From Bacteroidota bacterium (GTDB lineage Bacteria > Bacteroidota > Bacteroidia > Flavobacteriales_D > Sanyastnellaceae), in the NCBI GenBank assembly GCA_027619225.1, contig JAQCFW010000013.1, positions 1 through 62,718 on the forward strand: a DNA stretch of 62,718 nucleotides, in the 5' to 3' direction. Numbering within the stretch: the first letter of the stretch is position 1; every line of letters starts with the position of its first letter. The notes beneath the pieces were generated by a model. The model saw nothing but the letters and a program-made list of their open reading frames with translations. It had not been told where the DNA came from and did no database searches. The position numbers and the translations under genes are program-made. Below are positions 1 through 62,718 of the stretch, in pieces.

Positions 1-82
1 ATGCCGTTGCTCCTGCAACAATAATTACTGCTCCAATCATAATTTTTGAAAGCTCTTGAATCTCTTCATGTTGTATCGTCAT
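1..82 (-). CDS. N-terminus of small hypothetical protein, truncated by window edge
   Basis: An ATG at 82 on the minus strand opens a frame that stays open to the window edge (27 codons seen). It begins MTIQHEEIQELSKIMIGAVI and continues IVAGATA, so a polar N-terminus leads into a hydrophobic, possibly membrane-spanning segment. The start lies inside the end of the gene at 66-479 (17 nt overlap), which suggests translational coupling within the mobile element. The family is not recognised and the C-terminus is not visible. Confidence 0.5.
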   Translation of the reverse strand, partial: MTIQHEEIQELSKIMIGAVIIVAGATA

Positions 83-479
83 CTTGATTTTGAATGGCAT
101 AGTTTCCGAAACCGAACCAAGTACCCCCGAAGTCAGGCAACTTCACCACCCTTCTTACTCCTTCAGAATCAAAACCTCTTTGAAAGAGAAATTTAGTTTG
201 AACTTTAGTTGGATTTTCTTGATGAAGTCGTTCTAAGATCAGTTGGTTCTTTTTTAACTGGCTCATTTGTTTGGATACAACAAGTTGTCTTTCAAACTGT
301 TTGTCATTATTAACCCTGCTCTTGCAAACAGAAGAGCAGTACGCTCTGTTTTTTCTTCCTACAAAGCGAGTGTCACACTCTTCTCTTTTACAGAGGTGGT
401 AGAATGCGTTTTCCTCAGGGACGAAATCCCCGATGTTGTATTTCAAAATATACGCTTCGTTAAAACTATTCTCATTCAT
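66..479 (-). CDS. Small Cys-rich (FCS-like zinc finger) protein of the mobile element
   Basis: This 137-residue protein of no assigned function has a central motif (about residues 30-55) with C-x4-C, then AYCSSVCKSRVNN, which resembles small treble-clef or FCS-type zinc fingers found in Bacteroidota mobile-element proteins. The rest is basic and polar, with a Gly/Phe-rich C-terminus. It is transcribed away from the MerR-like gene at 552, from a promoter that matches the Bacteroidota consensus (487-517). A nucleic-acid-binding role is inference from the Cys pattern and the neighbours only. Its 3' end overlaps the next minus-strand ORF. Confidence 0.65.
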   Translation of the reverse strand: MNENSFNEAYILKYNIGDFVPEENAFYHLCKREECDTRFVGRKNRAYCSSVCKSRVNNDKQFERQLVVSKQMSQLKKNQLILERLHQENPTKVQTKFLFQRGFDSEGVRRVVKLPDFGGTWFGFGNYAIQNQDDDTT

Positions 480-486
480 AATGAAA

Positions 487-517
487 CAAAACTACTATAA
501 ACATTGTTATAAAACAA
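487..517 (-). promoter_or_regulatory. Promoter of the zinc-finger gene
   Basis: On the minus strand TTG (515-517), a 20-nt spacer and TAGTTTTG (487-494) match the Bacteroidota sigma consensus TTG-N17..23-TAnnTTTG. The -7 box ends 7 nt before the ATG at 479. Confidence 0.65.
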
Positions 518-534
518 AGAAAGATGTATGTTTG
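504..534 (+). promoter_or_regulatory. Promoter of the MerR-like gene
   Basis: TTG at 504-506, a 20-nt spacer and TATGTTTG at 527-534 match the consensus perfectly. The start codon is 17 nt downstream. The element overlaps the divergent promoter 487-517, so one bound regulator could control both genes. An imperfect palindrome with arms TATAA and TTATA sits in the overlap. Confidence 0.7.
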
Positions 535-551
535 TTAAAAATAACACATAA

Positions 552-1454
552 ATGAAGATATCAGCTGATCGGTTTCATAAACAATTTTTAGACAGTCCAG
601 AGTTGTTTGTACAGTTGTCAGAACGCCTGTTTTTAAAAACAGAAATAGATGTGGTTTATACTGACTTTGTGAACTGGGAGCGCAATAACCTATTGTATGT
701 TGATTCAGATGTAGAGAAGGGGAAATGGAAGAAACTGAATTGCTTTGAGTATGTGTGGGTGAAGTTGGTAGAACAGTTAAGATTTTATGGCTTTACCTAT
801 AAAGCGATACTCACGTTGAAAGAAGAGATGTTTCAAAACTTGAATGATAAAGGTTTAGTTGATTTCATGAAAAAAGACTCCGCTTATTTTATTGAAAAGA
901 CAGGCGGTCAATTAACGGAAGAAGACTTTGAGAAATTGACCTTGGAAGACATATACCTTCCATTGTTCTTTTGTCTTTTGTTAGATGTTATAGTGAACGG
1001 AGATAAAATGTCCATCCTTATTGCTCAAGAAAACCCCAGTGACCTGCATTTGCTTTCTTCTACATTGTTAAAAGACCTCGCTCACTTTGAGATAGAAGAT
1101 GGTTTGTCTGATATTTTATCTAAAACCCATGTAAGTATTTCATTGAGTGACATCATCGCGAAGTTCTTAGTGGAGGGAGAGGGAGCATTTCAGCAACGTA
1201 GAACAACGATATTGTCAGAAGAAGAGCACAATCTTTTAAAAGTCATTAGAAACAAGCCTCAATCCTTAAAGTCGATAAAGATTAAATATCAAAATCAAAA
1301 GGCAGACTTAATAGAAGTAAGCAGCTTAAAGAAAGTCGAGTTAGAAAGCAGACTGATGGACCACATTCAAAAAGGAGCATATTTAAACATAGAGATTGTA
1401 ACCGATAAAAGTGGAATAATACGGTTTGAGAATACCAAAAAGATAAAATTATGA
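552..1454 (+). CDS. MerR-like DNA-binding protein of the mobile element
   Basis: This 300-residue protein has an N-terminal region (about residues 30-95) with the layout of a MerR winged helix: W-E-R-x-x-L-L, then KGKWKKL, a W-V-K-L-V helix and QLRFYGFTYKAI, matching the family's L(R)xxGFxxxxI pattern. The remainder is alpha-helical and of unknown function. It overlaps the following small ORF by ATGA (1451-1454) and precedes the recombinase, so it is probably a regulator of the element or a recombination directionality factor; that role is inference. The start is supported by a consensus promoter 17 nt upstream. No effector-binding domain was recognised. Confidence 0.65.
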   Translation: MKISADRFHKQFLDSPELFVQLSERLFLKTEIDVVYTDFVNWERNNLLYVDSDVEKGKWKKLNCFEYVWVKLVEQLRFYGFTYKAILTLKEEMFQNLNDKGLVDFMKKDSAYFIEKTGGQLTEEDFEKLTLEDIYLPLFFCLLLDVIVNGDKMSILIAQENPSDLHLLSSTLLKDLAHFEIEDGLSDILSKTHVSISLSDIIAKFLVEGEGAFQQRRTTILSEEEHNLLKVIRNKPQSLKSIKIKYQNQKADLIEVSSLKKVELESRLMDHIQKGAYLNIEIVTDKSGIIRFENTKKIKL

Positions 1455-1677
1455 TACTGAATACCTCAGATCAAATGTTGAAGGGTACGCTTATCGGATT
1501 AGCCGAAAGCAAGACACAAAACGATAAGTTTTGGGATCAATTAATGAATACAGAAGAATTTTAAATAAAAACAGAAAAGAAAAATTAACAGACGAGCAAG
1601 TGAAGGAAGCCGTTAAGTTTATTCAAATGCTAGCAACCCAGTCAGTAAAATTGTATTTAAATCAGGAAAATGCCTAA
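1451..1677 (+). pseudogene. Small ORF upstream of the recombinase, split by a -1 frameshift
   Basis: An ORF starts at the ATGA overlap with the MerR-like gene and stops at 1562-1564 after 37 codons (ends MNTEEF). A second frame, open from 1528, continues from the same point as LNKNRKEKLTDEQVKEAVKF and ends in LYLNQENA at 1675-1677, 3 nt before the recombinase ATG. Adding one T to the TTTT run at 1559-1562 joins both into one 75-residue basic helical protein. The fit between the two halves suggests a real gene broken by one lost T, a sequencing error or frameshifting. Function unknown; probably a recombinase accessory protein. Confidence 0.6.
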
Positions 1678-1680
1678 AAG

Positions 1681-3225
1681 ATGAAAAGAGCAGTAATAAT
1701 GTGTCGCGTAAGTAGTGACGAACAGGCAAAAGGGTATAGTCTTGATGTGCAATTTGAAAGTCTGACACGTCACTGTGCCAGAGAGGGTGTAGAGATAATA
1801 AAGCACTATAAAGAAGACCATTCTGCAAAGAACTTCTCAAGACCTGAGTTTAAGAAATTCCTTGAGTATGCGAAAAGCAACAAAGGAAAGATTGACATGC
1901 TACTCATTACTTCTTGGGATAGGTTTTCTAGAAACCTAACCGACTCCTTAATAATGCTCAGAAAGTTAAAAGCAATGGGTATTGAAGTACATGCTACTGA
2001 ACAACCCATAGATATGAGCATACCGGAGAATAAGGCGATGCTTGCCATTTTCTTAGCTCTTCCTGAGATAGATAACGAGCGTAGATCTATAAAGATTAAA
2101 GGGGGCGTAAGAGGCGCCTTAAAAAGCGGAAGATGGTCCAGGGTCGCTCCTATTGGGTATAAGAATACCCGAGACTCAGAGAACAAGCCCATTATCATAC
2201 CTGGTGAGAAGGCTGAGAAGATAAAGAGGTTGTTTGAACTTATAAAAAAGGGGGAATCACAATCCGATGCAAGAGGAATTATGAGACGAGAGGGATTGAA
2301 AATAAGTAAAAGTAATATCTCTGTAATGCTTCGTAATCCCGTATATATAGGGAAAATTATAGTGCCTGAGCTTGATGATGAACCACTAGCTATCATTGAA
2401 GGTATACACGAAGGAATTATTGATGAAAGGCTCTTCTATGAGGTTCAGGATATAATCGAGGGGCGGTATAAAAAGCGTAATAGACCTTTATACAACAACA
2501 CGCGAGAAGAATTACCACTCAGAGGCGTACTACATTGTTCTAAGTGCGACAATAAAATGACTGGTAGCAGATCAAAGAGCGGAGGAGGAAATCATCACTT
2601 CTATTATCATTGTAACTACTGTAAAATGGAAAGAATGCCAGCAGGAAAGTTGAATGGATTAATGGAAGACATCATAGGTCATCTCACGTTTACTTCTCAA
2701 GCGAAAGAATTATATGAAGAGGTCGTAAAACATCTACTATCAGGAAGCAAAGCCGAAAATAAAAGGAAGAAAGTTAAGATTGAAAAAGCGCTTGTGCTAA
2801 CGAATGAGAGGATAGAGAAAATACAAGACTTGTTCGTAGATGGGGAAATTGATAACCAGAACTATAATGCTACAATGGAGAGGTACTCTCTAAAAAGGAA
2901 GGGATTAGATGAGGAACTCGGAACTTTGAACACTTCAGATAATGGGTATAGAAATTGGCTCAAAAAAGGAGTAAATGCTCTGAGTGGGTTGAAAACACAG
3001 TACGTTAAATCAAGTGTGAGTGCGAAACAGGAGTTAATACGTTCGATATTCCCTGAAAAGTTATCTTTTGACGGAGAAATTTGTCGAACGGAAAGAATCA
3101 ATGATGTGCTGAGGTTTATATTACAGATAGACAAAGACTTACCTGAAAATAAACGAGGGGATTTCTCTAATAAATTAGAGTTGTCCCGTTTAGTAGCCTC
3201 GCCAGGAATCGAACCTGGATTTTAG
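1681..3225 (+). CDS. Large serine recombinase (integrase)
   Basis: This 514-residue site-specific recombinase has a resolvase catalytic domain (about residues 1-150, CRVSSDEQ with Ser11 as likely nucleophile, SWDRFSRN near 80), a Recombinase domain (about 155-275, APIGYKN), a zinc ribbon (about 283-320, CSKC and CNYC pairs) and a C-terminal coiled coil (about 360-430). It cuts and religates att sites through a phosphoserine link to integrate or excise an element. The last residues, VASPGIEPGF, are encoded by the antisense of the tRNA-Arg(CCG) 3' half. The gene therefore abuts the insertion site, and its original C-terminus may have been altered on integration. Confidence 0.93.
   Translation: MKRAVIMCRVSSDEQAKGYSLDVQFESLTRHCAREGVEIIKHYKEDHSAKNFSRPEFKKFLEYAKSNKGKIDMLLITSWDRFSRNLTDSLIMLRKLKAMGIEVHATEQPIDMSIPENKAMLAIFLALPEIDNERRSIKIKGGVRGALKSGRWSRVAPIGYKNTRDSENKPIIIPGEKAEKIKRLFELIKKGESQSDARGIMRREGLKISKSNISVMLRNPVYIGKIIVPELDDEPLAIIEGIHEGIIDERLFYEVQDIIEGRYKKRNRPLYNNTREELPLRGVLHCSKCDNKMTGSRSKSGGGNHHFYYHCNYCKMERMPAGKLNGLMEDIIGHLTFTSQAKELYEEVVKHLLSGSKAENKRKKVKIEKALVLTNERIEKIQDLFVDGEIDNQNYNATMERYSLKRKGLDEELGTLNTSDNGYRNWLKKGVNALSGLKTQYVKSSVSAKQELIRSIFPEKLSFDGEICRTERINDVLRFILQIDKDLPENKRGDFSNKLELSRLVASPGIEPGF
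3194..3225. other. Probable attachment-site junction in the tRNA-Arg 3' half
   Basis: The recombinase reading frame enters the 3' half of tRNA-Arg(CCG) and stops within it, which places the element end at this tRNA. The rest of the element lies to the left, outside the window. The exact core cannot be set without the other att copy. Confidence 0.5.
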
Positions 3226-3265
3226 GTACCGGAAACCTATGCACTATCCATTGTACTACGAGGCC
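3194..3265 (-). tRNA. tRNA-Arg (anticodon CCG)
   Basis: The minus strand folds as a cloverleaf. The acceptor GGCCTCG pairs with CGAGGCT (G1-U72 wobble), followed by U8, D-arm GTAC/GTGC, anticodon stem TAGGT/ACCTA with loop TTCCGGT, and T-arm CCAGG-TTCGAAT-CCTGG. Discriminator A is present and CCA is not encoded. It reads CGG codons. The 3' half overlaps the recombinase gene, which makes it the integration target. Confidence 0.92.
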
Positions 3266-3288
3266 AAATAAAACTCAATACGAGTCTT

Positions 3289-3324
3289 AAAAAAAGGATT
3301 ACCTCGTTGGCGAGAGGTAAACCT
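3289..3324 (-). terminator. Terminator after tRNA-Ala
   Basis: The inverted repeat TTACCTC/GAGGTAA (3299-3305 and 3314-3320) is followed on the minus strand by a run of seven T. It lies between tRNA-Ala and tRNA-Arg, so the two tRNAs may be separate units. Confidence 0.6.
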
Positions 3325-3409
3325 TGTAAACTAAGTACAAAAAAACTGAAGGGAGCTTCGTTAGTGACCAAAAGAGATTCTGCCACAATTTTGTTGTGCT
3401 TTATTTTTG

Positions 3410-3483
3410 TGGAGATACGGGGATTCGAACCCCGGACCCCTTGCATGCCATGCAAGTGCGCTAGCCAGCTGCGCCATACCCCC
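3410..3483 (-). tRNA. tRNA-Ala (anticodon GGC)
   Basis: Cloverleaf on the minus strand: acceptor GGGGGTA with TATCTCC, anticodon arm CTTGC-ATGGCAT-GCAAG giving anticodon GGC, and T-arm CGGGG-TTCGAAT-CCCCG. Discriminator is A and no CCA is encoded. It reads GCC codons. Confidence 0.93.
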
Positions 3484-3917
3484 AATCATCCCAACAAGTG
3501 TAGTGCAAGCCTTGAGTACTAAAGTCAGAAATTTGAGCAATGGTAATCAAGCCTATGCATACTAAAATATAAAAGTAAAAGGATGTTAATAATATAATGA
3601 ACTGATGCAAATATGGGGTATATTAATCAATAAGGGCAGATAATTTCAAGGACTCTTCTTTATTTATCTAACATTAAAAGGCGAAACTTATATCCAGATT
3701 AGATTCTTATCAGTGTGTGCCCATCTTGAGTAAACGGTTTGCTCTTTAAAAAGTTATTATAACTGATACACATGACCCCAATTCAATGAATTAATAATCT
3801 ATAAGTTAACTGTGACTAATAGCAAATATGCATCTTTTTATAAGATTGATTGATTTTTTCTATTGGATAGACATAAAATACAATATATTTGCACTTTATA
3901 AATAAAATATTTTTAAT
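3484..3917. other. 434-bp gene-free region before the cold-shock gene
   Basis: The stretch is AT-rich and no convincing ORF or RNA fold was seen. It should contain the tRNA-Ala promoter, for which no good consensus was found, and the cold-shock promoter (-7 box at 3894-3901). It is unusually long for this compact genome, so regulatory RNA is possible but not shown. Confidence 0.5.
3894..3901 (+). promoter_or_regulatory. -7 box of the cold-shock gene
   Basis: TATATTTG matches TAnnTTTG perfectly and ends 16 nt before the ATG. No TTG sits at the expected spacing upstream. The short leader lacks the long 5' UTR known from E. coli cspA. Confidence 0.55.
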
Positions 3918-4109
3918 ATGAGTAACGGAACAGTTAAATTCTTCAATGATTCTAAGGGATTTGGATTCATTACACCAGAAGAAGGTGGAAAAGATGTCTT
4001 TGTACATGCAAATGGCATTCTTGATGAAATTCACGAAGGAGACAATGTAAGCTATGATGTAGAAGAAGGTCCTAAAGGACTTAACGCAGTAAATGTCAAA
4101 GTAGTTTAA
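3918..4109 (+). CDS. Cold-shock domain protein (CspA family)
   Basis: This 63-residue single cold-shock domain covers the whole protein. It carries RNP1-like KGFGFITPE (about residues 13-21) and RNP2-like DVFVHANGI (26-34), and starts with GTVKFF as in the family. Such proteins bind single-stranded RNA and DNA and melt RNA structure in the cytoplasm. The length is close to the usual 65-70 residues. The gene is monocistronic, between a long upstream region and a strong hairpin. Whether it is cold-induced cannot be read from the sequence. Confidence 0.95.
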   Translation: MSNGTVKFFNDSKGFGFITPEEGGKDVFVHANGILDEIHEGDNVSYDVEEGPKGLNAVNVKVV

Positions 4110-4220
4110 TTTAATTTAAAGCTTTAACATATCGTTAACCTACTGAGAAGCATTTATATGCGAGCCTGTTAGACACGATAAATAGCTTCTATACAGTGTT
4201 CGATACACTTGTATAATCTT

Positions 4221-4258
4221 AATCCTCATGATACTACAGCTGTAGTACCATGAGGATT
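4221..4258. terminator. Bidirectional terminator between convergent genes
   Basis: Two 19-nt arms, AATCCTCATGATACTACAG and CTGTAGTACCATGAGGATT, form a nearly perfect palindrome with one mismatch. It lies between the cold-shock gene (+) and the T9SS gene (-), with T-rich sequence on the right. Confidence 0.75.
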
Positions 4259-4277
4259 ATCTCTTTTACATCAATTC

Positions 4278-5762
4278 TTAATCTACGATCATCACTGGGA
4301 TCATCGAACTCTCCATTGAAAGACCGTAGGTAACAGAGATAAAATACTGGCCCGGTGAAAGATTGTCTGCGGAAATCGAAACGCCATTGCCCACAAAGCA
4401 AAGATCACCCTGAGCGTTGAACACTTGGTAAGAACAATGATCTGACGACGACACACCAGCGATTTGAATCACGGAAGAGGATAGAGCTGGGTTGGGATAA
4501 ATTGTGGGTGATACCCTTTCTGAAGATAACATTCCAGAGGTGTTTTGAAATAAGGGATCGTTTTTAATTCCTAAGCCAGGGTTAATAGAGTTTACGTTAG
4601 GAATTACGTTGAGGGAATCAAGGCGATAAAGGCAGATGCTTTGGGCTCCGTTGAGGAATCCTTTTGTAGAACCTAAAACCCAAATACGCCCCCCATCATC
4701 TATCTTCATATCAGATGGCTTTTCATCGAAGTTAGTTCCCAATATTCCCGATTCAATATACCCTCCGAAAGGACCTAACCATGTGATTACCATGTCCGTT
4801 CCAGTGTCTGTACCGAAGTCAATGTGCGCCAACTTAAGAAGCTGATCGCCATACCAATCTAGCCTGCATCCATCGACGAATATATTCCCAGATGTATTAA
4901 TTGGCATGCCTGGTGTACCGTTTTCAGAAGTAAGACTTATTACTCCATGACCTAAAGGAAGAGGGGGCCTTTCAAAAGAATAAAGTAGCATTAAACCCTC
5001 CTCGCTCACAGCTAGATCCCTGGCAAAATTATCTCCGAAATTCTCTGTATCAGGTTGGATTCGAGCCCAAAGTGGCTCACCATCAGCCCCCCAAGCCCAA
5101 ATAGTAGATTGCTTAACACCATCTATTTCAGTAGTACCAGTGACGTATAAAGTGTCGCCGTAAACATGGGCAGACTCAACAGTTTCAGTTCTAACTGGAT
5201 GTCCCCAAGTGGTGTATGAAAAGTCTGAAAGACCAGCAATTGGATCTGTGATGCCTAAAAGGAACCCATCGCCTTCACTCTCTCCCACCGCCCATCTTGA
5301 ACCACGCCAATTAATTGCACTCACGGGCAGTTGATTGTCGGAATGGATGAATTCCTGAGAAGAAATGATTTGGCCTTCATTGCCTAAATTTTCTAAGGTG
5401 TAAAGAACAAGGTTGTACGTGCCATTGCTCCCTAAACGCTGAGACAGTATGTTAATCTCATCTGAGCTACTCCCGCCAATGTCCCAAGCATCCACCACCT
5501 GCTCTACAGGGGTGCCATATGGGGTGAGTAAACTCCAGGCGAATTGGAAATCTTCGTCATAGAATATCACATAGCCCCTCACATTTCCTGTACCGTCACT
5601 TGAAGTAGAACCTAAGACGTAGGTCCCATTGTCGACAGGTAAAACGGCATTTCCTTGATCTACTCCAGGACCACCCACTATCCTGAGCTGAATCTCGCTT
5701 TGAGCGAAAATAGAACTCATAAAAGAGAGTGCGAAAGCTGTGAAAAAAATAGCTGTTTTCAT
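4278..5762 (-). CDS. Secreted protein with T9SS type A sorting domain
   Basis: This 494-residue protein has a Sec signal peptide (MKTAIFFTAFALSFMSSIFA, cleavage near residue 20). A central part rich in Gly, Asp and Trp with repeated W/GGSSSD-like blades (about 25-390) suggests a beta-propeller of the SBBP/kelch type. The C-terminal domain (about 415-494, YPNPALSSS, then LSPGQYFISV) is the T9SS type A sorting signal. It should be exported through the outer membrane and perhaps anchored at the surface. No enzyme motif was recognised. Its start overlaps the kdsA stop by 4 nt, although co-function with kdsA is unlikely. Confidence 0.85.
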   Translation of the reverse strand: MKTAIFFTAFALSFMSSIFAQSEIQLRIVGGPGVDQGNAVLPVDNGTYVLGSTSSDGTGNVRGYVIFYDEDFQFAWSLLTPYGTPVEQVVDAWDIGGSSSDEINILSQRLGSNGTYNLVLYTLENLGNEGQIISSQEFIHSDNQLPVSAINWRGSRWAVGESEGDGFLLGITDPIAGLSDFSYTTWGHPVRTETVESAHVYGDTLYVTGTTEIDGVKQSTIWAWGADGEPLWARIQPDTENFGDNFARDLAVSEEGLMLLYSFERPPLPLGHGVISLTSENGTPGMPINTSGNIFVDGCRLDWYGDQLLKLAHIDFGTDTGTDMVITWLGPFGGYIESGILGTNFDEKPSDMKIDDGGRIWVLGSTKGFLNGAQSICLYRLDSLNVIPNVNSINPGLGIKNDPLFQNTSGMLSSERVSPTIYPNPALSSSVIQIAGVSSSDHCSYQVFNAQGDLCFVGNGVSISADNLSPGQYFISVTYGLSMESSMIPVMIVD

Positions 5763-6604
5763 GAGCGCACTACTTCGTGTATTTTAGAAAGCGTTTTTAG
5801 TAAACTGGCAAAATGATCAAGGGGTAGCATATTTGCACCATCAGACAAAGCTTCAGAAGGTCTGGGATGGGTTTCAATAAATACCGCATCGGCTCCAGCA
5901 GCTACGGCAGCTCGGCCTAAGCTCTCAATGAAATGAGGGGTTCCACCGGTAACTCCAGAGATTTGGTTGGGTCGTTGTAGGCTGTGGGTGAGATCCATCA
6001 CCGTTGGTGCGAATGAACGCATAACAGGGATTCCTCGCATATCCACAACCAAGTCCTCATACCCAAATGTTGTTCCTCTTTCAGTAACCCAAACATCATC
6101 ATTTCCAGCATCCCTCACTTTCTGCACCGCGTGGATCATCGATTCAGCCGATAAGAATTGGCCTTTTTTAATGTTCACAGTACAGCCAGTTTTTGCGGCA
6201 GCTACAAGAAGATCTGTCTGCCTGCACAAGAAAGCAGGGATTTGCAATACGTCAACAAATTCAGCAGCCAGAGCAGCCTCTGCAGCAGTATGAATATCCG
6301 TAATTACCTTAACTCCATACTTCTCTCTCACCTTAGCAAGTAAAGCAAGAGCCTCAGCATCTCCTATACCCGTAAAGCTATCCAACCTTGACCTGTTCGC
6401 TTTTCTGTAAGACGCCTTAAAGATGATGGGCAAACCCAACTCCCGACATGTCCCGATCACCCTATCGGCCACTTCGAAAAGCTCTTTCTCACCCTCCACG
6501 ACACACGGCCCAGCAATCACAAGAAGTTTACCCTTGGATACATCTGTAAAAGCTTGCTTCTGCAAGGCAGTTTGCTTATTTGAGAATGTCTGTAAATCCA
6601 TCAT
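5759..6604 (-). CDS. kdsA: 3-deoxy-8-phosphooctulonate (KDO-8-P) synthase
   Basis: At 281 residues this is the family's normal length. It condenses phosphoenolpyruvate with arabinose-5-phosphate to KDO-8-phosphate for lipopolysaccharide inner core synthesis in the cytoplasm. Visible signatures are AGPCVVEGE (about 31-39), KASYRKANRSRL with the substrate-binding KANRSS-like loop (64-75), ITDIHTAAEA (about 101-110) and the IETHPRPSEALSDG stretch near 245. It abuts the DUF5723 gene by 0-1 nt and overlaps the T9SS gene, so all are probably one minus-strand transcript. Confidence 0.96.
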   Translation of the reverse strand: MMDLQTFSNKQTALQKQAFTDVSKGKLLVIAGPCVVEGEKELFEVADRVIGTCRELGLPIIFKASYRKANRSRLDSFTGIGDAEALALLAKVREKYGVKVITDIHTAAEAALAAEFVDVLQIPAFLCRQTDLLVAAAKTGCTVNIKKGQFLSAESMIHAVQKVRDAGNDDVWVTERGTTFGYEDLVVDMRGIPVMRSFAPTVMDLTHSLQRPNQISGVTGGTPHFIESLGRAAVAAGADAVFIETHPRPSEALSDGANMLPLDHFASLLKTLSKIHEVVRS

Positions 6605-7897
6605 TTATCGTTTGCTAGCTATCCGTTCTAACTTGAATGTTACCCCCCTCCCATACGAGTTGTTCGAAATCTGTTTGTTAAAGAACAATCCCAATGGAGA
6701 TTCAATTTGAACTACAAATATCCTCCTGTTGCTATATCTCCATTTGGCCCAAACTGCAGACCTCAAACCTCCCCATCCTCCATAACGCCCCTCAACACCT
6801 AGCGCAATCTTATCCGAAGGAATCCATCCTATACCAGCTGAATAAAGCAACTCAGGCATCCACCCTCCACTTTTTACAGACAGCTCAAACATAAATTTCT
6901 CCGATGGTTCGTAAATAAATTCTGCAGACAATCTTGAGGGGAGAAGGGTCATCCGTTGGACAGAATTCCCTGTAAGTAAAAGTGAATCCACTGCTAAGTC
7001 TCCATTAGAAATAGATTCTATAGTAAGACTGTCACCATACAGAGGCAAACCAGTAGTCGAAAAACCTTCTTGAAACCAAGCCACACTAGATCCTTCACTC
7101 TCAAATAACAGGCCTAAATCCTTGAAGTTAATCTCAAACCGAATAGGCAAAGTCTCTGAAGCCAAAGGCAACCTCCCAGAAATCCCAATTCCATACGAAG
7201 GAAGAAGCCCCATCGAAAGATCACCACTTTCAGTTGAATCTACACGTGCATGAAGTCTACCCTCTGTTTGCAAATACGAAGCAAGAGAATCCGCATCCTC
7301 AGACACCCAAAAATAACCATAAGGGATACCCCACTCAGCACCCCCAAGCCTTTGAATAACTGACAATTCAAGTCTCTGTTGAGTCTTCGAATTCTCCAGT
7401 CCCAACCCAAATCTATTAAACACTCCTGCCCTCATTCCTGTTCCGCTAAATACATCCACCCTTCCGGTGTGTCCTCCATTCCCATACCACAAAAGCTCGA
7501 ACATGTCGGACGTCCATCTTACATCATAAATGGTCTCAGAACCCAGAGACCCGCAAAGCGCTATGTCACTACCTTTAAAAGGCTTTGCAGTCCAAACTTT
7601 TTCCCACCCCACACTTCCCCCCACATACCCCAATCCACCCTTGTGGGCTTCTAAGATTGGATCCAATATATCATGGCCTATAAATCCGCCATTCCTTAAA
7701 TTGTTAGCAAACCCAGTCGAAATAACATTTCCGGTTTGGGTAGCCCAAAAGCTCATCGATGCACCTCCATTTTCACTTTTAACGGCAATGCTATCTGGCT
7801 TAGCCGGCTTAGGCACCACAGTTAAAACATTTGCGCTCGAAGCTAGAGAGCATAAAGCAAGGAAAGTTGTAGAAAAAATCAATCTATAATCCATCAT
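6605..7897 (-). CDS. Outer-membrane beta-barrel protein, DUF5723-like
   Basis: This 430-residue protein has a signal peptide ending near residue 22 (CSLASSANV). Alternating hydrophobic beta-strands run throughout, with the C-terminus RGVTFKLERI as the last barrel strand. The pattern resembles DUF5723 barrels of Bacteroidota; that assignment is from memory of the family. It sits directly upstream of kdsA and 2 nt downstream of the large lipoprotein gene, and the lipoprotein and barrel could be partners in the outer membrane. The function is unknown. Confidence 0.7.
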   Translation of the reverse strand: MMDYRLIFSTTFLALCSLASSANVLTVVPKPAKPDSIAVKSENGGASMSFWATQTGNVISTGFANNLRNGGFIGHDILDPILEAHKGGLGYVGGSVGWEKVWTAKPFKGSDIALCGSLGSETIYDVRWTSDMFELLWYGNGGHTGRVDVFSGTGMRAGVFNRFGLGLENSKTQQRLELSVIQRLGGAEWGIPYGYFWVSEDADSLASYLQTEGRLHARVDSTESGDLSMGLLPSYGIGISGRLPLASETLPIRFEINFKDLGLLFESEGSSVAWFQEGFSTTGLPLYGDSLTIESISNGDLAVDSLLLTGNSVQRMTLLPSRLSAEFIYEPSEKFMFELSVKSGGWMPELLYSAGIGWIPSDKIALGVEGRYGGWGGLRSAVWAKWRYSNRRIFVVQIESPLGLFFNKQISNNSYGRGVTFKLERIASKR

Positions 7898-7899
7898 GA

Positions 7900-9453
7900 T
7901 TATTCTACTTCTATTAGTTGGGTTCCTTCAATTCGAACTTGTACTCGAACATTTTCGTAACCCGTAAATGTGACTGCACCCTCTGTACTGGCAGTTAGAC
8001 GTACATGTAAACTTCCACCAGGACTTACCGTCTCTTCATTAAGTGGAATCACCAGTAACCCATGTTGACTAACCTCTGGGTAAGAACTTCCAGCTTCGAT
8101 ATTCCCAATCATGCTCACGATAGTACCATCTTCGTCATTAACTACATAGTCAATATCGGCGACAACCTCCACTGGGAAAGTACTGGTTAGATCCACAAGC
8201 AAACGACCCTCGAACTTAGGGAAGTTCATCGGGTCTATAATATACACCTCCTCTAACACCACTCCGTCTAGACCAAGTTTAAAAGGAATTGCTAATTCTA
8301 ATTCTAGCTTAGGGGGATATGCATTATTTATATAATCATGCCCCAAAGAAACATCTCCAAAAGGATTAAGCTGTACGCTTCCAAACATCGCTACATCGTG
8401 AGGCAAAGTCTCAATAAGATCGAAAATATTCGAACCCGTTTCTCCTAAATCAAGTACTAAACTACTGTGATTAATCAAAGTTTCATCGTTCCAATATGCT
8501 CTTGCAACATCATGAACACCATATAGTGTAGGATGCTCTAAAAATTGATCGTCCATAGAAATTTCATCAAATTTTAATCTCAATTCTGCGCCTATGTAGT
8601 TCTCAATTGTCAATTTCGCACTGGCACCATCTAAATCGAGAACTGGGTTGGGAATAGAAATTGTATCTATCAGAGTCACCTCTGAATCAAAAGGAAGATC
8701 CTCTTGTCCAAAATAACCTTTCGCCGTTTCAATTGTAAGGTCGACTAGTTCAATCTCCACCAACATACTGTCTGTAGTTGTCAAATAGAAAATTTCCGTA
8801 TTTAAAATAGATCCCGTGGTCGTAAAGGTTGAGGTCATCACATTTTCACTAAGCCCATTTTCTCCAGATAAATTAAAAATAGCTCCAGTTAAATCTAGCG
8901 TCTCTGTTGCAAAACCGTTCACACCACCTTGAGCAGCTGGAACAGCCAATTCAATACCTGCAATCACTCCACCAACTGTCACGCTATTGAGATAATATGC
9001 CATATCTAAAATCCCTTCAACAGAACTCTCAACAGACAACCTCATATACCCAGAATTAAGTGAAAATTCTTTTAAGTAAGCATCTGAATTTGCACCAAAA
9101 CTTTCAAAGACAATCTCATCTGTTTCATTAACAAACAAATCCCCCAATGGCACAGGAACATTTGATAATAAAATACCTTCCATAGACATATTCTCTTCAA
9201 TTAACGTATCAGGTAACGTGGGGAGATAATCTGCCGAAAACTCACCGAAAGGGATCTTGTACAACATCCTTGCGGGCTCTCCAGCTTCTCCCAACGTAAG
9301 CAATGAGTCAGGAAAGGAAGAAGACCAGGTGATATTGTCATCTACCAATGGAAGAAAAACTTCGATATTCCAACTCATGGGCTCCCTGTCTTCACAGCTT
9401 GAAAACACTGCTGCTACAGACAATAGAACTAAAGAGAATTTCATTTTATTCAT
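7900..9453 (-). CDS. Large hypothetical lipoprotein
   Basis: This 517-residue protein has a lipoprotein signal with lipobox VFSSC (Cys20), followed by an acidic, Ser/Thr-rich, beta-strand-rich body with many I/V/L-D repeats. No enzyme motif was recognised. The acidic residues after Cys20 (EDRE) could fit surface-exposure signals described for Bacteroidota lipoproteins. It overlaps the 3' end of the dapF fusion by 8 nt and is followed 2 nt later by the DUF5723 barrel gene. A surface adhesin or barrel partner is possible but not demonstrated. Confidence 0.75.
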   Translation of the reverse strand: MNKMKFSLVLLSVAAVFSSCEDREPMSWNIEVFLPLVDDNITWSSSFPDSLLTLGEAGEPARMLYKIPFGEFSADYLPTLPDTLIEENMSMEGILLSNVPVPLGDLFVNETDEIVFESFGANSDAYLKEFSLNSGYMRLSVESSVEGILDMAYYLNSVTVGGVIAGIELAVPAAQGGVNGFATETLDLTGAIFNLSGENGLSENVMTSTFTTTGSILNTEIFYLTTTDSMLVEIELVDLTIETAKGYFGQEDLPFDSEVTLIDTISIPNPVLDLDGASAKLTIENYIGAELRLKFDEISMDDQFLEHPTLYGVHDVARAYWNDETLINHSSLVLDLGETGSNIFDLIETLPHDVAMFGSVQLNPFGDVSLGHDYINNAYPPKLELELAIPFKLGLDGVVLEEVYIIDPMNFPKFEGRLLVDLTSTFPVEVVADIDYVVNDEDGTIVSMIGNIEAGSSYPEVSQHGLLVIPLNEETVSPGGSLHVRLTASTEGAVTFTGYENVRVQVRIEGTQLIEVE

Positions 9454-11416
9454 CTCGAACTAAGTTTAAATCTTTCCTAAATGGTATAACAGTCAAAAAT
9501 ACGGATACAGCGGCGCATCTCAAAGCAAGAGTTGACAATTGAAATTCGAACACACTCAAAATAAGATATGAAATGCATATCAGAGCAGCAATTTTGCCAG
9601 CTTGCCTCTTAAACCCTGAATGAATAGGAATAAAGTAAACCAATGCGGCGAGGGTCCACAAAAGATTAATATTTGCCCAAGTATCTGTGTGATCTGTAAA
9701 CGCCCACATTAATAGCAGAAGAATTCCAAGTAAAGATGAGACTAGAGCAACCACCCCTCTTAATTTGGACGTAAACCCGCATTTCTCTCTGTTCCTGAAG
9801 GTCACAATAATCATCAAGCTCGTGATGAACACCATCAAAACAGCAGGAACATCCAAAGCGGAGTCAGGCAGCCAAGCTCCATCATCAAAAACAACAAAAT
9901 TTTCATGATTATCCTTTAACAACCCCACTCCATCAACTGTCATAGTACTTAAAGCTTTAGAAAGTTCATCCGGAATAAATGCATCACCGCATGGAGGCAT
10001 GATCTTGTCAGATTTGGGACCTAAAATGAAATCCATTCCAAAAGCTGTCCAAGGTGATCCAGCTATATATGGCTGCAATCCATCTCTGAAAGTTTTCCCG
10101 CTTTTTTTGCAATGTGTCTCAAAAGACGCTCCCAACGATTCTTGAAAAAGCGTGATGATCCGAGTCGAACAGTTGTCTCTGAAGAATTCATAACTATACA
10201 CTGCGTTCTCTTCTTGAAGGTTCCAGGAAAGATATTCTGCCACCTGCCGAATTTGGGCAGGTGTAAGATTAAGTATTTGCTCTTTTACGCCTCTTTCCTG
10301 ATCTATATTCTGCCTTTGAAATTGATAGAACGGCACTGCGGAGAGATGATAATCTAATCTACCTAACATAAAGTTGTAGTAGAAATCCTCACTGAAGGAG
10401 AATGTTCCATAGTTGAATACCCAATCCACGATAGGCACTTCAGCGGGGTCGTAAATTCTCACTGCTGTATGGCCAAAAATAGAGTAAGCATCTTCGCCTG
10501 GTGAGGAGGTTAAAATACTGACTTTTGTTTCGCCGCTCAAGCTGTCGTACCAATTTGCATGTACCTCTAAAGGCATACAAAACCACAATAAAAAGATGGG
10601 CAACAAACGAGTGATTCCTCTATATAATTCTCTTGCTGCTCCTGAAAGCCAAACATTCTCATACCCACCTTCACCATCTTCTTTAAACTCGACAAACAGC
10701 TTGCCACCAGACATATGAATTGTCCTCTTAGGTTTCCCTCCATGAATAGAATAGTCAACTATAGAAGCCGCTACTGCGCCTGTTCCGCAGGCTTTCGTCT
10801 CCGCCTCTACGCCTCTCTCGTATGTTCTAAGTGCTAAACCTTCTGACACTGTGCAAAGAGCGCTTACGTTAACTCCTCCTATCGAAGAATAATCATCGCT
10901 ATACCGGATTTTACGCCCAAATGTATCAATCTCAAGCTGACTCAGTTCGTCAAAATCTTTCACTAAATGAATGTGATGTGGTGATCCCGTGTCAAGGAAG
11001 AAATCCCCGGAACTTAATGATTTTGGAGCGACAACAGGTCTGAATTCTACACTTGGCACATCATACTCATCGTTGCGCCTTACTTTATGAAGTCCATCAC
11101 AAGCTTCAAAAACTGCGTTATCTCCAATTAAGCCTTCACGGTGAGCGTATTCAAAAGACGCCCTCGTACCATTTCCACAAAAAGACCTCGTACCGTCTGA
11201 GTTTCTGTAATCACATTTGAGGTCAGCCTCCGCAATAGAGGATTCAACCAAACAGATAAGGCCATCACAGTTTTGCTTCAAACAAATCTCCGCAACAACT
11301 TTATCTTCAAGAGTCGTTAAATCAAGGCTCCCAGCGTACTTAAATCCATTAACAATTGCGAAGGTATTTCCCGTTCCTTCCCACTTTTGGAATTCGATTT
11401 TCAAGTCATCACCCAT
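9446..11416 (-). CDS. dapF: Diaminopimelate epimerase fused to DUF4105 membrane protein
   Basis: The frame can extend to 11524. I choose ATG 11416 because MGDDLKIEFQKWEGTGNTF matches normal DapF N-termini and a TACCTTCG box ends 4 nt upstream. The result is 656 residues. Residues 1-265 are diaminopimelate epimerase with both catalytic Cys (FCGNGTR and KACGTGAVA). It converts LL- to meso-diaminopimelate for peptidoglycan and lysine. The chain then runs without a stop into a signal-anchor-like segment (LLPIFLLWFCMPLEVHA), a DUF4105 domain (about 285-460, ILTSSPGEDAYSIFGHTAVR, DNCSTRI) and about five membrane helices. DapF would be cytoplasmic and DUF4105 periplasmic. Confidence 0.88.
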   Translation of the reverse strand: MGDDLKIEFQKWEGTGNTFAIVNGFKYAGSLDLTTLEDKVVAEICLKQNCDGLICLVESSIAEADLKCDYRNSDGTRSFCGNGTRASFEYAHREGLIGDNAVFEACDGLHKVRRNDEYDVPSVEFRPVVAPKSLSSGDFFLDTGSPHHIHLVKDFDELSQLEIDTFGRKIRYSDDYSSIGGVNVSALCTVSEGLALRTYERGVEAETKACGTGAVAASIVDYSIHGGKPKRTIHMSGGKLFVEFKEDGEGGYENVWLSGAARELYRGITRLLPIFLLWFCMPLEVHANWYDSLSGETKVSILTSSPGEDAYSIFGHTAVRIYDPAEVPIVDWVFNYGTFSFSEDFYYNFMLGRLDYHLSAVPFYQFQRQNIDQERGVKEQILNLTPAQIRQVAEYLSWNLQEENAVYSYEFFRDNCSTRIITLFQESLGASFETHCKKSGKTFRDGLQPYIAGSPWTAFGMDFILGPKSDKIMPPCGDAFIPDELSKALSTMTVDGVGLLKDNHENFVVFDDGAWLPDSALDVPAVLMVFITSLMIIVTFRNREKCGFTSKLRGVVALVSSLLGILLLLMWAFTDHTDTWANINLLWTLAALVYFIPIHSGFKRQAGKIAALICISYLILSVFEFQLSTLALRCAAVSVFLTVIPFRKDLNLVRDE

Positions 11417-11420
11417 GCCT

Positions 11421-11428
11421 CGAAGGTA
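11421..11428 (-). promoter_or_regulatory. -7 box of the dapF fusion
   Basis: TACCTTCG on the minus strand (one mismatch to TAnnTTTG) ends 4 nt before ATG 11416, implying a leaderless transcript. It lies back to back with the E1 box at 11432-11439. Confidence 0.5.
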
Positions 11429-11431
11429 ACG

Positions 11432-11439
11432 TACCTTTG
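11432..11439 (+). promoter_or_regulatory. -7 box of the E1 gene
   Basis: TACCTTTG matches the consensus. It ends 2 nt before ATG 11442 and 5 nt before ATG 11445, so 11445 is the better leaderless start. Confidence 0.5.
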
Positions 11440-11441
11440 CC

Positions 11442-13508
11442 ATGATGGCGCAACACTCTTCCACTTCAATATCCACAGATAAACTTCTCAATGCATACCG
11501 CACAATGCGTATCGCTAGAAGCATGTCTGACCTGTATGAAGAGCATGCAAAACTGACCTCGAAATACGTTCATGCTTGTTCTAATGGTCACGAAGCTATT
11601 CAAGTGGCAGCAGGGTCTTTACTCAAGAAACAAGACTGGCTTAGTTGCTATTATCGGGATGACTGCATGTTGCTTTCTATGGGCTTGACGCCAGAGGAGC
11701 TTATGCTCCAGCTTTTCGCCAAACGCGACGATCCGTTTTCTGGAGGAAGGACGTATTACAGCCACCCCTCACTTAATCGAGATGACCTCGCAAAAATTCC
11801 ACACCAAAGTTCAGCTACTGGAATGCAAGCCATTCCAGCTGCCGGAGTAGCAATGGGGATTCAGCACAGAGAAAAGTTGGGCCTTGACACACACGAAAAA
11901 GGCGAAGCACCTGTTGTGATGTGCTCTATAGGAGATGCAGCTGTTACTGAAGGCGAGGTAAGTGAGGCGCTTTATATGTCTGCACTCAAGAAACTACCTA
12001 TTGTTTGGCTTGTACAGGACAACGAATGGGACATCTCAGCTCACGCCAGAGAAATCCGGTTCGGAGATGCTGCCACAATGGCTGCAGGATACCCTCCCAT
12101 AGAGGTACGCCAAGTGGACGGAACCGATTTGCCCGCTTGCATGGCTTTGATGGAGGAAGTTTTTGATACGGTGCGAAATGAACGTAGGCCGTTCCTGATA
12201 CATGCCACCGTTCCACTTTTAGGTCACCACACATCGGGAGTGAGACGCGAATTCTATCGTGACGACTTAGAGGAAGCTCAACAGCGAGATCCAATTCCAC
12301 GTATTGAGAAGCATCTTCAGGATTCAAATATCTTAGACTCTTCCCAGATTACTCTTCTCAAAGCTGAAATCGATGCAGAGGTAAACGAAGCATTTGACAG
12401 AGCTCGCAATGCTGAAGAGCCTGTCTTCGAAGATCTGTTAGCCCATCGGTTTGCTCCCACAGAAATTACTGAAGAGAAAGGCACTCGTGAACCTGAGGGA
12501 GGTGAAATAACACTCATGGTGGACTGTGCGCTTCATGCCATGCAGGAAATTATGTCTAAGCATCCCGAGTCTCTCCTGTATGGTCAAGATGTGGGGAAAC
12601 GTTTGGGAGGCGTTTTTCGTGAAGCAGCAAAACTTGGAGATCAATTCGGTGAAGACAGGGTGTTTAACACTCCGATACAAGAGGCATTCATCGTCGGATC
12701 CACTTTAGGCATGTCTTGTACAGGACTCAGACCCATCGTAGAGGTGCAGTTCGCAGACTACCTTTGGCCAGGTCTTAACCAACTCTTCTCAGAACTCTCA
12801 AAATCTTACTTCCTTTCAAACGGCCAATGGCCGGTACACTCTCTGATTCGCGTTCCTATTGGAGCTTATGGTTCAGGAGGTCCCTACCACAGTTCATCGA
12901 TGGAGTCTGTACTTTCAAATATCCGAGGAATAAAAGTAGTTTACCCCTCAAACGGAGCAGATCTTAAAGGACTTTTAAAAGCCGCTTATTACGATCCCAA
13001 TCCAGTGATCATGCTGGAGCATAAAGGTTTATACTGGTCTAAAGTTCCGGGCACAGAATCTGCCAAATGCATAGAACCATCCGAAGATTATGTAGTGCCT
13101 TTAGGAAAAGCTCGAATTGTAACTCGTGCTACCCAGAAAAATTCTTGCACTTTAATCACATATGGACGAGGCGTTTATTGGGCTCTGGAGTCTGCGAAAC
13201 AGTTTCCTGGAGCAGTTGAAATAATCGACCTTAGAACGATCGTCCCTGTGGATTTCGATGCTATTTCTGAAAGTGTAAAGCGAACAAATCGCTGCCTCGT
13301 TTTAACGGAAGAACCAGAAAACAATACGTTCGCCCAAGCTCTTACAGGCAGAATCGCAAAGGAGTGTTTCGAGTATTTAGATGCTGCACCTGACCTTATT
13401 GGCAGTGAGGATCTGCCGGCCATTCCCTTGAATGAAAACATGGAGAAAGCATACCTACCTAATGCGGACAAGGTCGCTAAGCGCATAGGAAAACTACTTG
13501 AATACTAA
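11442..13508 (+). CDS. Thiamine-dependent 2-oxoacid dehydrogenase E1, alpha-beta fusion
   Basis: This 688-residue protein (687 from ATG 11445) carries an E1 alpha domain (about 10-340) and an E1 beta transketolase-like domain (about 350-688) in one chain, as is common in Bacteroidota. The TPP/metal motif is GDAAVTEGE with the closing QDN about 27 residues later (about 165-195). The beta part shows GQDVGKRLGGVF and EAFIVGSTLGMS. It decarboxylates a 2-oxoacid, most likely branched-chain or pyruvate-type, and passes the acyl group to E2 lipoamide. E2 and E3 are not in the window. The exact substrate cannot be read from the sequence. Confidence 0.9.
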   Translation: MMAQHSSTSISTDKLLNAYRTMRIARSMSDLYEEHAKLTSKYVHACSNGHEAIQVAAGSLLKKQDWLSCYYRDDCMLLSMGLTPEELMLQLFAKRDDPFSGGRTYYSHPSLNRDDLAKIPHQSSATGMQAIPAAGVAMGIQHREKLGLDTHEKGEAPVVMCSIGDAAVTEGEVSEALYMSALKKLPIVWLVQDNEWDISAHAREIRFGDAATMAAGYPPIEVRQVDGTDLPACMALMEEVFDTVRNERRPFLIHATVPLLGHHTSGVRREFYRDDLEEAQQRDPIPRIEKHLQDSNILDSSQITLLKAEIDAEVNEAFDRARNAEEPVFEDLLAHRFAPTEITEEKGTREPEGGEITLMVDCALHAMQEIMSKHPESLLYGQDVGKRLGGVFREAAKLGDQFGEDRVFNTPIQEAFIVGSTLGMSCTGLRPIVEVQFADYLWPGLNQLFSELSKSYFLSNGQWPVHSLIRVPIGAYGSGGPYHSSSMESVLSNIRGIKVVYPSNGADLKGLLKAAYYDPNPVIMLEHKGLYWSKVPGTESAKCIEPSEDYVVPLGKARIVTRATQKNSCTLITYGRGVYWALESAKQFPGAVEIIDLRTIVPVDFDAISESVKRTNRCLVLTEEPENNTFAQALTGRIAKECFEYLDAAPDLIGSEDLPAIPLNENMEKAYLPNADKVAKRIGKLLEY

Positions 13509-13513
13509 GCTTT

Positions 13514-14152
13514 ATGAAAACTATTTACATTTTTATAACTGTTTGTTTCGCATTCAATCTTTCTGCCCAAACCCCTTCATTTTCTATCGCTTTCTCCTGT
13601 ACACCTACGCACGAAAATGGCTTTGCGCCATCCGAAGTCGAAGTGCTTTCACATTCTGGTTCATTCAAAATTACAGAACACTCTGAAAGTGGGAAAACGC
13701 AATCCTTCCTCCTTTTAGGTGAAGCCGTAGGAAGCGTAAATCAGTTTACCTTTTTCGGAACGCAGGTTGCTCTAACTGGACCCATGCCTGAAGCGTTAGC
13801 TGACTCATCTCCTGACTCAGGGTTAGGGTTAGATCTCGATGCGAGAGAGAGAGAAATTGCTGGCATTCGCTGTGTCTCCTGTGGCAACAGCAATTGGTGT
13901 GCTCCTTCATTGGGAATGCCTCCTGCAGGTTGGCCTGGAACAAGTATGCCACTTGAAGCGACAATCAAGTACGGCGATATATCTTACTTGGTCATTGCTA
14001 CTTCTGTAACAATATTAACAGACCAGGATTTTCTACGTAGTGGCTCTCACCACAATACGTTCAAAATCGAAAAAGGAAGAACTGTTGTTGATGCAAGAGG
14101 TTTTGTTGAGCTATTCCAACTCACCCCACCTGCCGACGTCATACGTTACTAG
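13514..14152 (+). CDS. Hypothetical secreted protein
   Basis: This 212-residue protein has a signal peptide (MKTIYIFITVCFAFNLSA, cleaved near residue 18). The mature part is Ser/Gly-rich with several Cys (CVSCGNSNWC near 118-127). No known domain was recognised. It starts 5 nt after the E1 stop on the same strand, so it is probably co-transcribed, though a functional link is not evident. A second overlapping frame on the same strand is ignored because this one has a clear signal peptide. Confidence 0.65.
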   Translation: MKTIYIFITVCFAFNLSAQTPSFSIAFSCTPTHENGFAPSEVEVLSHSGSFKITEHSESGKTQSFLLLGEAVGSVNQFTFFGTQVALTGPMPEALADSSPDSGLGLDLDAREREIAGIRCVSCGNSNWCAPSLGMPPAGWPGTSMPLEATIKYGDISYLVIATSVTILTDQDFLRSGSHHNTFKIEKGRTVVDARGFVELFQLTPPADVIRY

Positions 14153-14167
14153 CCCCCCGTCAATGCT

Positions 14168-15304
14168 TTAGTTGAAAGACAACTCGAACTGCAGTCGAGC
14201 AAGGTAAGATTGCTCCATGTCCCCTTCTAGAATCATTGAAAAGTCAGACTGTACTTTCAAGTTGTGACCATCGATGTATTTTGAAATCCCCAATGTGTAC
14301 ATAGAAACATCCTCTTGAGGCAGTACCGCTTCTGGTGTCACTGAAGTAAATCTTGCAGCCAATTCCCAATCGCTTTGCAACAGATATCCAGCCTGAATAT
14401 TCAACGCTGATCCAGTAACAAAATGATACTCTAGGCCTGACGCATCTGCGAAAACAGGACTCTCATCAGATGATTTAATAGCATACTCAGCCATAACCGA
14501 GAACCCCTTGTATTTAAACATCATATCGGCAAAAATGGTTGACAATGTTCTTGTTTGGCTTAAAAAAGACCCTGTATTTCCTCTTGCTTTAGAAGCGTTG
14601 TCATGATAATCATAAGACAAACCGAGAGCCAATTTAGGCGTTTCCTCTCTTTTAAGATCAGAACCGAAATAATCTCCCTTACTTGTAAAAGCACCCAAAG
14701 GCAGAAGTTCCAACCTTCCGGTATAATCAAATCCTCCAAGATTTCCTGTAGTGATATTCCTTCCCTCCCCTTGAGACACAGAAACAATCGCTTTTGCTTT
14801 CATGGTCCCAATGCCAAACTTTTGATGAAGCTGCAACCCCATATCTCGATCAATATTGTAATTAGAATTCAAAAGAGATCGATCTACAAATTGGAGTTTC
14901 GCTGAACTTATAACACGTTCTCTATTTCCAGGGAGTTTTGTCTGCCCAAACCACAAATGTGTATTTACCCCTATTTCATACTGAACTACAGCATCGAGAA
15001 TCATTCTTGCAGAATTCTGCGTTTGAGGTATCGGACTTCCGTGATCTCTATTTGTCAACCCCAACTCAACTTTATATTGAAACTTAGGATTGATTGCAAC
15101 ACCTTCAAACTTCAATCGCGCCCTTCTTACCAAAAGGTTTGTTTCAACCGCATCTCCCTGCATCTCAACCAATCCAAGATTTTGAATTCTACCAGTAAAT
15201 TTCATTGTAGATGAATTCTGAACTATTTGAGCTGACACATTATCCGTGAAAACTAAAGAACACAACACAGGGAAGAGAATAAAAAATCTATTCATAAAAA
15301 TCAT
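14168..15304 (-). CDS. Phosphate-selective porin O/P family outer-membrane protein
   Basis: This 378-residue protein has a signal peptide (cleavage near residue 25, NVSAQ) followed by a porin barrel. Typical features are LVRRARLKFEG near residue 65, KYKVELG-like FQYKVELGLTN, WFGQTKLPGNRER near 120, and the last strand YLARLQFELSFN ending in Phe-Asn. It forms a diffusion channel in the outer membrane; the preferred solute (phosphate or polyphosphate in characterised members) is not certain here. ATG 15295 (MNRFFI) is an alternative start with a better signal peptide. It is convergent with the hypothetical gene ending at 14152. Confidence 0.85.
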   Translation of the reverse strand: MIFMNRFFILFPVLCSLVFTDNVSAQIVQNSSTMKFTGRIQNLGLVEMQGDAVETNLLVRRARLKFEGVAINPKFQYKVELGLTNRDHGSPIPQTQNSARMILDAVVQYEIGVNTHLWFGQTKLPGNRERVISSAKLQFVDRSLLNSNYNIDRDMGLQLHQKFGIGTMKAKAIVSVSQGEGRNITTGNLGGFDYTGRLELLPLGAFTSKGDYFGSDLKREETPKLALGLSYDYHDNASKARGNTGSFLSQTRTLSTIFADMMFKYKGFSVMAEYAIKSSDESPVFADASGLEYHFVTGSALNIQAGYLLQSDWELAARFTSVTPEAVLPQEDVSMYTLGISKYIDGHNLKVQSDFSMILEGDMEQSYLARLQFELSFN

Positions 15305-15378
15305 TTTTAAATTACTTCTGCAAAAGAATAAATATATTATTTTGTGAATGTTAAGGTAAAGTTAAAGTTAAATTCGCG

Positions 15379-15993
15379 TTAAGGGATCCCTAAATATTTG
15401 TGTGTCTGTGTACTTAAAGACCAAACACTGCCTTCTTTACTGCCTAAATAGTCCATCAGAAACGGATGAACTTTCTCTTTCCTATCCCATTCAGGTTGTA
15501 GATATAGAAGCGTATCCTCTTTTACGTTTACCGCCTGTTCACTTGCCCATTTGAGGTCGTGTTTGTTAACGACGACCACCTTTAATTCATTTGCTTTTAA
15601 GTAGCTTTCTGGCAGGCAGGGTTTGAATTTTTTTGGAGACAATGTGATCCAATCAAAGTCTCCTAAAATTGGATGCGCTCCAGAAGTTTCAAGATGAATG
15701 AGCAAGCCTTCTTTTCTAAGAGCTGTTGTTAATGGCTCCAAATTATACATACAAGGCTCTCCCCCTGTCACAACGACCATAGGTAAGCCACTGTTTTTTG
15801 CCCCCAAAACGAGTTCGTCGATTTTTAAATGTGGGTGATCTCCTGCCGGCCAACTTTCTTTTACATCACACCAAGAACATCCCACATCACAACCAGCAAT
15901 CCTGATGAAATATGCTGGAGAGCCTGTGTATCTGCCCTCACCCTGCAAAGTGGGGAAGACTTCCATAACTGGGTATGTATTGTGTTCTGCCAT
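15379..15993 (-). CDS. queE: 7-carboxy-7-deazaguanine synthase (radical SAM)
   Basis: This 204-residue enzyme makes 7-carboxy-7-deazaguanine from 6-carboxytetrahydropterin in the queuosine pathway. The radical SAM cluster motif is CDVGCSWC (C-x3-C-x2-C, about residues 34-41), preceded by the LQGEGRYTGSPAYFIR signature near residue 17-32. The length fits QueE rather than larger radical SAM enzymes. It begins 4 nt after the rimO stop, so rimO-queE are co-transcribed, both acting in translation-related modification. Other queuosine genes are not in the window. Confidence 0.94.
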   Translation of the reverse strand: MAEHNTYPVMEVFPTLQGEGRYTGSPAYFIRIAGCDVGCSWCDVKESWPAGDHPHLKIDELVLGAKNSGLPMVVVTGGEPCMYNLEPLTTALRKEGLLIHLETSGAHPILGDFDWITLSPKKFKPCLPESYLKANELKVVVVNKHDLKWASEQAVNVKEDTLLYLQPEWDRKEKVHPFLMDYLGSKEGSVWSLSTQTHKYLGIP

Positions 15994-15997
15994 GTGA

Positions 15998-17314
15998 TTA
16001 AAGAACTACCTCACCATCTAAATCGAAAGAGGTAGCACCCGTAATTTTAACCTGAACGAAATCTCCAATTCTCAAATGAAGATCATCTTGTACCGGAATT
16101 CTAACTTCATTATCTACATCTGGCGAATCAAATTCTGTTCTCCCCAGCCAAAACCCACCCTCACAACGGTCTATTAATACTTTAAATTCATTGCCCAGAT
16201 AACGGAGGTTTAATTCTTCCGAGATTCCAGCTTGAAGGTCCATAACTTCCTCAACTCTTTTCTTTTTAAGCTCCTCTGGAACGTCATCCTCTAGTTTATA
16301 CGCATGGGTATTTTCTTCATGAGAATATGTAAAACAACCCAACCTCTCAAACTTCATGCGACCCACCCAATCTAAAAGGTTTGCATGATCTTCCTCCGTT
16401 TCTCCTGGAAATCCAACTATAAGTGTCGTTCTAATTGCAATCCCAGGAATAGTTTCTCGAATATCTGCAAGCAACTTTTCTGTTTTCTCCTGAGTAATTC
16501 CTCTACGCATAGATTTCAAAATGGAATCGCTAGAGTGTTGGAGAGGCATATCTAAATAATTACAGACTTTGTCAGACTCTGCAATTACTTTAAGAACGTC
16601 CATTGGAAATCCAGATGGAAAAGCATAGTGTAGCCTGATCCATTCTATTCCTTCGACTTTGTCTAATGAACTTATTAAGTCTGCCAAACGTCTTTTTTTA
16701 TAGATATCAAGACCGTAATACGTTAAATCCTGCGCAATAAGTATTAATTCACGTACACCTTGAGCTGCAAGTGCCTCAGCTGACTTCACAAGCTCTTCGA
16801 TTGGAGTTGAAACATGCTTGCCTCGCATGAGTGGTATCGCACAAAAGGCGCAAGGACGATCGCACCCCTCAGCTATCTTCAGATAGGCATAGTGAGCTGG
16901 TGTAGTAAGCAATCTCTCCCCGACTAATTCTTTCTTATAATCTGCACGAAGGGTTTTTAAAAGACGGGGAAGGTCACGGGTACCAAACCAAGCGTCAACC
17001 TCAGGAATACCATCTGCCAACTCGTCCGCATATCGTTGAGAGAGACATCCCGTCACATATACTTTTTCTACTGAACCTTCTTTTTTTGCATCCGCAAAAC
17101 GCAAAATCATATCTATACTCTCTTGTTTTGCCGACTCAATAAAACCACAAGTGTTGATCACTACGATTCCGAAATCATCTTTGCTAGCCTCGTGTTCAAC
17201 CTCAAAATTATTTGCTTTAAGCTGGGTCATAAGCTGCTCAGAATCATACAGATTCTTTGCGCAACCTAATGTTACAACATTTACTTTTCTGGGATTTGAT
17301 GACCTCGCTCTCAT
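15998..17314 (-). CDS. rimO: Ribosomal protein S12 methylthiotransferase
   Basis: This 438-residue radical SAM methylthiotransferase modifies an Asp of ribosomal protein S12. N-terminal MTTase domain: TLGCAKNLYDSE (about 15-26), NTCGFIE (about 54-60) and GCLSQRY (about 89-95). The radical SAM domain holds C-x3-C-x2-C in CDRPCAFC (about 150-157). A C-terminal TRAM domain covers about 370-435. NTCGFIE and PLMRGKH favour RimO over MiaB. It starts 15 nt after the ftsY stop, so ftsY-rimO-queE form an operon. Confidence 0.95.
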   Translation of the reverse strand: MRARSSNPRKVNVVTLGCAKNLYDSEQLMTQLKANNFEVEHEASKDDFGIVVINTCGFIESAKQESIDMILRFADAKKEGSVEKVYVTGCLSQRYADELADGIPEVDAWFGTRDLPRLLKTLRADYKKELVGERLLTTPAHYAYLKIAEGCDRPCAFCAIPLMRGKHVSTPIEELVKSAEALAAQGVRELILIAQDLTYYGLDIYKKRRLADLISSLDKVEGIEWIRLHYAFPSGFPMDVLKVIAESDKVCNYLDMPLQHSSDSILKSMRRGITQEKTEKLLADIRETIPGIAIRTTLIVGFPGETEEDHANLLDWVGRMKFERLGCFTYSHEENTHAYKLEDDVPEELKKKRVEEVMDLQAGISEELNLRYLGNEFKVLIDRCEGGFWLGRTEFDSPDVDNEVRIPVQDDLHLRIGDFVQVKITGATSFDLDGEVVL

Positions 17315-17329
17315 TTTGAACTTGTATGG

Positions 17330-18349
17330 TTATTTGTCGTCTAAAGATTCGGGAAGTAAAGAATCAATAAAATCTAATGGATGAAAATCCTGTAGATTCT
17401 CCATCTTTTCTCCTACTCCTATGTAATGTACTGGGATTTTAATCTGATCACATACCGCAAGCACAGCGCCTCCTTTTGCTGTTCCATCTAGTTTTGTTAA
17501 AATGAGACCTGTAATATCTGTAGCTTTAGAAAATTGTGTAGCTTGAACAAGTGCGTTTTGGCCTGTTGAACCATCTATAACTAACCAAACCTCATGAGGC
17601 GCACCAGGAACTATCTTGTCCATAACCGACTTGATTTTCGTCAGCTCAGACATAAGTCCAACTTTATTATGCAGACGTCCTGCTGTGTCAACAATCACAA
17701 CATCAATATCATTCGCTTTTGCTGACTCAAGAGTATCGTACGCCACAGCTGCAGGATCTGCTCCCATACCTTGAGAAATAACCGGCACGCCAACTCGATC
17801 ACCCCATATTTTCAATTGTTCTACCGCTGCAGCTCTAAAAGTGTCTGCCGCGCCCAACATCACCTTTTTACCTTCACTTTTATACCTGTGAGCAAGCTTC
17901 CCAATACTGGTTGTCTTTCCCACACCATTAACACCGACTACTAAAATCACTGCTGGACCATCTCCAGAATCTATTTCGTCTACAGAGAACACGGAATGAT
18001 TTGTTAATGCATGCCCGATATCGTCTCCAACCAACAGATGGGCAATTTCTTCTCTGAGCATATTTATCAACTCTGACTGATCAAGGTACGCCTCCCAAAC
18101 AGCCCGCTTTCTTAATCGCTCAATGATACGCTCCGTTGTATCCACCCCTACATCTGACATCATTAGAGCTTCCTCTAAATCTTCTAGCAAATCCTCATCA
18201 ATTTTACGACGGCCACTAAACACCTTCGCAATCCTACTTATGACACTTTTTTTAGACTTTTCAAGCCCAGCATCTAAAGATGCCTTTTTCTCAACCTGTT
18301 CTGCAGATTGGTTTTTATTTTTTCCGAATAGTCGTTTAAAAAAACTCAT
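17330..18349 (-). CDS. ftsY: Signal recognition particle receptor FtsY
   Basis: This 339-residue GTPase docks the SRP-ribosome complex at the inner membrane for co-translational insertion. A short charged N-terminus takes the place of the long acidic A domain of E. coli. The NG domain shows GVNGVGKTTSIGKLA (P-loop, about 143-157), DTAGRL (about 222) and TKLDGTAKGG (about 285-294). It is the first gene of the ftsY-rimO-queE run, and upstream lies a hairpin terminator for the DUF4295 gene at 18364-18396. Confidence 0.96.
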   Translation of the reverse strand: MSFFKRLFGKNKNQSAEQVEKKASLDAGLEKSKKSVISRIAKVFSGRRKIDEDLLEDLEEALMMSDVGVDTTERIIERLRKRAVWEAYLDQSELINMLREEIAHLLVGDDIGHALTNHSVFSVDEIDSGDGPAVILVVGVNGVGKTTSIGKLAHRYKSEGKKVMLGAADTFRAAAVEQLKIWGDRVGVPVISQGMGADPAAVAYDTLESAKANDIDVVIVDTAGRLHNKVGLMSELTKIKSVMDKIVPGAPHEVWLVIDGSTGQNALVQATQFSKATDITGLILTKLDGTAKGGAVLAVCDQIKIPVHYIGVGEKMENLQDFHPLDFIDSLLPESLDDK

Positions 18350-18363
18350 GTTAGTCCTTGTTC

Positions 18364-18396
18364 AAAAAAAAAGGCCGACTCAAAGAAGAGCCAGCC
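18364..18396 (-). terminator. Terminator after the DUF4295 gene
   Basis: On the minus strand GGCTGGCTC and GAGTCGGCC pair (two G-U) around loop TTCTTT, followed by nine T. It separates rpmG-DUF4295 from ftsY, although read-through into ftsY is possible. Confidence 0.8.
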
Positions 18397-18435
18397 AAAG
18401 TCAGTAAAGCATGGCGGTTGCCATTCATTAATAAA

Positions 18436-18588
18436 TTACTTCGCGAAGAAGTCCGTTACTTTATCGTTGTGAACTATTTGCTCTACAAATGAGTATGCAC
18501 CTGATTTCTCACTGCGCACCATTTTAATCACTTTAGTGTGTTGCTTTCCTCCACCAGTCTGGAGCGACGCTACTACTTTCTTAGCCAT
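18436..18588 (-). CDS. DUF4295 small protein
   Basis: This short ORF codes for 50 residues starting MAKKVVASLQTGGGKQHTK and ending KVTDFFAK. It is a small basic protein of the DUF4295 family, conserved next to rpmG and ftsY in Bacteroidota and thought to be ribosome-associated; that link is contextual. It starts 18 nt after the rpmG stop and is followed by a strong terminator. No promoter of its own is seen. Confidence 0.88.
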   Translation of the reverse strand: MAKKVVASLQTGGGKQHTKVIKMVRSEKSGAYSFVEQIVHNDKVTDFFAK

Positions 18589-18606
18589 AGTATTACAGTT
18601 TCAGGG

Positions 18607-18789
18607 TTATTTAATTTCTTTATGCAATGTGTTCTTACGCAACACAGGGTTGAACTTCTTAAGTTCAAGACGATCAGGTGTGTTCTTCCTGTTCTTCGTT
18701 GTCACATAACGTGACGTACCAGGCTTGCCTGAGTCTTTATGCTCAGTACATTCAAGGATTACTTGTACACGGTTGCCTTTCTTGGCCAT
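18607..18789 (-). CDS. rpmG: 50S ribosomal protein L33
   Basis: The frame stays open to 18894, but the true start is ATG 18789 ([18 protein letters not shown]), giving 60 residues, which is normal for L33. The remaining sequence, [20 protein letters not shown] and [14 protein letters not shown], is typical of L33, a component of the large ribosomal subunit. Only one Cys is present, so this is a zinc-free type. A consensus -7 box lies 19 nt upstream. The usual partner rpmB is not adjacent here; ftsK lies upstream on the other strand. Confidence 0.95.
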
Positions 18790-18808
18790 AGCTTCAATAA
18801 TTGGAGGG

Positions 18809-18816
18809 CAAAGATA
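18809..18816 (-). promoter_or_regulatory. -7 box of rpmG
   Basis: TATCTTTG on the minus strand matches TAnnTTTG and ends 19 nt before the rpmG ATG, leaving a normal short leader. It lies within the frame extension upstream of rpmG, which supports the 18789 start. Confidence 0.6.
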
Positions 18817-18952
18817 GTTAAACTTTACTTGAATCACCCATGATTCAAACACTAAACTATCATTCATCAGATTTGAACACTTACAAGTGAACAAGCACTC
18901 AAAAAAGTACTATAAGCACTACCTGTACCGTTTATTTTTACAAATTAGCACC

Positions 18953-21496
18953 ATGCAAACCTTACACCTCTCCTCTTCTAGTCCTAATGACAAACCAGCT
19001 CGCAATGTTCGCAAATCAGCGGAATCAAACGAAAACGATAAAAAGTCGATAAAAAAGAGCACATGGTTTACTTTACCTCAATTCTTCAGAAACACATGGG
19101 ATGACGAGAGGGTGAGATCGGCTACCGGACTATTCCTTTTAGGGATTTCAGCATTTTTATTGCTCAGCACCATTTCATCGATTTTTTCTGGCACATCCGA
19201 CATGCTACTCATTAGTTCTGATAGCACCACAATACCGGCGCACAATCTTGGAGGTAAGCTCGGCGCACTTGTGGGACATTATTTGGTGAGGAATACCTTT
19301 GGATTTGGGTTCCTTGCAATACCCCTAATTTTGATACTTATAGGCTTTAATGCACTGACTGGAAAAATGCTGCTTCCATTTTGGAAAACGACCATCTGGA
19401 TGCTTGCCGCTATGGTAATTTTACCATGGACTGTCGGATTTTTCTTTCTCGAGCAAATACAAAACTCTGTTGAGATCACCATGCATATCGGAGATCATGT
19501 CATCGGAGGAGCTTCGAGGTTTTTGCTTCAAACAACCAATTACTATTTAGAAAAAACAGGGAGTACTATTGCAATCCTCATCATTTATTTAACCACTGGT
19601 TATTATTTTTTTCCCCGCTGGCATAAGGGAATTAATTGGACGAAATTAGACATACGGAAAGGGTTTACAAAAATTCTCTCATATTTCTCAGCTAACAGAG
19701 ATGAGTTCATGGAGGATACATCAGAAGAAACACCTGTTGCCAACACGTTTACTACTCCAACTAAAAATGAAGATTCACTTGACAGTTTGGTGGATGACTT
19801 AGTTGATCAAGAAACCCTACCGGATTTGAATCCTGTAGTTAAGAAAGAGAGCACAGAAACAAGTGTTGAGGAGGAGGGGCTAGATTTAGAGGTGAAAGAG
19901 AAAAAGGAGGAAGCTTCACTTGGCAATAAGGAAGTAAATAAACTGACTCGGGAATTTGGGGAGTATGACCCTACATTAGAGCTAGGCTCGTTTAAGTTTC
20001 CTAACCTCGAACACTTAGCAGACCATGGAGATGGCAAGCATATGGTGAGTGATGAGGAGCTCGAAGTGAATAAGAATAAGATTCTGAATACATTACGTAA
20101 TTTCAGTATAGAGGTTGATAAAATTCAGGCTGAGGTAGGGCCTACGGTTACACTCTATGAAATTGTCCCCGCTCCTGGAATTAGAATTTCGAAGATTAAG
20201 AATCTAGAAGACGACATCGCATTGAGTTTAGCAGCGTTAGGGATTAGAATTATTGCTCCAATTCCAGGTCGAGGAACCATCGGCATTGAGGTCCCTAATT
20301 CTAAGCCTGATGTTGTGAGTATGCTCACTCTTATTAAGTCACATAAATTCCAAAACTCCGACTACGAACTCCCGATAGCCCTAGGTAAAACAATCTCTAA
20401 CGAGACATACGTTTTCGATTTGGCAAAGATGCCACACCTGCTAATGGCCGGAGCTACCGGGCAGGGTAAATCCGTGGGACTTAACGCTATGCTTGTCAGC
20501 CTACTTTACCGCAAGCACCCAAGCGCACTGAAATTTGTACTTGTAGATCCTAAGAAAGTGGAACTTTCTGTTTACAACAAAATTTCCAGACATTACTTAG
20601 CCCAACTGCCTGATGCGGAAGAAGCCATCATCACGGACACTGACAAAGTAGTTGCGACTTTAAACTCCCTTTGTAAGGAAATGGACCAACGCTATGACCT
20701 TCTTAAAGATGCAGAGTGTAGAAATTTGAAGGAATACAATCAAAAATTTAAATCCAGAAAAATTATCCCTGACACATGTAAGGACTTGCATCCGGAACGT
20801 GGTCATCACTACCTACCGTATATCGTACTCGTAGTAGACGAATTTGCGGATCTTATTATGACCGCTGGAAAAGAGATTGAAACGCCAATTGCCAGATTAG
20901 CTCAACTTGCCAGAGCCATCGGAATTCACTTAATCATAGCCACGCAACGTCCTTCCGTCAATATCATCACGGGGACCATCAAGGCGAACTTCCCGGCGAG
21001 GGTTGCTTTCCGAGTTACTTCGAAAATTGACTCGCGAACCATCCTAGATTCTGGAGGTGCGGATCAGCTGATAGGTCGCGGAGACATGCTTATGAGCACC
21101 GGTAACGAGCTTATTCGCTTGCAATGTGGGTTTGTGGACACGCCTGAAGTGGAATCAATTTGCAATTATATCGGAGGCCAAAGGAGTTTTCCAACAGTTT
21201 TCGAACTCCCTGAGTTTGTTAGCGAAAAAACAGATCGCGGAGCGACATCTGTTGAGGAAAGAGATAAGTTGTTCATAGAGGCAGCCCATATCATTGTGAT
21301 GCACCAACAAGGATCTACTTCTTTACTACAGAGGAAACTCAAGCTGGGATACAACAGAGCAGGAAGATTAGTCGACCAATTAGAAGATGCAGGAATCATC
21401 GGTCCTTTTGAAGGATCTAAGGCCAGGAAGGTCTTGGTGCCGGATGCAGTGAGTTTGGAACAGATATTGCATAGATCGTTTGACGGCCAAGAATAA
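18953..21496 (+). CDS. ftsK: DNA translocase FtsK
   Basis: This 847-residue translocase moves chromosome dimers to the septum and activates XerCD at dif. The frame opens at 18887; I prefer ATG 18953 because the extra 22 residues look non-conserved and AAATTAG-CACC precedes this ATG as at other starts here. About four membrane helices lie at residues 45-205, an acidic linker at 235-345, then the RecA-like motor with Walker A GATGQGKSV (near 500) and Walker B VVDEFADLI (near 627). A C-terminal gamma winged helix follows (about 775-847, QLEDAGIIGP). The gene ends 6 nt before lolA. Confidence 0.95.
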   Translation: MQTLHLSSSSPNDKPARNVRKSAESNENDKKSIKKSTWFTLPQFFRNTWDDERVRSATGLFLLGISAFLLLSTISSIFSGTSDMLLISSDSTTIPAHNLGGKLGALVGHYLVRNTFGFGFLAIPLILILIGFNALTGKMLLPFWKTTIWMLAAMVILPWTVGFFFLEQIQNSVEITMHIGDHVIGGASRFLLQTTNYYLEKTGSTIAILIIYLTTGYYFFPRWHKGINWTKLDIRKGFTKILSYFSANRDEFMEDTSEETPVANTFTTPTKNEDSLDSLVDDLVDQETLPDLNPVVKKESTETSVEEEGLDLEVKEKKEEASLGNKEVNKLTREFGEYDPTLELGSFKFPNLEHLADHGDGKHMVSDEELEVNKNKILNTLRNFSIEVDKIQAEVGPTVTLYEIVPAPGIRISKIKNLEDDIALSLAALGIRIIAPIPGRGTIGIEVPNSKPDVVSMLTLIKSHKFQNSDYELPIALGKTISNETYVFDLAKMPHLLMAGATGQGKSVGLNAMLVSLLYRKHPSALKFVLVDPKKVELSVYNKISRHYLAQLPDAEEAIITDTDKVVATLNSLCKEMDQRYDLLKDAECRNLKEYNQKFKSRKIIPDTCKDLHPERGHHYLPYIVLVVDEFADLIMTAGKEIETPIARLAQLARAIGIHLIIATQRPSVNIITGTIKANFPARVAFRVTSKIDSRTILDSGGADQLIGRGDMLMSTGNELIRLQCGFVDTPEVESICNYIGGQRSFPTVFELPEFVSEKTDRGATSVEERDKLFIEAAHIIVMHQQGSTSLLQRKLKLGYNRAGRLVDQLEDAGIIGPFEGSKARKVLVPDAVSLEQILHRSFDGQE

Positions 21497-21502
21497 ATTA
21501 TT

Positions 21503-22153
21503 ATGAAAAGAATTTTTACCAGCATATTGCTATCTCTCAGCTTCATCATTTCAGGTACAGCACAAGATGCGGATGCTCTTCTGTCTAAACTCAGTGAGAA
21601 CGCAACAACATTTGGTTCTATAGATGCTACTTACACATCCAAGATGGTGGATGTGAAGAGTAATTTCGAAGAGACATTGAACGGATACATACAAATCGAA
21701 GACAACAAATTCAAGCTCGATTTGGGTGAGTTTGTAATCATCTCTGACGGAGGCTCGGTTTGGACTTACGAGAAAGAAACAAATGACTGCTACATCGAAG
21801 ATCTAGAAATGCTCGCTGAACAAGGAATATATCCTACAAAAATCTTCACTATCTGGGAGGACGATTTTAAGAACGAGTGGATGGGAATTCGTACACTCGA
21901 AGGTCGTGAACTCGTTCAGGTTAACCTTTACCCTTCTGGGGCAGATGCATCTGAAAAGGCATATCATACAATACAACTCTTTATTGACGAGAGCGCTTTA
22001 GAGGTGGTTCAATTGGTTATTAAGGGGAGATCTGGAGTAGATACAGACTACCATATTAACAGCTTTAAAACCGGTATGAATATTCCAGCTTCGAATTTCT
22101 TCTTTACTGAATCTGATTTCCCCGGAGTTACAATGATCGACAATCGTATTTAA
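21503..22153 (+). CDS. lolA: Outer-membrane lipoprotein carrier LolA-like
   Basis: This 216-residue periplasmic protein has a signal peptide ending near residue 20 (IISGTAQ). The mature part fits the LolA half-barrel: LSKLSENATTFGSIDATYTS, GYIQIEDNKFKLDLG, then ISDGGSVWTYEKE near 90. LolA carries lipoproteins from the inner to the outer membrane, consistent with the many lipoproteins of this lineage. Co-transcription with ftsK (6-nt gap) is common in Bacteroidota. It converges on the next gene with a 4-nt overlap of stops. Confidence 0.88.
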   Translation: MKRIFTSILLSLSFIISGTAQDADALLSKLSENATTFGSIDATYTSKMVDVKSNFEETLNGYIQIEDNKFKLDLGEFVIISDGGSVWTYEKETNDCYIEDLEMLAEQGIYPTKIFTIWEDDFKNEWMGIRTLEGRELVQVNLYPSGADASEKAYHTIQLFIDESALEVVQLVIKGRSGVDTDYHINSFKTGMNIPASNFFFTESDFPGVTMIDNRI

Positions 22154-23475
22154 TCTCTGGCGTGTGGATTTCTTGGATTGTACTCCTTAAAGGGTCTTAG
22201 AGGATCTATGAAGAACCCATCTTCATCAATTTCAGGCACGATAAACTCATGCAAGCTCACAAGTGTGTCGGTTTGACACCAATGACCATGATTAAAGGTT
22301 TCTAAACTCCAGCTTTTATTAACGTAACCACCAAATTGCTGAAGTTGCTCCCAATCGTATTGAGTTTCTATGGGCTGAGGTAAAACAGAATAATCCATTT
22401 CTCCCAACTCCCTCTCTAACTTCCTCTTAAATGCATCTAAAAACGCATCGTGAGCGTTTAAAACGTACTTAGAAGGATCGGTTTTATACATTAACCTAAA
22501 TTGTTGAACGGCATTGATGGTCGTTGAATCACTCCAATCAATAGAACCACTAACTGGAATAGTAAGGTGTGTACGTTCTAAAAACTTAACGTCAATAAAT
22601 CCCAAATCTCTAATCTCAGAGTTAGAGTAGACATAGATTTGAGAGGAGTCATTCATTTGGACTTCTACCAGAAGGTTAGAGAGCATAGAGCGCGCAGAAC
22701 GCCCAGCAACAGACACGACGATATTTCTCTTATAAAAATCAATCTTTTCAGCCAAAGAACCCACCGAGTTTCGAGTCCCATGAACTGTGTCGAACATGAG
22801 AGTTTCGGAAATGACAGTCATCTGAGAAATATCTGATTTCGCTGTATCAAGTTTATTCTTTAAAGTCGATAAGAAATAATTTTCCATCTTTGAATCGGTT
22901 CCACCAGCCATAACAAATATGATATTGTCATTTGAGTGCTTAGAAACCAAATCTTCTATCACAAGATCTATTGCAAAAGGCTCAGAAGGAACAATAGATC
23001 GAATGGCATCAGAACCCATTAACATATTCTCATTTACCTGGGTTAAAATGACGTGATCGGCTCCTGCACGTTCTATCATTCTAAGACTTCTAGACAATTG
23101 ATTCTGTTGCAGAGGGCCGAAGACAGCATCTTTCCCAATCAAATCCTCACTCAGCCACAATGGGTTACCTAAAGAATCAACCACTTCATCAAAAAATGAC
23201 AATTCGATATTATATCCTTGATTTTTCAATCTTTCAGACGCCCATCTTATTCCATTGATATTATCTACGGCAATTTCACGCATCCTTAACTCCTTTCTAG
23301 GAATCGGCATACCAGTGACAACTTCCAATTGACTGAAAAATGGCAAAAAAGCAACAGCTCGGAAGTCAACCAAATCAATTTCAGATGAATCTTGAGCTAT
23401 TTGTGTTTGGGACACTCCCGATTTGTGTGCTAAAAAACACATCACAATCACTAAACAAAATCTTACTACTCCCAT
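22150..23475 (-). CDS. Periplasmic-binding-like protein downstream of guaA
   Basis: This 441-residue protein has a signal peptide ([20 protein letters not shown], cleavage near 20-22). The body has the alternating alpha/beta layout of type I periplasmic binding proteins ([39 protein letters not shown]). In relatives after guaA, such proteins often carry N-terminal LysM domains, which I do not see here. No ligand can be named. Its start overlaps the guaA stop by 10 nt, so it belongs to the guaA transcript. A role in envelope or peptidoglycan sensing is inference only. Confidence 0.65.
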
Positions 23476-25019
23476 TCTATGGTTGCTGGTGGTTTCGAGC
23501 TAATATCGTAAACAACTCGATTAACTCCACGTACTTTATTGATTATATCGTTCGAAACCTTTGCTAAAAACTCATAAGGGAGGTGAACCCAGTCTGCTGT
23601 CATACCGTCAGTGGAAGAAACTGCTCTAAGAGCTACCGCGCTCTCATACGTTCTTTCATCTCCCATAACACCTACAGATTGAACGGGCAACAGCATAGCT
23701 CCTGCTTGCCAAACCTCATCATATAACCCAGCATCCTTCAGCCCGTTTATAAATATCGCATCAACCTCCTGAAGAACGCGAACCTTCTCAGCAGTAACAT
23801 CTCCTAAGATCCTAATCCCAAGCCCCGGACCAGGAAAAGGATGGCGTGCAAGTAAACTAGCTTTAATACCTAAAGCTTTACCCACTCTTCTCACCTCATC
23901 TTTAAAAATTAAACGAAGTGGTTCAACAACTTTAAGCGTCATATAATCGGGAAGACCACCCACATTGTGATGACTCTTGATGGTCGCTGAAGGCCCTCCT
24001 GTCGCGCTAATAGATTCAATCACATCGGGGTATATCGTTCCCTGACCTAACCAATTCACTCCCTCCACTTCTTTTGATGCCTCATCGAATACCTCAACAA
24101 AAACTCTACCTATGGCTTTGCGCTTTAGCTCTGGATCTGTAAGATTTTCTAGGGCATGTAAGAATTTAGCTCCTGCCCTCACTCCTTTCACATTTAACCC
24201 CATATGCTCGTACCCCTTCAGAACTTCTTCAAACTCGTTTTTACGCAGCAGACCGTTGTCCACGAAAATGCAGTGAAGCCTGTCACCGATCGCTTTGTGA
24301 AGCAGAATTGAAGCTACAGTCGAATCTACGCCACCAGAAAGGCCGAGTATCACCTTATCCGTTTCTCCGATCTCTTCTTTTAATGACTTAATCGTTGAAT
24401 CTGCAAAATTATCAGGAGTCCATTCTCCTACGCATCCACAGATTCCATGAATGAAATTGCTGATTAAGGTAGGACCTTCAGTAGAGTGAAATACTTCAGG
24501 ATGGAATTGTATACCCCAAACCTGCTCGTTCATCACCTTAAATCCGGCGTACTCAACATCAGATGTGCTACAGATTGTTTGAAAATCTGATCCTGTATCA
24601 AGAATCGTATCCCCATGACTCATCCAAACCTGAGAGTCTAAAGTCATATTCTTCAATAGTTCATCTTCAGTGTTTACCATACACAGATTCGCTCGACCAT
24701 ATTCTCTGGTATCGCTTGCCTGCACATCTCCTCCATTTGTGTAAGCAAGGTATTGGGCTCCATAACACACTCCCAGGAGTGGAACCTTACCGACAATCAT
24801 TGAAAGATCAGGGTTTGGCGCATTCTCTTCTCTCACACTATACGGAGAACCCGATAGAATAACACCCTTGCAGCCTTCAGGCAGACCATCAAATTTATTC
24901 CATGGAATTATTTCAGAAAACACATTTACTTCTCGTACTCTCCTAGCTATAAGCTGAGTATACTGTGAGCCGAAGTCGAGAATAAGAATATTTTCAGAAC
25001 TAGGACGTAGATCAGACAT
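23466..25019 (-). CDS. guaA: GMP synthase (glutamine-hydrolysing)
   Basis: This 517-residue enzyme converts XMP to GMP with ATP and glutamine. The class I glutaminase domain (about 1-200) has [10 protein letters not shown] with nucleophile Cys near 83 and FHPEVFHS with the catalytic His. The ATP pyrophosphatase domain carries the PP-loop [11 protein letters not shown] (near 230), and the C-terminal dimerisation domain ends in PPATIEWE as usual. Length and order are normal for bacterial GuaA. The gene is divergent from maf with about 100 bp between. No guanine riboswitch was recognised upstream. Confidence 0.97.
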
Positions 25020-25118
25020 GCTCGTTGTTTGAGAATTTAATACGGTGCGAAGTTAGCAATTGAACTTGCCTAGATAACGACTCTTTTGATTATATCTTTA
25101 GAATCAAATTGATCACCT

Positions 25119-25712
25119 ATGCTATACCCTAACCTCGTTTCAAAACGTGTCATCTTAGCTTCTAAAAGCCCCAGGCGTTTAGAACTTGTTCGTGGTTTAG
25201 AAATCGAGCCCGAAGTTATAGTACGAGATATAGACGAAAGCTACCCACCATCAGTTATGGGTGCTGCTGTAGCAGAATACGTAACACGAGCAAAAGCTGC
25301 TGCATTCACTGACATCTTAGGCGTAAACGATGTTATTATAACAGGTGATACCGTAGTGCTATTGGATGATGAAATACTTGAAAAGCCTTCAGATTATGAA
25401 GAGGCGACATTTATGTTGAGAAAACTGAGCGGAAGAACTCACCTTGTAGCCTCAGGAGTAGCAGTCACAACTCTTAGAGATGGAAAAGCTGAGACCTTAT
25501 GTGAAGTGGACACCTGCGAAGTGACATTCGAGGAATTGACAGACGATATGATCTCTCATTATATAGATGATTACAAGCCGTTTGACAAGGCTGGAAGCTA
25601 TGGCGTTCAGGATTTAATAGGCTTTATAGGGGTGAGCTCAATTAACGGCTCCTTCTATACTGTAATGGGACTTCCTGTACATATCCTTCATAGGATGCTA
25701 CAAGAGATTTAA
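25119..25712 (+). CDS. maf: Maf-like nucleotide pyrophosphatase
   Basis: This 197-residue protein of the Maf/HAM1 superfamily hydrolyses dTTP/UTP or modified nucleotides in the cytoplasm, which guards against non-canonical bases and affects septum formation. Signatures are LASKSPRRLELV (residues 13-24), then ITGDTVVLLDDEILEKPSD (near 74-92) with catalytic Asp, and FDKAGSYGVQD (near 155). The start 5 residues before VSKRVILASKSPRR is normal. The stop overlaps the carbonic anhydrase stop region by 15 nt (convergent). Confidence 0.92.
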   Translation: MLYPNLVSKRVILASKSPRRLELVRGLEIEPEVIVRDIDESYPPSVMGAAVAEYVTRAKAAAFTDILGVNDVIITGDTVVLLDDEILEKPSDYEEATFMLRKLSGRTHLVASGVAVTTLRDGKAETLCEVDTCEVTFEELTDDMISHYIDDYKPFDKAGSYGVQDLIGFIGVSSINGSFYTVMGLPVHILHRMLQEI

Positions 25713-26318
25713 TTCAACTTCCCCAGTTTGGACTGAATACATCGCTTTTGCACATTTCAACTCATCGTTATCTACCATTTCCTTAATCACAGGACTGTCA
25801 TGTAGGATCGTATTCAAAGATAGTTGTACGTTTTCAATTGCGACTTCATCTACAAATCGTGAATCATCTGCTGCCACTCCCCTATTCGAAACAATCGATA
25901 TCGCAGGTTTGATCTTGTCTAAAAGACCCGTCAAATTCCCCAATTCCACATTGTTACATGCGCCTTTAACAGCGCCACAGCTTGTGTGTCCCATGACCAC
26001 AATCAATTTTACACCCGCCACTTTACACGCAAATTCTACACTCCCTAAAACGTCTTGATTAATCACATTTCCTGCAACTCGCACACAGAAAATGTCTCCA
26101 ATCCCTTGGTCGAAAATCATCTCCGTCGGCACCCTGGAATCGATACAACTGATAACTACGGCTAATGGAAATTGACCTGTGCTAGTAGCATTAACTTGTT
26201 CTAGTAAATTTCTTGACTTGGAATCTTGATTAACAAATCGTTGATTCCCTTCTTTTAATATCTCTAGTACTTCCTGGGCACTTGACTTTGACTGAATTTC
26301 CTTTGTTGTAACTGACAT
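25698..26318 (-). CDS. Beta-class carbonic anhydrase
   Basis: This 206-residue enzyme interconverts CO2 and bicarbonate using a zinc held by two Cys and one His. Visible ligands and acid pair are VISCIDSRVP (Cys near 57, Asp/Arg dyad) and MGHTSCGAVKGAC (His/Cys near 110-114). There is no obvious signal peptide, so it is probably cytoplasmic. It is divergent from the small acidic protein and SulP transporter genes to the right, which suggests a shared role in inorganic carbon supply. A consensus promoter is seen upstream. Confidence 0.93.
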   Translation of the reverse strand: MSVTTKEIQSKSSAQEVLEILKEGNQRFVNQDSKSRNLLEQVNATSTGQFPLAVVISCIDSRVPTEMIFDQGIGDIFCVRVAGNVINQDVLGSVEFACKVAGVKLIVVMGHTSCGAVKGACNNVELGNLTGLLDKIKPAISIVSNRGVAADDSRFVDEVAIENVQLSLNTILHDSPVIKEMVDNDELKCAKAMYSVQTGEVELNLL

Positions 26319-26336
26319 ATCTGAATTTTAAAAAAA

Positions 26337-26363
26337 CAAATTTAATACATATTTATAAATCAA
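26337..26363 (-). promoter_or_regulatory. Carbonic anhydrase promoter
   Basis: On the minus strand TTG (26361-26363), a 16-nt spacer and TAAATTTG (26337-26344) closely match the consensus. The ATG lies 18 nt after the box. Confidence 0.6.
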
Positions 26364-26451
26364 GTAAAATTTGCATATAAAAATCATGACATCGTTATAC
26401 TTAATTGGCATTTATGTTGAATATTATTCTTTTTTTATGAAGAATTCACCT

Positions 26452-26459
26452 TAATTTTG
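26452..26459 (+). promoter_or_regulatory. -7 box before the 107-aa gene
   Basis: TAATTTTG matches TAnnTTTG and ends 8 nt before the ATG at 26468, leaving a leader of only a few nucleotides. No TTG is correctly spaced upstream. Confidence 0.5.
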
Positions 26460-26467
26460 CCTTCGAA

Positions 26468-26791
26468 ATGATTTCAAAAACTTTTTTAATAATTTCCTTT
26501 CTGCTTGTCAGCTTGATGCTTTTCAGTCAATGCGCATTTTCAATTTCATGGGTGCTCTCTGGTTCACATTTATCGCAAATAGAGAACATTGATCTCACGA
26601 ATAAAACGAGTGAGAATAATGAATCAAATGAAACAGATGCAGAGGATGATACTGAAGAAAAAGAGTTAATCATTATTCATTCAATCAATTCTACAAGCAA
26701 ATTAGAAACTAAAAATGAATCCAATCATATTGATGAATGGACTCAATTTTTGTATTTGGATGTAAAAGGAATCCCTCCTGACTTAAGTTAA
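26468..26791 (+). CDS. Small acidic exported or membrane-anchored protein
   Basis: This 107-residue protein has a hydrophobic N-terminus (LIISFLLVSLMLFSQCAFS) that may be a signal peptide, with a possible lipobox Cys22. A strongly acidic, Asn/Glu/Asp-rich middle (about 40-70) and a short C-terminus with WTQFLYLDVKG follow. It lies 61 nt upstream of the SulP gene on the same strand and faces carbonic anhydrase. The family is not recognised. A role with the transporter is suggested only by position. Confidence 0.55.
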   Translation: MISKTFLIISFLLVSLMLFSQCAFSISWVLSGSHLSQIENIDLTNKTSENNESNETDAEDDTEEKELIIIHSINSTSKLETKNESNHIDEWTQFLYLDVKGIPPDLS

Positions 26792-26852
26792 TCCTTTCGG
26801 TGACTTAATCTAGAACATTTCCTTTTCCTTTTTTTATTCGTTTCATCATGAA

Positions 26853-28712
26853 ATGAAACATCCAACTAATATGAAAAAATATTTTGATTTTTCGCATTTT
26901 AAATTTGACCTACTTGGTGGTCTAACTGCTGGTATTGTTGCACTTCCATTGGCTCTTGCATTTGGAGAACAATCGGGTCTAGGTGCAGCATCTGGATTAT
27001 ACGGCGCAGCATTCATCTCATTTTTCGCAGCTTTGTTTGGCGGAACAAACACTCAAATTAGTGGCCCTACTGCCCCTATGACAGCATTGAGTATGGTGAT
27101 AATTGCAGGCATCGTTCTAGCCTGTGAAGGTGATGTTGCCGTTGCCCTACCTATGATCTTTGCGGTTTTTGTGCTTGCTGGACTAATACAAATATTGATG
27201 GGATTTCTTTCACTGGGATCCTACATCAAGTTTATTCCTTACCCTGTTGTTTCAGGATTTATGACAGGAATCGGCGTCATTATTTTGATCACTCAGATCC
27301 CTCCTACTTTAGGTTATAATTCTGGACAAGATGAACAGCTAATCGAACACTTTATGCCACACGGTGAGGAGCTTATTTTAGACAGGATATTGGCAGAAGA
27401 AGCTGAAGAAGGAATCATGGTTCTAGATGACTTTAAAGAAACAGTTTTACGAGCGTCAGAGATCACAGAAATTCAAAAGAGGGATGAGGCAAAAGTTTTG
27501 GCTTCAAATGCAGGCAAAGGCGTTGTGGGATCTTTAAGATATATAGAGAGGGCGCTCTTAAATGTGAATTGGATGGAGCTCGTGTTAGCTTTACTCACCA
27601 TTTTAATCATCTATGGGTTTAAACGTATCACCACAGCTGTACCATCAACCCTTGTCGCATTAGTTGTGGTTTCTTCGGGTGCATATTTTGGGGGATTGGA
27701 CTATCGGTTGATTCAAGAAATACCTATGGGAATGCCTAAATTTAATTATGAAATTTTTACAGGCATCGATTTTAAGATCATGTCCCCCTTTATTTTATCT
27801 GCCTTCACGTTGGCTATGCTAGGAGCAATTGACTCCCTTCTCACCTCTCTTGTGGCGGACAACATGACTAAAACACAACACAGGCCAAACCAGGAATTAA
27901 TTGGTCAAGGTATCGGAAATACCGTTGCGGCATTTTTCGGTGGGCTGCCCGGCGCAGGCGCTACAATTAGAACTGTGGTCAATATTAATTCCGGAGGTAA
28001 AACCCGACTGTCTGGCATGATGGCCGGCGTGTTTCTTTTCAGCATTATTCTTGTGCTCGGCACCATTGCTTCTAAAATTCCAGCGGGCGTTCTCGCAGGC
28101 ATTCTGATTACAGTAGGTATCGGAGTCATGGATTATCGCGGATTAAAAGCACTGCCCAAGATGGAGTGGAGTGAAAAGATTATTCTCCTTACAGTGCTCA
28201 TTTTAACTGTGTTCTGGCAATTGGTCTTTGCTGTAGCTGTGGGGCTTGTGATGGCGGCATTAGTATTTCTAAAGCGTTACAGCGATGCCAGTGGCCATGA
28301 TGTAACCATTACTTCTCTTGCTGATGCTGTTAAAGACAATTGGATCGATGGTGCCGGAATTGACTCAGACAAAGTCCAAAAAGTATATTTTAAGGATTTC
28401 AGCGGCCCCCTTTTCTTCGGCATCATCGAAGAGTTTAAAAATTCAGTGTTACAATTGCCTGAAATTGACTACCTCATCATCCGTATGGAAAAAGTGGCAT
28501 TCATTGATCAAAGTGGAGTTTCTGCTTTAGAAGAAACCCTTTTAGATCTTCAGAAAAATAACGTTGTGATTGCCATAAGTGGTCCAAATCAAAAAGTATT
28601 AGATCAACTTATGAATGTACATATCATCCCGAATTTTGTGTCTAAATCTCATGTTTTTCATGACGCTGAATCACTTCAAAGCTGGTTGAATGATGAGGTC
28701 TCTCGCTCATAG
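26853..28712 (+). CDS. SulP family anion transporter with STAS domain
   Basis: This 619-residue inner-membrane protein has about 11-14 membrane helices and a C-terminal STAS domain (about 505-615, with IDQSGVSALEE). The Sulfate_transp core shows GLTAGIVALPLALAFGE (about 20-36) and ISGPTAPMTALS (about 69-80). An extra soluble insert of about 80 residues (160-245, with EEAEEGIMVLDDFKE) interrupts the membrane part. Members carry sulfate, bicarbonate or other anions; the neighbouring carbonic anhydrase favours bicarbonate uptake (BicA-like), which is inference. ATG 26871 (MKKYFDF) is an alternative start. Confidence 0.92.
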   Translation: MKHPTNMKKYFDFSHFKFDLLGGLTAGIVALPLALAFGEQSGLGAASGLYGAAFISFFAALFGGTNTQISGPTAPMTALSMVIIAGIVLACEGDVAVALPMIFAVFVLAGLIQILMGFLSLGSYIKFIPYPVVSGFMTGIGVIILITQIPPTLGYNSGQDEQLIEHFMPHGEELILDRILAEEAEEGIMVLDDFKETVLRASEITEIQKRDEAKVLASNAGKGVVGSLRYIERALLNVNWMELVLALLTILIIYGFKRITTAVPSTLVALVVVSSGAYFGGLDYRLIQEIPMGMPKFNYEIFTGIDFKIMSPFILSAFTLAMLGAIDSLLTSLVADNMTKTQHRPNQELIGQGIGNTVAAFFGGLPGAGATIRTVVNINSGGKTRLSGMMAGVFLFSIILVLGTIASKIPAGVLAGILITVGIGVMDYRGLKALPKMEWSEKIILLTVLILTVFWQLVFAVAVGLVMAALVFLKRYSDASGHDVTITSLADAVKDNWIDGAGIDSDKVQKVYFKDFSGPLFFGIIEEFKNSVLQLPEIDYLIIRMEKVAFIDQSGVSALEETLLDLQKNNVVIAISGPNQKVLDQLMNVHIIPNFVSKSHVFHDAESLQSWLNDEVSRS

Positions 28713-28764
28713 AATGAATCCAAATAGCACCTGATGTTTGAGGTAAAAAGACTAAATACTGTTA

Positions 28765-29379
28765 TTATAATCTAGTAAACACACAAAATATAAAGTCTTG
28801 GGTAGTGTTGTACGGAGAGGTATGAACTTCATTAAAAGAACTTGTAAGCACGAAGTTTTCTTTGAACAACAAAGACAGCTTAGAAAACGAATATTGTGAC
28901 ACTTGAAGATTGCTACATTTTTCAGGACCTGTAAGCGAAAATGTTGAAATCACGAGGTGACCTCCTTTTATCATTGCGTCTGAAACGACATCTACATACT
29001 TCTTTATATCGTCTTCATGTGTGAGGAAATGAAAAGTAGCTCTATCGTGGATCACATCGTATTTATTGAGTTCATTGAGGTCTAATACGTCTGACTCAAT
29101 CCAATTTACCGCATTTGCAGCATCCCCCATTTTCTCCTTCGTTCGCATTAAGGCCAAACCGCTAATATCTAACACACATAAATTATTATACCCCATCTTT
29201 TGGAGTTCAATTGTGAAATTTGAATTTCCACCCCCTATATCAATGATTGAAGAATCTAGGGGCAATTGAAGTTCGTTTATCAATCGCAAGGACGTTGCGG
29301 GAACAACCTGATACCAGCTAACTTGATTGTCAGTCTTCTTTTTATAGACGTCCTCCCAATGTTCCTTTTTCTTTTTCAT
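28765..29379 (-). CDS. Class I SAM-dependent methyltransferase in the selenium cluster
   Basis: This 204-residue protein has the Rossmann methyltransferase fold: motif I IIDIGGGNSNFT (about 45-56), VLDISGLAL (about 69-77) and DVIHDRATFHFLTHED (about 108-123). The N-terminal HWEDVYKKK and SWYQ and the PEKCSNLQVSQY stretch place it in a conserved uncharacterised family. It starts 14 nt after selD and is the third gene of the mnmH-selD unit. Methylation of a selenium or sulfur compound is an attractive guess from context; the substrate cannot be read from the sequence. Confidence 0.8.
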   Translation of the reverse strand: MKKKKEHWEDVYKKKTDNQVSWYQVVPATSLRLINELQLPLDSSIIDIGGGNSNFTIELQKMGYNNLCVLDISGLALMRTKEKMGDAANAVNWIESDVLDLNELNKYDVIHDRATFHFLTHEDDIKKYVDVVSDAMIKGGHLVISTFSLTGPEKCSNLQVSQYSFSKLSLLFKENFVLTSSFNEVHTSPYNTTQDFIFCVFTRL

Positions 29380-29393
29380 AGCGATCTAGGTCA

Positions 29394-30440
29394 TCAAATT
29401 AATGTAACAATCTTATCATTTTCATTGTGCTCAGTAATGTTACCTATAATATTGATAGGTAAATTGTGATCACGGAGAATATCTTGCACAACTTCAATGC
29501 TGGTACGATCAACTGAAAGCAATAGCCCACCAGATGTTTGAGGGTCGCACAGCAGGTCACGAGTGAATCCTTCAGGGATATCAAGATGTTCTCCATAGCT
29601 GTTGAAATTCCGACTAGCCCCTCCAGGCACGCACCCCTGGTCGTGATAATTCATTAACGCAACTCTATCGAGAGTCGGTACTTCTTGAAAATCAATTTGT
29701 GCTGAAGTTCCCGATCCTTGACACATTTCCAGTAAATGCCCCATGAGACCAAATCCTGTAACGTCTGTCATTGCATTTACTCCAGGAAGCTCCGACAACT
29801 TCTCTCCCACTTTATTTAATGCCGTCATTGAGGCGATCGCAGCTTGAATATGCTCGGGTGATACCAGTCCTTTTTTCTCTGCTGTGGTGATTATTCCAAC
29901 TCCAATAGGCTTCGTGAGAAAAAGTACGTCACCTACCTGGGCAGAAGCATTGGCTTTGAGATTAGCGAGTGGAACTCGGCCTGTAACAGCTAGACCGAAA
30001 ATAGGTTCTGGAGAATCAATACTGTGACCTCCTGCAAGAGGAATTCCAGCCTCAGCACAGATAGTACGGCCTCCTTCTAGGACTTCACCAGCCACCTCCG
30101 GAGCTAGTTTATCGATAGGCCAACCTAGTATTGCGATAGCCATAAGGGGCGTTCCTCCCATAGCGTATATGTCCGAAATAGCATTTGCGGCAGCTATGCG
30201 TCCGAAAGTGTGAGGATCATCGACGATAGGCATAAAGAAATCAGTCGTGGATACTATTCCTGTACCATCACCTAGATCTACAACAGCCGCATCATCCTTC
30301 GTGTCGTTTCCAACAATAAGGTTAGGATAGTTCGTGTCACGGTTCATGCAAGAAAGCATGGTGTTGAGAACACCTGGAGCAATTTTACATCCACAACCCG
30401 CGCCATGCGAGTATTGAGTAAGGCGAATAGAATCAGACAT
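29394..30440 (-). CDS. selD: Selenide, water dikinase
   Basis: This 348-residue enzyme makes selenophosphate from selenide and ATP. The N-terminal active-site motif is [13 protein letters not shown] (about 11-23), with Cys at the position that is Cys or Sec in the family; it is encoded as Cys and no in-frame TGA is present. Other signatures are [25 protein letters not shown] near 225 and [12 protein letters not shown] near 310. It lies 9 nt after mnmH, so its product feeds tRNA 2-selenouridine synthesis. No selA, selB or tRNA-Sec is visible in the window. Confidence 0.96.
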
Positions 30441-30449
30441 TTTAATAAA

Positions 30450-31556
30450 CTATTTAGGCGAAATGAAATCAGTTAGAAATGAGCTTAGGTGTAAAGCGCA
30501 CTCGGCGGGTGTGAGGCCTCTGCAATCCACATCGGTGCGGAGAACCTGATCTCTTTTAGTAAGCCCGTGAGCATAGGTCTTGTCATAGTATACAAGAGCG
30601 ATGCGAGCGGCTGTGGCGAGATCGCCTTGGGAAAGTGCAGCGAGAGCGTCATTCGCGTTTTGGTCACCTAATTTAGGGGCAATGCGAAGAAATGCTGAGG
30701 CAAGAAGTTCTGTGTCGATCTCTCCATACATCTGAACTAGGTGGTTTACGCGATCTTTATCTGTGCGGTTCATTTCAAAGCAACGAGAGGAGATCAGTTG
30801 ACTGAAAATAGGTTCAGGCATATCTACTACACCTATGGAGCGGCTCTCATTTTCTACCCAAATAGGTCGAGTTCGAACTGGAGAGTAATCATTCCAAGCG
30901 TTTAAAGAACGAAGGTCGGAGTATAAATCGTTTGAAAATTGCTCTGTCGTGGGTTGGGTGTGTTCTTCGAGATTGCCAAATGCAGATCCAAAATGTCGAG
31001 CCATACCCTCGAGATCGATTACAGATTCACCGGGGATCTTAGAAAGTTCGAGGAGAGTGTCTGTTTTTGCAGAGCCAGTGAGTCCTCCGAGAACAGCGAA
31101 GTCAATTCTACGATCAAATTCTGCTCGAGCATAAGTTCTGAAAGCTTTATATCCTCCCTTGAGAACCACCGCTGGAACACCTGCTGTACGAAGAAGCCAA
31201 GCTAAAGATTGAGACCGCATTCCACCTCGCCAACAATGGATGAGAAGAGAGTTGCGGGAAGGAGAACCGTCAGAGGAAGTTTGGCCTTCAAAGAGAGAAC
31301 GACCGCGCTGAGCCATCTCCTGCATTTTAGGTCCTATGATATGAAGGCCTAAATCAACAGCTTGATCGCGAGATTTCTGCTTGTAAAGCGTACCGATTTC
31401 AGCCCGTTCTGAATTTGTAAATAAAGGCCATGAAAGAGCTCCCTTTATATGACCCAACCCAAATTCACCAGGACTCCTCACATCTAATATAATCCCTCCA
31501 CGATCAGCTTCGTTAAGAAACTGTGAAGATGAAAGTGAGCGAGCAGGAATGATCAT
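30450..31556 (-). CDS. mnmH: tRNA 2-selenouridine synthase
   Basis: This enzyme swaps sulfur for selenium at wobble U34 of certain tRNAs, using selenophosphate from SelD. The frame opens at TTG 31565, but ATG 31556 follows a perfect -7 box by 6 nt and gives 368 residues. An N-terminal rhodanese domain (about 5-125) has the active Cys in HCWRGGMRSQSLAWL. The P-loop domain reads GGLTGSAKTDTL near 155, where the last Gly of the usual GxxGxGKT is Ala. The rest matches the family (DLEGMARHFGSAFG). It is first in the mnmH-selD-methyltransferase unit. Confidence 0.94.
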   Translation of the reverse strand: MIIPARSLSSSQFLNEADRGGIILDVRSPGEFGLGHIKGALSWPLFTNSERAEIGTLYKQKSRDQAVDLGLHIIGPKMQEMAQRGRSLFEGQTSSDGSPSRNSLLIHCWRGGMRSQSLAWLLRTAGVPAVVLKGGYKAFRTYARAEFDRRIDFAVLGGLTGSAKTDTLLELSKIPGESVIDLEGMARHFGSAFGNLEEHTQPTTEQFSNDLYSDLRSLNAWNDYSPVRTRPIWVENESRSIGVVDMPEPIFSQLISSRCFEMNRTDKDRVNHLVQMYGEIDTELLASAFLRIAPKLGDQNANDALAALSQGDLATAARIALVYYDKTYAHGLTKRDQVLRTDVDCRGLTPAECALHLSSFLTDFISPK

Positions 31557-31562
31557 GGGTGG

Positions 31563-31570
31563 CAAATTTA
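31563..31570 (-). promoter_or_regulatory. -7 box of the mnmH-selD unit
   Basis: TAAATTTG on the minus strand is a perfect match and ends 6 nt before ATG 31556. This argues for that start over the upstream TTG. The transcript would be nearly leaderless. Confidence 0.55.
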
Positions 31571-31576
31571 CGAAAT

Positions 31577-31608
31577 GAAAAACGCGCCACCTTAAAAGGG
31601 ACGCGCTT
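31577..31608 (-). terminator. Possible terminator after the PKD-like gene
   Basis: On the minus strand an imperfect stem (CGCG and CCTT blocks) is followed by TTTTTC. It lies between the PKD-like gene and mnmH and is weaker than the other hairpins in the window. Confidence 0.4.
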
Positions 31609-31661
31609 CTATTTTACGAAAACCTGTTCAGGGTTCTTATCACTAAAATGCTCGTAGAATT

Positions 31662-32132
31662 TTAGTAAACTTTTACGACAACTTCTGGTGGCGAGTTGGG
31701 TTCTTGAGCTACGGAAATGGTAGTATTGTCTGAAGTAGAACTGCCATATGAGTCAGAAACCGTCAACTTAAAGGTGTACTCTCCTGGAGTAGCTATGAAA
31801 GTGGTTGTATTGTTGTCCGCACTTTCGAGGTAAACTAAGTCACCTGAGGTTTGGTCCCAATAAAAAGAAAGGGAATCACCCTCAGTGTCAAAAGATCCAC
31901 TTCCATCAAGCGACACAGTAATATCAGTTGTGGAAGGATTTTTGTCGTGGGGTATGGTAAATCTTACTTTAGCAGCTTCAACTTCAGCTTCAACTTCAGC
32001 AGCGGCAGCTTGTTCGGCAACTATAGTGGCTTCCAGTTCATCAGCAGCTATTCGAACAATGTTCTCCATATATAAATAGCCAGTTCCAACGACACATATC
32101 GCTAGTAACATAATAGATGCAATGCGTTCCAT
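31662..32132 (-). CDS. Membrane-anchored PKD-like domain protein with Ala/Glu stalk
   Basis: This 156-residue protein has an N-terminal membrane anchor (residues 5-25, IASIMLLAICVVGTGYLYM), an Ala/Glu-rich helical stalk (about 32-55) and a PKD/REJ-like Ig-fold domain (about 58-145) with LDGSGSFDTEGDSLSFYW and GEYTFKLTVSDSYGSS. The domain is expected on the periplasmic side and may bind a polysaccharide or a partner. It follows the 75-aa membrane protein gene after a strong hairpin. The family and role are unknown. Confidence 0.7.
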   Translation of the reverse strand: MERIASIMLLAICVVGTGYLYMENIVRIAADELEATIVAEQAAAAEVEAEVEAAKVRFTIPHDKNPSTTDITVSLDGSGSFDTEGDSLSFYWDQTSGDLVYLESADNNTTTFIATPGEYTFKLTVSDSYGSSTSDNTTISVAQEPNSPPEVVVKVY

Positions 32133-32160
32133 GAGTTTAATGAATTAGTTAGGTGAAGGC

Positions 32161-32196
32161 AAAATAAAGAGCGGCCCAAGTCGACCTTGGGCCGCT
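32161..32196 (-). terminator. Strong terminator after the 75-aa membrane protein
   Basis: A perfect 11-bp stem, AGCGGCCCAAG/CTTGGGCCGCT, encloses a 5-nt loop (32170-32196). On the minus strand it is followed by a T-rich tail. It is the strongest hairpin in the window and suggests a highly expressed short transcript. Confidence 0.85.
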
Positions 32197-32222
32197 ACAT
32201 TATTTCAATCGATTAGATCGGA

Positions 32223-32450
32223 TTACTTGCGATCTAGAATAGACCAAAGAACAAGTAGAGCTATTAAGCCTACGAATCCTTCGTTACCGAGCTCAGAAAT
32301 TAAGCCTGTAATGTTACTTACAACTGTCATTCCTGGGAACATCTCTGCTCCGAAAACTACTTCAGCAAGAACTGCAAGGGCAGCAAAGCTGATCAATAAT
32401 TGTGTTAGGCCTGTAAAGAAGCCTCCCATAAATTTAAACACTTGATCCAT
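32223..32450 (-). CDS. Small two-helix membrane protein
   Basis: The frame opens at 32483, but ATG 32450 (MDQVFKFMGGFFTG) gives a better 75-residue protein. One hydrophobic helix lies at about 9-32 (LTQLLISFAALAVLAEVVFG) and a second near 57-71 (VGLIALLVLWSIL), with the charged tail DRK. The short linker has Gly and Asn (NITGLISELGNEG). It has no recognised family. A strong terminator follows directly, so it can be a monocistronic, abundant message. The 40-aa membrane ORF at 32749-32871 lies further upstream on the same strand. Confidence 0.65.
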   Translation of the reverse strand: MDQVFKFMGGFFTGLTQLLISFAALAVLAEVVFGAEMFPGMTVVSNITGLISELGNEGFVGLIALLVLWSILDRK

Positions 32451-32748
32451 TGTATAAAGGTTTTGGTTTATAACTGTGCACAATATTTATAATTATATAA
32501 ACCTATTTTAGGGGTATCAAATATAAAAATTAACTTTCAAATGTTAAAATCCCCTACACCCGCTTTATTTACTATGGTTTAACTAATATCTGAGCCATAT
32601 CAAAACGCCCTGTAAAAGACGAAAATACTAGTTTTCAGAAGGTTTTATGAAATGTCCGGAGCCCTAAATCACGTCGATTTAGCGATATAGTCATCACACA
32701 AGTTGATATTTAAGCTATATATAATGCTAAATAACTTAAGATTTAATA

Positions 32749-32871
32749 TCAATTACGAGTCTTTAAGTATTTCAGCTTTATTATCGAATGAGCAGTCATT
32801 TGAATGGCCCAAAACATCGCCCATCCGAGAGCCGCTAAAAAATATCCAGAAAGAAAAGTTTCGATTGACAT
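32749..32871 (-). CDS. Possible 40-aa single-helix membrane protein
   Basis: A minus-strand ORF codes for 40 residues starting MSIETFLSGYFLAALGWAMF and ending KLKYLKTRN. It has one amphipathic or membrane helix (residues 5-27) and a basic tail, a typical layout for small inner-membrane proteins. A longer frame overlapping it has no such organisation. It is divergent from the M14 peptidase with 54 nt between starts. No clear promoter is seen, so the call rests on composition alone. Confidence 0.45.
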   Translation of the reverse strand: MSIETFLSGYFLAALGWAMFWAIQMTAHSIIKLKYLKTRN

Positions 32872-32925
32872 AATACTTAGTACGTATAAAAGTGGGAAAT
32901 AGTTTCAATGACCGATATTTATGCC

Positions 32926-35466
32926 ATGAAACAAATCTCCACATTAGCATTTCTTACGTTTTACTTCTGTACAATAGCGAGTGTCACATTTTCTCAAGAA
33001 GTATCCCCAGATGCATTTCTTGGATATAACTTGGGAGAGAAATTTACCCGGCACCACAGAGTAGTTGACTATCTTGAACATGTCGCTAAGGAAAACCCAC
33101 ACTTCCAACTCAGAGAATACGGAACCACAACTGAGAACAGACCTCTTTTAGGGTTGATCATGTCCTCTGACATCAACATGCAAAACTTAGACGATATTTT
33201 ATCCGAAAATTTCCGAAGAGTAAATCAGGGCATCGATTCTGGAGAGCGTATCCCCATCATTTACCTCAGCTACAATGTGCATGGGAATGAAGCCGTTTGT
33301 ACTGAAGCCGCAATGAGGACCATTGGAGAACTCACAAACCAGCGCAAAGATCTTTTAGATAATTGCATTGTAATTATCGATCCATGTGTAAATCCTGACG
33401 GAAGAGATCGATACGTACACTTCCAAGACAGAACTTCTGGCCCCACGCCCAACGCGTCTCCCGCAGCCTGGGAACACTCTGAACCTTGGCCAGGAGGAAG
33501 GTCGAATCACTATATGTTCGATATGAACCGAGATCTTGCCTGGCAAACCCAAAAAGAAACCAAAGCTCGAACTGCCTTCTACCGTACAATAATGCCTCAC
33601 ATTCACGTGGACTACCACGAGCAAGGCATCAACAATCCATATTATTTCGCTCCGGCAGCCGAGCCCCTGCATAAAATCATCACCCCGTGGCAGAGAGAAT
33701 GCCAAGAACATATTGGTGGATTTAACGCTTCTGGATTCGACGCACGTGGCGCGTTGTATTTTACAAGAGAAATATTCGATCTCTTCTACCCAAGCTATGG
33801 AGATACTTGGCCGATGTTCCAAGGCGCCATAGGAATGACTTACGAGCAAGGAGGAAGTGGTCGAGCGGGGAGGTCTATCATTACTGAGACAGGTGATATT
33901 TTATCACTTAGCTATAGAATCGAAAATCACCACTCCACAGCGATATCTACGATCGAAGCGGCTATCCACCATAGAGACAGACTGCTTAAAGAATTTGCGG
34001 CTTACCACCGAAGAAATATTGAGGAGCCCTGGGGAGATTTCGAGGCGTATTTAATCCCCATGGAAGGAAATGATCTTGCTAAAGTGGACTGGCTTACCGA
34101 TTTACTCGACCGCCAGGGCTTAACCTACTCCACAGCTAGCGGATCGAAAAAACCAGTCAGCGCCCTTGACTACACTTCGTTAAACGAAACCCTTGTGCGC
34201 CCCCTTAAAGGAGATCTAGTAATAGACGCTCATCAACCCAACTCCGCTCTCCTTCAAGTCCTCTTCGACCCAGATCCAGAACTCAGCGATTCTCTTACCT
34301 ACGACATCACAACGTGGGCTTTGCCTTTTGCTTATGGACTGAAAAGCTTTGGCTTGAATAAAAGCATTGACATGACGGATGGTTTTACCACTCTCTTACA
34401 GCCCACAAAACCAGACACCACTTCCACACCCTACGCTTGGATAGTCGAATACAGCACAGATGCAGGCACCCCCTTGCTTGCGCATCTCCTCGATGAAGGC
34501 ATTAAGGTGCGTGTCGCCGACTCCCCTTTCAAAAATTCAGGTGAGAAATTCTCAGCTGGCTCACTTGTCATCACGAAACGAAATAACGAAGACAAACTTG
34601 GGAATATCGATTCTATCATTTCTGAACACATTTCAAAGACTGCTGGAATTCGAGTTTTAAAAACTCACAGTGGGATGAGTGAAGAAGGCCCGGATTTAGG
34701 ATCTGATCATTTCCATTTTATTAAATCTCCGAGCATCGCCGTCATTGCTGGAGACGAAGTCTCTTCACTGAGTTTCGGTGAAATCTTACACAGGTTTGAG
34801 ACCATTTACAATTATCCGATTACCGTTATTTCTGATCGCAAGAGTATGGATTTAGACAGCTACGATGTACTCATCATCCCCCGCAGTTGGATCAGTTTTA
34901 ATGATGATGAACTTGAAGAGCTGAAAAACTGGGTGGCTGCAGGAGGGAATCTTATCTCAATTGGGGGGTCATGCAGAAATTTTGCGGACAAAAATGGTTG
35001 GGGATTGACGCGCTTTAGTGGCGAGATGGATGAATCGAATCGAACTGCTGAATATGATGCACATTCAGCCTCAGATATATATGCGCCTTTTGCTCTCAGT
35101 GAGAGATTGAGTATCATGGATGAAATTCCCGGAGCCGTGTATTCTATTTCAATCGACCCCACACACCCCTTATCTTTCGGGTATAGCACAACTTATTTAA
35201 GTATTAAAACCTCATCTATGCGGTTTTCACCTCTCTCCTCTGGCGGTGGAACGAACGTAGGTGTATTAAAAGGTGACGCAGAAGCCTTAACTGGTTTTGC
35301 TGGGGACAGAGCAAATGAAAAACTGAACAACAGTTTAAGTTTTGGGGTTCAATCTATCGGGTCTGGCTCCGCTATATACATGATAGACAATGTGCTTTTC
35401 CGTGGGTTTTGGAAAAACGGACACAAGTTTTTTGCGAATGCCGTGTTCTTCAGCCCTGTGATGTAA
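32926..35466 (+). CDS. M14 family zinc carboxypeptidase, secreted
   Basis: This 846-residue protein starts at ATG 32926 (MKQISTLAFLTFYF), preferred over 32908 because it opens a clean signal peptide cleaved near residue 24 (TFSQE). The peptidase domain (about 30-370) has zinc ligands in YNVHGNEAV (H..E) and HVDYHEQG, with a likely catalytic Glu in MTYEQGG. A C-terminal part (about 560-760) resembles a glutamine amidotransferase-like fold (YDVLIIPRSW, AAGGNLISIGGS). Several Bacteroidota M14 proteins share this layout. It should cleave peptides in the periplasm or outside the cell. It converges on the TonB receptor gene. Confidence 0.9.
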   Translation: MKQISTLAFLTFYFCTIASVTFSQEVSPDAFLGYNLGEKFTRHHRVVDYLEHVAKENPHFQLREYGTTTENRPLLGLIMSSDINMQNLDDILSENFRRVNQGIDSGERIPIIYLSYNVHGNEAVCTEAAMRTIGELTNQRKDLLDNCIVIIDPCVNPDGRDRYVHFQDRTSGPTPNASPAAWEHSEPWPGGRSNHYMFDMNRDLAWQTQKETKARTAFYRTIMPHIHVDYHEQGINNPYYFAPAAEPLHKIITPWQRECQEHIGGFNASGFDARGALYFTREIFDLFYPSYGDTWPMFQGAIGMTYEQGGSGRAGRSIITETGDILSLSYRIENHHSTAISTIEAAIHHRDRLLKEFAAYHRRNIEEPWGDFEAYLIPMEGNDLAKVDWLTDLLDRQGLTYSTASGSKKPVSALDYTSLNETLVRPLKGDLVIDAHQPNSALLQVLFDPDPELSDSLTYDITTWALPFAYGLKSFGLNKSIDMTDGFTTLLQPTKPDTTSTPYAWIVEYSTDAGTPLLAHLLDEGIKVRVADSPFKNSGEKFSAGSLVITKRNNEDKLGNIDSIISEHISKTAGIRVLKTHSGMSEEGPDLGSDHFHFIKSPSIAVIAGDEVSSLSFGEILHRFETIYNYPITVISDRKSMDLDSYDVLIIPRSWISFNDDELEELKNWVAAGGNLISIGGSCRNFADKNGWGLTRFSGEMDESNRTAEYDAHSASDIYAPFALSERLSIMDEIPGAVYSISIDPTHPLSFGYSTTYLSIKTSSMRFSPLSSGGGTNVGVLKGDAEALTGFAGDRANEKLNNSLSFGVQSIGSGSAIYMIDNVLFRGFWKNGHKFFANAVFFSPVM

Positions 35467-35471
35467 AGTTC

Positions 35472-37676
35472 TTACAACACAAACGAAAGACGAAAGCTGA
35501 TATTCCTGCCCGGCATAGCAATACCTAACTCCCTAGAAAGTGAGAGATGTGGTATATAATTCGTATTGAAAATATTAGAGCAAGCCACTCCCCAAGTAAG
35601 ACGTTCTGAAATAACAGAACCCGCAGTAAAATCGAAAACTGAATAGCCCGGGCTTGAAAACTCTAGAGTGGATGCTCTATCCACTAAAAGGGAAGATGCT
35701 GAAGCGTGAAAACCAGATTCAGATCTCCAAGAAATTGTGGTCCGCAAGTTTGTGGGAGGGATAAAAGGGAGAGCCTCTTCTTTAAGATTACCAACGATAT
35801 AAGACAATGCTGAATTAAAACGAAGACTAGGAATTGATTTGGGAGAAACACTCACCGACATCTCCGCTCCCGAAAGAACTGCTGTCGAAGCAGCGAATTG
35901 GTAGACTGAAAAACCATCTATTTCTAACTCTGTCGAAGATAAATGAATGAAGTTGTTTATCGTATTTCTAAATATCGCTGCTTCTAAAGAAATAGATGCA
36001 GAACTAAAGCTATAGGCCAAATCTAAGTTCCCACTTGTCTCAGAATCGAGGTTAGAATCACCCATTTCATATCGATAAGCTCCATGATGAATACCATCTG
36101 CAGCTAACTCCGATAAACCAGGAACTCTATTTCCGAGAGAGTAGCTTAGCCGCAAATCTGATTGAGGGTTAAGAGTATAAACAGCGCCTAAGGAATATGA
36201 TGGATTAGAAAACGTTCTTTCAAACTGTCCCGGCACAACCACTGAAACGTAATCTAAGCGAGTGCCCGCCTGAAAGAGTAAATCACCCAATTGATAGCTA
36301 GAAAGAGCAAAAGCGCTTGATTCGTTGATCGAAGCGTCGGGGATGAAAGGTGCGTCCGGTAATTCGTTCTCGTTTGATGTCGAAACACCTGAAATCCCTA
36401 CGGTGATATCGAATAAATCACCATCATTTACTGCTGTTGCACCGTATCTGTAGGATCGAAGAGCGAGGTCGAGTTCAGGCTCTATTATCGGTGGAGGTAA
36501 GCTGAGAGAGTCGGTGGGAACATTGGGTTGGCGAGGAGAATCGAATTCTTTTCTGTGGTTGAGTTGGTAACTAATGGAAGGTTTTACAATCCAGCTATCT
36601 GAATAAAATGTTGCGCTCGAAGTGATGATGTGATCTCCGGATTGCTGATACCCTTCGCTACCGAGTAGGCCCGCAGTATTGTAAGAGGAGGAGTAAGCTC
36701 CGTCTATTTTTCCCCAATCCTTGATATAACCCCAAAATCCTTGACCAAAAAATTGGCGGTAAAAAGAGTTAGAGACAAGGGCGCCGTCTGGGAGGCTGTA
36801 ATCGCCATGGGAATTATATCCACCACTGAACGCGTGATGGGAGTGGCGCGAACGCTTCTTTGTTGCAAGGGAAGTTTGGAGTCCTGAAGAGGCGGAAAAT
36901 CCACGAAGGGAAATTGTAGATTTTCGGCCAATTTCAGTGAGTGGATTTTCGGGAATGAAGTTTAACACCCCTCCCAGTGCACCGGCGCCGAAAGCGAGAG
37001 CGCTCGGACCACGAATTATTTCAACTCGATCTACTCCCTGCTCGGGCATATATATACCGTGTTCTGCTCCCCATGCTTGACTTTCAACAAGAGTACCACG
37101 AAGAAGAGTGGTAACACGAAGTCCTGACAATCCTCGAATAACAGGTTTCAACACCCCACCACCCATTGAAATCATATCCACTCCTGGCTCAGAAGCGAGA
37201 GCCTGAATTCGAGAGGGGGAAGAGGACCGGTCAAGTTGCTCTACAGTCATAGAAGCAATTTTTACAAGACATGTATTTTGAGAATGTGATTTCTCTGCCT
37301 CAATAAGCACCTCATCAAGGTTCATTAAATCATTCTCTAAAGTAACCACTAAGTTTTCGTTACCCGGAGAGGTATTCACCCTCTGAGTCTTGAATCCTAC
37401 AATGCTAATATGAAGAATGATTTTTGAAGAAGGAGTTAAGAGCTTCGGAAAACCTTCTATTATAAAATACCCTAAAGAATCAGATGTGGCACCCAGATCA
37501 TAAGCATGAGAATAGATATTAGCTTCATCTATCGGAGAACGAGTAGAAGAAAATATCTGGCCTGAAACTGATGTTTGGGCTGAAGAAACTATGGGGAACA
37601 GACTTACAAAAAGCAATGAAACTACCACATAAAAAGATGCGGTACATTTTGATTCAAAACTGAATTGATGGTTCAT
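35472..37676 (-). CDS. TonB-dependent outer-membrane receptor with CarboxypepD-like N-domain
   Basis: This 734-residue receptor starts at ATG 37676 (MNHQFSFESK), chosen because a TATTTTTG box ends 4 nt upstream and would lie inside the longer frame. After the signal peptide comes a carboxypeptidase-regulatory-like domain (about 32-115), then a plug (GGGVLKPVIRGLSGLRV near 170, RVEIIRGPSALAFGAGALGG near 220) and a 22-strand barrel ending in ISFRLSFVL. Such receptors import iron chelates, vitamins or oligomers using TonB. No SusD partner is adjacent, so the substrate is open; a metal is more likely than glycans. No Fur box was sought systematically. Confidence 0.93.
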   Translation of the reverse strand: MNHQFSFESKCTASFYVVVSLLFVSLFPIVSSAQTSVSGQIFSSTRSPIDEANIYSHAYDLGATSDSLGYFIIEGFPKLLTPSSKIILHISIVGFKTQRVNTSPGNENLVVTLENDLMNLDEVLIEAEKSHSQNTCLVKIASMTVEQLDRSSSPSRIQALASEPGVDMISMGGGVLKPVIRGLSGLRVTTLLRGTLVESQAWGAEHGIYMPEQGVDRVEIIRGPSALAFGAGALGGVLNFIPENPLTEIGRKSTISLRGFSASSGLQTSLATKKRSRHSHHAFSGGYNSHGDYSLPDGALVSNSFYRQFFGQGFWGYIKDWGKIDGAYSSSYNTAGLLGSEGYQQSGDHIITSSATFYSDSWIVKPSISYQLNHRKEFDSPRQPNVPTDSLSLPPPIIEPELDLALRSYRYGATAVNDGDLFDITVGISGVSTSNENELPDAPFIPDASINESSAFALSSYQLGDLLFQAGTRLDYVSVVVPGQFERTFSNPSYSLGAVYTLNPQSDLRLSYSLGNRVPGLSELAADGIHHGAYRYEMGDSNLDSETSGNLDLAYSFSSASISLEAAIFRNTINNFIHLSSTELEIDGFSVYQFAASTAVLSGAEMSVSVSPKSIPSLRFNSALSYIVGNLKEEALPFIPPTNLRTTISWRSESGFHASASSLLVDRASTLEFSSPGYSVFDFTAGSVISERLTWGVACSNIFNTNYIPHLSLSRELGIAMPGRNISFRLSFVL

Positions 37677-37680
37677 GGTG

Positions 37681-37688
37681 CAAAAATA
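37681..37688 (-). promoter_or_regulatory. -7 box of the TonB receptor gene
   Basis: TATTTTTG on the minus strand is a perfect match and ends 4 nt (CACC) before ATG 37676, which predicts a transcript starting at or next to the start codon. Confidence 0.55.
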
Positions 37689-37764
37689 CCCCACACCATT
37701 GACAATGCCTGTCAGACTAGTGTCATATTTAGCAAACAGAAACCGTAAACTAAATCAGAGTTAA

Positions 37765-38142
37765 TTAATGCTTATTGAGATGCTGACCCCACATGATTGA
37801 AAGGCCTATAATAGCTCCAACTGCAGCGAGTCCGCCAATTACCCAAGCAGGGTTATCGTGGGATTGGGCTTGAAAAGCAAAAACACCTAAAACGCATAAT
37901 AGACTTATCACCGGAATAACCTGAAGCCAAGAACTTTTATTAGCATATCTAGTCATCTTTTCAGTGCGCTCAGTCCAAACAAGTCTGCTCAAAGCATCCT
38001 GCATATCAAGTCCGAAAGCCGGAGTTTTATAAACCTCTCCATCACCCTCTTGAATCGTCACTTCGTAACGAAAGTACCTAGGGTCAATTTCGCTAGGGCC
38101 TACTAGCTTGCAGTCAAGCGCTTTTCTAGATTTTCTTTTCAT
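37765..38142 (-). CDS. Small membrane protein of unknown function
   Basis: This 125-residue protein has a charged, soluble N-terminal half (about 1-70, with DPRYFRYEVTIQEGDGEVYK) followed by two membrane helices (about 72-90 and 98-118: VIPVISLLCVLGVFAF; WVIGGLAAVGAIIGLSIM). The N-terminal half is likely a small cytoplasmic domain. No family was recognised. It stands alone between the TonB receptor and GMC oxidoreductase genes, with about 180 bp of AT-rich sequence upstream. Confidence 0.7.
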   Translation of the reverse strand: MKRKSRKALDCKLVGPSEIDPRYFRYEVTIQEGDGEVYKTPAFGLDMQDALSRLVWTERTEKMTRYANKSSWLQVIPVISLLCVLGVFAFQAQSHDNPAWVIGGLAAVGAIIGLSIMWGQHLNKH

Positions 38143-38320
38143 TTTATAACTTACTCAGCTATTACACTGATATTCTTTAAGTTTACACCCACTTTGTTAC
38201 ACCTTAACTCTTTTAAACGTAACGCAAAACTACGCAATAAACGCGCATTTCTGCCCAACAATATTTTTCCCTGAATTACAAAAAAAAGTTTTAAATCTAG
38301 GCAGGGCAGCAAAGAGGAAT

Positions 38321-39907
38321 TCAGGATTTTTTATCAGCGATCTGCGACATACACCTCTCAGCAATAGCGGTTATGGTAAGCGATGGATTCACTCCGGGAT
38401 TAGAGGAAATCATGGAACCGTCGACAACAAACATGTTTTTATATCCAAACACCTCGTTGTCCTTATTTATCACGCCTTTTTCTGGTATTGAAGCCATGAC
38501 CGCCCCGCCGAGTACGTGGGCCGTTGATGGAATCCCCGATAGTGTTTCCAGGACAAATGAAGTCGATTTTCCTTGGACTATTTCTGCAAATTTATGAGTC
38601 AAAGCGTTCGAAGCTGGGATATTGGGACTTGGCGCTTTTCCTTTTGAAACTGAAGACGAAAGCCCTCCTGCAAGTCCCAATTTAAACTTCAAAGTACTGT
38701 CTAAAGTTTGCATAAACAGGAGTACCACAGTGCTTTTAGACCAAACGTTACTCACGTAAATTTTTGCATAACTCCATGGCGACTTGATTAATGAAACGGT
38801 CATTCTCCATAGCCTTACAACAACATTAGAACCATGTGAAACAGGTAGATGTAGCAGTTTCCAAAAGCCCGACCCAGCTGAATACCTCACCGCTTCCAAA
38901 TGAGAATTTTCATCAGTATGAAGGATCGACCCTATCGCCACTCCCTTTGACATATCCAAGTCGTCTCTGAGCGTACTTACGCTAATGATCGTCTCGTTAT
39001 TCGTACGGATATCGCCTCCCACCATCTCCGAAAGACCCGGTAAAGTTGTAGACTTCAATTTTAAAAGTAGCTTCACTGTTCCCAATACTCCCCCAGAAAA
39101 AACGACTCCTTTCGAGCTAACCTCTTTTCTACTTCCAAATATCTTAGTACTTGATTTCAATGAAATCTTATATCCATCTCCACCTTCACCCCCATTAATC
39201 GGCTCTACTCCTACAGCCTCTTGTTCCGCAAAAATCTCCGCCCCCAACTTCTGAGCAAAATACAGATAGTTCTTGTCCAGTGTATTTTTAGAATTATACC
39301 TACACCCTGTCATGCACCCCCCACAATGTACACATCCAGTTCTAGATGGCCCCTCACCCTCAAAATACGGGTCCGCAACTTCTCTCCCTGCCTCTCCGAA
39401 ATACACTGCGACATCAGGATGACTAAATTCCTTCTCCTTGCCTATCTCCACTGCTAAATCTTTCAACGCTTTATCTGCGTCAAAAAGCCGAGGGTTCTTC
39501 GTAGCTCCTAACATCCTCAGCGCCTCCTTGTAATGCTCGTCTAACTCTCCCTCCCAATCTACAAGCCCAGCCCAACTCCCCGACTCGTAAAACGCACTCG
39601 AAGGTCGAGGCAACGTATTCGCATATACTAAGGAGCCTCCCCCAACGCCTGTTCCAGAAATGATCGTTACATGCCTCAGAATAGTCATCTTCATGATCCC
39701 GAAAAACCTAAGACCAGGAATCCACAGCCACTTCCTCAAATTCCAATTCGTCTTGGGAAAATCTTCTGCATTCTTAAACCACTTCCCCTTTTCTACTACC
39801 AACACCTTATATCCCTTCTGACTTAGCCTTAAAGCTGACACGCTCCCGCCAAACCCACTCCCAATGATCACGTAATCATAATCAAAGTTTTTAGATGGGC
39901 TTTGCAT
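38321..39907 (-). CDS. GMC family FAD oxidoreductase (cholesterol-oxidase-like)
   Basis: This 528-residue protein has an N-terminal FAD dinucleotide fold, YDYVIIGSGFGGSVSALRLS (about 10-29). VGGGSLVYANTLPRP (about 89-103) is typical of the GMC-type cholesterol oxidase subgroup. A ferredoxin-like Cys cluster occurs in CVHCGGCMTGCRYNSKNTLD (about 190-209). C-terminal MFVVDGSMISSNPGVNPSLT (about 492-511) is the GMC signature. It oxidises an alcohol or steroid-like substrate; which one is unknown. A box-like TAAATTGT ends 4 nt before the start codon. It stands alone. Confidence 0.88.
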   Translation of the reverse strand: MQSPSKNFDYDYVIIGSGFGGSVSALRLSQKGYKVLVVEKGKWFKNAEDFPKTNWNLRKWLWIPGLRFFGIMKMTILRHVTIISGTGVGGGSLVYANTLPRPSSAFYESGSWAGLVDWEGELDEHYKEALRMLGATKNPRLFDADKALKDLAVEIGKEKEFSHPDVAVYFGEAGREVADPYFEGEGPSRTGCVHCGGCMTGCRYNSKNTLDKNYLYFAQKLGAEIFAEQEAVGVEPINGGEGGDGYKISLKSSTKIFGSRKEVSSKGVVFSGGVLGTVKLLLKLKSTTLPGLSEMVGGDIRTNNETIISVSTLRDDLDMSKGVAIGSILHTDENSHLEAVRYSAGSGFWKLLHLPVSHGSNVVVRLWRMTVSLIKSPWSYAKIYVSNVWSKSTVVLLFMQTLDSTLKFKLGLAGGLSSSVSKGKAPSPNIPASNALTHKFAEIVQGKSTSFVLETLSGIPSTAHVLGGAVMASIPEKGVINKDNEVFGYKNMFVVDGSMISSNPGVNPSLTITAIAERCMSQIADKKS

Positions 39908-40002
39908 TCCGACAATTTAGCTTAATATTGTCCAATGAGCACACTGTTGTATCTCTCAGTCTAAATAAGTTTTGACTTTGTAAAGACAAAAACACACCTA
40001 CC

Positions 40003-40344
40003 ATGTCAGATGAAATGAAACCATGTCCTAAATGCGATTGCGCTTACGGCTATGAATTAAAAAAAAATATCTTTGCTTGTCCAGAGTGTAGCAACGAATG
40101 GGATACTCAAGAGGCTCAACAAGAATCAGGTATTGTCGTGAAAGACGTTAACGGCAACCTTCTTCAAAACGGCGACTCTGTGATTGTGATTAAGAACCTT
40201 CCTGTCAAAGGTGCTCCACAGCCAGTCAAGTCTGGCACGAAAGTGAAGAACATTAGAATACGCGACGCTGAACACAACATCGACTGCAAAATCAAAGGGT
40301 TTGGCCAAATGGGGCTTAAGTCTGAGTACGTTAAGAAGGCGTAA
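40003..40344 (+). CDS. yjdM: YjdM/PhnA family zinc-ribbon protein
   Basis: This 113-residue protein has an N-terminal zinc ribbon (MKPCPKCDCAYGYE with CPECSNEW, about residues 5-35) and the conserved C-terminal SH3-like part (VVKDVNGNLLQNGDSV, IKGFGQMGLKSEYVKK). The family was first called PhnA because of an old link to phosphonates, but its actual function is unclear. It is monocistronic between genes on the other strand. The length of about 110 residues and the order are typical. Confidence 0.92.
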   Translation: MSDEMKPCPKCDCAYGYELKKNIFACPECSNEWDTQEAQQESGIVVKDVNGNLLQNGDSVIVIKNLPVKGAPQPVKSGTKVKNIRIRDAEHNIDCKIKGFGQMGLKSEYVKKA

Positions 40345-40365
40345 GCTGAATTTAAATATCTACAA

Positions 40366-40749
40366 TTAAGGCAATATTCTACTCGAGTAATCCTTAGAAA
40401 AAGGGCAACTATCCCTATCTACCTCACCTGATAGATGACGGTACTTCGCAATAAACATATACATTTTTGCACTAAACATAAACGTTAAAAAAGTCCATCG
40501 CTTTCTTATATAAGGCTTCATAGCTTTTACGGCATCAACTCCCACCTTGGGCGTTCCGCCATTTTCAATGATGATCACCCCCATTAATGGCGGAGTTCTG
40601 AGCTTTAAGTCTAAAACATTTATCGCTGTTTCACTTTGGATAGAGGCAAAATAAAGCTTATCAACTTTATTAGCATCCTCTAATTTCACAATCATCTTCA
40701 CTGTAAAATTACAGAGTGCGCAGGGTCCATCATAGAAAAGAATATTCAT
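40366..40749 (-). CDS. DCC family thiol-disulfide oxidoreductase-like protein
   Basis: This 127-residue protein of the DUF393/DCC family starts MNILFYDGPCALCNFTVKM with the redox motif C-x2-C at residues 10-13, as in the thioredoxin-like DxxCxxC family. RKRWTFLTFMFSAKMYM and CPFSKDYSSR near the C-terminus are family features. It is presumed cytoplasmic and redox-active; substrate unknown. The plus-strand yjdM gene ends 22 nt away. Confidence 0.85.
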   Translation of the reverse strand: MNILFYDGPCALCNFTVKMIVKLEDANKVDKLYFASIQSETAINVLDLKLRTPPLMGVIIIENGGTPKVGVDAVKAMKPYIRKRWTFLTFMFSAKMYMFIAKYRHLSGEVDRDSCPFSKDYSSRILP

Positions 40750-40896
40750 TTATTCTTAGGTACTGTAATCATGTTAGGATTTACAAGATACAGCGATTCA
40801 GATTTATAACCTCAGCACATCCCTGTCTAAGTAGTGTGTACGATTTTACAATTAAAAAGCTCTAAAACGTCAGTAAATAAGGGTCTTTAACACAAT

Positions 40897-40924
40897 AAAG
40901 CCCTGGATTTCTCCAAGGCTTTTA
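40897..40924 (-). terminator. Terminator of tRNA-Arg(TCT)
   Basis: The stem AAAGCC-TGGA/TCCA-GGCTTT with single bulges ends a few nt past the tRNA 3' end on the minus strand, with a T-rich tail. Confidence 0.65.
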
Positions 40925-40925
40925 G

Positions 40926-40999
40926 TGATCCCACAGGGACTCGAACCCCGAACCGCCTCCTTAGAAGGGAGGTGCTCTATCCAGTTGAGCTATGAGACC
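40926..40999 (-). tRNA. tRNA-Arg (anticodon TCT)
   Basis: Cloverleaf on the minus strand: acceptor GGTCTCA with TGGGATC, D-arm loop AACTGGATAG, anticodon arm CCTCC-CTTCTAA-GGAGG giving TCT, T-arm CGGGG-TTCGAGT-CCCTG (one mismatch), discriminator A, no CCA. It reads AGA and AGG codons. It is the second Arg tRNA in the window. Confidence 0.92.
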
Positions 41000-41101
41000 A
41001 GCTCGTTCTCACAAACAATCTCGTTTAAGAGGGTGCAAAGATGCACCATCTTTTACGAAATCCAACTCCAACTATTAAAAACTATACTTACAAATAGGCA
41101 C

Positions 41102-41130
41102 AAAAAAGAGCCCCCAATTATGGAGGCTCT
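41102..41130 (-). terminator. Terminator of the Cys-rich repeat gene
   Basis: Arms AGAGCCCCCA and TGGAGGCTCT pair with one mismatch around loop ATTA and are followed on the minus strand by TTTTTT. It lies 27 nt after the stop codon. Confidence 0.75.
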
Positions 41131-41156
41131 CATTAAATATGTTGACTCTAAATGAT

Positions 41157-41636
41157 TTATTCAGAGATACCTACATTAGTAGATGTAGCTTTCTTTCCTT
41201 TCTCTTTACTCTTAGAATTAGAAGACTTGTCATCTGTAGACTTTGAGCAGCAAGCTGCCTTATCTCCGTCTTTTTTACCAGAACAAGCTGCTTTCTCTTC
41301 AGCAGTACATGTCTTCTTTGAACCGTCATCAGTCTTAGCGCAACAAGCCTTATCACCGTCCTTTTTACCAGAACAAGCTGCTTTCTCTTCAGCAGTACAT
41401 GTCTTCTTTGAACCGTCAGCAGTCTTAGCGCAACATGCCTTATCACCGTCCTTTTTACCAGAACAAGCTGCTTTCTCTTCAGCAGTACATGTCTTCTTCT
41501 CACCATCCGCTTTCTCAGCAGAACAAGGTTTTTCAGTTTTTGTCTTATCGGCTGTTGGAGGTGCTGGCACATCGGACTGAGCTGAGACTGTGAAGGCAAA
41601 CATTACGAGCGCTCCGAGTAATAAAATATTTTTCAT
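41157..41636 (-). CDS. Secreted Cys/Lys/Asp-rich tandem-repeat protein
   Basis: This 159-residue protein has a signal peptide (MKNILLLGALVMFAFTVSAQ, cleaved near 20). The mature part contains three or more copies of a 30-residue unit with CTAEEKAACSGKKDGDKACC as the core, so about 5 Cys per unit in C/CC patterns. A Ser/Lys-rich tail follows. At DNA level two 90-bp units are almost identical. The composition (Cys pairs, Lys, Asp, no hydrophobic core) suggests a metal-binding or disulfide-linked envelope peptide. No family was recognised and the metal idea is untested. It is monocistronic, with its own terminator. Confidence 0.75.
   Translation of the reverse strand: MKNILLLGALVMFAFTVSAQSDVPAPPTADKTKTEKPCSAEKADGEKKTCTAEEKAACSGKKDGDKACCAKTADGSKKTCTAEEKAACSGKKDGDKACCAKTDDGSKKTCTAEEKAACSGKKDGDKAACCSKSTDDKSSNSKSKEKGKKATSTNVGISE
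41311..41490. repeat. Two 90-bp tandem repeats in the Cys-rich gene
   Basis: Units 41311-41400 and 41401-41490 are nearly identical (about 2-3 differences in 90 nt). A partial third copy lies at 41266-41310. All are in frame, 30 codons each. The near-identity indicates recent or homogenised duplication. Confidence 0.9.
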
Positions 41637-41820
41637 GATTCAATAATTGTTTCGTTTTACATCGATAAAGATACTACTTTGATACTTAATCGACACTAAC
41701 CTTTGATTAATCGGATGATATTTTACATTCATTTAGCAATTATAGCACTCCCGATTATAGATATCGAAAAGAATTGTGTAATTTCGCAGTCCGAATTCGT
41801 GAAAGCGATTTTCGTTTTTT

Positions 41821-41902
41821 GGAGAGGTGGCAGAGTGGTAATGCAGCAGATTGCTAATTTGTAGCCGGTTTCGGCTCCTGAGTTCGAGTCTCAGTCTCTC
41901 CG
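41821..41902 (+). tRNA. tRNA-Ser (anticodon GCT)
   Basis: This class II tRNA has acceptor GGAGAGG/TCTCTCC, D-arm GCA/TGC, anticodon arm GCAGA-TTGCTAA-TTTGT (wobble pairs), a long variable arm (GCCGGTTTCGGC) and T-arm TGAG-TTCGAGT-CTCA. Discriminator is G. It reads AGC and AGT codons. A terminator follows at once. Confidence 0.92.
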
Positions 41903-41914
41903 CACAGATGCACG

Positions 41915-41939
41915 AACGCCCGCAGAAGCGGGCGTTTTT
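41915..41939 (+). terminator. Terminator of tRNA-Ser
   Basis: The 9-bp stem AACGCCCGC/GCGGGCGTT around loop AGAA is followed by TTT. It is 12 nt after the tRNA end. Confidence 0.85.
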
Positions 41940-42022
41940 GTATCTAGAAAGTTTCGTCACACAGAGAATTTATGATTTTATTTGTCATAGTGAATCAAAA
42001 AATAATTTTATAACTATTGTGT

Positions 42023-42051
42023 TTGATACCTAAAAAACAAACGTATATTTG
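42023..42051 (+). promoter_or_regulatory. Promoter of tRNA-Pro
   Basis: TTG (42023-42025), an 18-nt spacer and TATATTTG (42044-42051) are a textbook Bacteroidota promoter, 17 nt upstream of the tRNA start. Confidence 0.85.
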
Positions 42052-42068
42052 CGACCGCTTTTAACGCT

Positions 42069-42143
42069 CGGGGCGTGGCCCAGCCCGGTTAAGGCGCCTG
42101 GTTTGGGACCAGGAGATCGCAGGTTCGAATCCTGCCGCCCCGA
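42069..42143 (+). tRNA. tRNA-Pro (anticodon TGG)
   Basis: Acceptor CGGGGCG with CGCCCCG, anticodon arm CCTGG-TTTGGGA-CCAGG giving TGG, T-arm GCAGG-TTCGAAT-CCTGC, discriminator A. It reads CCA (and by wobble other CCN) codons. Promoter and terminator are both clear. Confidence 0.94.
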
Positions 42144-42153
42144 CGAAAGAACT

Positions 42154-42186
42154 ACCGCCCTGACGCAAGTCAGAGGCGGTTTTTTC
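42154..42186 (+). terminator. Terminator of tRNA-Pro
   Basis: Stem ACCGCCCTGAC/GTCAGAGGCGGT with loop GCAA and one bulge, followed by TTTTTTC. It may also serve the convergent cupredoxin gene. Confidence 0.8.
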
Positions 42187-42203
42187 TTTATTACAAGTAG
42201 GTA

Positions 42204-42842
42204 TTACTCTACGATCAATTTCTGCATTTTCCCATCTACTGCAACGGTATACACTCCATTGGGGAATCCCGAAACATCCACACTCATTGTTTCTTCTCCT
42301 TCAAACTCAACAACTACTCTACCTTGTAAGTCGTAAATGGTGATTCGAGATTGGTTGAGGTTTTCAATAGTTAGAAGTGAAGAAACAGGGTTGGGATAAA
42401 ACTTAACAAGATTTTCAGAAGTCTGTAGATCATTAACTTCATCAAGTATTACTACAGTAAGCGTAGCAACCATTCCAGCTGATGCGTGACCATATCCTGA
42501 GCAATCATAGTTATATAATCCAGGAACGGTAAATAGAAATGTTCCGATACAAGCTGCTTCATCAGTCACAGAAATTAGCTCGAAATCGAAAGCTTCTGGA
42601 TTGTTGAAAGATAAGCCATCAATGCTACTTATATCCCCATTTGCATCGTGCAGTCCTCCAGTATTAACCCATCCCACTGTTGTGCCAGTGACAATCTCAA
42701 TCGCATCAGGAGTAAATGTAATTCCTTCTGTGTGGATCAGTATATCCGCTCCAGGACAAATTTCTTGGGCTTGAGATTTAGAAATTGAAAAAGCTGCTAA
42801 AACAAAAAAGCAGAATGTTGGGGATATGATTGATAGCTACAT
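42204..42842 (-). pseudogene. Cupredoxin-like T9SS protein with a stop at codon 2
   Basis: The clear reading frame runs back from the stop at 42204 through a T9SS type A domain (FYPNPVSSLLTIENL) and a plastocyanin-like domain (NYDCSGYGHASAGM supplying Cys/His/Met copper ligands, an upstream His in GGLHDANG), to a good signal peptide (LSIISPTFCFFVLAAFSISK, then SQAQ). The only ATG (42842-42840) is followed by TAG (42839-42837); a single change from AAG would give MKLSIISPT. A -7 box ends 2 nt before the ATG. The first in-frame alternative start is GTG 42677, which loses the signal. Either a null allele, an assembly error or non-AUG initiation. Confidence 0.7.
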
Positions 42843-42844
42843 TT

Positions 42845-42852
42845 GAAAGGTA
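42845..42852 (-). promoter_or_regulatory. -7 box of the cupredoxin-T9SS gene
   Basis: TACCTTTC (one mismatch) with a TTG 17 nt upstream on the minus strand. It ends 2 nt before the ATG that precedes the premature TAG. Confidence 0.45.
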
Positions 42853-42926
42853 TTTTATATTAATTCAACCAATTTAGTGGAAAATACATCACCTACCAAA
42901 TCGTATTTATACAGCTAATGATTCAT

Positions 42927-44138
42927 TTATTTCGCGAACCTTTCTGCATACCTATCCGCCACGTAATCGCCTATGGCGAGGGAGGCGGTAGCTGCTGGAG
43001 AAGGAGCGTTTAGAACGTGGATACTTCTATCGGTAGCCTCGATGCGGAAATCATCACGGGTGTCGCCATCGGTATTGAGAAGCATAGCTCTAACACCAGA
43101 TCGGCCTGGGCGAATATCATCCATCGTGAGGGACGGAACAAGGTGTTGGAGCGATTTTAAGAAGAGTCTCTTAGAGAATGCGCGTCGGTATTCATTAATC
43201 CCGAATGAGATGTTATTGAAGAAGAGCTTCCAGGTGCCGGCATAGCTTAGGGCGTCGAAGGTATCTCGCAGATCGAAATCAGTTTTTCCATATCCCTCGC
43301 GCTTGAAGGTGAAAACGGCATTGGGACCGCACTCGATTTCTCCATTCGTCATACGGGTGAAATGTACTCCAAGGAAAGGGAAATCGGGGTTAGGCACTGG
43401 ATAGATTAGATTCCTAATCTTGTGCTTAGCGTGGTCGTTAAGCTCGTAGTAATCGCCTCGGAAGCCTACTACGCGTTCTCGGAGCTTGACGCCGTCCTTG
43501 CGGGCGAGGCGGTCGGCTTGGAGTCCGCCACATACGATAAGGTGCTGAGCGAAATAAGTGGCTTTCGAGGTTTTTACGAGCGTACCGTCACCTTCGTTGG
43601 CGAAATCTAGGACTTCCTCAGAAAGATGAACGGCAGATTTTTCTTGTATGGAAAGAGCGACATCGACCATCTTCTTCGTGGCGTCCCTGAAATCGATTAT
43701 TCCAGTACATGGAACCCAAAGGGCAGCCTCTCCCCTACACTCTGGTTCGATCTCTCGAAGCTGAGAGCCGTTGATGAGTTCGATGCCTTCGATCTTGTTC
43801 TCAAGACCTAACTTGAATATTTTATTTAAAGAAGGCTGTTCAGCTTCTGTGGCTGCCACGACTACTTTACCACAAACATCATGGGGAACGTTGTTTTCTT
43901 TCGCAAATTTCACAAGCTCATGGCGACCCTTTACGCAGTTCTCAGCCTTTAGGGAGCCTGGCTTGTAATAGAGTCCAGAGTGAATTACGCCAGAGTTGTT
44001 GCCTGTTTGGTGATCAGCTAAAACATCCATTTTATCAATGAGAAGCATCGTCTTTTCAGGATAACGCTTCTGCATTTTATAAAATGTCGCAGCACCAACG
44101 ATACCTCCACCCACTAAAATAACGTCGTAATTTTTCAT
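42927..44138 (-). CDS. lhgO: L-2-hydroxyglutarate oxidase
   Basis: This 403-residue FAD enzyme oxidises L-2-hydroxyglutarate to 2-oxoglutarate and passes electrons to the membrane quinone pool. N-terminal FAD motif DVILVGGGIVGAATFYKM (residues 5-22), then NSGVIHSGLYYKPGSLKA (about 48-65), the DAO fold throughout, and RPGRSGVRAMLL near 342. Length and sequence fit LhgO (YgaF) rather than generic DAO proteins. It is divergent from the MFS gene. It may recycle a by-product of central metabolism. Confidence 0.93.
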   Translation of the reverse strand: MKNYDVILVGGGIVGAATFYKMQKRYPEKTMLLIDKMDVLADHQTGNNSGVIHSGLYYKPGSLKAENCVKGRHELVKFAKENNVPHDVCGKVVVAATEAEQPSLNKIFKLGLENKIEGIELINGSQLREIEPECRGEAALWVPCTGIIDFRDATKKMVDVALSIQEKSAVHLSEEVLDFANEGDGTLVKTSKATYFAQHLIVCGGLQADRLARKDGVKLRERVVGFRGDYYELNDHAKHKIRNLIYPVPNPDFPFLGVHFTRMTNGEIECGPNAVFTFKREGYGKTDFDLRDTFDALSYAGTWKLFFNNISFGINEYRRAFSKRLFLKSLQHLVPSLTMDDIRPGRSGVRAMLLNTDGDTRDDFRIEATDRSIHVLNAPSPAATASLAIGDYVADRYAERFAK

Positions 44139-44209
44139 CGTCTTTAGAATCGCCTGTAAAGGTAATCTGCAGACGAGAGAATGACGTTTTCAATTTCATT
44201 AAAACGTAC

Positions 44210-44217
44210 TATCTTAC
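44210..44217 (+). promoter_or_regulatory. -7-like box of the MFS gene
   Basis: TATCTTAC resembles TAnnTTTG (2 mismatches) and ends 4 nt (GCAA) before ATG 44222, the same spacing and spacer as at the Kv channel start. Confidence 0.4.
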
Positions 44218-44221
44218 GCAA

Positions 44222-45547
44222 ATGTTCAAGAAAATTTTCAAAAAGCGGGAAGGTCAGGAAAAAGTTAAGTGGGGATGGACAATGTATGATTGGGCGAACA
44301 ACGTGTACTCCCTTGTCATAACTACGGCAATTTTCCCTGTGTTTTATAACAATTTGACTTCAGAAAAAGATGCTCAAGGGAAGATTATTGAAGGTACAGA
44401 TAACGTCATGTTTTTAGGGATGGAGTTCGTAAACACTCAATTATACAGCTATGTTCTCGCTGCAAGTTTCCTCACTATAATCATCGTAAGTCCTTTGCTG
44501 AGCGGGTTGGCGGATTTTGCGGGGAAGAAGAAATTATTTATGAGGATTTTCTGTTACGTAGGTGCGGCGGGATGTGTGGGATTGTACTGGTTTGATTCAA
44601 ACCACCTGGAAATAAGCATGATCCCGTTTTTTCTTGCGAGCTTAGGGTTTTGGGGGAGTGTGGGGTTTTATAATGCCTTCCTGCCAGAGATAGCGCCGAG
44701 AGAGGAGCACGATAGATTGAGTGCGAAAGGATATGCGATGGGTTACTGGAGTTCGCTAATCATTCTTGTCATATGTGCTGGGATGATTATAGGGATGGGT
44801 ACTCAAACGACAACCTTTTGTTTTGTACTTGTGGGATTGTGGTGGTTTGGTTTTGCCCACATTACTTTCAACGCACTTCCAAACAGTCAGATTAAAGATT
44901 TACCGCCAGGGAATATTCTTCTACAAGGATTTAAAGAGCTCGTGGGTGTTGCTCGTGAACTGAGAGGGTACGTCCACCTCAAGAGATATCTGGGTGCTTT
45001 CTTTGTGATGAGCATGGCCATCCAGACCATTATTATCATGGCTTCGTCTTTCGGGATTAAAGAAGTAGGGCTCAATGAAACTGAGCTCATCATTACAATT
45101 TTTGTGGTCAACCTACTTGCCATTCCTGGAGCGTTTGGAGTGAGTGCTTTGAGTCAGAGAATTGGAAATATTAGAGCCTTAATGACTTGCGTAGTAGGAT
45201 GGGCCGCTTTGTGTTTATACGCATATTTCTTCGCGACAACGAAGATTGGATTCTACGTGGCAGCGGGTGCGATAGGCTTCCTTATGGGAGGAACGCAAAG
45301 CTTAAATAGAGCTACCTATTCAAAAATCCTACCTAAAACGAAAGACCCGGCATCGTATTTCAGTTTCTACGAAGTACTAGAAAAAGGGGGACTTATTATC
45401 GGGATGTTCGGATGGGGGTATATCGAAGGATACACTGGCTCGATGAGAGAGTCAATCCTGGCCATGATCATCCTGTTCTCTCTCGCTTTCCTAGCTATGC
45501 TGTTGGTGCCAAAAGAGTATAGACATAAAGTCCACTATGCTAGTTAA
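44222..45547 (+). CDS. MFS transporter, UMF1/Atg22-like
   Basis: This 441-residue inner-membrane protein has about 12 membrane helices. The start WGWTMYDWANNVYSLVITTA (about residues 20-39) is the classic opening of the UMF1 family, related to the yeast vacuole effluxer Atg22. The end FSFYEVLEKGGLIIGMF near 380 is also typical. It is probably an efflux or uptake permease; substrate unknown. It is divergent from lhgO and converges on the OmpA gene. Confidence 0.9.
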   Translation: MFKKIFKKREGQEKVKWGWTMYDWANNVYSLVITTAIFPVFYNNLTSEKDAQGKIIEGTDNVMFLGMEFVNTQLYSYVLAASFLTIIIVSPLLSGLADFAGKKKLFMRIFCYVGAAGCVGLYWFDSNHLEISMIPFFLASLGFWGSVGFYNAFLPEIAPREEHDRLSAKGYAMGYWSSLIILVICAGMIIGMGTQTTTFCFVLVGLWWFGFAHITFNALPNSQIKDLPPGNILLQGFKELVGVARELRGYVHLKRYLGAFFVMSMAIQTIIIMASSFGIKEVGLNETELIITIFVVNLLAIPGAFGVSALSQRIGNIRALMTCVVGWAALCLYAYFFATTKIGFYVAAGAIGFLMGGTQSLNRATYSKILPKTKDPASYFSFYEVLEKGGLIIGMFGWGYIEGYTGSMRESILAMIILFSLAFLAMLLVPKEYRHKVHYAS

Positions 45548-45569
45548 GCACAGTGAAATTGAGAAGTAA

Positions 45570-46739
45570 TTATTTAATCTCGAAAGTAACCCTGCGGTTT
45601 TGAGCTCGAGAGATGTCATTGTCACGCGTACTTGCAGGATCCATATTCCCCATATCTGAAACTGATATTTGTGTAGAGAGAACTCCTTCGGATTCTAGCA
45701 TCCTTCTTATCTGGTCTGCACGATTCTTACCAATCATCTTGAAGCGCGGGTTCACCTGCCCCTCATTTCTCTCATCATCATCGCTGTGTCCCACAATTGT
45801 GATTTTCATCATAGGGTTAGCTGTTAGAATAGCTGAGATGTTAGCAACAGTTTGCTTACCTGTGCCAGTCGGAGTACGCTTTAAGAAAGCATAGTAGATA
45901 GAGCTAGATTTAATGATTTCCGTATCAGTCATGTCCTCCGCTTGAACGGAAGAAGAACCGTAAACCAGGTCCATATCTCTTTCGTCAGCGGCAGCACACA
46001 CACATTGTGACTTTGCCTGAATATCTACGACTTTAACGTTATCGATGTAATAGTAGGCGTGGTTCATTTGGGCTCCCACAATACCCGTTGGGCGCTTAAC
46101 TTTATCGATGGTCATGCTTTCTCTCCCCCCGAAACATCCAATCACAACATACTCTTCTTGGCCTGTTCCCACAAATGTTCCGCAGAAGGTCTCCCATCCA
46201 TCGAGGAATTGGAATACCTTATTTGTCTTTTGCTTGACGTCAGCTTGTTGAATCATATCACTCGTATTAGGCAATTCGATTTTTCTATCGCTCATTAGAA
46301 CGCCAATCTCATTCACAGCAAAGCGGCTTAGATCTGCCAAGCTGATATCGAAAGAAACGCAGTACATAACATCTTTATCAAGAGTTTTAGGAAGCTTCAC
46401 TTCGAGGTAACTTCTGTTTAACCTAGGGTCCTTAGAGTAAGCTCTAAATCCAGCGTAGCAAAGACCTTCAGAAGGTTCCTGCTTTCCGTAATTATTTGTT
46501 GGAACAGCAACCTTATCGCCTTTAGCTCCATCACCATAGATATCAGCAGCAACTTCCGTAGCGGCGAACCAATCCATGCTGAACTCCTCCATTTGGCCAT
46601 AAGTACGAAGTTTACTAATATTCGTATCCTCGAAACCACCATTCGGCACAAGATTAACCTCCTGAGCATCAGCACTAATAGTTAAACCAACCATCGCAAC
46701 GATAGCTGTGAGTCCACGGAAAATATTTGAAGTTTTCAT
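45570..46739 (-). CDS. OmpA family protein
   Basis: The start at ATG 46739 (MKTSNIFRGLTAIVAMVGL) gives a clean signal peptide; the longer frame adds 15 residues without one. The result is 389 residues. An N-terminal jelly-roll-like domain (about 25-240, NLVPNGGFED) resembles carbohydrate- or surface-binding modules. The C-terminal OmpA domain (about 270-389) holds TIVGHSDDDERNEG and RADQIRRMLESEGV, which bind peptidoglycan. It sits in the outer membrane or periplasm and tethers it to the wall. It is monocistronic. Confidence 0.9.
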   Translation of the reverse strand: MKTSNIFRGLTAIVAMVGLTISADAQEVNLVPNGGFEDTNISKLRTYGQMEEFSMDWFAATEVAADIYGDGAKGDKVAVPTNNYGKQEPSEGLCYAGFRAYSKDPRLNRSYLEVKLPKTLDKDVMYCVSFDISLADLSRFAVNEIGVLMSDRKIELPNTSDMIQQADVKQKTNKVFQFLDGWETFCGTFVGTGQEEYVVIGCFGGRESMTIDKVKRPTGIVGAQMNHAYYYIDNVKVVDIQAKSQCVCAAADERDMDLVYGSSSVQAEDMTDTEIIKSSSIYYAFLKRTPTGTGKQTVANISAILTANPMMKITIVGHSDDDERNEGQVNPRFKMIGKNRADQIRRMLESEGVLSTQISVSDMGNMDPASTRDNDISRAQNRRVTFEIK

Positions 46740-46804
46740 ATGATTGTTTTTCAATTTCATTCTTACTGGTTTGCAAGTTAGCATACTTTATGCCAAACCT
46801 ACTT

Positions 46805-47695
46805 TTATTTCAAAAACGTCGGTGCGATTACCAGATCCTTAGAACCACGAGTGTAAACGTAAAATCCCTCGCCCGATTTAGCGCCCAATTTGCCAGCAAG
46901 CACCATATTCACTAACAATGGACAAGGAGCATACTTAGAAGCATCGAGCCCATCTTGAAGCACTTTCATAATAGACAGACAAACGTCAAGCCCTATAAAA
47001 TCTGCAAGTTGAAGTGGTCCCATCGGATGAGCCATCCCTAACTTCATCACAGTATCAATCTCCTCTACTCCAGCAACACCTTCGTTTAAGGTTATAATTG
47101 CCTCATTAATCATTGGCATCAAAATGCGATTCGCCACAAACCCAGGGTAGTCATTCACCTCAACAGGCGACTTCCCTAGAGCAGAACTCAGAGCCATAAT
47201 CTTGGTGCAAGTTTCATCCGAGGTCGCATATCCCCTGATAATCTCAACCAGTTTCATAATCGGAACTGGGTTCATGAAATGCATCCCGATAACTTTATCA
47301 GGACGACTCGTTACAGCTGCAATTTTCGTAATAGAAATTGAAGAAGTATTCGTTGCGAGAATGCAGTCCTCTGGAGCAGCAGCATCGAGATCCTTGAATA
47401 TCTTTAGCTTTAAATCAATATTCTCAGTAGCTGCCTCCACGACTAAATCCGCACCAGCAACAGAAGCGTTAAAGTCAGTTGAAGTAACCAATCGACCAAG
47501 CGTCTCCTTTTTATCATTCTCTGAAATGCGTTCTTTCGTGACAAGTCTGCTTAAATTCTTATCTATTGTAGCTAAGGCTTTATCAAGAGCATCTTGTGAC
47601 ATATCGACGAGACTTACGTCAAAACCTTTTTGGGCAAACACGTGAGCTATACCATTCCCCATGGTTCCAGCACCAATAACGGCAATTGACTTCAT
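46805..47695 (-). CDS. 3-hydroxyacyl-CoA (3-hydroxybutyryl-CoA) dehydrogenase
   Basis: This 296-residue short single-domain enzyme oxidises 3-hydroxyacyl-CoA with NAD. NAD fold VIGAGTMGNGIAHVFAQKGF (residues 5-24), catalytic His in GMHFMNPVPIMKLVEII (about 140-156), family motif NRILMPMINEA (about 191-201). It fits the Hbd/FadB2 family, not the fused FadB. It lies 3 nt downstream of the DUF5606 gene, but no functional tie is known. Part of fatty-acid or poly-beta-hydroxybutyrate chemistry. Confidence 0.94.
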   Translation of the reverse strand: MKSIAVIGAGTMGNGIAHVFAQKGFDVSLVDMSQDALDKALATIDKNLSRLVTKERISENDKKETLGRLVTSTDFNASVAGADLVVEAATENIDLKLKIFKDLDAAAPEDCILATNTSSISITKIAAVTSRPDKVIGMHFMNPVPIMKLVEIIRGYATSDETCTKIMALSSALGKSPVEVNDYPGFVANRILMPMINEAIITLNEGVAGVEEIDTVMKLGMAHPMGPLQLADFIGLDVCLSIMKVLQDGLDASKYAPCPLLVNMVLAGKLGAKSGEGFYVYTRGSKDLVIAPTFLK

Positions 47696-47698
47696 CGT

Positions 47699-48241
47699 CT
47701 ACTTTTTAGTCGTTTTTGTTGACTTTGTTGCAACAGCTTTCTTAGCTGATGGGCTCTTTCTTATCACTGGCTTCTTAGCCCCTGGCTTCTTTTTAGCAGC
47801 TGACTTTGTGGCTGTGGGCTTTTTATCATCTTTATCCTCTTTTTTCTCCTCCTCTACTTCAAAAGGAAGTGCTTTTTGAGATATTAGAAGATTATACCAT
47901 TGTACAAGCTTTCTTAAATCTGAAGCGTAGACTCTACCGTGGTCTAAATTATCAACTACGCTATCAATGAAATCCTTCACTTCTTGTTGAGCAGCATTGT
48001 GAGAAAGAGCAGGCTTTCCTTTGTTCTTATCAAACATAGACTTGAGAATTTCCCTTAGTGGAACGTCTTCATTTGTAGTGTACATCGTGATGTCACTTAA
48101 ACTGCTAACTCTAAGCGAACCGGGGATACTAGAGCGCTTACCATCTATCATGCTCTCAACAACTAAATTCTTAGGAGAGGATGCTAAAATTTTAAAAAGT
48201 CCGGGTTTACCCGAAATAGCCAATACGTCTGAAATCTTCAT
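47699..48241 (-). CDS. DUF5606 family protein with Lys/Ala-rich tail
   Basis: This 180-residue protein has a folded N-terminal part (about 1-135, LAISGKPGLFKILASSPKN, with ASDLRKLVQWYN) and a histone-H1-like Lys/Ala/Pro-rich tail (about 140-180, repeated AAKKKP-like steps). DUF5606 is a Bacteroidota family of unknown function; the basic tail suggests binding to nucleic acid. A TACTTTCG box ends 4 nt before the start. It is followed 3 nt later by the 3-hydroxyacyl-CoA dehydrogenase gene. Confidence 0.85.
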   Translation of the reverse strand: MKISDVLAISGKPGLFKILASSPKNLVVESMIDGKRSSIPGSLRVSSLSDITMYTTNEDVPLREILKSMFDKNKGKPALSHNAAQQEVKDFIDSVVDNLDHGRVYASDLRKLVQWYNLLISQKALPFEVEEEKKEDKDDKKPTATKSAAKKKPGAKKPVIRKSPSAKKAVATKSTKTTKK

Positions 48242-48245
48242 TGCG

Positions 48246-48253
48246 CGAAAGTA
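48246..48253 (-). promoter_or_regulatory. -7 box of the DUF5606 gene
   Basis: TACTTTCG (one mismatch) on the minus strand ends 4 nt before ATG 48241. It lies just upstream of the HsdR-N stop, so the unit can be transcribed alone. Confidence 0.45.
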
Positions 48254-48255
48254 CG

Positions 48256-48711
48256 TTAAAACTCAGGAATAGAACCTAAAACAGCGATTGGCTTCGTGAG
48301 ATCAGTCGCCACAGCGTAATGATTTAGGCCATTCGTCAGCAGAAGCGTAGGAACCTTCAAAACAAGATTATACCTCGCAGCTTGATCTAGAGCCTTCTGG
48401 GAAAGTGCAATATTTGGAGCCTTACACTCAGCAAGAAGTACAGGTTTTCTATCTTTATTAAAGCAGACCAAATCAGCTCTCTTCGCTTCATCGTTCAAAA
48501 TTAAAGTGTGCTCCACAGCCATAAGCCCCATTGGATACCCTAAGTTTTCCGAAAGGTGATAAATGAGGTGCTGTCTCACCCACTCTTCAGGCTCTAACGC
48601 CACCCACTTCTTTCTTACAAGACAAAGTATCTCATCATGTTTCTCGCCTTTTCTTGCAACAAGAGTGGGTCTGGGAAAGTTCAATACAGGCAGATTTGAT
48701 AATCTAGACAT
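48256..48711 (-). CDS. Type I restriction HsdR N-terminal-like nuclease domain protein
   Basis: This 151-residue protein consists of one PD-(D/E)XK domain of the HSDR_N_2 type: LILNDEAKRADLVCFN, then PVLLAECKAPNIALS with E-x-K (about 90-105), then QAARYN. This is a widespread short stand-alone family in Bacteroidota, usually opposite holA; no HsdM or HsdS is nearby, so it is not a restriction system. The role may be DNA repair or housekeeping nuclease, unproven. TAAATTTG ends 4 nt before its ATG. Confidence 0.85.
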   Translation of the reverse strand: MSRLSNLPVLNFPRPTLVARKGEKHDEILCLVRKKWVALEPEEWVRQHLIYHLSENLGYPMGLMAVEHTLILNDEAKRADLVCFNKDRKPVLLAECKAPNIALSQKALDQAARYNLVLKVPTLLLTNGLNHYAVATDLTKPIAVLGSIPEF

Positions 48712-48715
48712 GAAG

Positions 48716-48723
48716 CAAATTTA
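48716..48723 (-). promoter_or_regulatory. -7 box of the HsdR-N-like gene
   Basis: TAAATTTG on the minus strand is a perfect match and ends 4 nt before ATG 48711. A TTG sits 23 nt further upstream. Confidence 0.55.
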
Positions 48724-48736
48724 ATCTTCTAAGCTA

Positions 48737-48744
48737 TAACTTAG
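48737..48744 (+). promoter_or_regulatory. -7 box of holA
   Basis: TAACTTAG (one mismatch) ends 4 nt before ATG 48749. The divergent holA and HsdR-N starts are 37 nt apart, so both promoters overlap in this short space. Confidence 0.45.
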
Positions 48745-48748
48745 CCCA

Positions 48749-49765
48749 ATGGCTCATAAGCAAATTATTCGGGACATTCACGCTGGTAAATTTTCACCCC
48801 TTTACGTATTACATGGGGAAGAATCTTTCTTTATAGAAGAAATTTCTAAAGCGATAATTTCCAGTGTAGTTGATGAAGCCTCGAAAGACTTCAACGAGAC
48901 GATACTTTATGGACGCGACACAGATATAGCAGACATCTTAGCTGCCTCGCGTCGATTCCCCATGATGTCAGATCGCCAGCTCGTCCTTGTAAAAGAAGCC
49001 CAAGAACTTAAATGCTGGAAGCGCAAAGATGAACTCGAAAAACTTGCCGCATACGCTGAATCCCCACTTTCTTCAACAGTCCTTGTATTCTGTTACATGA
49101 ATAAGAAAATAGATGGGCGCTCGAAAGCTGTTAAAGCCCTCTCAAAAAACGGAATTTTATTCCTCTCAGACAAACTACTTGACTACAAACTCCCCCAATG
49201 GATTGCCGAATACATTTCAAGTGTAAAACTATCTATTGACCCTCAATCTGCCCAACTACTTGCAGAATATCTCGGAAACGATCTCCGTAAAGTCGTCAAC
49301 GAAATCACTAAACTAAAGATCTCACTACCCGAGGGCTCAGCTTTAACGTCTGAGGTAATCGAAAAACATATCGGGATAAGCAAGGATTACAATGTCTTCG
49401 AACTGCAAAGAGCCCTCGGCACTAAAGACGTAGAGAAGTCTTCTCGCATTGTAAATCACTTTGAGGCCAACCCCAAGAACAACCCTCTTGCGATGGTGAT
49501 TCCTGTATTGTCAGCTTACTTCTCTAGATTGTTTGTTTACCACGGTCTCAAAGACAAATCCCAAAACGCTGCTGCCCGCGCCATGTCTTGTAGCCCGTAT
49601 GCAGTTCGGGACTACTCTTCTGCAGCCAAAGTGTATTCAGTGTCTAAGGTCGCCCGCATCTTCGGCTACCTCCGCGATGCCGATCGCAAATCTAAAGGCC
49701 AGGGGAATGCTACTATCTCAGATGGGATGCTTTTACGCGAAACTGTTTTTAAGATTCTTAATTAA
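48749..49765 (+). CDS. holA: DNA polymerase III delta subunit
   Basis: This 338-residue clamp loader subunit opens the beta clamp during replication. SPLYVLHGEESFFIEEI (about 17-33) is the HolA P-loop-like start with a degenerate Walker A, as expected for delta. VLVKEAQELK (near 80), LSPEAQ-like SIDPQSAQLLAEYLGNDLRK (near 165-184), and the C-terminal collar (about 215-335) follow. It is 37 nt from the divergent HsdR-N gene. Length is normal. Confidence 0.95.
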   Translation: MAHKQIIRDIHAGKFSPLYVLHGEESFFIEEISKAIISSVVDEASKDFNETILYGRDTDIADILAASRRFPMMSDRQLVLVKEAQELKCWKRKDELEKLAAYAESPLSSTVLVFCYMNKKIDGRSKAVKALSKNGILFLSDKLLDYKLPQWIAEYISSVKLSIDPQSAQLLAEYLGNDLRKVVNEITKLKISLPEGSALTSEVIEKHIGISKDYNVFELQRALGTKDVEKSSRIVNHFEANPKNNPLAMVIPVLSAYFSRLFVYHGLKDKSQNAAARAMSCSPYAVRDYSSAAKVYSVSKVARIFGYLRDADRKSKGQGNATISDGMLLRETVFKILN

Positions 49766-50073
49766 GGTTATTTTTATTAGATGACCCACCAGCACTGTGC
49801 GATGACAGTGTAACCGCACAATTTTTATCATTTCCAAATAATTCATTACTACCGGGCTTTCAAGAGCGTTTTAATTAAATAAGTACGGTGACACGTAAGC
49901 CAGGTATATAAAGTGTGGTAACATGTCATCACTGATTTTTACTTTTTTTCATCCCTAACACATTATAAACACTGATGATTTGTTTAAGTGTCATAGAAAC
50001 AGCGACGACAGTGTCTGCGCACAGTTGTCACACATCATCTCCGATGGCGTTCAACATTTATAAAAAAACCTGA
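49766..50073. other. 308-bp gene-free stretch with short imperfect repeats
   Basis: No ORF is convincing. Two 20-nt copies, GATGACAGTGTAACCGCACA (49801-49820) and GACGACAGTGTCTGCGCACA (50004-50023), match at 16 of 20 positions. The region follows the stop of the truncated DUF1016 gene and may be decayed sequence of a former element. Confidence 0.45.
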
Positions 50074-50781
50074 TTAGAAAAATATATTATAGTCGCGGTT
50101 GCATTCGTTGTAATACTTGAATTCTAATTTAACAACGGACTCAAGTTTTTTAGAGTCAGTGAGTCGTCTTTTACGACGATTGTAACAAGAACGCTCGCAG
50201 ATGATTGAGTCAATAATAATTTCCTTGATGTAGCTTAGTAAGTATAGATCATTTAGGGTTAAATTTAATTCAGCTGGGGGGTAGTCAGCTACTGAATAGT
50301 TTATTCTGACAATCTGTGAAATAGCAAACGAGTGTTTATCTAAAGCAGCGGACTTCAAAACGGATCGCAACTTGCGAACACTCCACATTTCCTCGAGAAG
50401 TTTATCAACGTAGTAATGGCGCAAGACTACAGTCGGGACTGTCGAAAGTAGTGTGAATTGAGACCAACTAATACCATTCGATAATTTATCGACAATAGAC
50501 CTTACATAGAAGGTGCGTCGAAATTTAATCATGCGATAAAGATTGCGTTTATTAAAGGAGGTACCGAATTCCCGTGTTAAGTGAACAGCAATTGGAGGGA
50601 TGGTATTGTAGTAGAAGTTTTGGGCTGAGAGCTGAGGATAAACTTCAAGAATATAATCGCCTAAATCCCAATATAATAACGTTAGAGCTCGATTAGAGTA
50701 AGCACTAGCCGACTTCTTGCTATTGTGCATCGATGCCATCACAAAATTCTGATCCGTGGTGATTGAACTTCCAAAATTCAT
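50074..50781 (-). CDS. DUF1016 N-terminal domain protein, likely truncated
   Basis: This 235-residue protein matches the N-terminal part of the YhcG/DUF1016 family: RALTLLYWDLGDYILEVYP (about 31-49), FGTSFNKRNLYRMIKFRRT (about 73-91), ISWSQFTLLSTVP (about 106-118), WSVRKLRSVLKSAAL near 135. The usual C-terminal PD-(D/E)XK nuclease half (LxxLELGxGFxFxxRQ, DLLFYH, E-L-K) is absent, and residues after about 175 do not align. The family is linked to phage defence or recombination. It is probably a decaying gene near a repeat-bearing gap. A TACCCTTG box ends 4 nt before the ATG. Confidence 0.7.
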   Translation of the reverse strand: MNFGSSITTDQNFVMASMHNSKKSASAYSNRALTLLYWDLGDYILEVYPQLSAQNFYYNTIPPIAVHLTREFGTSFNKRNLYRMIKFRRTFYVRSIVDKLSNGISWSQFTLLSTVPTVVLRHYYVDKLLEEMWSVRKLRSVLKSAALDKHSFAISQIVRINYSVADYPPAELNLTLNDLYLLSYIKEIIIDSIICERSCYNRRKRRLTDSKKLESVVKLEFKYYNECNRDYNIFF

Positions 50782-50785
50782 GATG

Positions 50786-50793
50786 CAAGGGTA
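50786..50793 (-). promoter_or_regulatory. -7 box of the DUF1016 gene
   Basis: TACCCTTG (one mismatch) on the minus strand ends 4 nt (CATC) before ATG 50781. Confidence 0.4.
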
Positions 50794-50859
50794 AGCGTGA
50801 GAAGGAGGCGGAAAACGAAGACTTTGCCTGTGAGGGCTATTACTTTATATAAGTGTACG

Positions 50860-50867
50860 TACTTTTA
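50860..50867 (+). promoter_or_regulatory. -7 box of the Kv channel gene
   Basis: TACTTTTA (one mismatch) ends 4 nt (GCAA) before ATG 50872. It would start the long plus-strand unit 50872-57638. Confidence 0.45.
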
Positions 50868-50871
50868 GCAA

Positions 50872-51660
50872 ATGGATTTTACAAAGATGCATGAAGTGAT
50901 TTTTGAGGCAGATACGCCAAAGGGGAAGTTGTTTGATGTAATACTTCTTATTGTAATTTTATTGAGTGTGGGCGTTGTGATGCTTGATAGTGTCCCGGAA
51001 ATTAGCCTGGAATATGGAAGACAACTTAGAGTCGCTGAGTACGTATTTACAATACTGTTTACAATTGAGTATGTTTTGAGATTGATTTCTGTGAAGCAGA
51101 CAAGGACGTATGTTTTATCCTTTTATGGAATAGTGGATTTGTTGAGCATACTCCCAACATTTATGGAGTTGTTGTTACCAGGAGTGGGAAGTATAAGGGT
51201 GATACGTATTTTTAGGTTACTAAGAGTATTGAGGGTGTTGAAATTGGTGGGGTTTTTAAAGGAGGCGGGAGTGTTGAGAATGGCGCTTTGGGCGTCAAGA
51301 AGGAAGATTTTGGTTTTTATGGGTACAGTCATGGTGCTGGTGACGATCATGGGGACGATGGTTTACTTGGTTGAGGATTCGGCGGCGGGCTTTACGAGTA
51401 TACCGAGGAGTATTTATTGGGCCATTGTAACAGTTACAACGGTGGGATATGGTGACATTGCTCCCGTCACCGTTTTAGGCCAAACCCTAGCCTCTATTAT
51501 TATGCTCATCGGTTACGCAATAATCGCAGTTCCTACAGGTATTATAGGGGCTGAAATCATGAAAGCATCCATTACAAATACGCAAGCATGTTCGAATTGC
51601 AATTACGACACTCATGAAGATGGGGCAGGGTATTGCAATAGATGCGGTGAAGTTTTGTAA
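50872..51660 (+). CDS. Voltage-gated potassium channel with C-terminal zinc ribbon
   Basis: This 262-residue six-helix channel has S1-S4 in residues 20-135, with S4 carrying regularly spaced Arg (RVIRIFRLLRVLRVLKLV, about 108-125). The pore selectivity filter TTVGYGDI is near 188-195. S6 is followed by a short cytoplasmic end with a zinc ribbon of four Cys (ACSNCNYDT and GYCNRCGEVL, about 238-262). It conducts K+ across the inner membrane. The ribbon in place of a large RCK domain is unusual and could be a regulatory or redox-sensing element. It is first in a run of six plus-strand genes. Confidence 0.92.
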   Translation: MDFTKMHEVIFEADTPKGKLFDVILLIVILLSVGVVMLDSVPEISLEYGRQLRVAEYVFTILFTIEYVLRLISVKQTRTYVLSFYGIVDLLSILPTFMELLLPGVGSIRVIRIFRLLRVLRVLKLVGFLKEAGVLRMALWASRRKILVFMGTVMVLVTIMGTMVYLVEDSAAGFTSIPRSIYWAIVTVTTVGYGDIAPVTVLGQTLASIIMLIGYAIIAVPTGIIGAEIMKASITNTQACSNCNYDTHEDGAGYCNRCGEVL

Positions 51661-51684
51661 TTTGTGCGAGATAAAAAAATAAAT

Positions 51685-53469
51685 ATGAATAATCCGACTA
51701 GACTTTTTGATTTCCCCAGATATCAACTCGCAAATGCGCCGCTTGATGTGATGTTGTATATGCCCAATGATGGCTCTGGAAAAAGCTTAAGCTACTCTAC
51801 GAAAGAGTTTGTGGCTGAAGTAGATGTCGCTTCGAGAGGGCTTATTGCGATGGGGATGGAAGCAGGAGATAAGGTGGCGCTCATTGCACACAACAATCGC
51901 TGTGAGTGGAATGTGATGGATCACGCGATAATGCAAGCGGGTGGTATTGATGTGCCGATTTATCCGACGATGACAGAGGCGGATTATAAGTATATCCTAA
52001 ATCACAGCGAATCGAAATTCGTGTTCGTTTCGAGCGCCGAGCTTTTTGCGAAAGTGAATGCAGTGAAAGACGAGTGCCCAACATTGGAGGGAATATTCAC
52101 TTTCGAAGACGTTTCTGGCGCAGATTCTTGGCGCAAAATGCTCGATGCTGGGAGCGATGAAAATCAAGCAGAACTAGACTCTCGTTCAGAAGCAGTCAAG
52201 CCCGAGCAGCTCGCAACAATTATATACACTTCGGGAACGACCGGACTTCCTAAAGGCGTTATGCTATCTCATAAGAATGTCGTTTCGAATACACTTGTCG
52301 CTAAAGATCGAGTTCCACTAGATGGAATCGATGGGGAAATGAAAGTGTTGAGCTTCCTTCCGGTTTGTCATATTTTCGAAAGAATGCTACACTACCTATA
52401 TATTTATATGGGGGCTAGCATACATTTCGGGGAATCTCTCGAGACGATTAAGAACGACTTAAATGCTACCCAACCTATCATGTTCACAGCCGTTCCTCGA
52501 TTGCTCGAGAAGTTCTATGATGGCATCGTGACGAAAGGACGAGCGGCAGGCGGAGTAAAGACCGTTATATTTAATTGGGCTTTAGGTGTAGTTCTGGAGT
52601 GGGATCCTTCTAAAGAAGGACACGGTCTTTACGGCTTTAAGCTCAAAATCGCACGCAAACTCGTATTCTCGAAAGTGAAGGAGGCGCTCGGACTCACGGG
52701 TATTAAGGCCGTTGCCTCCGGCTCGGCAGCACTCCAATCTCGTCTGGCACGATTCTTTAACGGAGCGGGCATTCCGGTTCTCGAGGGGTACGGACTTACT
52801 GAGACCTCGCCGGTAGTTACCGTGAATACCGTGAACACTCCCGGTATGTTAAAAATCGGATCAGTGGGTAAAGTTGTGTCGGGCGTAGAAATCGGGTTTG
52901 GTCCAGATAAGGAAATCCTAGTGAAGGGACCTAATGTCATGATGGGCTATTACAAAGACGAGGAGAAAACGGCTGAAGTGATCAAGGACGGATGGTTCCA
53001 CACTGGCGATATCGGAGAGCTTGATTCTGAAGGGTTTCTTCGAATTACAGACAGAAAAAAGGAGATTTTCAAGACCTCGGGTGGCAAGTACGTTGCACCA
53101 GCGCTCTTAGAGAACGCTCTAAAAGCTTCGTTGTTTATTGAGCAAGTGATCGTGGTAGGTGAATATCAAAAACACCCAGCCGCTTTAATTTCTCCAAATA
53201 TAGATACGATTGTCGAGTGGTGTAAACGTCACAACCACACCTATCCTGGAGATGCTGAAATCGGCGCAGACAAAGTTATTTCTGACAGAGTGATGCAAGA
53301 AGTCAATCAACTCATGGAGCCATTCAGTCAGTGGGAGCGGGTGAAGGTGATTCGCATCCTTCCTGAACCGTTCTCCATCGAAGGCGGTGAACTCACACCA
53401 ACACTCAAGCTTAAGCGAAAGCCTATTCAAGCAAAATATACCGATCTTATTAAAGGCATCTACGAGTAA
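51685..53469 (+). CDS. Long-chain acyl-CoA synthetase (AMP-binding)
   Basis: ATG 51685 (MNNPTRLFDFPRYQ) is preferred over the GTG at 51664; the product is 594 residues. The AMP-binding enzyme activates fatty acids with ATP and CoA. Motifs: IIYTSGTTGLPKGVMLSHKN (about 174-193), GYGLTETSPVV (about 366-376), TGDIGELDSEGFLRITDRKK (about 438-457). It is of the FadD/FAA type used in Bacteroidota lipid metabolism. It lies 24 nt after the Kv gene and 16 nt before the PAP2 gene. Confidence 0.93.
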   Translation: MNNPTRLFDFPRYQLANAPLDVMLYMPNDGSGKSLSYSTKEFVAEVDVASRGLIAMGMEAGDKVALIAHNNRCEWNVMDHAIMQAGGIDVPIYPTMTEADYKYILNHSESKFVFVSSAELFAKVNAVKDECPTLEGIFTFEDVSGADSWRKMLDAGSDENQAELDSRSEAVKPEQLATIIYTSGTTGLPKGVMLSHKNVVSNTLVAKDRVPLDGIDGEMKVLSFLPVCHIFERMLHYLYIYMGASIHFGESLETIKNDLNATQPIMFTAVPRLLEKFYDGIVTKGRAAGGVKTVIFNWALGVVLEWDPSKEGHGLYGFKLKIARKLVFSKVKEALGLTGIKAVASGSAALQSRLARFFNGAGIPVLEGYGLTETSPVVTVNTVNTPGMLKIGSVGKVVSGVEIGFGPDKEILVKGPNVMMGYYKDEEKTAEVIKDGWFHTGDIGELDSEGFLRITDRKKEIFKTSGGKYVAPALLENALKASLFIEQVIVVGEYQKHPAALISPNIDTIVEWCKRHNHTYPGDAEIGADKVISDRVMQEVNQLMEPFSQWERVKVIRILPEPFSIEGGELTPTLKLKRKPIQAKYTDLIKGIYE

Positions 53470-53485
53470 ACAAGAGTAAACAAGC

Positions 53486-54106
53486 GTGATAGATTGGTTT
53501 TTAGAGATAGACGAATCGCTCTTTAAAGCGATTAATGGATTGGCAGGAGGATCTGTAAATCCGGGGGAGTCTAACTTTCTAGATGTAGTGATGTGGAAGG
53601 TGAGTATGGCGAAATTTTGGATCCCGCTATATGTGATTTTACTGGTTTTACTCTGGAAGAAATTTACCCGAAGAAATTCCCGCTTAATCATCTTACTCGG
53701 AATTGTGGTTACGATAGGTCTTGCCGACATAATTTCTGCACGGGTTCTTAAACCCACAGCCGCCAGGTTGCGTCCCTCCCACAGGATTGAACTGGCTGAG
53801 GATATACATCTTCACAGGCAAAATGACGGCACACTATATAAAGGTGGGCAGTATGGATTTGTTTCTTCACATGCGGCCAACCATATGGCAATTGCGATTT
53901 TTGTGGGTGGACTTCTTGCGAGTTCTTCGAGCTCAGCAATACTGATTGCTCTTATATTTTGGGCTATTGTGATCGGGTTCAGTCGAATTTACTTGGGGGT
54001 ACACTTTCCCTCTGACGTTTTTTTCGGCTGGATGCTGGGGGGCGTAATTGGAATCGCTGTGTTAAAATTCGCAACAACCGCTAACACGATCAACCCCAAA
54101 TCATGA
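53486..54106 (+). CDS. PAP2-type membrane phosphatase
   Basis: This 206-residue protein starts at GTG 53486 (translated MIDWFLEIDESLFKAIN), the form usual in Bacteroidota relatives. Five or six membrane helices carry the PAP2 motifs: KPTAARLRPS (K-x6-RP, about 91-100), SSHAANHMA (SGH-like, about 128-136) and SRIYLGVHFPSDVFFG (about 168-183). It dephosphorylates lipid phosphates such as undecaprenyl diphosphate or phosphatidic acid at the inner membrane. The stop overlaps the crcB start by ATGA. Confidence 0.92.
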   Translation: MIDWFLEIDESLFKAINGLAGGSVNPGESNFLDVVMWKVSMAKFWIPLYVILLVLLWKKFTRRNSRLIILLGIVVTIGLADIISARVLKPTAARLRPSHRIELAEDIHLHRQNDGTLYKGGQYGFVSSHAANHMAIAIFVGGLLASSSSSAILIALIFWAIVIGFSRIYLGVHFPSDVFFGWMLGGVIGIAVLKFATTANTINPKS

Positions 54107-54486
54107 CACTCACTCCCTCAACTCTATTCGCTATTTTTATAGGAGGCGGAGCTGGCAGCGTCGCTCGTGTACTTGTAGGTGAAGGTGTCACCAGAATATG
54201 TTCAAGTGGATTCCCTCTTGGAACACTCCTAGCGAACCTCATTGCAACAGCGCTATTGGCGGTGATCATCATTTACTCGGGTGATCGATGGGGTCGTGAT
54301 TCAATTATGGTTCCCCTTCTCACCATAGGTTTTTGTGGCGGCTTTTCAACTTTCTCAACATTTTCTATCGACACGATACGTCTTTTTCAGGAAGGCCAAA
54401 CGACTTTCGCGATCGCTAACATCCTTATAAGCGTCGGTGCATGTATCGGAATAGGAATGATAATTTTTAAAACACTCTCAAAATGA
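54103..54486 (+). CDS. crcB: Fluoride channel CrcB (Fluc)
   Basis: This 127-residue four-helix membrane protein has FIGGGAGSVARVLVGEG (about 11-27), FPLGTLLANLIATALLAVII (about 38-57), and the filter region TIGFCGGFSTFSTFSIDT (about 78-95). Dimers let F- out of the cell. No fluoride riboswitch precedes it; it is translated by coupling with the PAP2 gene (ATGA overlap) and overlaps the next gene by 4 nt. Length is normal. Confidence 0.95.
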   Translation: MTLTPSTLFAIFIGGGAGSVARVLVGEGVTRICSSGFPLGTLLANLIATALLAVIIIYSGDRWGRDSIMVPLLTIGFCGGFSTFSTFSIDTIRLFQEGQTTFAIANILISVGACIGIGMIIFKTLSK

Positions 54487-56192
54487 TCCGCAATTCAATC
54501 TCGTTCCTTTCATTGTTAACGATGACTACCATTGTTGTTTTTACTATAGGCTGCAACATTGAGACGGATATGGTGGTGAAAACCGGAATCGGTGCTTCGG
54601 AAGATTCTCCAAAGCTCATCATAGGGATTACGATAGACCAAATGCGTGCCGACTACCTTCACCGCTACTCCCCATACTTTTCCGAGGGTGGTTTTGCAAG
54701 ACTACAAGAAGATGGCTTTACGTGCTACGACCATCATTTCGGTTACGCTCCTACTTACACTGGCCCAGGTCACGCATCTATTTTTACAGGTACAACGCCG
54801 GCCATTCACGGAATTGTTGCAAATGATTGGTATCTGAGAGAAAATAAGGGCTCGGTGTACTGTACCTCTGACGACTCTGTATTCGGAGTGGGTGTAGATG
54901 GTATTGACAAGGACGGGGCGGTTTATGGATTGTCGGGGAAGATGGCGCCAACTCGAATGCTCACAAGTACAATAGGTGACGAATTAAAGCTGTCGACAGG
55001 AATGAAATCAAAGGTCATCGGCATCAGCCTGAAAGACAGAGGGGCCATTCTCCCTGCTGGACATGCTGCCGATGGAGCTTACTGGTTTTACGGAAAGGAC
55101 AAAGGTCATTTTATCACCAGCACGTACTATGGAGAGGAGATGACTGTTTGGGCTAAAGAATTTAACGAAAAAGCAGAAGCTGAAAGACTGATAAAACTAG
55201 GCTGGGAATTACTCCGCGCTCCTGACACGTATGACGCATGCTGGCCAGACAACAATCCGTTCGAAGGACCGTTTGTAGGGGCTTTGAAAGCCACCTTCCC
55301 ATATGACCTCGAAGCTTTGAAAGAAAAGAACGGCGGGTTAGATATTCTCAAAGGGACGCCGGGCGGAAATACGATTTTAGTAGATTTTGCACTTGCTGCA
55401 ATAGAAGGCGAGAAACTTGGAGCTGACGAGATAACAGACATGCTCACAATAAGTTTTTCATCTACAGATTACGTTGGTCACAGATGCGGATCTCATGCGA
55501 TGGAAACGATGGATATGTACCTTCGATTGGACCTCGAACTTGAGAGATTCTTTAACGCTCTAGACGAAAATGTTGGCGAAGGAAATTGGACGGTTTTTGT
55601 AACGTCCGATCACGGAGCAGCAACCGTTCCTTCTTTGGGAGCTTCTGAAGGACTTCCTACCGGATACTGGAGTCATGGAAATATGCAGGAGCGAATTGAA
55701 GAGGCGCTCGATCTGAAATATGGCAACAGAGAAAGTAATTGGATAGAGAATGTAAGCAACAATTCCATCTTTATTTCTAAAAGCGCAAGCGCTGGGGTTG
55801 ACAAAACTGCGCTACAACGGTTGATCGCAGACCTCGCACTCGAGGAAGATGGAATTTTACAAAGTTTTCCCCTTGTCGATCTAGCGACACTCGCTGCTGT
55901 CGATCCATTCGCTGAGAAAATCTATGCTGGGCACAGGCAAGGTGTAAGTGGAGACGTACTTTTAGTCATGAAACCAGGTTGGCTTACTTACGGAAGAACC
56001 GGAACTTCTCACGGCAGTCCTTTTGTATATGACACTCATGTCCCTTGCATTTTTTATGGCTCAGGTGTAAACTATGGTTCTACTCACTCGCGAACTTACA
56101 TTCGTGACATTGCTCCTACAGTATCGTCATTACTCGGGTTACCATATCCAAACGGTACTACCGGATCTCCTATTTCTAATCTTCTAGATTAA
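54483..56192 (+). CDS. PafA-like alkaline phosphatase (lipoprotein)
   Basis: This 569-residue protein has a lipoprotein signal (TIVVFTIGC, lipobox Cys near 24). The phosphodiesterase/alkaline phosphatase domain shows TIDQMRADYLHRYSPYF (about 50-66) and TYTGPGHASIFTGTTPAIHG (about 94-113), where the nucleophile is Thr as in the PafA subgroup. SSTDYVGHRCG (about 326-336), TSDHGAA (near 379) and GTSHGSPFVYDTHVP supply metal ligands. It releases phosphate from monoesters in the periplasm. Phosphate release close to PAP2 and the phosphate-porin genes fits phosphorus scavenging. It abuts the M61 gene. Confidence 0.92.
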   Translation: MIRNSISFLSLLTMTTIVVFTIGCNIETDMVVKTGIGASEDSPKLIIGITIDQMRADYLHRYSPYFSEGGFARLQEDGFTCYDHHFGYAPTYTGPGHASIFTGTTPAIHGIVANDWYLRENKGSVYCTSDDSVFGVGVDGIDKDGAVYGLSGKMAPTRMLTSTIGDELKLSTGMKSKVIGISLKDRGAILPAGHAADGAYWFYGKDKGHFITSTYYGEEMTVWAKEFNEKAEAERLIKLGWELLRAPDTYDACWPDNNPFEGPFVGALKATFPYDLEALKEKNGGLDILKGTPGGNTILVDFALAAIEGEKLGADEITDMLTISFSSTDYVGHRCGSHAMETMDMYLRLDLELERFFNALDENVGEGNWTVFVTSDHGAATVPSLGASEGLPTGYWSHGNMQERIEEALDLKYGNRESNWIENVSNNSIFISKSASAGVDKTALQRLIADLALEEDGILQSFPLVDLATLAAVDPFAEKIYAGHRQGVSGDVLLVMKPGWLTYGRTGTSHGSPFVYDTHVPCIFYGSGVNYGSTHSRTYIRDIAPTVSSLLGLPYPNGTTGSPISNLLD

Positions 56193-57638
56193 ATGAAACG
56201 TATGGCGTGCATTTCAGTTAAAGTTGCTCGCATAGAAAACGCATCTGGTCTTTCTTTTGAAGCAACGTTCCCCAATCGGAATTCTCACAATAACTCAGAT
56301 GAATCGTGGGAAGTGCAACTGCCGGTTTGGCGTCCAGGTCGATACGAGCGTGGAGATTTCGCTCAGTTTATTTTAAAGATGGTGGGCGTTGATGAAAACG
56401 GCAACGACATAAAACTTGAGAAATGTGATTTACACAGGTGGAGGGTGCCCTGTCATATTTTTAAAATTTGTTGGGTCTTCCAGGCGGACATATTAAATGC
56501 TGGATCGACTTATGTAAGCGACGATCTCCAGTACGTAAATCCGGTAAACTGTTTCCTTTATGATCCACAAAACGTTGATCTGGGATACGAAATCAGCCTG
56601 ACAGATATTCCAAAAAACTGGGATATAGCAACAGCCCTGCCCCAAAAAAATAGGGTCCTACATGCTCGTGATATGCAACACGTGATGGACAGTCCGTGGA
56701 TGGCTTCTCCAAATCTTTACCATGAGAGGTATGAGGAAGGTGGAGTGGACTTCCATGTTTGGGCTTATGGTGAGACACCTCCACAGCACATCAAGTTCAT
56801 TGAGGACCACAAAGCTTTTTCTAAAGCCCAAATCGCTTACTTCGGAGATTTCCCCACTCCATATTACCACTTTCTATACTTGTTGCCATCAGCAATGGAA
56901 GCCAGACATGGAGTCGAGCATGAGGACAGCACAGTGATCGCATTGGGGCCATCAGATAAAATTCAATCCCAACACGGATACGACGAATTGATTGGGATCG
57001 CGTCTCACGAACTTTACCACTCTTGGAATGTAAAGCGAATACGCCCTTCAGAGTGGACACCCTACAATTTTTCAGAGAGTTCCCCAAGTAAACTAGGGTA
57101 CATCGCTGAAGGAGTAACCACCTATATGGGCGACCTCTTTTTATATGAAGCGGGGTGCATAGACCTCAAAGGTTGGTGCTCGAAGATGGAAGCACTTCTA
57201 TTTCGCCATCTCAACAATCCTGGCCGCCACAATCTGAGTGTGGCAGAATCCAGTTACGATACTTGGCTCGATGGCTATCGCCCTGGAGTGAATGGGCGAA
57301 AAGGATCTATCTACGTTGAGGGAGCAGTGCTCGCATTCCTTGTAGATGCGAGAATCATGACATTAACGAGCGGGAAATACTCCCTATCGACAGCAATGAA
57401 ACTCCTGTGGGAACGATTCGGTAAGCCGAGGATAGGCCTCACCGCAGATGCATATTGGGACATACTTGCCGAAGTTGCTGGAGAACGCCTCGAAGATCTA
57501 AGGTCGAACTACGCCGACGGCACTGCCGACACATGGAATGCACTCGTCGAAGCGATGAAAACGCAGAAACTTGTGCTCACGAAGTCGACTGACGATCAAG
57601 GCCGAATCACAGCAAGAATAGTCGAAATAGGGGGCTAA
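56193..57638 (+). CDS. M61 family metallopeptidase, no PDZ domain
   Basis: This 481-residue protein starts one nt after the phosphatase stop. The N-terminal beta domain (about 1-160, VQLPVWRPGRYERGDFA) is followed by the zinc motif ASHELYHSWNVKRIRP (HExxH near 271-275) and the third ligand Glu in YIAEGVTTYMGDLF. Glycyl-aminopeptidases of this family normally have a further PDZ domain near 600 residues; it is missing here, since the frame ends soon after GERLEDLRSNYADGT. It lacks a clear signal peptide and may be cytoplasmic. It ends the six-gene unit. Confidence 0.88.
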   Translation: MKRMACISVKVARIENASGLSFEATFPNRNSHNNSDESWEVQLPVWRPGRYERGDFAQFILKMVGVDENGNDIKLEKCDLHRWRVPCHIFKICWVFQADILNAGSTYVSDDLQYVNPVNCFLYDPQNVDLGYEISLTDIPKNWDIATALPQKNRVLHARDMQHVMDSPWMASPNLYHERYEEGGVDFHVWAYGETPPQHIKFIEDHKAFSKAQIAYFGDFPTPYYHFLYLLPSAMEARHGVEHEDSTVIALGPSDKIQSQHGYDELIGIASHELYHSWNVKRIRPSEWTPYNFSESSPSKLGYIAEGVTTYMGDLFLYEAGCIDLKGWCSKMEALLFRHLNNPGRHNLSVAESSYDTWLDGYRPGVNGRKGSIYVEGAVLAFLVDARIMTLTSGKYSLSTAMKLLWERFGKPRIGLTADAYWDILAEVAGERLEDLRSNYADGTADTWNALVEAMKTQKLVLTKSTDDQGRITARIVEIGG

Positions 57639-57646
57639 TTCAGGGG

Positions 57647-58354
57647 TTAATAACTCTCGCCACCAAGAGCGAACTGAATTAAGTTTGCGCCCATTTGTAA
57701 AGCAAGAGTTCGAATTGATTCGGGATCTCTGTGAACTTGATAGTCTTCCCAACCATCTCCCAAATCACACTCAGTATCGTAAAAACATACAAGCCTGCCT
57801 TCAAAAAAAAGGCCTAAGCCATGTGGAGGTTGATCATCGTGTTCGTGTATTTTAGGAAGGCCTTGATGAAAATCGAAAGTTTGGTGATAAACAGAATGAT
57901 TAAAAGGGATTTCAACCCAATCAAGTTGAGGGAAAATCTTCAGAAACTCCGTTCTTATATAAGCATCCATTCCATAGTTGTCACTAATATGAAGGAATCC
58001 CCCACCAGCTAAATACGCTCTTAAATTTCTTACCTCAGAAGAGGAAAACACCACATTTCCATGACCTGTCATGTGAATAAATGGGTACAGCGATAAATCT
58101 GACGAACTGACCTCTACATAAGGAACAATCTCGTCGATGTTCATGTTCAATTCAGAATTACAAAACTCAACAAGGTTAGGTAAGCTGGTTGGATTTGAAT
58201 ACCAATCCCCACCTCCTCTATACTGAAGCACCGCCACCTGATAAGTTGCATCCTCAGAAACTCCTTGTGCAATTGCCTGGAAATCGCAGCAAAACACAGC
58301 ATTTAAACACGTTAAAATAACAGTTATAAATGGAAAAATTGTCTCTTTAATCAT
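57647..58354 (-). CDS. DUF4159 domain protein, secreted
   Basis: I choose ATG 58354 (MIKETIFPFITV) rather than GTG 58360 because a TAACTTGT box ends 4 nt upstream; the product is 235 residues. The signal peptide (cleaved near 26-30) is followed by the DUF4159 fold (about 40-230): VAVLQYRGGGDWYSNPT, YPFIHMTGHGNVVFSS, LRAYLAGGGFLHISDN with GxMD. The family is found with MoxR/Batl loci in other Bacteria, but none is here. It is convergent with the M61 gene and divergent from secDF. Function unknown. Confidence 0.85.
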   Translation of the reverse strand: MIKETIFPFITVILTCLNAVFCCDFQAIAQGVSEDATYQVAVLQYRGGGDWYSNPTSLPNLVEFCNSELNMNIDEIVPYVEVSSSDLSLYPFIHMTGHGNVVFSSSEVRNLRAYLAGGGFLHISDNYGMDAYIRTEFLKIFPQLDWVEIPFNHSVYHQTFDFHQGLPKIHEHDDQPPHGLGLFFEGRLVCFYDTECDLGDGWEDYQVHRDPESIRTLALQMGANLIQFALGGESY

Positions 58355-58464
58355 CGCCACAAGTTACGCATCAAGAAGCCTAACATTTAGTACGTGATAT
58401 TAACTGTAAAATCAATCGATTTTTTCAGTATATTTACGCCCCTGTAAAAGAACCCTTTTCGAAA

Positions 58465-61401
58465 ATGGAAAATAAAAATGCCGTCCTGATTTTCACAGTG
58501 TTACTCGCTTTCGCGACACTATACACTCTATCATTTAACTGGGCATCGAAGCGTTTTGAAGCTAAAGCTTCAATTCACGGACAATACATTGCTGACAGTC
58601 TTCAAGAGAATAACCTCTTAGGAAGCTTAACTCTAGAGGAAGCTGAGAAGAAGGCTACTCGTGAATACTTACGTGATAGTATCAGCTCCGTTGCTCATCC
58701 TTTTGGCCAAACTTACCGCGAGGTGAAAGAACAAGAATTAAACTTGGGACTCGACCTTCAGGGTGGAATGAGTGTTACTCTTGAGGTGAGTATTCCAGAT
58801 TTAATAATCTCACTTTCTGATTACGATGAAAATGAAAACTTCCGCTCCGCTGTTAAAAATGCGAGGGTAGCTCAAAAGAATTCTTCTGACGGGTTCATGG
58901 TCTTATTTGACCAAGCTTGGAATTCACAGACCGCTAGCTCTGAGAACCCCACAGAACTTTGGAGAATCTTTCATAGCCCGGAGCAGAAAGATCTTTTCCC
59001 AGCGAAAAGTACTGATGCTGAGATTATGGCTATCCTCTTCAACGAGGCAGAAACAGCTATTGACAACACTGAGAATATCATTCGTAAACGTATTGACCAA
59101 CTGGGAGTTGCTCAACCTAATGTACAAAAACTCCAGAACGGCCGTATCCTAGTTGAACTTCCTGGTATTGATGACAGAGAGCGTGCTCGCAAGCAGCTTA
59201 AATCGACAGCGAATCTCGAATTTTGGGAGACATACTTCAATGACGAAGTTATAGGCCGAATCTCTGCAGCGAACACTGCTGTGGGACAACTTCTAAATCC
59301 TGAACTTTTCGGAGACGAAGCACCTTCTGACTCTATATTAACTCAAGGACAACTTCAATTAAAGAATCCACTTTTCGCTACATTCCAAATGGAGCTTGGT
59401 CGTCGTTCTGCAATTGTAGGATACGCCCAAGTAAGCGACACGAACAGGGTGAATGATGTCCTAAACCGCCCCGAAGCTATTGAAGCTCTGGGCTCTGACC
59501 TGCGACTCCTTTGGGATGCAAAGTCTAACGGAAACATTGCCTCACTTTACGCGATTAAAGATGAGTCTGGAAAAGGACGTGCTGACCTTACTGGAAATAG
59601 CATTGTTGACGCTCGTGTTTCTTATGACGAAATCGGAGACGTAGTCGTAAGCATGACAATGGACTCTGACGGTGCAAAGATTTGGGGTACAATGACGAAG
59701 AAGTGTTCTGAGGAAAATAACCGTGCTGTAGCAGTCGTTCTCGACAACTTAGTGTTCAGCGCTCCAAATGTACAATCTGCTATTACGAACGGTAGATCAC
59801 AAATCAGCTTCGGTTCTCAGCAATCTTCAGAACAAAAAATCGTTGAAGCTGAAGATCTTGCTGGTCTTTTAAAGGCTGGTTCACTACCGGCACCTGCTCG
59901 CATCGTAGATGAGGTGAGCATAGGCCCGCAACTCGGAGAGGACAACATTAAAGCAGGATTGTCATCATTCATCATCGCTTTACTCGTGGTGTTTGCTTAC
60001 ATGATTTTTTACTATAGTGGTGCTGGTGTCGTTTCCAACATAGCTTTAGTTGTTAACCTGTTTTTCCTTATCGGAGCTCTTGCATCTCTAGGAGCTGCTC
60101 TAACTCTACCTGGGATTGCTGGTATCGTACTTACTATAGGTATGGCCGTTGATGCTAACGTACTTATCTATGAGCGTATACGGGAGGAAATGAGGCATGG
60201 GAAAGGCCTCGCCCTGGCAGTTAAGGATGGATACTCGAAAGCCTACAGTGCGATTATCGATGCGAACATCACTACTTTACTTACAGCTTTAGTTCTGTAC
60301 AGCTTCGGTAGCGGTTCTATTCGCGGATTTGCTACAACACTTATCATCGGTATCTTCACTTCTCTATTTAGCGCTATTGTAATTACACGACTGGTGTTCT
60401 TCTCTCGCTTAGCAAAAGGCAAGAACATTCGTTTTGCTTCTAAAACAACTGAAAATTGGTTTCACTCTTCGGCTATCGATTTTATCAGCAAGCGTAAAAA
60501 GATGTACATTTTGAGTGCGTTGGTGATCCTCGGAGGTGTAGTATCTCTTGCATCTCGCGGTCTCAACTACGGTGTTGAATTTACTGGCGGAACGACTTTC
60601 GACATTTCTTTTAATGATGAAATTAATGCTGATGACGTGAGGTCTGCCTTATCTAATGCTTTCACTGAAGATGGTACTCCTGGAAATCCTTTGGTCCAAA
60701 CCAAAGAATCTGACCAGAAACTCCGCGTTATGACGAACTTCATGATCGAATCTCCAAGCGAAAGCGTTGATGAAGAAATCAATGCAGCCTTAGAAGCAGG
60801 ACTTTCAACTCTCAACCTCACAAAAGGTGACGATTACTCAATCGACATGTACAACAAGGTTGCAACTACGATTTCTGATGATTTCCGAGATGGTGCAAAA
60901 AAAGCCACACTATTCTCACTTCTCATCATCTTCCTTTACATCGTATTCCGTTTCCGCAAATGGCAGTACGGACTTGGAGCTCTTATAGCTACAACTCACG
61001 ATGTACTTATCGTGCTTTCAGTCTTCAGTATTTTCTGGGGAATACTACCTTTCACAATGGAAATTGACCAAGCATTTATCGCGGCCATCCTAACTGTAAT
61101 CGGTTACTCTATTAACGATACTGTAGTTGTATTTGATCGTATTCGTGAGTACGTAGGTCTATACAGCGGAAAGCGTGATGATCGCACTCTCGTAAATGAT
61201 GCTCTTAACAGCACGCTATCTCGTACTGTTAACACTTCACTTTCTACATTTGTTGTACTCCTTACTATCTTCTCTTTCGGTGGAGATAACATTAAAGGAT
61301 TCGTTTTCGCTCTTATGGTAGGTGTAGTAGTAGGAACATACAGTTCTATTTTCATCGCTACTCCAAGCGTTCTTGACTTTAGCAAAAAACTCACTAAGTA
61401 A
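58465..61401 (+). CDS. secDF: Protein translocase SecDF fusion
   Basis: This 978-residue inner-membrane protein uses the proton motive force to finish preprotein export. SecD half (about 1-640): TM1 at 8-24, LNLGLDLQGGMSVTLEVS (about 93-110), periplasmic P1 domain, then PAPARIVDEVSIGPQLGEDN and five helices (about 500-640, GMAVDANVLIYERIREE). SecF half (about 665-978): NYGVEFTGGTTFDISF, GYSINDTVVVFDRIREY. Fusion of SecD and SecF is common in Bacteroidota. It supports the large secreted load seen in this window. It is monocistronic, with a weak hairpin downstream. Confidence 0.96.
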   Translation: MENKNAVLIFTVLLAFATLYTLSFNWASKRFEAKASIHGQYIADSLQENNLLGSLTLEEAEKKATREYLRDSISSVAHPFGQTYREVKEQELNLGLDLQGGMSVTLEVSIPDLIISLSDYDENENFRSAVKNARVAQKNSSDGFMVLFDQAWNSQTASSENPTELWRIFHSPEQKDLFPAKSTDAEIMAILFNEAETAIDNTENIIRKRIDQLGVAQPNVQKLQNGRILVELPGIDDRERARKQLKSTANLEFWETYFNDEVIGRISAANTAVGQLLNPELFGDEAPSDSILTQGQLQLKNPLFATFQMELGRRSAIVGYAQVSDTNRVNDVLNRPEAIEALGSDLRLLWDAKSNGNIASLYAIKDESGKGRADLTGNSIVDARVSYDEIGDVVVSMTMDSDGAKIWGTMTKKCSEENNRAVAVVLDNLVFSAPNVQSAITNGRSQISFGSQQSSEQKIVEAEDLAGLLKAGSLPAPARIVDEVSIGPQLGEDNIKAGLSSFIIALLVVFAYMIFYYSGAGVVSNIALVVNLFFLIGALASLGAALTLPGIAGIVLTIGMAVDANVLIYERIREEMRHGKGLALAVKDGYSKAYSAIIDANITTLLTALVLYSFGSGSIRGFATTLIIGIFTSLFSAIVITRLVFFSRLAKGKNIRFASKTTENWFHSSAIDFISKRKKMYILSALVILGGVVSLASRGLNYGVEFTGGTTFDISFNDEINADDVRSALSNAFTEDGTPGNPLVQTKESDQKLRVMTNFMIESPSESVDEEINAALEAGLSTLNLTKGDDYSIDMYNKVATTISDDFRDGAKKATLFSLLIIFLYIVFRFRKWQYGLGALIATTHDVLIVLSVFSIFWGILPFTMEIDQAFIAAILTVIGYSINDTVVVFDRIREYVGLYSGKRDDRTLVNDALNSTLSRTVNTSLSTFVVLLTIFSFGGDNIKGFVFALMVGVVVGTYSSIFIATPSVLDFSKKLTK

Positions 61402-61485
61402 TTTATATTACTTATTACGACTTGTATTCTTAATTACAAACAGCGTCTCAAGCCCAAAGACCTATATAACAGCACTTTTAAAAAC

Positions 61486-61512
61486 AGCTTCTCACATCGA
61501 AAGCTTTTTTTA
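61486..61512 (+). terminator. Weak terminator after secDF
   Basis: Short arms AGCTT/AAGCT (10-nt loop) are followed by TTTTTTTATT. It is weaker than the others, and the 253-bp gap 61402-61654 is otherwise AT-rich with no clear feature. Confidence 0.4.
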
Positions 61513-61654
61513 TTATTTCAAATAACATTATAAACAATATAGTCGTACTATAAAAAAATACATCAAAACTTATTCCTTTATTTGGTCATGATAAATATTT
61601 TTTGTTGTACTTTTTCGAATTGTTATTAAATATCTACTTTCCAAACCATTTTAC

Positions 61655-62718
61655 ATGAATTGTTTGCACACCGTTTTCACCAAACTTGACACAATAAAAT
61701 CACCTATTTTACTCATAGGCATCTTATTTTTTCACTCTATTAATATTTTAGCAATTGAAGTAGATATAAATAAGATTATTATAGATGGGTGTATGGATCC
61801 TTTGGCTTGCAACTACAACTCACTGGCATTAGATCCAGCAAGTTGTATATATTCAACTGACTTAGATGATTGCGCTTCGTGTTCGGGAGCAACAGACGGG
61901 ACAGGAATCATAGTAGATAACGACGCGGACGACGATGGGGTTTGTGATGATGATGAAATTCCGGGTTGCACTATAGCTGTAGCATGTAACTACGACCCTG
62001 AAGCCACTGATCATGTTGAAGCCCTTTGTGATTTCACAAGTTGCTATGTTTTTGGCTGTCTAAATGCATTTGCTTGTAACTACAACCCTTTAGCTGACTA
62101 TGACGACCCAAATGGTCTATTAAATGATCCATGTGAATACGCAAGCTGCACTGGCTGTACGGATAATACGTCTTGTGATTATGACCTCACTGCTACAATA
62201 TCTGATCCTCTTTTATGTTCAGACTATACTTCTTGTTATGGCTGTATGGAGCCTGATGCTGACAACTACGATCTCACTGCTACTATTGCTTGTGTAACTG
62301 AAGATTGTTGTATTTATTACGGGTGTACTTATGCTGTTGCATGTAACTACGATGCTACTGCGAACACGAATGATGGTTCATGTGACTGGGCTTCATGTGC
62401 AGGTTGTACAACGCCTATTGCATGTAACTACGACTCAGATGTAACCCTCCACGATGCTGACACTTGTATTTATCCAGAGGAAGGGTATGATTGTGATGGA
62501 AATTGTCTTGTTGATACTGACGGAGATGGGGTTTGTGATATGTTTGAAATACCTGGTTGTGATGACGTTGATGCTTTAAACTACGATCCTACCGTTACAG
62601 ATAATGACAATACATGTAACTATCCAGTCCCAGGATGTATGGATGTAATCGCATGTAACTACGATAACTCAGCAACTGTTGATGATGGATCTTGCGAGTT
62701 CACATCTTGTGTTGGTTG
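61655..62718 (+). CDS. Secreted Cys-rich repeat protein, 3' end beyond window
   Basis: A start at 61655 gives 354 codons with no stop before the window end. A signal peptide or anchor (about 17-36, PILLIGILFFHSINILAIE) precedes at least nine copies of a 25-35 residue repeat with the pattern GCxxxxACNYDxxAT..DGSC. Two Asp-rich stretches, DNDADDDGVCDDDEIPG and DTDGDGVCDMFEIPG, resemble thrombospondin type 3 calcium-binding loops. Such repeat proteins are often very long, T9SS-exported surface proteins in marine Flavobacteriales. The C-terminus that would show the sorting domain is outside. The function is unknown. Confidence 0.85.
   Translation, partial: MNCLHTVFTKLDTIKSPILLIGILFFHSINILAIEVDINKIIIDGCMDPLACNYNSLALDPASCIYSTDLDDCASCSGATDGTGIIVDNDADDDGVCDDDEIPGCTIAVACNYDPEATDHVEALCDFTSCYVFGCLNAFACNYNPLADYDDPNGLLNDPCEYASCTGCTDNTSCDYDLTATISDPLLCSDYTSCYGCMEPDADNYDLTATIACVTEDCCIYYGCTYAVACNYDATANTNDGSCDWASCAGCTTPIACNYDSDVTLHDADTCIYPEEGYDCDGNCLVDTDGDGVCDMFEIPGCDDVDALNYDPTVTDNDNTCNYPVPGCMDVIACNYDNSATVDDGSCEFTSCVG

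Follow-up and report, generated by a model that had tools for sequence, protein, structure and literature searches.

A diaminopimelate epimerase joined in frame to the lipoprotein N-acyltransferase Lnb in four genera of one Bacteroidota family, a candidate polyprotein with an internal signal peptide

Background

The cytochrome b/c1 polyprotein FbcH of Bradyrhizobium is a bacterial chain from which cleavage at an internal signal peptide yields two functional proteins. To our knowledge, bacterial polyproteins that are processed at an internal signal peptide are rare. The locus described here, in which diaminopimelate epimerase (DapF) is followed in frame by Lnb, differs from FbcH in that the parts of FbcH are subunits of one membrane complex, whereas here two unrelated enzymes of two compartments are joined and the cleavage is predicted. 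The model NF038284 describes a bifunctional DapF/glutamate racemase that, judged by its name, is one enzyme with two activities, unlike a fusion to a membrane enzyme; the DapF part of the present protein matched this model below its cut-off, with 89.6 of 350 bits.

PMC12994826 identifies the domain formerly designated DUF4105 as Lnb, the lipoprotein N-acyltransferase of Bacteroidota, and names YiiX and TseH clades. The original Lnb paper is 10.1073/pnas.2410909121, according to the reference list of PMC13103446. The two enzymes are known, in an arrangement that was not met in the literature searched (titles and the beginnings of abstracts, with most subscription journals outside the scope), where no DapF-Lnb fusion was found.

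Results

The window, that is, the whole stretch of DNA that was analysed, comprises 62,718 nucleotides from a Bacteroidota bacterium of the family Sanyastnellaceae. The fused gene lies on its minus strand and has the following features:

9446 to 11416, minus strand: dapF-lnb fused open reading frame, 656 residues plus stop, in one frame
10613 to 11416, minus strand: DapF part, residues 1-268, assigned by Pfam, TIGR00652 and solved DapF folds
11179-11177, minus strand: codon of Cys80 of the DapF part, a conserved cysteine
10789-10787, minus strand: codon of Cys210 of the DapF part, a conserved cysteine
10556 to 10612, minus strand: join, residues 269-287, signal-peptide-like, with Arg, a hydrophobic core and a c-region ending in VHA
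between 10556 and 10555, minus strand: predicted signal peptidase I cut after Ala287, between VHA and NW
10124 to 10555, minus strand: periplasmic Lnb_N domain, residues 288-431, assigned by Pfam and by a YiiX/TseH-like fold
10471-10469, minus strand: His316, candidate catalytic residue of Lnb, invariant
10171-10169, minus strand: Cys416, candidate catalytic residue of Lnb, invariant
9488 to 9850, minus strand: C-terminal helix bundle of Lnb (5TMH_Lnb), residues 523-643, with five predicted helices (Pfam, 524-624)

Translation of the window showed that the frame opens with an ATG at 11416, closes with a TAA at 9448-9446 and contains zero internal stops. The first-pass annotation had proposed that DapF is fused to a complete DUF4105 domain, that the chain passes from the DapF C-terminus through a signal-anchor-like segment into DUF4105 without a stop, and that a cytoplasmic enzyme of peptidoglycan precursor synthesis is thereby placed in frame with both a periplasmic domain and a bundle of helices. 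All of this was borne out by the single frame, in which both DapF and the DUF4105 protein are complete and whose minus-strand position the annotation had left unstated. Three Pfam domains scored above their cut-offs in the order DAP_epimerase (residues 139-249), Lnb_N, PF13387 (288-431; 87.9 bits, cut-off 22.2), and 5TMH_Lnb, PF25221 (524-624), the last of which barely passed (28.6 bits, cut-off 25.2). PF13387, Lnb_N, is presumably the former DUF4105.

A profile search of the window genome, which is 97.3% complete, returned a single DapF, matched as two stretches of one frame, and a single Lnb_N. No Lnt was found over the cut-off in this genome, the best match reaching 37.5 bits against a cut-off of 132.9, and a host that uses Lnt instead of Lnb was ruled out on this basis. 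Since there is one DapF, one Lnb_N and no Lnt over the cut-off, the fused gene appears to be the sole source of both the DapF and the Lnb functions in the host. Signal peptidase I and Lgt are both encoded in the same genome.

The DapF part matched TIGR00652 over the cut-off (137.8 bits versus 114.65), with residues 7-269 aligned to positions 1-268 of the 270 in the model. The two cysteines of the CGNG and CGTG motifs were invariant in the filled rows of the fused alignment (Cys80 in 36/36, Cys210 in 40/40), and we take them to be the active-site cysteines with a catalytic role; the mutants C73S and C217S are present among the structure entries for solved DapF. Comparison of the modelled DapF half with solved DapF entries gave Z scores of 24-30, with 8qzy_B at Z 30.1 (253 residues aligned, rmsd 2.1), while the top structural match was O-ureidoserine racemase, 7vdy_B, at Z 31.1, about 1 above DapF. 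By sequence, the best solved chains for the fused alignment were DapF. Compared with DapF as represented by TIGR00652, the score over the cut-off, both cysteines and the fold are the same, but the fused chain continues past the last strand into a membrane segment.

The first-pass annotation had described DUF4105 as a domain of unknown function, which is incorrect, since Pfam, a match to an NCBI model and PMC12994826 all identify it as Lnb; these also rule out an unknown cell-wall protein. Because the domain is Lnb, the fusion gives no reason to assign it a cell-wall role, and the earlier suggestion of such a role is unsupported. Among the fused rows the core residues of a permuted NlpC/P60 enzyme were invariant, His316 in 41/41 and Cys416 in 40/40 filled rows, and the equivalent residues, H29 and C129, were invariant across a 68-row alignment of fused and unfused Lnb. 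The model of the Lnb half, built from a 68-sequence alignment, had a mean pLDDT of 92.1, and its best solved matches were YiiX (Z 11.8, 164 residues aligned, rmsd 3.6) and TseH (Z 10.2, 153 residues aligned, rmsd 3.8). As modelled, the Lnb half has the permuted NlpC/P60 fold. A Foldseek search with the Lnb half returned nothing under E 0.001 and matched TseH weakly, at E 0.059. No solved structure of Lnb was found in the sequence search with the fused alignment, in which the 17 chains recovered were all DapF or O-ureidoserine racemase.

The NCBI equivalog model for Lnb, NF051878, aligned over model positions 7-359 of 394 and gave 171.2 bits, so that its cut-off of 550 was not reached. The same was true of 6/6 other members of the family, three fused proteins (143-161 bits) and three unfused Lnb (198-279 bits), the latter scored without their signal peptides. 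Since the unfused Lnb of the family also fell below the cut-off, the low score is due mainly to distance from Bacteroides, and the window Lnb is not filed under this narrow model. The scores suggest that the fused clade is somewhat further from Bacteroides Lnb than the unfused members of the family. Relative to Bacteroides Lnb, as described in PMC12994826, both Pfam domains, the permuted NlpC/P60 histidine and cysteine, and a preceding segment resembling a signal peptide are the same, while the difference is that a whole DapF stands in frame ahead of the window Lnb.

At the join, the C-terminus of DapF is followed by RGITRLLPIFLLWFCMPLEVHA and then, past the predicted cut, by NW, so that positively charged residues and a short hydrophobic core lead to an AxA-type site immediately ahead of the Lnb domain. 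The pLDDT of the full-length model was below 50 at residues 273-276 and 278-287, which is consistent with a flexible join. A site of the form [AVISTLG]xA after the hydrophobic core was present in 37 of the 41 fused joins and absent from the other four, and was found in 32 of 35 signal peptides of unfused Lnb. The pattern is loose, as it also followed the helix cores of the C-terminal bundle in 37 of 62 cases; shuffled joins carried the site in 28.4 cases on average (sd 2.6), and 0 of 2000 shuffles reached 37. Fisher's test gave p 0.0007 for fused joins versus bundle helix cores and p 1.0 for fused joins versus unfused signal peptides, values that serve as guides only, since the sequences are related and the motif counts are not independent. 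Judged by these counts, a signal peptide that looks cleavable has been retained at the join as frequently as in unfused Lnb. The uncharged, non-polar run at the fused joins was 9-28 residues long, with a median of 16. Within residues 255-287 of the window protein, start codons occur in frame as TTG at 10606, 10603 and 10588, and as one ATG at 10576, towards the end of the hydrophobic stretch.

The family search covered 114 genomes, 101 of which had a match; four genera, designated g1, g3, g5 and g10, carry the fusion and contribute 49 genomes, 44 with a match. The join was read as one frame in 41/41 loci from 41 genomes, including the window, and in a 42nd genome (G101) the match crosses the join in an open frame of 382 residues near the end of a contig. 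The fused state was thus found in 42/42 readable joins of the four genera and no reversal was seen. The join was unreadable in G110, where it is broken between contigs, and in G095, which has part of Lnb alone, and five genomes, G034, G115, G116 and G117 of g3 and G092 of g5, had no match to either half, even with a g3 query. Stops within the match range of G003 and G008 proved to be the end of the frame itself, 358 residues past the start of the Lnb match. Four of the fused genomes are the public records UBA2619, SZUA-1004, SZUA-1298 and UBA974, each counted once.

The identity of the fused proteins to that of the window extends down to 32%. In ten pairs, dN/dS was 0.06-0.17 for DapF (nine values, one pair being saturated), 0.10-0.29 for the join segment (36-53 codons, which include the first residues of Lnb) and 0.07-0.30 for Lnb. 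With invariant active-site residues and low dN/dS, both halves look alive. The same join in 41 genomes and G101, together with the low dN/dS, indicates that the fusion is neither chance nor an assembly error. An assembly or sequencing artefact at the join is refuted by these relatives, four of which are public records from the two projects UBA and SZUA, and by the selection on the joined frame, so that its probability is close to nil.

For comparison, 35 loci with both genes on one contig were fetched; they come from 14 genera of the family beyond these four and are not a random draw; three further genera could not be judged, and in G029 and G060 the halves lie on different contigs. In all 35 loci dapF and lnb were separate genes on the same strand. 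The condition that the first-pass annotation had set for refuting the fusion, separate genes in relatives, held outside the four fused genera (35/35 loci) and failed inside them (42/42 joins fused). The start of the lnb frame overlapped the dapF stop in 18 of the 35 loci (11 ATG, 7 GTG), a count that requires the lnb frame to reach the dapF stop; a recount without that check gave 12 ATG and 7 GTG. In eight loci from five genera about 730-850 bases lay between the two genes, and the intervening gene, in the one example tested, was BadF/BadG-like below the cut-off (26.2 of 31.5 bits). One locus, L081, had about 2.6 kb between dapF and lnb and was nevertheless scored as adjacent in the joint-tree analysis.

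The trees and alignment A1 leave out the 8 partial rows of the 41 fused ones. A joint tree of 68 rows was built from DapF and Lnb with the join removed; in it, the full-length fused rows, 33 in number, fell on one side of one branch with an SH-aLRT of 99, and the same branch was recovered from DapF alone (SH-aLRT 94) and Lnb alone (99). When the rows with a gene between dapF and lnb were used as the outgroup, g11, in which the genes are separate, adjoined the fused rows in the joint tree. These outgroup rows do not form one side of a branch and the root was not inferred, so that the direction of the change is deduced from the separate genes seen outside the four genera. The trees require a single fusion event, which would lie in the ancestor of the four genera. 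No full-length fusion was found elsewhere in the order among the matches listed for 355 genomes at least 80% complete, or elsewhere in the class among the matches listed for 296 evenly sampled genomes at least 90% complete. Both lists were ordered by E-value, which should place any full-length match at the top.

Discussion

The best explanation, which we consider moderately probable, is that the gene encodes a polyprotein in which DapF stays in the cytoplasm, an internal signal peptide exports Lnb and signal peptidase I separates the halves. Several sequence observations point in this direction, 1) the single frame, 2) the active-site residues, 3) the single copy of each part, 4) the conservation, 5) the single origin and 6) the signal-peptide features of the join. 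The neighbouring genes dapF and lnb, which overlapped, would have merged into a single frame on one occasion, in the common ancestor of the four genera, and the merged state would have been kept since. One chain would be translated, whose residues 1-268 would give an ordinary DapF, folded in the cytoplasm, that converts LL- to meso-diaminopimelate. The former signal peptide of Lnb, now internal, would direct the chain to the inner membrane, DapF remaining on the cytoplasmic side; Lnb_N would be exported, and signal peptidase I would cut after Ala287. The presumed products are a normal mature Lnb that N-acylates lipoproteins and a DapF that retains a short hydrophobic tail.

Several points run counter to a polyprotein: the motif is loose and lacking in a few of the joins, the segment could be an uncleaved anchor, a stop-codon loss that is merely tolerated would look much alike, and most g1 loci carry an in-frame ATG in the last DapF strand. 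The main rival is a chain that stays whole, the join acting as a signal anchor through which Lnb tethers DapF to the inner membrane on its cytoplasmic side. The one frame and the purifying selection across the join would fit such a tether, as would the looseness of the AxA-type pattern, and the sequence gives no proof of cleavage; on the other hand, the hydrophobic run of the join is short, a signal-peptidase-type site is as frequent there as in unfused Lnb and commoner than after the bundle helices, the substrates and compartments of DapF and Lnb differ, and we know of no benefit of tethering one to the other. A permanently tethered DapF is considered unlikely, though it deserves to be taken seriously. 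A fusion that is neutral and brings no selected advantage, in which the stop of an overlapping pair was lost and the loss was tolerated as signal peptidase or another protease separates the parts, is compatible with the polyprotein and is as easily believed as doubted. For the fusion to arise it would be enough that an overlapping pair lost a stop codon neutrally, and the overlap in about half of the separate loci, the one origin and the cleavable-looking join agree with it, but the fused state has been kept in every readable join, without reversal, over deep divergence.

The open frame might also hide two ordinary products, with Lnb made additionally or mainly from an internal start near the join. 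In 10 of 14 g1 loci an in-frame ATG lies in the last DapF strand (SEM), with TTG at this position in three and TTA in the window, the window itself carries the TTG codons at 10606 and 10603, and in 18 of the 35 separate loci the lnb start lies over the dapF stop. Against this, no start position is common to the loci of g5 (18), g10 (2) or g3 (7), where the ATGs are scattered, the SEM position is in any case occupied by a hydrophobic residue belonging to the DapF C-terminus, the window TTG codons would yield a signal peptide without a positively charged n-region, and none of the 42 readable joins has a stop between the parts. Internal initiation at the TTG codons of the window is not favoured by the sequence and is possible in part of g1; as a general account of the fused genes it is improbable.

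A polyprotein would have a further consequence, which is advanced tentatively and may well not hold. Throughout the lineage, the sole DapF and the sole Lnb would be made 1:1 and split by signal peptidase I, so that all DapF would be born on the inner membrane with the signal-peptide tail as its anchor, and the supply of meso-diaminopimelate would be tied to lipoprotein maturation. The locus is a naturally occurring and conserved example in which an exported membrane enzyme has a cytoplasmic enzyme as its front half, and the prediction that follows from it is a bacterial polyprotein with a processing site at an internal signal peptide. It also corrects the reading of DUF4105, which is Lnb here, and shows an overlapping gene pair that turned into one gene and stayed so.

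The neighbourhood of the fused gene mixes envelope genes, so that shared expression is a plausible reason for the old adjacency of dapF and lnb. The gene directly downstream has a start codon that overlaps the fused gene at its end:

7900 to 9453, minus strand: lipoprotein-like gene, with an N-terminus that includes AAVFSSCEDREP

The product of this gene is a possible substrate of Lnb. Of 67 loci, 66 had a pattern of a hydrophobic run, Cys and Trp downstream of lnb (the miss being L095, while L103 was too short), and 42 of 67 had a strict lipobox pattern. In controls, the looser pattern occurred at 82 of 1102 random places and in 0 of 67 loci on the other strand. Upstream of the fused gene there is a gene for a 2-oxoacid dehydrogenase E1 in the opposite orientation, and a KDO-8-phosphate synthase gene is located further along on the same strand as the fused gene.

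Genes flanking the fused dapF-lnb gene

The fused gene, which encodes diaminopimelate epimerase (DapF) joined to the lipoprotein N-acyltransferase Lnb, has a close neighbor on either side in the window.

7900-9453, minus strand: lipoprotein-like gene, directly 3' of the fused gene
11442-13508, divergent from dapF-lnb: 2-oxoacid dehydrogenase E1 gene

The 3' end of dapF-lnb and the start codon of the lipoprotein-like gene overlap. A loose sequence pattern detected a lipoprotein-like gene after lnb at 66 of 67 loci of the family to which the window's genome belongs, while the same pattern was found at 82 of 1102 random places used as a control. These downstream genes frequently have a C..RE..W start and may encode a coupled Lnb substrate.

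On the other side, the E1_dh, Transket_pyr and Transketolase_C parts of the E1 gene share a single frame. The start codons of dapF-lnb and E1 (window 11416-11442) are separated by only 25 bases, which leaves scant space for two promoters unless either gene starts further in.

Other arrangements of dapF and lnb

A gene-sized stretch separated dapF from lnb at eight loci in five genera with separate genes (g2, g6, g7, g13 and g16).

L019:687-1535: example of the intervening stretch, from one fetched locus

The single example tested resembled the BadF/BadG ATPase family, with a score below the cut-off.

In g3, a genus with the fusion, neither DapF nor Lnb was matched in four of the 11 genomes (G034, G115, G116 and G117), two of which were more than 90% complete. 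Missing contigs are the likely explanation, gene loss a possible one.

The search for the fused protein in 296 genomes of the class, at least 90% complete, revealed a further unusual Lnb locus (genome G611, C2:308090-309094), where an Lnb match whose range contains a stop lies beside an open frame of 753 residues.
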